NCBI GenBank assembly: GCA_030627235.1 | Contig: DAOUSL010000018.1 | Coordinates: 1-34,666, forward strand | Length of the DNA stretch: 34,666 nucleotides | Reading direction: 5' to 3' | Source: Thioploca sp. | GTDB lineage: Bacteria > Pseudomonadota > Gammaproteobacteria > Beggiatoales > Beggiatoaceae | Position numbers and translations under genes: made by a program | Notes under the pieces: generated by a model | What the model saw: the letters and a program-made list of their open reading frames with translations, nothing else | Database searches by the model: none | Told to the model about the DNA's origin: nothing | Part shown: positions 1-34,666 of the stretch, piece after piece | How the letters are laid out: every line of letters begins with the position of its first letter | Position numbering within the stretch: the first letter of the stretch is position 1

Positions 1-201
1 CCATAAATAACATAATTGTAACTACGATGTTTTGTAGCCCTAATTATTGGCTCCACTCCTTACTGGCAGTAGAGTTTCTAACTAAACGTGTCGCACCTTT
101 CATCCCCATAAATAACATAATTGTAACTACGATGTTTTGTAGCCCTAATTATTGGCTCTGCTCCTTACTGGCAGTAGAGTTTCTAACTAAACGTGTCGCA
201 C
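1..201. repeat. 105-base tandem repeat, two copies
   Basis: Positions 1-96 recur at 106-201 with a period of 105 bases. I count only two mismatches (54/159 and 55/160). The 9-base linker at 97-105 is not repeated after the second copy. The first copy starts at the window edge, so more copies may lie upstream. A short open frame (27-227) runs through both copies and encodes the same peptide segment twice; I treat it as a by-product of the repeat, not a gene. There is no spacer diversity, so it is not CRISPR. Its function is unknown. Confidence 0.9.
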
Positions 202-246
202 TATTGTATCATGCTATGGTTTTTTAGATTAGGTAAAATATTTAGC

Positions 247-275
247 TTGACATCTTGGTAAGTATAATGTAAATT
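247..275 (+). promoter_or_regulatory. Putative sigma-70 promoter of the TolQ-like operon
   Basis: A perfect TTGACA lies at 247-252, followed after 17 bases by TAAATT (270-275, four of six matches to the -10 consensus). It lies 75 bases upstream of the ATG at 351. A TATAAT at 323-328 is an alternative -10 but has no good -35. The call rests on sequence match only. Confidence 0.4.
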
Positions 276-350
276 CTACTTTCATCATATGTTTTCATAC
301 TAAAGACCAATCTATACTTAACTATAATAGATAAAAAAATAGGTAAATCA

Positions 351-1895
351 ATGAAAAAATACATCACCTTCCATGAAATCAGTCAATCTATTCGAGCCTT
401 ATTTTGGGGTTTTTTACTATTATCTTTATTTTTTGGTATGCTAAATTTTGGATTTACCAATGGGATAGCTGGATATTTTAGTGATTTAAAAGATTCTGAA
501 ACCAAAACAAATAAAATTTTTGAAAATATTTGTAAAGCATTAAAAGATAATAAAAAATTAATATGTACAGAAGGTGAAAATGTTGTAATTAACAATATAG
601 CGACTGATATAGAAATTATTTTAGCATTTGGTGGGGGAGATTTTCCTATAGAACAAATTCCTCAAACCGCATGGGATAGATTGAAGAATATTGATGAAAT
701 ATTTATTTCTTTTATGCGAATTCATGGTGATCTAATTAATGGGTATAAAAATTTCTTGTGGTATTATCCAGATCGTACTTTTCCAACTACTGAAGAATTA
801 GCTGACGATTTACTATCCTGTAGAAGTTTTAGAATGTATCTTGATGAAAGTGCAAAATGGGAATGTCCAAAATATATTGAAGAGCTTAACTTAAGTTCAA
901 TGGACAAAAAACTCCAAAAACAATTTACCAAGGATATTGATATTATTATGAATGGTGTCAATCAATCTGCACCAGGATTACGTAAAGGAACATTATCAGC
1001 TTATAACATGCGACGAGTATGGAGTGGTTTTATCCAGTGGTTAACAGTATGGTTAGCACTATCAGGTTTAATATTTTTGTGTAATCGAAGCATTTTATAC
1101 TCACGAGAAAGAAGACTATTAGAAAAAAAAGATTTAACTTCAAAAGATTTAACTTCACAAGAGCAAATTCCGCTATTCCTGAATGATTATTTACAGCAAC
1201 AAACTGGTAAAACTGAAATAATTTCCGTGAAAGATGAGCTTTTTGAAAAATACGTGAGTGGAATTCGTAATGAGATTTACAAAAAAAATAGAAAATTTAA
1301 TATAGTACGGATAATTAATTCGGTTAATAATGCTTGTTTGAATAATGGCAGAATTGATGGTATTCAAGTTTTGGATAGTGAAATTAATCAGGCTAGGGAA
1401 GAAATGATTAGTCTAGGATTTTGGGTACGATTTGTTATGTTTGCGGTGCCAACTATTGGTTTTGTCGGTACAGTATTGGGTATAAGTGATGCGTTGGGTG
1501 GTGCTGATAGAGTATTGAGTGCGGTTACTAATCCATTGCAAATTGCGGCAGTGCAATCAATGACGGTTAATCTATCTTTGGCTTTTGATACTACTTTAGT
1601 TGCTCTTTTATTATCTATACCACTCACATTAGCTTCAGAAATAGTTAGTCGCCGTGAGGATGAGAATTTGACTTTAGCTTATCAAATTATCATGGATAAA
1701 AACATTGAACAATTAGAAGATGTTGAAAAGAAAGTGATTTCTACTGAAGAATTTGAGAGCAAAGTTCAGGGCATAATACAAGTTGAGTTGGAAAAAATGC
1801 TGACTAATGTTACTGATAGTATTAAAGAAGACAGTATCAATTCTTTAATTCATACATTAAAAGACTGGTCAGGAAAGAATGAGCCGAAGAACTGA
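351..1895 (+). CDS. MotA/TolQ/ExbB-family proton-channel protein
   Basis: This is predicted to be the inner-membrane stator subunit of a proton-driven motor. Four hydrophobic segments are visible: about residues 17-36, 225-245, 357-380 and 407-429. The last two carry the family signature: a GFVGTVLGIS stretch ending the third, and AFDTTLVALLLSIPL in the fourth, resembling the TT...IP pore helix of TolQ/ExbB/MotA. At 514 residues it is about twice the length of TolQ or ExbB. The extra length is a periplasmic loop of roughly 190 residues between segments 1 and 2 and a cytoplasmic stretch between 2 and 3. A 15-base direct repeat near 1131 gives DLTSK/DLTSQ. An AGGT at about 341 may serve as ribosome-binding site. 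The stop overlaps the next start by 17 bases, which implies coupled translation with two TolR-like partners. The substrate is unknown; it is not a clear TolQ, ExbB, MotA or ZorA orthologue. Confidence 0.8.
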   Translation: MKKYITFHEISQSIRALFWGFLLLSLFFGMLNFGFTNGIAGYFSDLKDSETKTNKIFENICKALKDNKKLICTEGENVVINNIATDIEIILAFGGGDFPIEQIPQTAWDRLKNIDEIFISFMRIHGDLINGYKNFLWYYPDRTFPTTEELADDLLSCRSFRMYLDESAKWECPKYIEELNLSSMDKKLQKQFTKDIDIIMNGVNQSAPGLRKGTLSAYNMRRVWSGFIQWLTVWLALSGLIFLCNRSILYSRERRLLEKKDLTSKDLTSQEQIPLFLNDYLQQQTGKTEIISVKDELFEKYVSGIRNEIYKKNRKFNIVRIINSVNNACLNNGRIDGIQVLDSEINQAREEMISLGFWVRFVMFAVPTIGFVGTVLGISDALGGADRVLSAVTNPLQIAAVQSMTVNLSLAFDTTLVALLLSIPLTLASEIVSRREDENLTLAYQIIMDKNIEQLEDVEKKVISTEEFESKVQGIIQVELEKMLTNVTDSIKEDSINSLIHTLKDWSGKNEPKN

Positions 1896-2370
1896 AAAAG
1901 AGTTATTTGGGACTTCTTTTTTTGACATGATAACTTGCGGTTTGGGTGGTGCTATGTTGTTGCTATTTGTTATAGCTGCGATGGTTCGGCAAGGAGGAAC
2001 TGAATCTTATGAGGTTAAAGTAGCTGATGGAGCAGAGAATTATTATAGGGTAATTGCAGAGTTTAATTCTACAAAAATTACTATAGAGCCAGAGCCTAAA
2101 AAGAACAAAGATTATCAATTAACCGTAAAAGAATCAGGAAATAAATTTTTAATATTAGTACGTGTTATTAATGAAGATAGCGACAAAGACTTGAACATAA
2201 TATTTAGTGGTGGAGGTTCTTCAACTACCTGTGAATTCACGGCAATTTCACCAATTAACGTTACTAATGTACCTGAAGATGGTTCTACTGAGAATTGTTT
2301 TAAAGCTGATGGTACATTTGAAATAATCCTTGAGAAAACTGAAAAATTTGGTCTTAAATGGCAAGAATGA
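1879..2370 (+). CDS. TolR/ExbD-like single-span protein 1
   Basis: The protein has a short cytoplasmic N-terminus, one membrane helix (about residues 14-37) and a periplasmic domain of roughly 125 residues. The helix begins SFFDMITCGLGGAML, with an aspartate at residue 16. This matches the position of the single protonatable Asp in TolR, ExbD and MotB helices that ride inside a TolQ-type pentamer. The periplasmic part looks beta-rich and carries two cysteines. I do not see an OmpA-type peptidoglycan-binding motif. It overlaps the TolQ-like gene by 17 bases and the next gene by 13. The family call rests on the helix and on context, not on the periplasmic domain, which I do not recognise. Confidence 0.7.
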   Translation: MSRRTEKELFGTSFFDMITCGLGGAMLLLFVIAAMVRQGGTESYEVKVADGAENYYRVIAEFNSTKITIEPEPKKNKDYQLTVKESGNKFLILVRVINEDSDKDLNIIFSGGGSSTTCEFTAISPINVTNVPEDGSTENCFKADGTFEIILEKTEKFGLKWQE

Positions 2371-2879
2371 TAAATACTAAAAAACAATATGGCGGAACAT
2401 TAACTTCTTTATTGGATATTTTATTTTCGGCTTTCGGGGCTGTAATTGTAATGACTATTATTTTTACTGCGATGGTTAATAATCCTAAACCAACTTCTTT
2501 TGTGGAGATTATGGTAACCACAACAAAACCTTTTAATTTTGCAATAGAAATATCGAATAAATGGAAATGGGTAAATGGTAAACCAGATTCTAAAACATCT
2601 AACTATTTCAGTAAAAATAAACAAGAAAAAGAATCAATATTTTATTCTGATGATAAGCTTTTTACTCATTTGTTATTAGAAAATATACCTAATGGTGAAT
2701 ATGATTTAAATTTTCGGCCAATTGGTATAGAGGGATATGTTAGAAATGCTGTTCTAATAATTCGTCAACCCTGTAAAAGAAATAAATTACCATTAATAGA
2801 AATACCAATTCATAACCATGACTCCATTCCATTTACTTTTGAGGTTAAAGAACCAAAAGAAATGTGTGCGGATGATTAA
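2358..2879 (+). CDS. TolR/ExbD-like single-span protein 2
   Basis: A second small partner with the same plan: basic N-terminus, one membrane helix (about residues 17-41) starting SLLDILFSAFGAVIV with an Asp at residue 20, then a periplasmic domain of about 125 residues. Both TolR-like helices share the pattern D-x-(I)...G(G/A)...AMV, so they probably form an unequal pair inside one channel. The periplasmic domain differs from that of its neighbour and I do not recognise it. The first ATG (2358) overlaps the previous gene. An ATG at 2367 overlaps the upstream TGA by four bases and is an equally plausible start. Confidence 0.7.
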   Translation: MARMINTKKQYGGTLTSLLDILFSAFGAVIVMTIIFTAMVNNPKPTSFVEIMVTTTKPFNFAIEISNKWKWVNGKPDSKTSNYFSKNKQEKESIFYSDDKLFTHLLLENIPNGEYDLNFRPIGIEGYVRNAVLIIRQPCKRNKLPLIEIPIHNHDSIPFTFEVKEPKEMCADD

Positions 2880-2933
2880 TTGTCAGAATTATGATTTATA
2901 GAATTGAAGGATTTTATTCCAAGAGGAAAAAAT

Positions 2934-3188
2934 ATGAAAAATGCTATTTCTATTGAGTGTCCAGTAGAATTATTATTGAGTTTACATATCAACATAGAAG
3001 ATTTTTCTGAGTTAATGAAAACCCAATCTGCTATTTCCTTATTTAAGGAAGGTAAAATTTCGTCTGGCATGGCAGCACAATGGCTTAATATACCAAGAAT
3101 TACTTTTTTACTGAAAGCTATGGCAAATGGTGCAGTCTTATTAGAAAATTCGCAAGATGATTTTAATAGAGAAACGTCTTTATTATGA
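2934..3188 (+). CDS. UPF0175-family antitoxin
   Basis: This 84-residue protein is the likely antitoxin of a type II toxin-antitoxin pair. The core LFKEGKISSGMAAQWLNI followed by a short helix and a GAVLLENSQDD tail matches the UPF0175 family, small DNA-binding proteins often found next to PIN-domain toxins. I chose the ATG at 2934 because AAGAGG lies seven bases upstream (2921-2926); a TTG at 2904 would extend the frame by ten residues but has no such site. Its stop overlaps the toxin start by four bases. Antitoxins of this type commonly repress their own promoter, but I see no clear operator in the 54 bases upstream. Confidence 0.75.
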   Translation: MKNAISIECPVELLLSLHINIEDFSELMKTQSAISLFKEGKISSGMAAQWLNIPRITFLLKAMANGAVLLENSQDDFNRETSLL

Positions 3189-3682
3189 TGATATTTTCTA
3201 ATACAACTCCAATCATAGCATTATCTAGCATTAATCAATTGAACCTATTACAAGCATTGTTTAGTGAAATTTATGTCGTAGAAGAAGTTATCGAAGAATG
3301 TGCTGAGGGTGGTAGAATTATCGTACCAGATTTAACCCAATTAAGTTGGATAAATATTGTTAAGTCCATAGACACATTACAAAACCATTTTTTAATGGAA
3401 CTAGATAAAGGTGAAAAACACACACTGAATATGGCAATATCTAAAAACGCTGACTATGTCATTATTGATGAAAAAATTGCTCGTAACATTGCAGAATATT
3501 TAGGTATTTCGGTTACTGGAACTTTAGGTGTTTTACTTAAAGCCAAACAACAGGGAAAAATTGTTTCATTTTCAAAATGTGCAAAGGCTATGCAGAAACA
3601 AGGTATTTATTATAATACATCGTTGTTAGAAAAATTAGCTTTGCAAGTTGATGAAAATTTTAATCGTGATTCAGGCAAATAG
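3185..3682 (+). CDS. DUF3368-family PIN-domain toxin
   Basis: This is predicted to be a PIN-fold ribonuclease toxin paired with the UPF0175 protein just upstream (ATGA overlap). The N-terminal strand reads FSNTTPIIALSSINQLNLL, the DUF3368 signature. The first acidic position is Asn rather than Asp; I recall Asn here in many DUF3368 proteins, so this need not mean loss of activity. Other family positions are present: ELDKGEKHTLNMA (the GE motif), ADYVIIDEKIAR (the DE motif) and a GVLLKAKQQGKI tail. At 165 residues it is full length. It ends 11 bases before the giant gene, so the toxin-antitoxin pair sits inside the co-directional block. Confidence 0.75.
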   Translation: MMIFSNTTPIIALSSINQLNLLQALFSEIYVVEEVIEECAEGGRIIVPDLTQLSWINIVKSIDTLQNHFLMELDKGEKHTLNMAISKNADYVIIDEKIARNIAEYLGISVTGTLGVLLKAKQQGKIVSFSKCAKAMQKQGIYYNTSLLEKLALQVDENFNRDSGK

Positions 3683-3693
3683 AAGAATATAAA

Positions 3694-6600
3694 ATGCGAC
3701 ATATTAAAAAAATTATTTTATTATTTATTGTTTTTATTGCAATAGGGCTTACTGCACAGGCTAAGACCCAAGAAGAAATTCAAAATGAAATTCGTTATTT
3801 AACTGATATTGTTAAGCTAACCGAATCAAACACCGATATTGTTAACTCTATTGCTCAAAAGGAGTTGATTAATGTATTGGGTTATCTGTCTAAACGAAAT
3901 GCTTTGACTGATAAATCAAAATTTAAGGAAGGTTTTCATCAATATATTGATGAAATTGATAATAATCGTAAAGTAGCTGGTATGTTATATGATATGGCTC
4001 GTTCTGGGCCTAAAAGTTTGGATTATGGTAAAGCTGATGAACGTACTTTAAAACAAAGTTGGGCTTCAAGTTCAGATATAGCTTCTATAAATGCACTTGA
4101 GCTTATTGCTAGACAATGGGTAAGTATTAAGATTCAATATGCAAGAAAAGATAAAGAAATAGATTTTAATGGTAAAGAAGCAACAAAAATTTTGAATGAA
4201 TTGGATAAACATCCTCTATCAGAATCAGGAATGAATTCATTCTACAAGAGACTTAAGAAGTTAAAAATTAAAGTAGATGAAAATAATACAGATGTGGAAC
4301 ATGCTCTTATCTCTTTATTGATGCAAATTCAAAAGGATAGAAATAAAAAGGAATATAAAAAACGCCTTGATGATTTAACCTGCATAACTGCTTTTTATCA
4401 GGGTTTTGTTGCTAAACAATTTTTGGATGGCGTTGAAAAACTAAAAAAACGAGAAGGAAAAGGAGAAATACAAAGTTGGTTAGCAAAGTATGATATATCA
4501 ATAGATAACAAAGAATACAGTAATTTGGAAAACTTTATCCAACGTTGGGAACAATTTAGAAACGAACGGAAAGAATCACCATTAACTCAAAACAATGAAA
4601 AACTTGGTCTTCACAAGGCTTGTAAGAAATTTTATGCCAAATCAGAAATTACAGAAAATAACAAATTAGAAGCATTCATCCGTGCATTGGAAATTGATTT
4701 CTATGCTGTGCGCCGGTTATTGACTGCTATTCCTATTGAACAACAGATTATTGATGATTTAGATTTATCTGATAAAAAAATTATTGATCCTATTTTGAAG
4801 CAGTTATTTATCCAATTACCTGAAGAATTAGTAAAAGCTTATCAAAATAAAAATTTCAAAGAGAGGTGTGTCAATGAATCAGTAAAAGATGATGAAAAAG
4901 CTAATTTTGAATATGAATGTGTTAAAAAAATTGTAATAGAAACTCTGTTTCAAGATAAGCAAAGTTTTAATACCAATTTAGAATTTGTAGAAACTTTTTT
5001 TAAGCAATCAGATACTAAAAAGTTGTTATGGCCAAAAGTATCTAAACCAATAAAAGAATTATGTATAGTAACTAAGATTGAAGAAATTGCTAAAAATTGC
5101 AAAAAAGCAGCTAATCCATATAGATTGCCATGCGTAGATGTAGATAAAGAAAAAAAGGAAAATAAAGAAAAGAAGGAAAATAAAGATCAGCAAGAAGTAG
5201 CTACGGCTTGTAAGAATAATGATGATTCTTTATATCAACAAATAGACTCTTTACTTAAGCTAACGTGGGATATTCATGCAGAGAGTCTTTATCAACTTAA
5301 TGAGCTTAATCAAAAAGAAGCAAAGAAACTGAAAAAAGATGAAAAAAAATTACTTTCTGAGCTTTCTGTCATTGTTGATGCAATTGAAAAACAAGTTTCT
5401 ACCATTCGTTATGAGTTGCTCAAAACGGCAAAAAAACAATTGACTGTTCATACAATTGAGCAAGCAATTAACCAAGAAATTAAAATTAAATCATGGATAG
5501 AATCTTTTTCTTTTATTCTACGTCTTAAGTCAAAACAAAATGAAGTTAATGCAGAACTTTTATTTAATATTAAAAATAAAAGTACTTTTACTTGGATACC
5601 AACTGGATTAACCACTAAAATTCCATTTAACCGTGAACAATTCGCTAATTTAGAGATTGATAAAATTCAGGATAAAATTCAAGCGGAAATAAAAGAAGGT
5701 TTTAGTAAATATCCATTTAGTTGTGCTGTAGAAAATTGTCAACAAAATTCTAAGAAACTATTACAATTTATTGGCTGGGATAATCGTTTATCACCAAAAT
5801 CTATACAATTTTCTGTTGAAAAAAGTTTATCAATTAATTTTTTGGATGAACCTATTACAATCCCTTTAAATAAAATTACAACGTTTAAAAATAAACTAAC
5901 TGAAAAAGTTAATAATATTTTAGTAAGCTACTTTACTAAAGACAGCATAAGTAAGAATTTTCCTAATGCTATTTTACCTATAGAGACTGTCAAAAGCTTT
6001 TTGGATAAATTCCCTTTTTCTTCTGAAGTAAGAATTTGTTCTAAAGACCCTAAAAAAGACTCCAAAATCTGTATTGCCAAATTACGCCTAGATTTAGCTG
6101 ATATTAACCCTAATTTAGCCGGTAATTTTGTCGTTTTTCATTTGAATTTAGATAAACAAATTGTTTTAGCAAAGAGTCATTTTGATTTAGTTGGTTTATT
6201 GAATAACTATTTTTCAGATACTCATTTTGCCAATTTAGAAAATTGTGAATTAATAACTGATACTGCACAGTGTGATTTATATCTTAATGTTAAAGGTTAT
6301 CAAAAAGTAGCTAGGGTTATTTTGGATGAAAAATATAAACTTAACTTTGAAATAGAAAAGAAAGTAAAAATTCCTTTAGGTAGTGATTTTTCTATTCAAT
6401 TGAGAACTTCTGGTTCTGACAAATTTGTCTTTATGGGAGATACTGACAATGAAAATAGTCAAATAATATGGAAGGAAAAACAACTTATATTGAAAAATAT
6501 CAAGTTAAATGTACCATTGCCATTTCAGCCAATTAGTGGAATTACTATCAACTTGGTTTCTCAAAATGGTCAACTTCAAGTTAAGCTCGATGAAGCAAGT

Positions 6601-9354
6601 AAAACCAAAATTATTAGTACCTTAGAACAGACAATAAAAATCTATTTGCCTAAACAAGTAAATGGAATTGCCGATTTAGAAATTGATTCCGAATTAAATG
6701 TTAAGCTTAAATTCAATCCAGATGTTAAATCCAATGTTAAAAAGATTATTGGGCAACTTGATTCTAATTGGTTGGAACGTGTTGAGCAACAATTATTTTC
6801 AGAAGTTGATAAATTTAAACGCTTTTTAGAAGGTAAATTTAATCCTTATTTACTTGCTACAAACTCAGATTTTTGGAATAAGATTAATCAAGAGCCAAAA
6901 CTCCAGTTTAAAGGTGCATTAAATACAAATATTAGTAAAATTGAATACCGTTGCGATAATCCAGTTCGTGAAAAAATAACTGTTGCAATTAGTGGTAAAA
7001 ATACACCTATACATGGTTATTGGTACTATAAAAATTGTGATTTTACATTTACTCCTGCTAAACCTGCTCCGAATTGTTCACTTAAATTTAATGGAAGTTT
7101 AGATAATAATTTTAAACCTAATTTTAATATATCAAAGAATGAGGAAGCTTTGCAATGTCTAAAAATTTGGCTAAAAAAACAATTACCTGAGATTAAGTTG
7201 GCAAATATTGACATAAACTTTGATTCTCAAGCAAAACGTTTCATATTTTCAATGCCTGTTGATTTACAAGGTATGAAAATACCTCTTCAAGTTGGAATTG
7301 ATTTGGAGGCTAATTGGTTTATTAACCCAACAGTGAAAGAACTCACAAAAATAGTAGCTGTTCAGTCTATAGATTTTGAGAAAAAACTAGATTTTGCAAA
7401 AACTTTTCCCGGTTTGCTTGCTTTGATGAGTACTGATTTTGATTTACGCAGTTGGGGAATTCTTAATGCTTTAACATTAATACAACGTAATAAACTAAAT
7501 GAATTAAAACCTGTTATTAAATTAAACAACTTTGGTTGGTTGGGATATAAATGTAACAATTTCCAAGAATTGCCAAATCATACTAAATTTAAATCGTGTA
7601 ACTTTGCTTTAAAAATAACCCAACCATTGGATTGTAAAATTGAATGGAGAGGTGATTTAGAAGATAATGGAAAAGTTATATTTACAACAAGTAATTCATC
7701 TTGTAAATTGGATAATTTGAAGAAAGTTTTAAATAATACACTTTTTGATTCGTCTACTATTTTGAAAGCAGAAGACCCGCAAATTCATTTTCCTAATGTT
7801 GTGCTTCCAATATCGTTAACACTTCCATCTATTATTAAAAGTGATGCTAAACCTCTGTCAAAAAGGATTAAGTTGTTAATTAATTTGAGTGATTTACTTG
7901 CAGGAAAATCTCAATTCGACATTCAACCATCTTTAAAATCACTAGTTTCTGAATTTGTTGAATTCGAGAAGATAAATACAACAACAAAATCTATTAGTGA
8001 ATTAGCAGATAATGTTGGAGGTGGCAATAATCTGGATACAATTTTAGAAAAGTGTCAAAATTTAGAAGATACATTGCTAAAATCATTAGACAATTTACTT
8101 AAAACGGTTAATATTTCTATTCTGGAGAAAGATTTTAAACCGGGTTGCCCTAAAAAGAATGACAATATTCTAAAAATAACTTCTGATTTTGGTAAACAAG
8201 CTTTAATTTTTAGTTTTAAATGGGAACTAGGTGATTTCAATGTAACAGTGAATAATGCCCGTTATTCAAACGCAGAACCGAAAAAATTGGATTTGAGCCA
8301 AGCGAGTATCAGTAGTAATGTCAATGAACAAGTTGATAAATTTCTTAATAGCCAACTTAGTTTCCTTAAATCCTTTGCAAAATTTACTGTCTTTGACAAA
8401 ATTCGTTTCAACAAAACAGCTTTACTGGTTGATTGGAATGTTGAACTAAAACTAAGCCAAGTTGGGTTGGAAAATATTACAATTCCCATTCAAACATCAC
8501 TTGATCCGATTGAACTTAAAGCCGATGTTCATGGTGACAATTTAGAAACACTTTTGGTTCAACCAATCATACAAGTCTTGTGGAAAAAACTTGCAAATCA
8601 ATTAAATGCCATTGGAAAGATTGATTTGGGATTAGTTACGGCTGAACTTACTGTGCCAAAATTGGCTAATAATGGAAAAACTGGTGAAGTTAATATATCA
8701 GTTACTATTCATGAGGAAATACCAACAATTACAACTAAGTTGCACATTCCATTAGCTTCAGGATATCAATTGAAAATTGATAAACCGGATATTGAAAGTA
8801 TTGAAATTGATGTATATAAACTAGGTTTACCTAAATTTGAAAATTTAAATATAAGCAAAATAAAACTGTATTTGTCAGAAGAAAACTACTTACCAACTGG
8901 TATTGAGTTAAATGTTGAAATTGGTTTACCTGACATAATTCCACCTCTTCCTCCCTTTGAAGTAAGTATAGACCAAACAGGAATTTCTTTTGATCTTAAT
9001 GGTATTAGTATTCCACTTGGTCGAGAAATCCTGATACCACCGATTAGTCTATGTAGTCCTACACTTACCTTTACTGATGAAAAAATTAGCTTCTATGGTA
9101 ATTTAACATTATCTCCATGCGATGTTAATAAATGGTTACTTAAATTAAATGGCGAATTCGCACTTACTTTTGAAGATTTTGCATTTTCTGGTGATGGTAG
9201 TTTAACTGCTTTCTATATCATACCATTAGGGAATAGTAAGATTAAATTGGATGTGCAAAATGGATTAGCCACTCAAACAATAGACATAGGTGGTGTATTG
9301 TCCAGTATTATTAGGTTGCAAGGAGGAGCAATATTAAGAGCCATGGGGATGTAG
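3694..9354 (+). CDS. Giant exported protein, N-terminal part (split by frameshift)
   Basis: This 1,886-residue protein starts with a clear signal peptide (residues 1-23, cleavage after AQA). Residues from about 24 to 620 are charged and mostly helical, with low-complexity Lys/Glu near residues 485-500. From about 620 onward it becomes a long series of short alternating amphipathic strands with scattered Cys pairs. Diverged repeats of a motif like CxLKFNGSLDxN or CKIEWRGDLEDNG are visible. I recognise no named domain. The strand-rich, one-anchor plan loosely recalls long envelope proteins such as AsmA or TamB, but that is only a resemblance. The frame ends at TAG 9352-9354, just after GGGG (9345-9348). 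One extra G would join it smoothly to the next frame, giving about 3,670 residues. It lies 11 bases after the toxin gene, with AGAAGA as a weak ribosome-binding site. Confidence 0.8.
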   Translation: MRHIKKIILLFIVFIAIGLTAQAKTQEEIQNEIRYLTDIVKLTESNTDIVNSIAQKELINVLGYLSKRNALTDKSKFKEGFHQYIDEIDNNRKVAGMLYDMARSGPKSLDYGKADERTLKQSWASSSDIASINALELIARQWVSIKIQYARKDKEIDFNGKEATKILNELDKHPLSESGMNSFYKRLKKLKIKVDENNTDVEHALISLLMQIQKDRNKKEYKKRLDDLTCITAFYQGFVAKQFLDGVEKLKKREGKGEIQSWLAKYDISIDNKEYSNLENFIQRWEQFRNERKESPLTQNNEKLGLHKACKKFYAKSEITENNKLEAFIRALEIDFYAVRRLLTAIPIEQQIIDDLDLSDKKIIDPILKQLFIQLPEELVKAYQNKNFKERCVNESVKDDEKANFEYECVKKIVIETLFQDKQSFNTNLEFVETFFKQSDTKKLLWPKVSKPIKELCIVTKIEEIAKNCKKAANPYRLPCVDVDKEKKENKEKKENKDQQEVATACKNNDDSLYQQIDSLLKLTWDIHAESLYQLNELNQKEAKKLKKDEKKLLSELSVIVDAIEKQVSTIRYELLKTAKKQLTVHTIEQAINQEIKIKSWIESFSFILRLKSKQNEVNAELLFNIKNKSTFTWIPTGLTTKIPFNREQFANLEIDKIQDKIQAEIKEGFSKYPFSCAVENCQQNSKKLLQFIGWDNRLSPKSIQFSVEKSLSINFLDEPITIPLNKITTFKNKLTEKVNNILVSYFTKDSISKNFPNAILPIETVKSFLDKFPFSSEVRICSKDPKKDSKICIAKLRLDLADINPNLAGNFVVFHLNLDKQIVLAKSHFDLVGLLNNYFSDTHFANLENCELITDTAQCDLYLNVKGYQKVARVILDEKYKLNFEIEKKVKIPLGSDFSIQLRTSGSDKFVFMGDTDNENSQIIWKEKQLILKNIKLNVPLPFQPISGITINLVSQNGQLQVKLDEASKTKIISTLEQTIKIYLPKQVNGIADLEIDSELNVKLKFNPDVKSNVKKIIGQLDSNWLERVEQQLFSEVDKFKRFLEGKFNPYLLATNSDFWNKINQEPKLQFKGALNTNISKIEYRCDNPVREKITVAISGKNTPIHGYWYYKNCDFTFTPAKPAPNCSLKFNGSLDNNFKPNFNISKNEEALQCLKIWLKKQLPEIKLANIDINFDSQAKRFIFSMPVDLQGMKIPLQVGIDLEANWFINPTVKELTKIVAVQSIDFEKKLDFAKTFPGLLALMSTDFDLRSWGILNALTLIQRNKLNELKPVIKLNNFGWLGYKCNNFQELPNHTKFKSCNFALKITQPLDCKIEWRGDLEDNGKVIFTTSNSSCKLDNLKKVLNNTLFDSSTILKAEDPQIHFPNVVLPISLTLPSIIKSDAKPLSKRIKLLINLSDLLAGKSQFDIQPSLKSLVSEFVEFEKINTTTKSISELADNVGGGNNLDTILEKCQNLEDTLLKSLDNLLKTVNISILEKDFKPGCPKKNDNILKITSDFGKQALIFSFKWELGDFNVTVNNARYSNAEPKKLDLSQASISSNVNEQVDKFLNSQLSFLKSFAKFTVFDKIRFNKTALLVDWNVELKLSQVGLENITIPIQTSLDPIELKADVHGDNLETLLVQPIIQVLWKKLANQLNAIGKIDLGLVTAELTVPKLANNGKTGEVNISVTIHEEIPTITTKLHIPLASGYQLKIDKPDIESIEIDVYKLGLPKFENLNISKIKLYLSEENYLPTGIELNVEIGLPDIIPPLPPFEVSIDQTGISFDLNGISIPLGREILIPPISLCSPTLTFTDEKISFYGNLTLSPCDVNKWLLKLNGEFALTFEDFAFSGDGSLTAFYIIPLGNSKIKLDVQNGLATQTIDIGGVLSSIIRLQGGAILRAMGM
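9345..9354 (+). other. Probable frameshift site in the giant gene
   Basis: GGGG at 9345-9348 is followed by ATG TAG in the upstream frame. Moving to the -1 frame, equivalent to one missing G, gives GDVEIKD and continues without a stop for more than 5 kb. There is no classical X-XXY-YYZ slippery heptamer here, so a mutation or a homopolymer sequencing error is more likely than programmed frameshifting. Confidence 0.65.
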
Positions 9355-9392
9355 AAATTAAAGATCATTGTCAGAAAGAAGCTGCTGATAAT

Positions 9393-12300
9393 ATGGGGGG
9401 TGAAGCTGGCATAGCTGGTTGTGCTGGTATGGAATTATTTAAAATTACGGTTGCAGATGCCCAATTTTACTTAACAACTGGAAAAATGGGTGCAATTACT
9501 GAGTATAATGTATTTGGTTTATTAAAAGGAGATGCTTCTTTTCAAACCAAGGATAAATTCCGTGACCCAAGACTTGGTATGTCTGCTGCACTTAAAGTAT
9601 TTAGTTATACACTTGCTGATGCTGATTTGGGAGTTGCACCAGATGAAGCTAGGCTTGGGTTTAGTTTCTTAGGAATTGGATTAGGTTTAACTGTTAGCGA
9701 ATTAGATCAACTAGGCCCTGATGCTGTCTGGAGAATTATGAAAGGAATTATTGCATTACCTAGTTTAGAAGATTTATGGGAAGGTCTAAAAAATCTGTTT
9801 TCAGGCAAACTAAGGCTTAATCCATTTTCATCATTTGGCAAAAAACGTGGTAGCACTTATGGAAAACATGGTGATTCTAAGAATAAAACTGGCAAAAAAT
9901 CAGATTATAAAGCTAATCCAGATGGTAAAGGTGGTTTTAAAGATGTAAAAAATACGCTCGAAAAACCCAAAGTACCACCAGCTTATAAAAAGCCAGTTAA
10001 AGAATCTAAAGCAAAGGTTCTCAGTACAGCCATGTTGGGAGCTAGTGGTAGTGGTGACACTGGTTGGGTAATTCGTTCTTCAAATAATAACTTGTTAGCG
10101 ATTAACCAAACTAAGAAAGATCAGCCAGAAACACTGATTGGATATATACCACAGAAAATGAAACAGCCTATTAGTGGTCAGCCAACTGAAGTTACACATT
10201 TTATACAAAAAGGTGAACTTTTTACTAGTAAAGGACTTACTATTTCAGTTGGAAAAGGTATGTATGCTCATTTTTTACAGCAAGATGCTGATATTGATAT
10301 AAAAACTGATTGTAGCAAACATACAACTTTACATTGGTTTATTGATTCAACTCAGAATGAAAAACCTATTAATAGGCGAGTTGCCGGTCGTTCTTTTGTT
10401 GGTGCTTGGCAATATCCTTATAAAAAAGATATGAGGATTTGTTACGATAATTTAACAAACATAGTCAAAGACCCAAACCGTAAAACTGCCTTAATGGCTT
10501 TTATTTATGGAGCAAGTGGTGTATTGGCACGAGGCTCTGATAATAAAGATGTGAATAAATTTGAAGATGTTGGTGATTTTATTACTAATGTTACTGAATT
10601 TAAAGCTGAATCTGGTGGCAAACCATTACATGTTATTGCAGTTCAATATAAAGGTCATGGTGCAACGGTTTTCTATGTTGGTGGCTGGAAAGGTAGTGAA
10701 GCAGTTACATTATTTGTTAGTGAATTGGATGCAGAAATAATTGAAAAAGATAAAGAATTTGCCAAAGTAGCTATAGAAAAGCTATTACCAATTCAGGAAG
10801 AATATCACAAATTATTTGCTGAAAAAGAAATACCTGAAAACATAACGGATTGTCCAAATGCTGGATGGCCCGGTATGTATGCACGGGTAAGAAACATTGG
10901 CGATGGTAACTTTGCTTTAGAAACATCGTTAAAAATTTTATTTTGGAATGGAAGTAGATTTTCTGAAGAAGAAGAGCCAGTTGATATTACGCAACCACCT
11001 TTAACTGTTTGTCCGGGTGAATTTTTTCCTAGCCCTATTGAAGTAATACCTCCACATATTCCAAAAAAAGAAAAAAAAGTTAGCTTCCCTCCATGGGGAG
11101 AATGTATGGCGGAAACATGTGAAGAGGGAACCACTTGGTTTATATCTAAAGAAGACGTAGATAACACACTTAGATTTACATTCCAACGCGAAAATAAAGA
11201 AAAAATATTCGATAAATCTTATAATGTTAGCTTACCTTATTCACTAAACAAAGTGGTTTTTAAAGACAACAAATTTCAGGGTAAAGAATTTATTATTTTG
11301 GATAATAAAGAAGGCTTCGCATTTGTTGTGCCTGATTCAGACTGTACAGAACACGCAGGAACATTTTGGTGGGTTTATCAAGATAAACAAGCTTCGTTTC
11401 AAATGGCAGAACAAAATGGTTTATGTGAAAACTTAAAAGGATATTTAAATACGTTTTGGAATAATAAACAAAAAACTTTTGAGTTATTACTTGATTTTAT
11501 TAAACAAACCAATAATGTTTTAGCCGAACAATGGGATAATAATCCTATTGATTATGCTAATTTTATTCAGGATGGTAAAACTCAAGGTTTAATAGTTAAG
11601 TTCAAAAAAGATAATGATATAACCTTCTTTGGTTTTAATAGCCCGGTTTCTTCTGTGAAATTATTAGGAACAGATAGCGTAAAACGTTTAACTATTAATT
11701 TTCCTCCTGAAAATGCTCTTACTTTTCTAAATTTAGTTCGACAGAAAGCTAAAGAACTTAACAAAGTTGAAGCGATTATTTTTGATACTTCAAAAACAAA
11801 AGTCCCTAATAATAGCTTACTCTATATTGATGAGAATTTGTATGCAGCCTTAATAGATAATAAATTGTTTGTACCTACCATGAAAAATGAATTATTTGAA
11901 TTAGCTACATTATCTTTTGATAAAGAAAAAATATCATTGAATAAGTTAGCTGGTAATGAAAATTTTGAAGGCAAAGAAGTAAAAAACCGATATGCAAGAG
12001 AAGCTATTCAAGTTGCACTGAAAAGTATTCAAGAAGATAAAGAATTAGCTAAATTTGAAGAAACCAAACTTTTTGAGGGAACATATTCTAAAAATGATGT
12101 TATTCATTCGTTTGCAGCTATGATACATAAGAAGGATGAACGTTATGTTGTTAATATGCAGGGTAGTGTTCCTGATTCTAAAAAGTTGGTTACAAAATCT
12201 CGTGTTAAAACACAATCTAATCAATGTAATAATAATATATTTGAAACTCAAGTATTAAAACCTTGGGTGAAAGCAGTAATTCAATGGAAATCTGATAACA

Positions 12301-14693
12301 ATGATATTAATTATGAAAAGGTTATTAAAGATGCACAACAAAATGAACAACAAAATGAACAACAAAATGAACAAACTATTGTTAATAAATATTATTCATT
12401 ATTGGAAAAAACATTAAAAAATACTGATACTTTTATAGCTCTTGATTGTTATATGTTTCAAATAGGAGGTAAGGAGAAACTATTAGCAAGATTATTTGAT
12501 CTAAGAAGTCCAACAGATGTAGAAAAATTAAAAATCAGTGGAATGGAAGGTATTTTTGATAAAAATGCTTTGGAATCTCTTAATAAGATACTTATCGCTG
12601 TTTATGATACAAAGAGTTTTGAAATTGCTCTTAGTAAAGGTGAATGTAGAAGGGCTAATTTAGCTATTCACACTGAAAAAACAGTTATAGGTAAAGAATT
12701 GGATTTAAAAGAAGTAAAAGAAATGCCGATTTTTAAAACTATCTTTGCTAAGAATGATTGTAAGGAAACTATTAAAGGTGATTATTACTTTGTAAAAGAT
12801 AAAATCTTTAAACTTGAAGGAACTAAAAAACTTTTTTCTTGGAATAATAGTGAATTTATAAGTATTAGTGAAGATGCCGAGGATAAAAATAGTCGTATTT
12901 ATTTGAAGTTGCTTGAAGACGCTCCTGAAAAGATAAAGGGATTAATGTGGATAATTGAGAAGACTGCTGTTATTTTACAAAAAGAAAATAAAACTTATCT
13001 TTACACAATCCATAAAAAAAGTACAGTAGTATCTATTGAATTATCTAGTTGGGATTCTTTGAATACAAGTGATAGGACTAAAATAATAAAATATTTACAG
13101 ACAGCTTCTATTGTACCAACCAAAGTCCTTATTCAAAAAATAAATGGAAAACTTTTAGTATGGCAAGATAATATCATATACGATTTGACTAGTGAATCCA
13201 TAAAAATTGGTCAAATACACAAAAAAGAAAATTCAGATTATAATCCAATATTTTTAAATTGGTTAAGCAAAACTATTTCAAAAAATTCTGGATGTAAAAT
13301 AGCCAGTGAAATTGAAAATGATAACTTTTTTATATTTCAATGGGAAGACAAATGTAATTTACATATTGCTGACACTAACATAATCTATTCTCCAAATAAA
13401 AACAAATCTATAAAAGTTAAAGGTAATTCAGATAAATTATCTACGCAACATCTCAATGTACTATTTGAACAATCCTTAAATAATGTTGTTTTTGAATTGT
13501 ATCAAACTAATAAGCGACTATTCGTCTTATACAAAAAAAATAAAAAAGTCCATGTTAATTACATTGATGGTGAATTTCAGAAAATTTTTGCTATTCCAGA
13601 AATAGAAACTAATGATTTCTATCAAAAGTTAGTGAATTTATTAGATGAAAATTTAGATATTGGAATAAAGTACACTAATATTACTAACAAAGCTCGATTC
13701 AATACGGCTACTAAATCTTTATTAATAATACCCTATACCTGTAATTATGGCCAATTAAATTGTGCTTATTTATTTTGGACTGATAAAGAAATGCAGCAAA
13801 CTAAAATTATTTATTCCTCTGAAACAGATTTAAATAACTTAACAATTACCTTTTTAGATAAATTGAAAAATCCAACGATAGGAAATCGGATAGATTACAT
13901 TCAAAATGATTGGTTTATATTGGAAATATCTGAGAAAAATCCTAGAAGAACTTATTGGTTTAAAGACGATAATAAGACATCTATTTACATTAAAAAGTTT
14001 CCTTCACAATATTGGAATACAAACAACCAACTTTATCTTGGTTTATTAAAGGAATTGCAAGCTGGAAATACATTGTTTGAATGCGAAAAGGTTTGGTTTT
14101 CCTATAAAAAAGAAGATATTAAAATATGGCAATCAAATCAGGAAATATTTAGTAAAATTAATTTTTCAGGTAAAGTAAAAGAAACATATATTAAAGGGTT
14201 TAAAAAAACTCTAGGTATACAAGAAAATACTGACAAAAATATTTTTATAAAGAAATGCAATATCAATAATCGTATAACTAAGCAATTCCTTAATGTGTAT
14301 ACCAGTGTAAATTCTAGTGTTCAAGTACTCGGTTTATCAACAGGTGGTTACATTATTTATAACAAAGATAATGGAGAAATAACTTCTCATCTTAAGGGAT
14401 TTGAATGTATAAATTATAATGGTGAAATAGGGTATAACAAGAAAAAAATTCACTCATTTTCAATTGATAAAGAGAGTTTGCGAAACAAAATGTGTACGGA
14501 GGAAGAACAATCCGAGTTAAATTTCTGTAAAGATTATAAATTAGAGACATTACTTCAAGAAATATCACCTTATGTTGTGCTGGGTGGTCATGGTTCAAAA
14601 ACTATAGACACCTATCAGTGGTTTAAAGATTTAGGAGAAACAGTTGAACCTAATGTAATATTTAGACCAGATACAAAATGTCAAAATAAATAA
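9393..14693 (+). CDS. Giant exported protein, C-terminal part (split by frameshift)
   Basis: This 1,766-residue frame has no signal peptide and no Shine-Dalgarno upstream of its first ATG. The same frame is open back to 9315 and reads GDVEIKDHCQKEAADN straight into it, so I regard it as the continuation of the preceding gene after a one-base deletion. Residues 1-125 continue the strand-rich fold. A Gly/Lys/Ser-rich linker follows (about 145-210), then a long Cys-containing, apparently extracytoplasmic region with no domain I recognise. Around residue 430 a VGGWKG segment recalls a VGGWKS or IGGWQS segment in both downstream LamG proteins. A threefold 12-base repeat (12336-12371) encodes a QQNE tract. 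If functional as it stands it would need reinitiation or frameshifting. Confidence 0.7.
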   Translation: MGGEAGIAGCAGMELFKITVADAQFYLTTGKMGAITEYNVFGLLKGDASFQTKDKFRDPRLGMSAALKVFSYTLADADLGVAPDEARLGFSFLGIGLGLTVSELDQLGPDAVWRIMKGIIALPSLEDLWEGLKNLFSGKLRLNPFSSFGKKRGSTYGKHGDSKNKTGKKSDYKANPDGKGGFKDVKNTLEKPKVPPAYKKPVKESKAKVLSTAMLGASGSGDTGWVIRSSNNNLLAINQTKKDQPETLIGYIPQKMKQPISGQPTEVTHFIQKGELFTSKGLTISVGKGMYAHFLQQDADIDIKTDCSKHTTLHWFIDSTQNEKPINRRVAGRSFVGAWQYPYKKDMRICYDNLTNIVKDPNRKTALMAFIYGASGVLARGSDNKDVNKFEDVGDFITNVTEFKAESGGKPLHVIAVQYKGHGATVFYVGGWKGSEAVTLFVSELDAEIIEKDKEFAKVAIEKLLPIQEEYHKLFAEKEIPENITDCPNAGWPGMYARVRNIGDGNFALETSLKILFWNGSRFSEEEEPVDITQPPLTVCPGEFFPSPIEVIPPHIPKKEKKVSFPPWGECMAETCEEGTTWFISKEDVDNTLRFTFQRENKEKIFDKSYNVSLPYSLNKVVFKDNKFQGKEFIILDNKEGFAFVVPDSDCTEHAGTFWWVYQDKQASFQMAEQNGLCENLKGYLNTFWNNKQKTFELLLDFIKQTNNVLAEQWDNNPIDYANFIQDGKTQGLIVKFKKDNDITFFGFNSPVSSVKLLGTDSVKRLTINFPPENALTFLNLVRQKAKELNKVEAIIFDTSKTKVPNNSLLYIDENLYAALIDNKLFVPTMKNELFELATLSFDKEKISLNKLAGNENFEGKEVKNRYAREAIQVALKSIQEDKELAKFEETKLFEGTYSKNDVIHSFAAMIHKKDERYVVNMQGSVPDSKKLVTKSRVKTQSNQCNNNIFETQVLKPWVKAVIQWKSDNNDINYEKVIKDAQQNEQQNEQQNEQTIVNKYYSLLEKTLKNTDTFIALDCYMFQIGGKEKLLARLFDLRSPTDVEKLKISGMEGIFDKNALESLNKILIAVYDTKSFEIALSKGECRRANLAIHTEKTVIGKELDLKEVKEMPIFKTIFAKNDCKETIKGDYYFVKDKIFKLEGTKKLFSWNNSEFISISEDAEDKNSRIYLKLLEDAPEKIKGLMWIIEKTAVILQKENKTYLYTIHKKSTVVSIELSSWDSLNTSDRTKIIKYLQTASIVPTKVLIQKINGKLLVWQDNIIYDLTSESIKIGQIHKKENSDYNPIFLNWLSKTISKNSGCKIASEIENDNFFIFQWEDKCNLHIADTNIIYSPNKNKSIKVKGNSDKLSTQHLNVLFEQSLNNVVFELYQTNKRLFVLYKKNKKVHVNYIDGEFQKIFAIPEIETNDFYQKLVNLLDENLDIGIKYTNITNKARFNTATKSLLIIPYTCNYGQLNCAYLFWTDKEMQQTKIIYSSETDLNNLTITFLDKLKNPTIGNRIDYIQNDWFILEISEKNPRRTYWFKDDNKTSIYIKKFPSQYWNTNNQLYLGLLKELQAGNTLFECEKVWFSYKKEDIKIWQSNQEIFSKINFSGKVKETYIKGFKKTLGIQENTDKNIFIKKCNINNRITKQFLNVYTSVNSSVQVLGLSTGGYIIYNKDNGEITSHLKGFECINYNGEIGYNKKKIHSFSIDKESLRNKMCTEEEQSELNFCKDYKLETLLQEISPYVVLGGHGSKTIDTYQWFKDLGETVEPNVIFRPDTKCQNK
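12336..12371 (+). repeat. Three perfect 12-base repeats within the giant gene
   Basis: CAACAAAATGAA occurs three times in tandem and encodes a QQNE tract. The unit length is a multiple of three, so copy-number change would keep the frame. It is probably a length-variable linker. Confidence 0.9.
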
Positions 14694-14706
14694 TGATTTG
14701 GCAATT

Positions 14707-14726
14707 TTCCAAGATAAATCTTGGAA
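14707..14726 (+). terminator. Perfect hairpin after the giant gene
   Basis: TTCCAAGA and TCTTGGAA form an 8-bp perfect stem around a TAAA loop, 14 bases after the giant gene stop. No T-run follows directly. It could be a processing or partial-termination hairpin between the giant gene and the downstream adhesin genes, which have their own strong ribosome-binding site. Confidence 0.4.
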
Positions 14727-14774
14727 TCCATTTATCAAAAAAACTTGTTCACACTTATTTTAAAGGAGTAATTT

Positions 14775-15434
14775 ATGCAATTTAATATTTTCAAAATATT
14801 GGTTTTAACTTTTTTAATTGGGCTTTCTTCATTAGCTTTTGGAACAGAATGGTATGAAAAATTTTCATTCAAAATCAATGACCAGTTTGACCTCACAATG
14901 TTTCATGCAGTTCCCGGCAATGAAAGAATTATGGGTACTTTCCGTACTGGTCATAGAGTAGTAACAGCTGGTCAAATTTATGTTATTTTTTCTCAAGCAG
15001 AGTTACAAAGAATTGAAACTGCTGGAAATAGAAAATATATTCATTATGAAAATATTCTTGATAGTAAAAAGGCTACTTTTTGGAAAAATACTTTTGCCAA
15101 GCGAGGAGTAATAGTAAGAATTCCTTCGGTAGTTTCCATTGCTGGTGTTATAGCGAATCGTTACTTTCCGACAGTAGGAAAAGCATTCACTGCAACAACA
15201 CTTTTTATAGATGTACTGCTGGCAAGTCGTGATGGTGTCAAAAAAGATGCTAGAGAATTATCAGGCATAATGTCTAAAGGTGGAAAGTTTACTAATTACC
15301 TAACTATCCAACGTAATCAAAACAATCATCCTTTCGTACATAGTGATGTTTTCTATCAAGCCAAGATAGCGGAGGAGCCAAAACCACGTTTTTATCTAAT
15401 TTATTCTTCTGTTCATGCGGTTAAGGTTGAATAA
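14775..15434 (+). CDS. Small exported protein of unknown function
   Basis: This 219-residue protein has a signal peptide (about residues 1-23, ending LAFG). The mature part mixes polar strands with one hydrophobic stretch near residues 119-150 (IPSVVSIAGVIANRY...FIDVLLAS) that might be a membrane hairpin or a buried helix pair. I recognise no domain. A strong AAAGGAG lies seven bases before the ATG. The stop TAA shares its last base with the ATG of the next gene, so it is translationally coupled to the LamG protein and probably works with it. A partner or chaperone of the LamG adhesins is possible but unproven. Confidence 0.7.
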   Translation: MQFNIFKILVLTFLIGLSSLAFGTEWYEKFSFKINDQFDLTMFHAVPGNERIMGTFRTGHRVVTAGQIYVIFSQAELQRIETAGNRKYIHYENILDSKKATFWKNTFAKRGVIVRIPSVVSIAGVIANRYFPTVGKAFTATTLFIDVLLASRDGVKKDARELSGIMSKGGKFTNYLTIQRNQNNHPFVHSDVFYQAKIAEEPKPRFYLIYSSVHAVKVE

Positions 15435-17377
15435 TGTATTTTAAATATTTGTTTTTACTACTGCTATCTGTTGGAGAAGTCAATGCACTGTGTCCAATTG
15501 AGCCATCAAATGAACCAGTTAAAATATTATCTCAACAATCTAAACAAGTTCTTAATGATGTTTACATACAAGATGGTATTACAGTAGGCGATGAAGTTGT
15601 TAAAATTGGTACTATTCAAAAAAATAATTTATTTAATGCTATTGTTACCATTAATGATTTAAATCCAATATCTTATAAAACTGACCAACATTATTTTCCT
15701 TTGACAATAACTTATGTAGGTAATGAACAAGGATTTTATCTTGTTGGAGGGTGGAAAAGTAAAGGAATAGGAAATAAACAGTTACCTTGGTTAGTTAAAT
15801 TTCAGGATAATAAATTTATTAAAGAGGAAATACCATTATCTCAACCACAAGGAACAGTTAAAGATATTATTACTATTGAATCAGGATATTATCTGTTAAG
15901 TTTGTATTCTCAGAAAAAAACTATTTTGATATTAAAAAATGCTATTTCTAATGAAACGCTTTGGCAATGCAAATCTGATGAAATTATATCTTTTCCTAAA
16001 CAAACTACATCTAATCTGAATTTTATAGATATTTCATATTTAGGGAAACAAGGTAAATTAAATTTAGAAAATATTGAATTGGAAAATTTGGAACAATATG
16101 AATTTTTATATGATGGTTTAGTTGCTTATTATCCATTTAATGGTAATGCTAAAGATGCTAGTGGAAATGGGAATAATGGGATTGTTAATGGTGCTACTTT
16201 GACAGAAGATAAATTTGAAAATGTTGGTAGTGCTTATAGTTTTGATGGTATTGATGATTATATCAAGATTAATAATTTTGAGATTGATTCTGATAAAGAT
16301 TTCACGTTTTCATTATGGGTTACTCCTAAAAATTTAAATAAAACAGCTATTTTATTTAACAAAGAAGATGTATACGAACTAGCTATTTTTGCAGAAAAAT
16401 GTGATTTAAGAAAATGTGATAATGATGAACCAATAAGAAATAAAGAATTTGCATTTGCAGTACGTAAAGACTGGGATTGGTATAGTATGAATCATGCTGC
16501 CAGCGAAAATCAAATTTATTCTATTGTTATGGTGTATGACAGTATTAATAATCGTGTGCTTTCATATATAAATGGAGCTTTAACTTCTACAGATAATTTG
16601 GGTAATGGTACTTCTAGTGTTAGAAATAATTTTTTATGTATTGGTTCAAGAGGAAATTGTAATGAATCTTATTTTACGGGTAATTTAGATAATATTCGTA
16701 TTTACAACCGAACCTTATCAGATTCTGAAGTCCAACAACTCTATACCCTAGAAAATTCAGGTTTGATTAACAAGCTTCCAAAAATAACTCCACGTTCTTG
16801 TAATCATGCACTGGCTTTAGGAATTAATCATGGAGATGGGACTTATATGATTGACCCAGATGGAGAAGGTGGAATAGAGCCTTTTGAAGTTTATTGTGAT
16901 ATGACGACAGATGGTGGTGGATGGACGTTAATAAAATACACAAAAGATTTGCCAGTTATGCGACATTATACTGATAGAGATGGATGGCGTTGGTTAAACG
17001 AACCTTTTCAGTTACAACTAACCAATGAACAAATTAAAGCCATACAAGCAGTATCAAGAGAGGGTAAACAGTTGTATGTTGGGCAATGTCAACATGTTAT
17101 ACACTACAAACAAGAAGAAGGCAACAATTTTATACATGCTTTTGGTTTTCGTTTTCTTAATCATGAAGAAACTCCGCCTGCTGTTGAATATAAAACTGTT
17201 GATTATATTAAGGTTACTAAAGATGAATGTGGTAAAAATGACAATGTTAAACGAGAAACATGGTTCCAGATTCAAGACATTCGTGTACCGATAATCAATG
17301 TTTATAGTCTTGATAATGGAGATGTTGGTGAGATTTTTGGTTCTCCTTTAACTCAATATCCGGCACGTTTGCGTTAA
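15434..17377 (+). CDS. Exported LamG protein with fibrinogen-like C-terminus
   Basis: This 647-residue protein has a signal peptide (about residues 1-19). Residues 20-225 are a strand-rich N-terminal region shared with the next gene (VGGWKS...LPWLVKFQ...YYLLSLYS). Residues about 228-439 are a LamG/concanavalin-A-like domain: it opens LVAYYPFNGNAKDASGNGN, has SAYSFDGIDDYI, and ends IYNRTLSDSEVQQLY. Residues about 452-647 start with the fibrinogen-like subdomain signature: SCNHAL, IDPDGEGGIEPFEVYCDM and TDGGGWTLIKY. LamG and fibrinogen-like domains bind glycans or proteins, so a surface or secreted adhesin is likely. I see no LPxTG, PEP-CTERM or autotransporter sorting signal. Confidence 0.85.
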   Translation: MYFKYLFLLLLSVGEVNALCPIEPSNEPVKILSQQSKQVLNDVYIQDGITVGDEVVKIGTIQKNNLFNAIVTINDLNPISYKTDQHYFPLTITYVGNEQGFYLVGGWKSKGIGNKQLPWLVKFQDNKFIKEEIPLSQPQGTVKDIITIESGYYLLSLYSQKKTILILKNAISNETLWQCKSDEIISFPKQTTSNLNFIDISYLGKQGKLNLENIELENLEQYEFLYDGLVAYYPFNGNAKDASGNGNNGIVNGATLTEDKFENVGSAYSFDGIDDYIKINNFEIDSDKDFTFSLWVTPKNLNKTAILFNKEDVYELAIFAEKCDLRKCDNDEPIRNKEFAFAVRKDWDWYSMNHAASENQIYSIVMVYDSINNRVLSYINGALTSTDNLGNGTSSVRNNFLCIGSRGNCNESYFTGNLDNIRIYNRTLSDSEVQQLYTLENSGLINKLPKITPRSCNHALALGINHGDGTYMIDPDGEGGIEPFEVYCDMTTDGGGWTLIKYTKDLPVMRHYTDRDGWRWLNEPFQLQLTNEQIKAIQAVSREGKQLYVGQCQHVIHYKQEEGNNFIHAFGFRFLNHEETPPAVEYKTVDYIKVTKDECGKNDNVKRETWFQIQDIRVPIINVYSLDNGDVGEIFGSPLTQYPARLR

Positions 17378-17381
17378 ATTT

Positions 17382-19178
17382 ATGCTAAATAAAATCCTCC
17401 AAATCTTAATTATTTGTTTATTGTCTATCAACGTAATTGCAGCAGAATGTATTTTCTCAAAGCAACTTAGTTCAGAGATTCCAATCAATAATAACAAGTT
17501 AGAACAGTTAAAATTACCTGCAAATCATAAGATTACCAGTTATGTGGAAAGAGAAACAGAATATTTTATTACTGGAATTTCCACAACAACGATTCTCCCC
17601 AAAGCTTTTGTTGCAATTATAGCTAAATCGTTAGCTTCGCAACTTTCTACAGATAATATAACTTATTTTGAAGCAAAATCATACCATTGGCCAACTGCAT
17701 CTGCATATTTAGATGGAGATTATTTAATTGGTGGATGGCAAAGTGAACAATTTGGAGCTAAACGATTACCTTGGTTAGTTAAATTTCAAAATAATAAGTT
17801 TGTAGAAATCAATGAAAATCCAATTTCTAACCAAGCAGGAATTATTGTAGATATAGTTACTATCAAACCAAACTATTATTTATTAAGCCTATTTTCAGAA
17901 AACACTGTTTCTTTAATACTACAAACCAATGATGGAAAATTTTTAGAGCAATGTAATATTCCAAATAACCAAATAGTTTATTTTTCCTCTTCATACCACG
18001 AAGATATTGCTACAGATATTCCAGTTTATTCACTAAATTCTAAAAAAGAACGTCAATTCAATATAAGCTCAATGTTACAAGATACCTTACAAAAAGGGCT
18101 AGTTGCTCATTATCCATTTGATGGTAATGCCAATGATATTAGTGGAAATGGGAATCATGGAAAAGTACATGGTGCTATTTTGACTAAGGACAGGTTTGGG
18201 AATGCTGATAGTGCTTATAGTTTTGATGGACAACAAGATAGTCATATTAAAGCAAATATTTCTGTTAATTTAGCACAAGATTTCACTTATTCTACATGGG
18301 TACTTGTTGAAAATAGAGAGGATGGACATGCTAATTTGATTTCAATAAATTGGCGTAATTTTTCACTTTTTCAAACACGTCACAAAACAAATGGGGGACA
18401 ATTTGAATTGTGTTTAGTAAATAATAAATGTTTAGGACACCACAACATAGACACTATCCAAGATAATCAATGGCAACATTTTGTTATTACAGTTAATGAT
18501 AATCAAGCTAATATTTTTTTAGATTCTAAGTTAGTGAAAAAACTTCCATTTGATTTTGAGTTAGAAAATATTGATAAAGGAATACTTTATTTTGGTGGCG
18601 AAGCTGAGAAAGAGAATTTAGATAAAGGTGGAAAAAATTATAATTTAACTGGTAAAATAGATGATATCCGCATCTACAACCGTGCTTTATCAGATTCTGA
18701 AATTCAACTACTATTCCGAATGAAAACAATCAACACAGTTAAATCAAAATTCTATCTAATTGAGGGAGGTATAAGTACCAGTAAATTTGGTGATAAAGAT
18801 AGTTGCAAAAAACGTGGCTTAAAAATATTTGCACCTAATACCAAACAAGAATATGAAGTAGCAAGAGAATATCTTATATCTATTGGAAAACCAAAAGCAT
18901 TTGGTCCATTAGGAATATATCATCCCAATCCAACTCAAGTTAAATTTCCTTGGACATCTAACACTCCAATGAATTCTGCAAATGCAGGAGCAAAATTTGG
19001 TTGGAAATCTACTGCCGGTGATACATGGTGGATTTCTGATAAGACAAATATAACCGAACCTAATGGAGATTACACTCCAAATTGTTGGCTTAGTATACAA
19101 TACAATGATTCAGGTAATGTAATTTGGTATAATGATGAATTGTGTAATAACAGTTATACTACTTACTTGTGTTATTAA
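17382..19178 (+). CDS. Exported LamG protein with C-type-lectin-like C-terminus
   Basis: This 598-residue protein is a tandem paralogue of the preceding gene, four bases after its stop. It has a signal peptide (about residues 1-20, ending NVIAA), the same N-terminal region (IGGWQS...LPWLVKFQ...YYLLSLFS) and a LamG domain at about residues 239-446 (LVAHYPFDGNANDISGNGN...IYNRALSDSEIQLLF). The C-terminus (about 454-598) differs. It has EPN, NCWLSIQY, WYNDELC and a terminal YLCY in the order and spacing of a C-type-lectin-like fold, in which EPN and WND are classic Ca2+/sugar-site motifs. Sugar-binding adhesion is plausible. No reverse transcriptase or template repeat is nearby, so it is not evidently a diversity-generating target. 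Confidence 0.8.
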   Translation: MLNKILQILIICLLSINVIAAECIFSKQLSSEIPINNNKLEQLKLPANHKITSYVERETEYFITGISTTTILPKAFVAIIAKSLASQLSTDNITYFEAKSYHWPTASAYLDGDYLIGGWQSEQFGAKRLPWLVKFQNNKFVEINENPISNQAGIIVDIVTIKPNYYLLSLFSENTVSLILQTNDGKFLEQCNIPNNQIVYFSSSYHEDIATDIPVYSLNSKKERQFNISSMLQDTLQKGLVAHYPFDGNANDISGNGNHGKVHGAILTKDRFGNADSAYSFDGQQDSHIKANISVNLAQDFTYSTWVLVENREDGHANLISINWRNFSLFQTRHKTNGGQFELCLVNNKCLGHHNIDTIQDNQWQHFVITVNDNQANIFLDSKLVKKLPFDFELENIDKGILYFGGEAEKENLDKGGKNYNLTGKIDDIRIYNRALSDSEIQLLFRMKTINTVKSKFYLIEGGISTSKFGDKDSCKKRGLKIFAPNTKQEYEVAREYLISIGKPKAFGPLGIYHPNPTQVKFPWTSNTPMNSANAGAKFGWKSTAGDTWWISDKTNITEPNGDYTPNCWLSIQYNDSGNVIWYNDELCNNSYTTYLCY

Positions 19179-19183
19179 TCGCT

Positions 19184-19216
19184 AAAAATTAGGCTATTGC
19201 TAATAAAGTAGTAGCC
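19184..19216 (-). terminator. Putative terminator of the qmo-hdr operon
   Basis: Read on the minus strand, GGCTA and TAGCC (19212-19216 with 19192-19196) can pair around a partly paired 15-base interior, followed by TAATTTTT (19191-19184). It starts about 37 bases after the hdrB-like stop. The adhesin gene converges from the other side, so it might serve both strands. The stem is short. Confidence 0.4.
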
Positions 19217-19252
19217 GGGCTTCCCAAAAAGTTCCACCCAGCTTTATAAAAA

Positions 19253-20149
19253 CTACTTCCCAGCAATATCCTCAAGCTTAGTAGCTCGAATCATTTGCCC
19301 TTTTAACGCTGCTTCTTCAGCAGTTTGGCCATACGCAACACTCATCAAAGTACTGTAATAAACTGAAGGAATGTTAAACTTAGTGCCATACTTAGCATTG
19401 ATTTGCTCTTGGTAAACTTCGGTATTCATTTGGCATACTGGACAAGGAGTTACGATCATATCCGCACCATTATCATGGGCTGATTCCAAAATGTCTTTCA
19501 CCAAAGCCTGACTTTTTTCCGGTTCAGAGAACATTAAAGCTCCACCACAACAGGAGACTTTCTTCTCGTAATCAGGAATTGAATCAGCACCCAGAGCCTC
19601 AACCATTTTATCCAAATACATAGGATTTTCAAATGATTCACCATCAATACCAAAAGGACGGTTAGTCTGACAACCAACATAACCAGCTATTTTAATACCT
19701 TCCAATGGTTTCTTGACATGGCTCTTCATCTCTTCAAAACCAATATCTTCTATCAGAACTTCTACCATATGGCGAACTTTCTTCTGACCGTTGAATACTA
19801 AACCAGCTTCCTTTAAAGCTTCGTTAGTTTCAGCAAATAGTGCTTTATTATCATTTAAACGATCATTAGTTTCCCGAGTAGCTAACCAGCAAGCTGCACA
19901 AGTAGCAACAACATCTTGATTAGGATGATGTTTTTCAGATAGAGCTATGTTACGAGCTGATAAAGCCAAGCGAGGTAATTCACCACCACCAGCATAACCG
20001 ATAGAAGCAGAACAGCAGTTCCAATCTGGAATTTCATTCAATTGAATACCCAATATCTTACAAATAGCTTGGGTAGAACGCAACTGATTGGAAGAAGAAG
20101 CTCCTTTTTGGGAGGAACAACCGGGGTAAAAAGAATATTCTTTAGCCAT
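19253..20149 (-). CDS. hdrB: HdrB-like subunit (CCG-domain protein) of the Qmo/Hdr complex
   Basis: This is predicted to be the HdrB-type subunit carrying non-cubane [4Fe-4S] clusters. Two CCG motifs are visible: PGCSS...WNCC...TCAAC, and GYVGCQ...SCCGG...TPCPVC. Both have the C-x(n)-CC-x(n)-C-x2-C plan of heterodisulfide reductase subunit B. At 298 residues it has the usual HdrB length. I use the ATG at 20149 because AGGAG lies just upstream; an in-frame ATG 45 bases earlier overlaps hdrC and encodes a Lys-rich stretch. It follows hdrC after 10 bases. With HdrC it likely stands in for QmoC, passing electrons between the quinone pool or another carrier and QmoAB. It is soluble, with no membrane segment. 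Confidence 0.85.
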   Translation of the reverse strand: MAKEYSFYPGCSSQKGASSSNQLRSTQAICKILGIQLNEIPDWNCCSASIGYAGGGELPRLALSARNIALSEKHHPNQDVVATCAACWLATRETNDRLNDNKALFAETNEALKEAGLVFNGQKKVRHMVEVLIEDIGFEEMKSHVKKPLEGIKIAGYVGCQTNRPFGIDGESFENPMYLDKMVEALGADSIPDYEKKVSCCGGALMFSEPEKSQALVKDILESAHDNGADMIVTPCPVCQMNTEVYQEQINAKYGTKFNIPSVYYSTLMSVAYGQTAEEAALKGQMIRATKLEDIAGK

Positions 20150-20159
20150 AAATTTCTCC

Positions 20160-20753
20160 TTAAACTTTAACCTTTTTTGCTGCTTCAATTTCACTGGCTT
20201 TTTTCAACATAGCCTGTAAACCTTTAACATCTTTACACCCATGTCCGCCCAATATTTCCATAGGAGCCATGCGTTTGGTTTTTAACATTCCTAATCCAAT
20301 CTTTTGCATCTTCAGAGAGGTCTTAACACCTTCGGTAAAACCATTCATAAAGTACAAACTCAAACCCAATTTAAGTTCATTAACCCGACCTTTTTTGGTC
20401 AAATTATCCCAGAACTTTTGAGCAAATTTTTGAGTCTGTTGGTTTTTTGGAACTAATCCAAGCCGACTAGCATAATGAGCCAAGCCGTGCATTATATGAG
20501 TTATAGGAAGATCTCTTGGACAACGAGCGATACAGTTATAACAAGAAGTACACATCCACATAGATTCAGAACTTAAAACTTCTTCCCGTTTACCAGCCCG
20601 AATCATCATAAAAATTTCTTGAGGAGGATGTTCCCAATGAGGACCAAGTGGACAAGAACCAGAGCAAACACCACATTGCATACAGCGTTTCACCCATTCG
20701 CCTTCTTCTACATTAGCCTCAATTTCTCGTAAAAAATTATTGCGGTATTTCAT
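20160..20753 (-). CDS. hdrC: HdrC-like [4Fe-4S] subunit of the Qmo/Hdr complex
   Basis: This 197-residue iron-sulfur protein has two complete cubane motifs: CMQCGVCSGSCP and CTSCYNCIARCP. The spacing and the MMIRAGKREEVL segment between them match HdrC. It lacks the cytochrome-b-like membrane domain of canonical QmoC, so the complex made here is the HdrBC-type variant. The start ATG (20751-20753) has no Shine-Dalgarno. Instead, a GAATTAA heptamer repeat lies 10 bases upstream. It is separated from qmoB by 113 bases of repeat-rich sequence, whereas the other junctions in the cluster are tight, so it may have its own control. Confidence 0.85.
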   Translation of the reverse strand: MKYRNNFLREIEANVEEGEWVKRCMQCGVCSGSCPLGPHWEHPPQEIFMMIRAGKREEVLSSESMWMCTSCYNCIARCPRDLPITHIMHGLAHYASRLGLVPKNQQTQKFAQKFWDNLTKKGRVNELKLGLSLYFMNGFTEGVKTSLKMQKIGLGMLKTKRMAPMEILGGHGCKDVKGLQAMLKKASEIEAAKKVKV

Positions 20754-20762
20754 AAGCTTTTT

Positions 20763-20790
20763 TTAATTCTTAATTCTTAATTCTTAATTT
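20763..20790 (-). repeat. Heptamer tandem repeat just upstream of hdrC
   Basis: TTAATTC occurs three times in a row (20763-20783), followed by TTAATTT (20784-20790). On the coding strand of hdrC this reads GAATTAA repeats ending 10 bases before the start codon, where a Shine-Dalgarno would be expected. Heptanucleotide intergenic repeats of a different sequence (TAACTGA) have been described in marine Beggiatoaceae, as I recall. A role in translation is inference. Confidence 0.8.
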
Positions 20791-20825
20791 TTAACGAAAA
20801 TCAAAAGCTTTTAACTTTAGGTTTT

Positions 20826-20857
20826 AATTAAGCATTAAGCATTCATAATTAAGAATT
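20826..20857 (-). repeat. Dispersed 32-base repeat, copy 1
   Basis: This 32-base stretch in the qmoB-hdrC gap matches 26846-26877 on the opposite strand at 31 of 32 positions (mismatch at 20833). It contains the same TTAATTC/GAATTAA core as the nearby heptamer array. It is a non-coding dispersed element of unknown origin. Confidence 0.8.
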
Positions 20858-20866
20858 GCCTTTAAG

Positions 20867-23089
20867 TTAGAATTTAAATGGATTCATACCAATTTCTTCA
20901 ATAGTTGCTGCCATATCATTGATTATTTTTGGTACTTTATGAATGTCGGTAATAGCGATTTCGTAGGTTTGAACTCGTTCTATTTCTAAATTTAGCTGTT
21001 GTAAAGTATCGCCGATTTTGGACATACGGGAATGAGCTAATTCTGAACCTTTTACAAAGTGACATTGGTAGTTTTCACCTTTCTGACAGCCCATCAAAAT
21101 TATGCCATCATAACCACTGTTTAACGCATCACTAATCCAAATTGTATTTACTGAACCAAGACAACGCACTGGCATAATACGGACAAATGCACTGTATTCT
21201 TGTCTGGTCATACCTGCCATATCTAACGCTGGATAGGCATCATTTTCACAGGCTAACAATAAGATACGTGGTTTTTCATCAAATTCATCTGGCATATCGA
21301 CAGATTTCAGAGCTTGACCAACTGTGTCTACTGAATAGTTTTCAAAGGAAATAACCCGTACCGGACAAGCTCCCATACAAGTACCACAACGGCGACAACG
21401 AGCTTCGTTAAATAATGGATAACGTTGTTCGTCTTCGTCAATAGCACCAAATGGACATTCTACTGTACAGCGTTTACATTGAGTACAGCCTTCTTTACGG
21501 AAGCTTGGGAAACTCAAATCACCAGAACGTGGGTGAGCAGCTCTACCGATAGCAGAATTTTCTATCGCTTGGATAGCTTTCAAGGCTGCACCAGTGGCAT
21601 CTTCAGTAGCTTGAACCATATCCATTGGCCGTCTTACTGGACCAGCGGAATAGATTCCTGTTCTCTGAGTTTCATATGGGAAGCAAATAAAATGAGAATC
21701 AGTGAAGCCATTAATCAACTGAGGCATATCCCGACCTTGACGATAATCCAAGTTTAGGACAGATTGCTCTTTGTTAGTAGTTGCTGCTTCTTCATTATCA
21801 TCTTCGGAGGCACAGGTTTCTATATTAACTCCAGAATTAGAAACCATACCAGTGGCTAAAACTACCAAATCAGCTTCTAGTTCTACTGCTTCATTTAGAA
21901 TCAAATCTTGAAATTTAACTGTGACATTAGCACCTGGAACTACTTCGCTTACTTCACCTTTCGTAAAAGTAATACCTTTGTCTTGACCGCTACGATAGAA
22001 ATCTTCACCACCAGCACCTGGCATCCGTAAATCAGTGTATAACACCATTGCATCTACTTCTGGATTTTGATCCTTGAAGTACATAGCTTGTTTTACACTG
22101 GTCAAACAGCAATGACCAGAACAATATGGTAAATGACCTTCTTTCTCACTACGTTGTCCTACGCACTGGACAAATACTACATTTTCTACTTCTTTGCCAT
22201 CGGAAGGACGTTTGATAGCTCCACCGTTAGCAGTTTTAGCCAATGCTTCCAAACCTAATTGGTCAACTACGTCTGGGGATTTACCATAGGCAAATTCTGG
22301 TAATTGGCTGGCATCATAAGGAGTAAAACCAGTAGCTTGAATGATTGAACCGAAAATTCCAGATACAATATTACCATCAGCTTTGATATCAGCGTTGAAG
22401 CGGCCTGGAGCTCCACCAATGTTATCCATTGAAGCATTTAAATGCACATTTATTTTGGCACTAGCTTCAACTTGCTTGATTAAGTCAATTACTTCTGGTT
22501 CTTTTGGGTCTGCAAATGGAGATTTACCTGGAATGCTTTTATATAATTGGGCAGCTGTTCCACCTAAAGCTCCTGATTTTTCTACAATAGTAGCTTCGTA
22601 ACCAGCTTTATTTACTTCTACTGCAGCTTTTAGACCAGTAAATCCACCACCAACTACTAATACATGTGGATTACGACCTTGTTGGCCACTGGAAACCGGC
22701 ACAGTCATAAACTTAACTTCTGCACAGGCCATACGAATATAATCGTCAGCCATTTCTTGGGTAGTTTCTTGAGCGTCATCACTGTCTGGACGTACCCAAA
22801 TTACTCCTTCCCGCAAATTAGCCCGTGACATTGCTATATTATCAAAATTAAACGCATCAGTTTTGGCACGTTTGGAACAACCAGCAATCATAATGTGGTC
22901 AACTTCACCAGCATCAATATCAGCCTGAATCATGCTTACGCCTTCAGCGTTACACAAGAAATCATGCTCTTTGACTACATTCATCTTGCAATCTTTGGTT
23001 GCAGTACTAGCTAATTGTTTTATATCCAATCTATCAGCAATTCCACAACCTTTACAAATATAGGCTCCTAACTTTTTAGTTGCTGCCAT
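20867..23089 (-). CDS. qmoB: Quinone-interacting oxidoreductase subunit QmoB
   Basis: This 740-residue HdrA-type flavoprotein is fused to an MvhD-like domain, the QmoB architecture and length. In order: an N-terminal region with CKGCGIADRLDI; an FAD-binding VVGGGFTGLKAAVE (about 145-160); the HdrA-type YCSGHCC; a second flavin segment near VVLATG; two [4Fe-4S] motifs CTQCKRCTVECP and CRRCGTCMGACP (about 533-575); and a C-terminal MvhD-type domain with Cys in RCLGS and GCQKGENYQCHFVKG. With QmoA it should carry electrons to or from APS reductase in the cytoplasm. An AGGAGG ribosome-binding site lies within the end of qmoA, so the two are coupled. Confidence 0.93.
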   Translation of the reverse strand: MAATKKLGAYICKGCGIADRLDIKQLASTATKDCKMNVVKEHDFLCNAEGVSMIQADIDAGEVDHIMIAGCSKRAKTDAFNFDNIAMSRANLREGVIWVRPDSDDAQETTQEMADDYIRMACAEVKFMTVPVSSGQQGRNPHVLVVGGGFTGLKAAVEVNKAGYEATIVEKSGALGGTAAQLYKSIPGKSPFADPKEPEVIDLIKQVEASAKINVHLNASMDNIGGAPGRFNADIKADGNIVSGIFGSIIQATGFTPYDASQLPEFAYGKSPDVVDQLGLEALAKTANGGAIKRPSDGKEVENVVFVQCVGQRSEKEGHLPYCSGHCCLTSVKQAMYFKDQNPEVDAMVLYTDLRMPGAGGEDFYRSGQDKGITFTKGEVSEVVPGANVTVKFQDLILNEAVELEADLVVLATGMVSNSGVNIETCASEDDNEEAATTNKEQSVLNLDYRQGRDMPQLINGFTDSHFICFPYETQRTGIYSAGPVRRPMDMVQATEDATGAALKAIQAIENSAIGRAAHPRSGDLSFPSFRKEGCTQCKRCTVECPFGAIDEDEQRYPLFNEARCRRCGTCMGACPVRVISFENYSVDTVGQALKSVDMPDEFDEKPRILLLACENDAYPALDMAGMTRQEYSAFVRIMPVRCLGSVNTIWISDALNSGYDGIILMGCQKGENYQCHFVKGSELAHSRMSKIGDTLQQLNLEIERVQTYEIAITDIHKVPKIINDMAATIEEIGMNPFKF

Positions 23090-23091
23090 GT

Positions 23092-24384
23092 TTAAGCACC
23101 TCCTTCTGTAGTGGCAACCTTATTAACCACTTGAATTGCCCGTAATGCACTAGCAGTAGCACTTTGTACCGCCCGATTTACATCTAAGGCATCGGATGCA
23201 CAACCAGCTGCAAACATACTGCCATTACCAGCATCGTTTTCAATAAAGCCATGTTCATTAACACTGACATTTATACCCAATTTAGCAAAATCAACGCTAG
23301 GTTGCATACCAACAGCTAATACGACCAATTCATGTGGATTGCTATAACGGTTATAACCTTCAGTATCAACACCATTTAATACTGGATTGCCAGTTTCTTT
23401 ATCTTTAGTAATATTGGCAACTTTTGATTTGATAAAACTTACTGTACTATCAGCTTTAACTTTAGTGTATAAACCTTCAAAACGGTCAATTGCTCTAATA
23501 TCAATATAATAAATAGTTGATTTGCCATTATCACCATGCTGTTCACGCACATAAGTGGTTTGCTTTAAAGTGGCAGTACAACAGATACGAGAACAATGCT
23601 TTAAATAATTTTTATCTCTAGAACCAGCACATTGAATAAAGGCTATGTCTTTAGCTTCTTTATTATCGGAAGGCCGTAAGATTTTACCGCCAGTTGGTCC
23701 CATTGGATCCATCATGCGTTCAAATTCTACACTAGTGATTACGTTAGGATTGCGATCATAAGCATAAGGTTGAATTTTATTTGCATCATATGGTTTCCAG
23801 CCAGTAGCCCAAATTATTGCTCCAACATTAAGAGTTAAATTTTCCTCTTGCATATCTAAATCAACGGCATTATATTTGCAAGATTCTTTAACTTTATTAG
23901 CATCGTCAGTACCAATAAGAGCTGGGTCGATAACATAGCGTTGTGGATAAGCCATGAAAAAAGGCAGATAAGCACCTTTACGTTTATTTAGGCCGTAATT
24001 ATGTTCATTAGCAAATTCAGTTTCAGTAGCGTCGCTACAATCACCACAGGCTGTACAATTACTATTAACATAACGTGGGGCTGTTTTTATATTTACGTTA
24101 TAATTACCAGTATCGCCGTTAACTTCTGTTACTTCGGCCATTGTGATAACTCGAACTTTTTTATTAGCTTTGATTCGACGTAAATTAATTTCCATTCCAC
24201 AAGTTGGATAACACATTTTAGGAAAGTATTTATACAACTTGGATACTCGTCCACCGAGTGATGGATTTTTTTCAATAAGTATTACATCTTTGCCACATTC
24301 TGCAGCTTCTAGTGCGGCACTCATACCGCTAATTCCCCCACCCACGACTAGTATAGTCTGGTTGGTTGCAATGACATCTGTCAT
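23092..24384 (-). CDS. qmoA: Quinone-interacting oxidoreductase subunit QmoA
   Basis: This 430-residue HdrA-like flavoprotein is the first gene of the qmoA-qmoB-hdrC-hdrB cluster. The FAD-binding motif VVGGGISGMSAALEA is at residues 13-27, followed by IEKNPSLGGR. The Cys segments MCYPTCGMEINL and NCTACGDCSDATE are typical of QmoA, as is HCSRICC later on; a second flavin segment appears as LVVLAVGMQPS. Length and order match QmoA. QmoA and QmoB form the soluble flavin/iron-sulfur part of the complex that links APS reductase to menaquinone or ubiquinone. In sulfur oxidisers electrons released by APS formation would flow toward quinone. The ATG at 24384 is preceded by GGAGG. aprBA is not in the window. 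Confidence 0.93.
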   Translation of the reverse strand: MTDVIATNQTILVVGGGISGMSAALEAAECGKDVILIEKNPSLGGRVSKLYKYFPKMCYPTCGMEINLRRIKANKKVRVITMAEVTEVNGDTGNYNVNIKTAPRYVNSNCTACGDCSDATETEFANEHNYGLNKRKGAYLPFFMAYPQRYVIDPALIGTDDANKVKESCKYNAVDLDMQEENLTLNVGAIIWATGWKPYDANKIQPYAYDRNPNVITSVEFERMMDPMGPTGGKILRPSDNKEAKDIAFIQCAGSRDKNYLKHCSRICCTATLKQTTYVREQHGDNGKSTIYYIDIRAIDRFEGLYTKVKADSTVSFIKSKVANITKDKETGNPVLNGVDTEGYNRYSNPHELVVLAVGMQPSVDFAKLGINVSVNEHGFIENDAGNGSMFAAGCASDALDVNRAVQSATASALRAIQVVNKVATTEGGA

Positions 24385-24663
24385 GCGTTTCCTCCAAATT
24401 TGATTGGGAACTCTGAAAGGTAGTATATTAGCATATTCTATTATAGGTTGGTATTCTAATTTATAATTATTAAAAGAAATAAATATATTTCTAAATGAAT
24501 ATAATGTAGATTATATATAGTAATCCAAACCATTATACCAATATTTTAATTTTTTATGTTAATTTATAATTTATCCAGATACTTATTTTTAATAAGTTGA
24601 TTTTTTACCATTATTAACTCTTTTTGAGTTAGAATATTGATTACTTAATTATTAATTAGTTAT
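24385..24663. promoter_or_regulatory. Divergent control region between qmoA and the LuxO-like gene
   Basis: This very AT-rich 279-base region should hold promoters for both directions. On the minus strand a TATAAT at 24445-24440 lies 55 bases before the qmoA ATG, without a convincing -35. On the plus strand an inverted repeat TAACTC-ttttt-GAGTTA (24615-24631) lies about 33 bases before the regulator start; it could be an operator or a leader hairpin. I see no clear sigma-54 GG-N10-GC promoter. Confidence 0.4.
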
Positions 24664-26079
24664 ATGAAAATTAATTCTCAAATGACAGTGCTTATCGTTG
24701 AAGATAGTCCAACATTAGTAGTGGCATATCAAGAATACTTGCGTAATGAACCGTGCAAAGTTACCTATTTAGAAACTGGTCAAGAAGCTTTAAAACATAT
24801 TAAAAAGCATGTTCCTAATGCTATTTTACTTGATCTTGGTTTACCTGATATGGATGGCATGGAAATTTTAAAATATATTAATGGACATAAATTACCTTGT
24901 TCAGTAGTAGTCGTAACTGCTCAAGGTTCAGTTAATATTGCTGTAGAAGCCATGCGTAATCAGGCGTTTGATTTTGTTGAAAAACCTTTTGATGGCCAGC
25001 GTATTATTGTAACATTAAATAATGCTTTAAAGAATCAACAATTAAAAAATAAACTTGAACTATATAAAAAAATTGATCGAGTTGAATATTTTGATTTTAT
25101 TGGCGCATCTCCACCAATGCAAGCAATTTATCAAATGATTGATAATGCTGCTTCTAGTAAGGCTACGGTTTTTATTACTGGTGAAAGTGGAACTGGTAAA
25201 GAACTTTGTGCTGAAGCTATTCATAAGAGTAGTCAGCGTAATAATAAACCTTTTGTTGCTCTTAATTGTGCAGCAATTCCAAGAGATTTAATGGAAAGTC
25301 AAATTTTTGGTCATGTTAAAGGAGCTTTTACTGGAGCTATAACTGACCAAGAAGGGGCTGCTGTACAAGCTGATGGAGGTACTTTATTTTTAGATGAAAT
25401 TGGCGATATGAGCTTAGATTTACAAAGTAAATTGCTAAGATTTATTCAAACTAGCACTATTCAAAAAATTGGCGGCAATAAATCTAGGAAAGTTGATGTA
25501 AGATTTATCTGTGCTACTAATCGTGATCCTTTATTAGAAGTCCAAGAAAAAAGGTTTCGGGAAGATTTATATTATAGATTACATGTTATCCCTATTACGT
25601 TGCCACCTTTACGAGAACGTGGTGATGATATTCTACTAGTTGCTAGAGACTTTTTAGTAAAATATGCTAAAGAAGAAAATAAATTATTTAATAAATTTAC
25701 TGTTGAAGTTGAGGCTATTTTACTTAATTACGATTGGCCGGGCAATATAAGACAATTACAAAATATAGTACGCAATGTTGTAGTATTAAACAATGGGAAA
25801 TATGTAACCCCAGAGATGTTACCAGAACCATTAAATAAATTATCTAAAGAATATAAACCCCAAATAGGGACTGGAGATTCTGAATTAGTTAGCCCAGCAA
25901 CTTCAACATTTTCCCGTCGTAAAAATATTAATCCTTTATGGCAAGTAGAAAAAGAAGCGATTCAACATGCTATTGCATTATGTGATGGGAGTGTCTCTAA
26001 AGCCGCTGGATTATTAGAAGTAAGTCCATCAACTTTATATCGTAAATGTCAGAGTTGGGAAAAGAAAGAGATTAAATAA
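24664..26079 (+). CDS. LuxO-family sigma-54-dependent response regulator
   Basis: This 471-residue NtrC-type activator has a receiver domain (about residues 8-120, phospho-acceptor Asp57 in ILLDLGLPDMDG, Lys107 in VEKPFDG). A sigma-54 AAA+ domain follows (about 143-380), with Walker A GESGTGKE at 173-180, the GAFTGA sigma-54 contact loop at 220-225 and Walker B LFLDEIGDM from 241. A Fis-type helix-turn-helix (SVSKAAGLLEVSPSTLYRK) closes it. Stretches such as NAASSKATVFITGESGTGKE and VNVVVLNNGK-like segments resemble Vibrio LuxO closely, so I place it in that branch. No luxU or small RNA is visible. It is divergent from qmoA, but control of the qmo genes is only a guess. There is no Shine-Dalgarno before the ATG. 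Confidence 0.9.
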   Translation: MKINSQMTVLIVEDSPTLVVAYQEYLRNEPCKVTYLETGQEALKHIKKHVPNAILLDLGLPDMDGMEILKYINGHKLPCSVVVVTAQGSVNIAVEAMRNQAFDFVEKPFDGQRIIVTLNNALKNQQLKNKLELYKKIDRVEYFDFIGASPPMQAIYQMIDNAASSKATVFITGESGTGKELCAEAIHKSSQRNNKPFVALNCAAIPRDLMESQIFGHVKGAFTGAITDQEGAAVQADGGTLFLDEIGDMSLDLQSKLLRFIQTSTIQKIGGNKSRKVDVRFICATNRDPLLEVQEKRFREDLYYRLHVIPITLPPLRERGDDILLVARDFLVKYAKEENKLFNKFTVEVEAILLNYDWPGNIRQLQNIVRNVVVLNNGKYVTPEMLPEPLNKLSKEYKPQIGTGDSELVSPATSTFSRRKNINPLWQVEKEAIQHAIALCDGSVSKAAGLLEVSPSTLYRKCQSWEKKEIK

Positions 26080-26185
26080 TAATTAATGTTTTAAAACAAA
26101 CTTGGCTACCAGAAGATTACATCTTTCCTAAATAACGAAAGTAATATAACATTGACCAAAGTTATACAGTTAATTACGGACTTTA

Positions 26186-26250
26186 TGTAGGATGTAATGA
26201 GTTTATGAATTACATCTTGATGCAATTCACTTCGTTCATTGCATCCTACA
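26186..26250. repeat. Imperfect palindrome (large hairpin repeat)
   Basis: The left arm (26186-26216) and right arm (26219-26250) are inverted copies separated by two bases, both beginning TGTAGGATG when read from outside in. Several differences are T/C changes, which leave G-U pairs in RNA. The arms contain ATGCAATGAACGAAGTG on the right-arm complement, a word I associate with dispersed hairpin repeats in bacterial intergenic DNA. It lies between convergent genes, so it could also act as a bidirectional transcription stop. Confidence 0.75.
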
Positions 26251-26313
26251 TTTATTTAACCTTATTTAGGAATTATGTCTATTAGATATTACAATCCTCT
26301 AATAGAATGATAT

Positions 26314-26748
26314 TTAAAAACCAGCCATTGTAAACCAACGTTTAGCTTCTTCTAAATCTTTTTCTACTCCTTGACCTTCTTTATACAAATTTCCCAAAGT
26401 AACTTGAGATCCAGCTAATCCTTGTTCAGCAGCTAATTTAAACCAATGTACTGCTTGTTTATAATCTTGTTCAATACAATCACCATCCATATACATAAAT
26501 GCTAAACCATGTTGAGCCATACCAAAACCTTGCTCTGCTGCAGCCTGCATCCATTTAACAGCATTATCTTTATTGACAACCATACCTAAACCAGCTTGAG
26601 CCATAATTGCTAATCTATATTGAGCATCTGGATGTCCATCTGTTGCTAAAGGTAATAATAAATCATAAGCAATCGGAAAATGTTTAGCTTCAAAAGCTGA
26701 TATACCACTAGTTAAGGTTAATTCTTCATCTTGGGATAATTCTTTCAT
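26314..26748 (-). CDS. Sel1-repeat (TPR-like) protein
   Basis: This 144-residue protein is made of Sel1-like repeats, alpha-helical scaffolds for protein-protein contact. Three repeats can be seen: AQYRLAIMAQAGLG..., AQHGLAFMYMDGD...DYKQAVHWFKLAAEQG, and SQVTLGNLYKEGQGVEKDLEEAKRWF. They follow a short N-terminal helix pair (AFEAKHFPIAYDLLLPLA). No signal peptide is present, so it is probably cytoplasmic. It lies 207 bases downstream of the channel-fusion gene on the same strand, with repeat sequence between them, so an operon is uncertain. The partner is unknown. Confidence 0.85.
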   Translation of the reverse strand: MKELSQDEELTLTSGISAFEAKHFPIAYDLLLPLATDGHPDAQYRLAIMAQAGLGMVVNKDNAVKWMQAAAEQGFGMAQHGLAFMYMDGDCIEQDYKQAVHWFKLAAEQGLAGSQVTLGNLYKEGQGVEKDLEEAKRWFTMAGF

Positions 26749-26845
26749 TTTTTATCTCTGTTTAAAAAAATTCTTAAAGATTAATTTTGACAAGTTCCAA
26801 GGTAAAATAGTAGTGTAATCCGATATTTTCAACTGTTAGAATAGT

Positions 26846-26877
26846 AATTCTTAATTATGAATGCTTAATTCTTAATT
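26846..26877 (+). repeat. Dispersed 32-base repeat, copy 2
   Basis: Reverse complement of 20826-20857 with one mismatch. The following bases (AATTCTTAATTAAATT) recur once more near 29185-29200, upstream of the channel-fusion gene, suggesting a third, shorter relative. Confidence 0.8.
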
Positions 26878-26955
26878 AAATTCAAAAAATATATCAATTA
26901 CTTATATTGCTGTAGTTTATCTATCTTCACTTATTAAATGACACATAACTCTCTT

Positions 26956-29133
26956 TTAAGCTAAATTACCAAAATATTGGAAAATTACAAAAGTGAAACA
27001 TATTAATACAAAAACTGGATAGCTTATTCTTCCCATTAATGTTAGTTTCTTTACAAATTTTTCATCATTTTCATAGGCATGCATCATTAAGCCTATTCCA
27101 ATACATAATACTGCCAATAAATAGCTCATATAAAAGAAATATTCTACCAATGTAAAGTACGCTATATTAGGTAATTCTGAAGCTAATCTGACATGTAAAA
27201 TAGACGTTGGCAATATTATATTGACTCCTAAACCTAATTGGATAGATAATGTAGTCGTAAAAAATATTCCATATCCTAAAGATATTAAAATAAAAGTTGG
27301 GAATAAATTCTTAAAAATGAAATTCAGAGCCTTTCGTTTTATTTCTATTGCAACGTTAAATAAAGAATATTCCATTCGTTGTTGAGAATAAAAATAATCA
27401 GGTAGTCCAAAAGTAGAATCGTTTTCTTGTACACCAGTAAAAAATTCTACATCAGAAACTTGCCAACTATTAACGGAAAAAATATCCTTGTATTTGGTTA
27501 GAATATTTTCAGTTCTCATACCATGAGAATCAACTATATAAATTAAAGTATCTCTAGTTTTTTGTTGATGTCGAAATTTAATTGGTAAAATTTGTCTATC
27601 CAATGGGTAATTATGAAAATCAAAGTAACCTTTAAATTTAGTTTTAATTCGATAGGTTCTAGTAGTAAAAATTCCTTCAGTAGTAGTAGATTCCTCATTA
27701 ATTATTGGTTTTCCTAGGCTAACTGGATTAACTGCATTTATAAAATTAATGTCTTTATCTATAAAATCTTTAGTATTGAAGCGAAACCAAAGATAAAAAT
27801 CTGCAATAAAAGTCGATTTTTGAGTATCAAGTCCAGTTATTTCATTCATATCCATTCCAACATAAACTATTTTGGCTTTCGTCATTATATTTTCATTAAC
27901 TTTGATCAATTCTCCAGCCAAGACTTTTGGTAAAATATCTCCTTTTATATTACGTGGATTAGTTAATAATCTATATTGGTCTAAGGCTATTTCTGTTTTG
28001 CCTTTTTTATATATGCTAATTGGTATAGATTTGACTGCATCACCTTGTTTATCAAAATAAATTGAACCAGTAACTCCTTTCACTGAATTTTCAGAATGAG
28101 ATATCTGCCATAAATTATCTTTTAACTGTTGTCTTTGTTTTTCGATATTAGTAGATGATATTTTTTGTAAAGCATGTAAGGCAACTTTTGCAGCATCGTA
28201 ATATAGAGCCGCAGTTACAGAAGGTTTAGTTTTATATTTATCTAGGAAATTATTTTTAAAATTAATAGCGACTTCATCACCTATATCCATAACAAATGGA
28301 GTTGTCAAATATATACCATCAGTGAAATAACCAGGTTGAATTTGTTCTTGAGGATATTGTTGTAGCTGTTTATTAAACTGACTGCTGGATAAAACATCTG
28401 CTCCAATTATTTGTATATAATGCCATTCTTGACGTAAAGCTATAATTGCTTTCAAGGCTTCTTTGGAATGAGTTGCTAAAAATAGACCTCCAGCTTCTTT
28501 GCCTTCTCCATTAAAAATTTGCACTACTCGATTAAGCACTTGATCAAAATTATCTTGATTAAAACTCCATTTGTGCTTGATATTTAAATTATCTATTTGT
28601 TTTGCAGTTTGTTCAAAAGCAGTAGCCAAGGTAGAACCATAAATTCCTTCATCATATAAAATACTTGCATTCTTATATTTTAAAACTTTAAACGCATAAT
28701 TAGCTAACAATGCTCCTTGACTTGAATTATTAAAGATAATCCGGAAAGCTCCATCATTATTTTTAGTAAGTTCATCAACAGTAGCACTTCCAGTAATAAT
28801 AGGAATATTATATTTTTGATAAATTGGTGCAGCAATTAAAGAGGATTTACTATCATAATGGCCAATAACTGCAAGAGCTTTGCTATTTACAACTTGTATA
28901 GCTGTTTTTGTTACATCTGTTGCATCATCAAACACTAATAGTTCAATGGTTTTACCATCAATGCCACCTCGTTGATTTATCTCTTCAACATATAATTGCG
29001 CTCCTTGTACCATTGCTTTACCATTAGCTGTTTGCATTGGACCAACCACAGCAATATATGCTACTTTGTCAAATAGCTTCCAGCCTACCAACATGATAAG
29101 CATAACTGAGATAAAGATTCCATATTTTTTCAT
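26956..29133 (-). CDS. Periplasmic binding protein fused to a pentameric ligand-gated ion channel
   Basis: The 725 residues have three parts. An N-terminal membrane anchor or signal (about 5-22) leads to a type I periplasmic binding protein domain of the branched-chain amino-acid/amide family (about 26-400; VVGPMQTANGKAMVQGAQLYVEEIN, then ALAVIGHYDSKSSLIAAPIYQ). Next comes a Cys-loop-receptor-type extracellular domain (about 419-600) with a cysteine-less Pro-loop GYFDFHNYPLDRQILPIKF (YPLDRQ at 509-514). Then four membrane helices: M1 about 605-627, M2 628-650, M3 657-685, M4 705-722. SELPNIAYFTLVEYFFYMSY across the M2-M3 junction matches prokaryotic channels such as GLIC. I infer an inner-membrane channel gated, or tuned, by a solute captured in the binding domain. 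Ligand and ion are unknown. Confidence 0.88.
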   Translation of the reverse strand: MKKYGIFISVMLIMLVGWKLFDKVAYIAVVGPMQTANGKAMVQGAQLYVEEINQRGGIDGKTIELLVFDDATDVTKTAIQVVNSKALAVIGHYDSKSSLIAAPIYQKYNIPIITGSATVDELTKNNDGAFRIIFNNSSQGALLANYAFKVLKYKNASILYDEGIYGSTLATAFEQTAKQIDNLNIKHKWSFNQDNFDQVLNRVVQIFNGEGKEAGGLFLATHSKEALKAIIALRQEWHYIQIIGADVLSSSQFNKQLQQYPQEQIQPGYFTDGIYLTTPFVMDIGDEVAINFKNNFLDKYKTKPSVTAALYYDAAKVALHALQKISSTNIEKQRQQLKDNLWQISHSENSVKGVTGSIYFDKQGDAVKSIPISIYKKGKTEIALDQYRLLTNPRNIKGDILPKVLAGELIKVNENIMTKAKIVYVGMDMNEITGLDTQKSTFIADFYLWFRFNTKDFIDKDINFINAVNPVSLGKPIINEESTTTEGIFTTRTYRIKTKFKGYFDFHNYPLDRQILPIKFRHQQKTRDTLIYIVDSHGMRTENILTKYKDIFSVNSWQVSDVEFFTGVQENDSTFGLPDYFYSQQRMEYSLFNVAIEIKRKALNFIFKNLFPTFILISLGYGIFFTTTLSIQLGLGVNIILPTSILHVRLASELPNIAYFTLVEYFFYMSYLLAVLCIGIGLMMHAYENDEKFVKKLTLMGRISYPVFVLICFTFVIFQYFGNLA

Positions 29134-29176
29134 ATTTAATGTTTGTAATTTTATAAGGATGAACTAGATATTATAA

Positions 29177-29185
29177 ATTATACCA
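29177..29185 (-). promoter_or_regulatory. Extended -10 promoter of the channel-fusion gene
   Basis: On the minus strand TGGTATAAT fits the extended -10 consensus TGnTATAAT and lies about 43 bases before the ATG at 29133. No good -35 is present, as expected for this class. The adjoining AATTCTTAATT belongs to the dispersed repeat family. Confidence 0.45.
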
Positions 29186-29228
29186 ATTCTTAATTAAATT
29201 TGAAATATATTTGCGTGATTACCCAAAA

Positions 29229-29338
29229 TCATCCCCAATATAACCAAACTCGCATCAATGATAATAATTTATTTAAATCAACAAGTTTTGCCAAATAATC
29301 ATTAGCTCCAGCTTCAATACATTTAGCTCTATCATCTT
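29229..29338 (-). pseudogene. Remnant of a response-regulator receiver domain
   Basis: Read on the minus strand this translates as [17 protein letters not shown], then [16 protein letters not shown], and stops at TGA (29231-29229). That is the C-terminal third of a CheY-like receiver domain of the kind ending hybrid histidine kinases, with the conserved Lys followed by Leu instead of the usual Pro. It has no start. Homology ends at about 29338, where a GC-richer hairpin repeat begins, so the rest was deleted or displaced. It is 35 codons long. Confidence 0.75.
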
Positions 29339-29342
29339 TTTT

Positions 29343-29391
29343 CTCGTTCCCAACGACTTCGTTGGGAATGCAGTCAAGACGCACCAGCGTC
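29343..29391. repeat. Hairpin repeat element adjoining the receiver remnant
   Basis: Two neighbouring hairpins are present: CGTTCCCAACGA (29345-29356) pairs with TCGTTGGGAATG (29359-29370) with one mismatch, and GACGC-acca-GCGTC lies at 29378-29391. The composition is clearly richer in G+C than the surroundings. This looks like a dispersed mobile repeat rather than a gene part. Confidence 0.7.
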
Positions 29392-29553
29392 AAGTATGAT
29401 AAAAGAGGATTCTAATATGTCCGAAATTAATTACCATTCTATTGAGTGAGAACCAGATAAACCAAATAAATAATGTTAATATATATCACCAACCTTTCAT
29501 AACTACCAAATATCTTACTTAAAATGGTTATTAAATTATGACATTGACTAGAT
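29392..29553. other. Gene-free stretch, no feature seen
   Basis: Part of the 466-base gap between the channel-fusion gene and btuB. Beyond the receiver remnant, the hairpin repeat and the btuB-proximal inverted repeat, I see only AT-rich sequence with stops in all frames. Confidence 0.5.
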
Positions 29554-29588
29554 AGAAACCCATCAACTCCTTAAAATGGTGGGTTTCT
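29554..29588 (-). terminator. Inverted repeat downstream of btuB
   Basis: Positions 29554-29564 pair with 29578-29588: AGAAACCCA against TGGGTTTCT plus two further pairs, one of them G-U, around a 13-base loop. It starts 12 bases after the btuB stop. It lacks a following T-run on the minus strand, so termination efficiency is doubtful. Confidence 0.45.
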
Positions 29589-29599
29589 CTAAATATCTT

Positions 29600-31381
29600 T
29601 TAATGTTGATAATGTAAACTTAAGAACCAAAATTGGTCTGGAGTATTGAATCCATATGCTGTTTCATATTCTTTGCCTAGCATATTTTCTAATCTTGCTC
29701 TTAAAGTCCAACTTTTATTAAAATGGTATTCACCAGCTAAATTAACAATTCCATAACCAGCCAAACGTCTAGTATTAGCAGCATCATCATATCTATGACT
29801 CTGAGCTAATGTATTCACACTTAAACGCATTGGCCCTCGTCTTTCAGCTAATTCTACATTTATCGTTTTCTTAGCTCGACGTGGTAACAGATTACCAGTT
29901 GTATCATCTTCTGGATTTAACCAAGATACTTTAGTATTAAACTCCCAATTATTTTGTCGCCAACCTATTGAACCATCCATACCTGTAATATTAGCTTTAT
30001 TAATGTTATCAGCATAATAGCTATTACTTACTGGATCAAAATTAGTAGCAATAAGTTTATCAATCTTAGTTTTATAAATATTGATTGACCAATTATAATC
30101 CTGCTGATTTCCGATCAGACCAATTTCATAGCTTTCCGACTCTTCTGGGATTAGATTAGAATTACCAAAGTTAGGAAAATATAATTCATTGAAAGATGGT
30201 GCTTTAAAAGCGATTCCATAACTTACGATAAAACGAGTTTTAGTATTTAAAGCATAACCTAAGCTAATATTTTGAGTAGTATGATTATCAAATTGCTCAT
30301 TATCATCTTGACGAACTCCCACTAACAAATCAATTGAACCAAAATCAGTTTGGTATTCAGCGAACATACCCTTGTTAGTCAAGGAATCTATTGCATAATT
30401 AGTATGGCTGTCTATTTCATCGATTTGTTCTTCATAACCAATTATTAGCTCATGATTATCAAAGAAAAAATTATTTTGTAAACTGTATATAGTACGGGTA
30501 GTGTGAAAATAAGATTGGGAGTTTTCATCAAATTTATCTTTGCTTTCACCTATATTAAGATTTAGCAACCACCAATCATTAGCAGAATAATTTGTTTTAA
30601 TCCCAAGAACTTGCTGGGTAAAATCTGCCTCATTATTAAATGAAGAATCAAATTGAGTATTACCTTTGGCTCGCAAGGCATTTATTTCAATACTGCCTAT
30701 ATCACCAAACTTATGCCCTAATTTAGTGCTAAATGAAGTATTTTCATAACCATCATCATCTGGTTCTACAGTAAAACAACCAGCAGGATTTTTGCAAGCA
30801 TTGAAACCATCAGATTTAATATGATTAGTATATATGCTTAACCAATTATTTTGATCTGAACTGGAAAAACCAGTGGTTATTCTATAGGTATTATCAGCTC
30901 CAATCCCAATACTAGCTTCAGCCTGTGGTTTTTTACTATGTCTAGTGAAAATTTGGATCACACCACCAATAGCTTCAGAACCATATAAACTAGAACGTGG
31001 GCCACGTACAATCTCAATTCGTTCAATTTGGGATATTGGTATATTTTGAAATGCTATGCTACCAGTTGTTGCAGACCCAATTTTTATACCATCAACAAGA
31101 ACTACAAGATGGTCAGATTCAGTACCACGCATAAATATAGAAGTATTTTGTCCTAATCCTCCATTACTGACAATATCTAAACCTGGAACTCCACGTAACA
31201 CATCGTAAATACTAACAGCTTGACTTTTAGTGATTTCTTCTCGAGTGATTACGGTGACTGAAGCTAACGGACTGGTTTTGGCATAACGAGTTGCTGTCAC
31301 AACTACTTCTGGTAAAACAGTTGCCGCAAAGTTTAAGATTGGATATAAAAATAATAAAATAGCTATAAATACATAATTCAA
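29600..31381 (-). CDS. btuB: TonB-dependent cobalamin receptor BtuB
   Basis: This 593-residue outer-membrane receptor imports vitamin B12-type corrinoids using TonB energy. A signal peptide (about residues 1-19) is followed by the TonB-box region LPEVVVTATR. The plug domain (about 35-145) contains SIYDVLRGVPGLDI, TSIFMRGTESDHLVVLVDGIK and IERIEIVRGPRSSLYGSEAIGGVIQI. A 22-strand-type barrel follows, ending with an aromatic C-terminus (FWFLSLHYQH). Length and plug motifs match BtuB. The start is a TTG (31381-31379) with AGAGGAA nine bases upstream; no in-frame ATG fits. The riboswitch upstream supports the corrinoid assignment independently. No btuCDF genes are in the window. Confidence 0.92.
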   Translation of the reverse strand: MNYVFIAILLFLYPILNFAATVLPEVVVTATRYAKTSPLASVTVITREEITKSQAVSIYDVLRGVPGLDIVSNGGLGQNTSIFMRGTESDHLVVLVDGIKIGSATTGSIAFQNIPISQIERIEIVRGPRSSLYGSEAIGGVIQIFTRHSKKPQAEASIGIGADNTYRITTGFSSSDQNNWLSIYTNHIKSDGFNACKNPAGCFTVEPDDDGYENTSFSTKLGHKFGDIGSIEINALRAKGNTQFDSSFNNEADFTQQVLGIKTNYSANDWWLLNLNIGESKDKFDENSQSYFHTTRTIYSLQNNFFFDNHELIIGYEEQIDEIDSHTNYAIDSLTNKGMFAEYQTDFGSIDLLVGVRQDDNEQFDNHTTQNISLGYALNTKTRFIVSYGIAFKAPSFNELYFPNFGNSNLIPEESESYEIGLIGNQQDYNWSINIYKTKIDKLIATNFDPVSNSYYADNINKANITGMDGSIGWRQNNWEFNTKVSWLNPEDDTTGNLLPRRAKKTINVELAERRGPMRLSVNTLAQSHRYDDAANTRRLAGYGIVNLAGEYHFNKSWTLRARLENMLGKEYETAYGFNTPDQFWFLSLHYQH

Positions 31382-31388
31382 ATGGATT

Positions 31389-31440
31389 TTCCTCTTTAAT
31401 AATTAATACAGAGAGGAAGCAGAACCACGAAAATTTCTGC
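31389..31440 (-). promoter_or_regulatory. Hairpin able to mask the btuB ribosome-binding site
   Basis: The btuB Shine-Dalgarno AGAGGAA (complement of 31389-31395) can pair perfectly with TTCCTCT (complement of 31412-31418). A second 6-bp stem (31419-31424 with 31435-31440) abuts it. An alternative pairing of 31413-31416 with 31448-31451 would free the site. This is the layout expected of a translational expression platform for the riboswitch upstream. Confidence 0.55.
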
Positions 31441-31530
31441 CAATTGCCCTCCGCAATAAACTTAAATACAATCATTAAACTTATATCCAGCGTTAACCAG
31501 ATTGAGTTTAATAATCGTAGTAAAACATTT

Positions 31531-31698
31531 AGGCCGGTCTCCGGACTTATAAGTATATTACAGTTAAACGCCTTCCCACATAAAATATGCAGTGACTTAA
31601 AATGTTTAACCTTAAACTTATTTACCGTTGCGGGGGCAGTATCAGATTTGCACTGATTTCCCGTTTAATTTATATACAAACACCATAAACGTTATTTG
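31531..31698 (-). ncRNA. Cobalamin riboswitch
   Basis: The minus strand carries the conserved cobalamin aptamer elements in order: GGTGTT near 31684, ACGGGAAATCAGTGCAAATC, the B12-box-like ACTGCCCCCGCAACGGT, a CACTG...GTGGGAAGGCG arm, and the 3' AAGTCCGGAGACCGGCC. It lies in the btuB leader, about 150 bases before the start codon, and should lower btuB expression when cobalamin is plentiful. Confidence 0.95.
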
Positions 31699-31699
31699 A

Positions 31700-31728
31700 A
31701 TATTATAATTAATTTGATTCTATGTCAA
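31700..31728 (-). promoter_or_regulatory. Sigma-70 promoter of the btuB leader
   Basis: On the minus strand a perfect TTGACA (31728-31723) is followed by TAATAT at 17 bases (31705-31700) or TATAAT at 15 bases (31707-31702). Transcription would begin a few bases before the riboswitch 5' end, which fits its placement exactly. Confidence 0.7.
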
Positions 31729-31924
31729 GGTATTTAATATATAAAAAAACTTGCTACTGAAACAAAGGATATAATTTTAAAGAACTTAATAATTCAGTTA
31801 CAAAACGCAAAATTTTTTTGATTATTTCTTATGTATTTGGACTAATAATTTACCAGTTGGATTAGTTCATATATGATAACGGTGGTAAGATGGTGATTTT
31901 AAAATATTTGTGGGATTATTAAAA

Positions 31925-32842
31925 ATGAGCAGAATTATTTTTGCTGGAACTCCTCAGTTTTCAATGCCAAGTTTACTAGCTTTATTAAACTCACAACACA
32001 ATGTTTGTGCAGTTTATACTCAACCAGATCGCAAAGCTGGTAGGGGAAGAAAGCTAAAATCTAGTCCTGTTAAATTAGCCGCTTTAGAATATGGAATTGA
32101 TGTCTATCAGCCAACTACATTAAAAGATGAAGCAGTACAAATTCAACTTAAGGAATTACAAGCTGATTTAATGGTAGTAGTTGCCTATGGTCTTATTTTA
32201 CCAAAGATTATTTTGGAAACTCCTAAACTTGGATGTATCAATGTACATGCTTCTTTATTACCACGTTGGCGAGGAGCTGCTCCTATTCAACGTGCATTAT
32301 TGGCTGGTGACAGTGTTACTGGTATAACTTTAATGCAAATGGATGTTGGGCTTGATACTGGAGGAATGATAAAAACAGCTAGTTGTGAAATTTTAGCAGA
32401 TGATAATGGACAAACTTTACATGATCGACTTTCAGTAATGGGAGCAAAATCCCTAGCGGATGTAATAGATGAAATTGGTAATTTACCTGTTATTCCACAG
32501 GATGATAGTCAAGCAACTTATGCAAAAAAACTAGAAAAAATGGAAGCCAAATTAGATTGGAATGAATCAGCAATTATGTTAGAACGAAAAATAAGAGCTT
32601 TCAATCCTTGGCCAGTTGCTCAAGCAGATTTATTTGGCCAAACTTTACGAATTTGGGATGCTCAAGTGTTATCTGGTTCTACTTCGGAATCAATTGGAAA
32701 GGTTATCCGTTGTCAACGTAATGGAATTGATATTGCAACTTCTGCTGGTATTTTACGCTTATTAAAAGTTCAAAGAGCTGGTAAAAAACCGATGCCTGTT
32801 AGTGATTTCCTAAATGCTAACCCAGAATTATTAGGTGATTAA
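31925..32842 (+). CDS. fmt: Methionyl-tRNA formyltransferase
   Basis: This enzyme transfers a formyl group from 10-formyltetrahydrofolate to initiator Met-tRNA in the cytoplasm. The N-terminal formyltransferase domain shows IIFAGTPQFSMPSL at the start, the catalytic segment INVHASLLPRWRGAAPIQ (Asn and His) and MDVGLDTGGM (Asp). The C-terminal OB-like tRNA-binding domain follows, with IRAFNPWPVA. It is 305 residues, the usual length. I use the ATG at 31925; a GTG at 31910 would add five residues not typical of the family. The usual partner def is not adjacent upstream. This is a housekeeping gene. Confidence 0.95.
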   Translation: MSRIIFAGTPQFSMPSLLALLNSQHNVCAVYTQPDRKAGRGRKLKSSPVKLAALEYGIDVYQPTTLKDEAVQIQLKELQADLMVVVAYGLILPKIILETPKLGCINVHASLLPRWRGAAPIQRALLAGDSVTGITLMQMDVGLDTGGMIKTASCEILADDNGQTLHDRLSVMGAKSLADVIDEIGNLPVIPQDDSQATYAKKLEKMEAKLDWNESAIMLERKIRAFNPWPVAQADLFGQTLRIWDAQVLSGSTSESIGKVIRCQRNGIDIATSAGILRLLKVQRAGKKPMPVSDFLNANPELLGD

Positions 32843-32904
32843 GTAAGATTTATTTTAATAGGAAAGATGTCTAATATATTTAACCTAAATATGACGTTAA
32901 AACT

Positions 32905-34602
32905 ATGAAATCCAAAATCATATTCCAAATGAAAACTTTCTTTAAAATTATAATACTAACTGTGTTAATGTCACCGCTATTTGCCCAAGAAAGTAATTCG
33001 ATAAAGTTTGAACGCCTAACTGTGGAAGATGGTTTGCCAAGCAACTTTACTAGCGATGTGGTTCAAGATGATCAAGGATTTATGTGGTTTGCAACTAAAA
33101 ATGGTTTGGCTAAATATGATGGCAATCAATTTACGGTTTACAAACATGACCAAAACAATCCAAACAGTTTGAGCAATAACTATATTTGGACCATGATTAA
33201 GGATCACAATGGGATTCTATGGATTGGCACATTTGGTAATGGTTTGAATAAGTTCAATCCGGTGACTGAAACTTTCACTGTTTATAAACATGATGAGAAT
33301 AATTCTAATAGTTTGGTTAGCAATACTATTCAATCAATTTATGAAGACCAAGCTGGCATTTTATGGATTGGAACTGATTATGATGGTTTAAGTAAATTTG
33401 ATCCAGTAAATGAAAGTTTTACTAATTATTATCATGATGAAAATAATCCTAACAGTTTAAGTAGCAATTCTGTGTATTCTGTCTGTCAAGATGACAGCGG
33501 AATATTTTGGATTGGAACTTATGGTGGTGGTTTAAATAGATTTGATCCAAAAACTGAAACCTTTACCCATTATAAACATGAAGATGGCAATTCTAACAGT
33601 TTGATTAATAATTTAATTTGGTCGATTTATGTGGATAAAACTGGTATATTGTGGTTAGGAACTGAAGGTGGATTGAGTCGTTATGATATTAAACATGATA
33701 AATTCACTCATTATCAATATGATGCAACTAACTCTAGTAGTTTAAGTAACAATTCTGTTACTTCAATTTATGAAGACAGTAAAGGCATCTTGTGGTTTGG
33801 TACATTAGGTGGTGGTATAAACCAATTTAACCGAGTTAATTTTACTAGTTATCAAACTGAAACTGGTAATCAAAACAGTTTGAGTAATAATATTGCGTGG
33901 AGGATTACAGAAGATAATACTGGTACACTATGGTTTACTACTGATAATGGTATAAGTAAATATGATTCTGACAATGAACGATTTGCTCATTATAAACATA
34001 ATTCACATTCAGCAGACAGTTTAAGCGATAATTCAGTTAGTGCTATTTATGAGGATAAAGATGGAATAGTTTGGCTTGGTACTAAAAGTGGTGGACTTAA
34101 TAAATTTGATCGACGTACTTTCAGTAATTATCAACAACAAGATGATAATTCTAATAGTATTAGTTCTAATGATATTGCAGTTATTAAATCAGACAGCAAT
34201 GGTATCTTATGGCTTGGTACTGATAATGGAGGGCTCAATAAATTCGATCCAAAAACTGAAACAGTTACTCATTATAAACATGAGCCAAATAATGTTAATA
34301 GTTTGAACATTAATGATGTTTGGGATATAGATATTGACCAAAAAGGGATTTTGTGGATAGCTTTGATTGGAGGTGGTATAGACCGGTTTAACCCGGTAAC
34401 TGAAACTTTTCAACATTATAATCCGGATGCAAGTGGTAAAAAATATTTTTCCACTTCTTGGATTGCTGCTATCAAAGTTGCTACAGATGGAATTATTTGG
34501 ATTGGCACAGATAATCTAGGAGTTAGTCAATTCGACCCTAAGCAAGAAACTTTTACTCACTATAGCATATCCCGAATAACTAAGAGACAAGAGATGATAT
34601 AA
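32905..34602 (+). CDS. Two-component-type beta-propeller sensor fragment (Reg_prop repeats)
   Basis: The protein has a signal peptide ending SPLFA, then FERLTVEDGLPSNFTSDVVQDDQGFMWFAT, the usual opening of periplasmic propeller sensors. I count 11 repeats of about 47 residues, each with a core like SIYEDxxGILWIGTxxGGLNKFDPxTETFTHYKHDxxNxNS. Full sensors of this kind normally have about 14 repeats (two seven-bladed propellers), a Y_Y_Y domain, a membrane helix and a kinase or cyclase. Here the frame ends after repeat 11 with the unrelated tail ISRITKRQEMI and two stops. No output domain follows in the remaining 64 bases. It is probably truncated by a frameshift or insertion. A second ATG at 32929 gives a tidier signal peptide. 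Confidence 0.8.
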   Translation: MKSKIIFQMKTFFKIIILTVLMSPLFAQESNSIKFERLTVEDGLPSNFTSDVVQDDQGFMWFATKNGLAKYDGNQFTVYKHDQNNPNSLSNNYIWTMIKDHNGILWIGTFGNGLNKFNPVTETFTVYKHDENNSNSLVSNTIQSIYEDQAGILWIGTDYDGLSKFDPVNESFTNYYHDENNPNSLSSNSVYSVCQDDSGIFWIGTYGGGLNRFDPKTETFTHYKHEDGNSNSLINNLIWSIYVDKTGILWLGTEGGLSRYDIKHDKFTHYQYDATNSSSLSNNSVTSIYEDSKGILWFGTLGGGINQFNRVNFTSYQTETGNQNSLSNNIAWRITEDNTGTLWFTTDNGISKYDSDNERFAHYKHNSHSADSLSDNSVSAIYEDKDGIVWLGTKSGGLNKFDRRTFSNYQQQDDNSNSISSNDIAVIKSDSNGILWLGTDNGGLNKFDPKTETVTHYKHEPNNVNSLNINDVWDIDIDQKGILWIALIGGGIDRFNPVTETFQHYNPDASGKKYFSTSWIAAIKVATDGIIWIGTDNLGVSQFDPKQETFTHYSISRITKRQEMI

Positions 34603-34666
34603 TAGAAAAAACTAAAAAGCGAGAAAAAGATGTGAAAAGGATACTCAATAGATTTACGAAATAGTA

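Follow-up and report, generated by a model that had tools for sequence, protein, structure and literature searches.

A periplasmic binding protein and a predicted Cys-loop-type extracellular domain are joined to two unrelated pores in bacterial genes

A bacterial gene encoding a periplasmic binding protein (PBP-I) fused to a pentameric ligand-gated channel (pLGIC) subunit was found to belong to a family in which the same PBP-I and Cys-loop-type extracellular domain (ECD) also occur on an MscS pore, where the Pro-loop proline shared by pLGICs has been lost in nearly all sequences. The gene lies at 26956-29133 on the minus strand of the window, a stretch of 34,666 nucleotides of Thioploca sp. 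(assembly GCA_030627235.1, contig DAOUSL010000018.1, positions 1 to 34,666). The fusion to a pLGIC was already known, since Tasneem et al. reported in 2004 PBP-I domains fused to bacterial ART-LGICs in Magnetospirillum magnetotacticum and Bradyrhizobium japonicum (PMC549065). On the other hand, no earlier report of an MscS/Cys-loop fusion was found in literature searches restricted to open-licence papers without preprints.

The gene is a single open frame of 725 aa from ATG. Peripla_BP_6 matched residues 30-339 with E 9.9e-32, and the C-terminal part matched GLIC chains over residues 494-722 at E about 1e-8 with a single sequence and 1e-15 with a 20-sequence profile. The Pfam model Neur_chan_LBD was below its cut-off for this protein (E 0.057) and Neur_chan_memb was not hit, indicating that the Pfam test proposed in an earlier note is weak here; both models hit the paralogue L009 (8.8e-5 and 4.9e-4), although also below their cut-offs. 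The AlphaFold model (pLDDT 83.9, pTM 0.80) showed an N-terminal helix (residues 2-17), a PBP (about 24-390), a beta-sandwich (about 409-600) and four helices (602-623, 629-653, 662-686 and 691-721). The model matched LivJ 4gnr over residues 23-389 at VIA Z 42.1 (rmsd 2.4, 339 residues) and whole-length pLGICs such as GLIC and GABA-A at Foldseek E about 1e-17. None of the solved chains listed matched both the PBP and the channel; PDB 9ftg, a 609-residue pLGIC chain for which no paper was found, matched only in the pore region.

The N-terminal hydrophobic helix (29074-29130, minus strand, residues 2-20) is probably an uncleaved signal anchor, as suggested by hydropathy and the model; no A-x-A-like site was seen in the sequence, although the lack of cleavage is an inference. 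It is followed by the LivJ-like PBP-I domain (27964-29064, minus strand, residues 24-390), in which S95, T118 and D246 are equivalent to S79, T102 and E226 of LIVBP, taken here as the probable amino-acid contacts. The Cys-loop/Pro-loop-type extracellular beta-sandwich (27331-27897, minus strand, residues 413-601) contains the core Trp557, the Pro-loop tip Y509-P510-L511-D512 (27598-27609, minus strand) and the pre-M1 arginine R600 (27334-27336, minus strand), the partner of D512 in known pLGICs. The four-helix channel domain M1-M4 (26971-27330, minus strand, residues 602-721) carries the M1 Pro612 and the M2-M3 Pro655. All signature residues listed by Jaiteh et al. 2016 (PMC4795631) are present. 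The M2 pore helix (27175-27249, minus strand, residues 629-653), numbered with the M2-M3 proline as 23', has S at -2', Q at 0', N at 6' and a hydrophobic L at 9', so that selectivity could not be read from it.

The possibility that a frameshift or mis-assembly joins two genes was rejected: although the genome is a 471-contig draft, an orthologue in another genome of the genus (locus L151) is 79.7% identical over residues 1-724, 19 further pLGIC-type fusions aligned with the protein, dN/dS was 0.14 overall and below 1 in all parts including the linker (0.14 for the PBP, 0.19 for the ECD and 0.07 for the membrane part), and the same fusions occur in complete genomes.

The host genome holds 12 copies. 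Three are PBP-I + pLGIC, and two carry an extra SBP_bac_1 domain after M4, on the periplasmic side, one of these (L005, contig C282) being interrupted by two TAA stops, either as a pseudogene or through sequence error; intact relatives exist. In the remaining seven the PBP-I and ECD are followed by an MscS pore, two of these with a cyclic-nucleotide-binding domain (cNBD). Pore, beta-domain and cNBD of the MscS-type siblings match Pfam MS_channel_2nd, MS_channel_3rd and cNMP_binding (MS_channel beta-domain PF00924, E 1e-13 to 1e-19), and the MscS core motif is intact in 90 of 102 frames counted. ECDs of the pLGIC and MscS types are 28-37% identical over about 190 residues. Pfam and NCBIfam, however, report no ECD in the MscS-type proteins, which are thus filed as ABC-transporter binding proteins.

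To test whether the ECD on the MscS pore has the Cys-loop fold, the ECD of L050 (Candidatus Halobeggiatoa HSG11) was modelled from 57 MscS-type ECDs with no pLGIC-type sequence in the alignment (pLDDT 86, pTM 0.82). The Foldseek matches listed were AChBP, nicotinic, GABA-A, GLIC and ELIC chains at E about 1e-9, and VIA Z to ELIC/GABA-A reached 15.1 with 165 of 198 residues at 3.3 Å. These results indicate that the predicted fold is that of Cys-loop receptors. A profile search of the ECD alone against PDB sequences failed to hit pLGICs; only structure comparison and the pLGIC-type intermediates connect them, so sequence profiles alone would have missed the relationship.

About 95 MscS-type genes were found, from Beggiatoa relatives to Desulfonema, Leptospirales and Azospirillum. 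In the family of the host, 32 of 43 genomes and 19 of 25 genera have the ECD, and in a sample of the phylum 40 of 398 match the MscS-type ECD profile at E 1e-10 or better. One public genome scan gave 79 loci from Beggiatoa relatives, Desulfobacterota including the complete genome of Desulfonema magnum, Leptospirales, Magnetococcales, Phycisphaerae, Opitutae, Anaerolineae, SAR324, cyanobacteria and Rhodospirillales. Azospirillum plasmids carry PBP+ECD+MscS+cNBD (L156, annotated as an ABC transporter substrate-binding protein) and PBP+ECD+MscS (L157). These counts come from a top-80 list and are not prevalence. Azospirillum brasilense and Desulfonema magnum are cultured organisms. A 530 aa ECD + MscS protein without any PBP, the simplest form of the chimera, is encoded at L137 2027-3616 in a genome of the same family. 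In Candidatus Parabeggiatoa HSG14, L094 5777-9148 encodes PBP-I and an ECD without the Pro-loop followed by a membrane stretch and a P-loop ATPase (GESGLGKT, weak AAA_22 match), a single example of a possible third output of the same sensor.

A tree of 119 PBP+ECD sequences separated the two pore types by one branch (SH-aLRT 99), requiring only one change of pore and leading us to reject many independent swaps. After thinning at 80% identity to 29 pLGIC-pore and 68 MscS-pore sequences, P510 was P in 29/29 and 3/68, D512 was D in 27/29 and 4/68, and R600 was R in 29/29 and 1/68, respectively. W557 and about 20 other core positions, in contrast, were 85% or more identical in both groups. In 561 pLGICs the proline is the only absolutely conserved residue, and the D-R pair is a salt bridge (PMC4795631). 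In the MscS group the proline site holds A, I, V, S, L, F, T and others, as expected for lost constraint rather than one fixed substitution. Because there was one exchange, the 68 MscS-type sequences are not independent events, and it is the variety of replacements that supports relaxation. Whether the Pro-loop proline serves the fold, assembly or coupling to the pore has been asked by mutation; here the pore was changed in nature and the ECD core kept while the three residues were lost, which separates coupling residues from folding residues without mutagenesis and suggests that the ECD can gate other pores.

Fifteen loci have an MscS-type gene without cNBD followed by one with cNBD on the same strand, always in that order, suggesting a mixed complex. 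Eleven pLGIC-type loci have an SBP_bac_5 lipoprotein gene immediately upstream on the same strand, and three more were found in the genus; in Desulfonema magnum that gene is itself PBP-I + SBP_bac_5. No MscS-type gene was in that neighbour cluster, and the window gene has no such partner. In L011 5126-8641 and relatives (L037, L095, L104, L106, L111 and L114) the pLGIC subunit is flanked by two binding proteins, PBP-I before and SBP_bac_1 after the channel. Tandem pairs of pLGIC-type genes (L117 3662-8121 and L122 3993-8366; overlap of frames or 33 nt gap) suggest heteromeric bacterial pLGICs. A cNMP-binding-domain transporter-like gene sits about 50 nt downstream of the MscS-type gene in L077 (8839 onwards), and a related gene lies downstream in five other, similar Desulfamplus-type loci.

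In the absence of electrophysiological and ligand data, we consider it likely that closure of the PBP-I on an amino-acid-like ligand strains the ECD and, through the Pro-loop/pre-M1 contact, opens the four-helix pore. In agreement with this, S95 is conserved in 32/32, T118 in 28/32 and D/E246 in 28/32 pLGIC-type sequences. The type II binding protein encoded directly upstream or fused at the C-terminus in many siblings probably supplies or senses a second ligand. On the MscS pore, often with a cytoplasmic cNBD, the same portable sensor would give a predicted channel responding to an outside metabolite and an inside nucleotide, a different contact replacing the Pro-loop/R600 route. About half of the MscS-type PBPs lack the acidic residue at the amino-group site, so their ligands probably differ and may not be amino acids. 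The direction of the exchange, from pLGIC to MscS, is inferred from the wide occurrence of the ECD + four-helix pair in bacteria, archaea and eukaryotes. Some features are not easily accommodated: the N-terminal helix leaves only about six residues before the PBP in the model, so that if it is not cleaved the PBP must sit beside rather than above the ECD, complicating simple top-down coupling; the window copy has Q instead of R/K at M2 0'; and a five-fold ECD on a seven-fold MscS pore is unexplained. It is somewhat more probable than not that the ECD of Cys-loop receptors is pore-independent in nature, having been moved once with its PBP-I cap onto an MscS pore, where it shed the coupling residues, acquired a new interface and now gates a second channel class by extracellular ligand, often together with intracellular cyclic nucleotide; such a natural chimera could have a five-fold to seven-fold symmetry mismatch or a seven-fold Cys-loop ECD. 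This would also give a possible answer to what bacterial Cys-loop relatives are for, which was still open in 2016 (no biological role known for any).

It remains possible, although less likely, that the PBP-I only concentrates or delivers ligand to the orthosteric site in the ECD without itself driving gating, since Tasneem et al. (PMC549065) argued for preliminary concentration of ligand and the stand-alone type II SBPs encoded next to the gene in siblings fit delivery. However, the PBP is covalently attached in nearly every family member found on both pore types, with a well conserved cleft, although the PBP-less L137 shows that it is not strictly required. A doubtful alternative is that on the MscS pore the ECD is only a spacer or oligomerisation stalk with no role in gating, the channel answering to tension and cyclic nucleotide. 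The loss of the Pro-loop P and D and the pre-M1 R shows that the pLGIC coupling route is gone, and the intact MscS motif and frequent cNBD agree with this view; on the other hand, ECD length, fold and about 20 core residues are kept across phyla, and an MscS-specific residue pattern (H at 514, G at 517, L at 581) suggests a new interface rather than decay. Gating of the window protein mainly by protons or calcium, with a modulatory PBP, is unlikely: the closest solved channels by sequence are proton-gated GLIC entries, and DeCLIC is opened by calcium depletion while its N-terminal lobes only tune kinetics, but the PBP domain is under strong purifying selection with conserved ligand-contact equivalents, and the closest sequence by profile says little about the stimulus.

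Compared with the fusions of Tasneem et al., the order of PBP-I, Cys-loop-type ECD and four-helix pore is the same, and PBP-II genes next to some pLGICs and a role in chemoreception were also put forward there; no MscS pore under the module and no C-terminal SBP_bac_1 fusion were seen in that report, and the window gene belongs to a much expanded family. GLIC and ELIC share the ECD and pore folds, Pro-loop, pre-M1 Arg and the M1 and M2-M3 prolines, but lack PBP-I and the N-terminal anchor helix, whereas the window protein has Q at M2 0' and no charge at -2'. No MscS or bCNG channel with a Cys-loop ECD or a PBP in front was found in the searches. The earlier note read the domains correctly, and its proposal that metabolite capture controls ion flow remains the likeliest function; however, it could not confirm an identical fusion, which had been in print since 2004, and the DeCLIC domains it proposed for comparison are beta jelly-roll lobes with calcium sites, not a Venus flytrap. 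Its comparison with ionotropic glutamate receptors, which also have a PBP-I-like N-terminal domain ahead of a ligand-binding domain and a pore, is an analogy only, since that pore is unrelated and tetrameric and the second domain is PBP-II-like.

In the window, a full cobalamin riboswitch (31516-31702, minus strand) precedes a TonB-dependent, BtuB-like receptor gene (29600-31381, minus strand), with the pLGIC gene downstream on the same strand and Sel1 downstream. A functional link of the pLGIC gene to these neighbours was rejected, because the orthologue L151 has neither BtuB nor the riboswitch. Elsewhere in the same genome, L018 1453-4110 (contig C193) encodes a lipoprotein with a PBP-I domain, thrombospondin-type aspartate-rich repeats and what looks like an OmpA-like C-terminus. 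Two giant ORFs of 1886 and 1766 aa (3694-9354 and 9393-14693, plus strand) follow a MotA/TolQ/ExbB-family gene (351-1895) and two small ORFs in the window, the first giant having no Pfam match at E 0.01.
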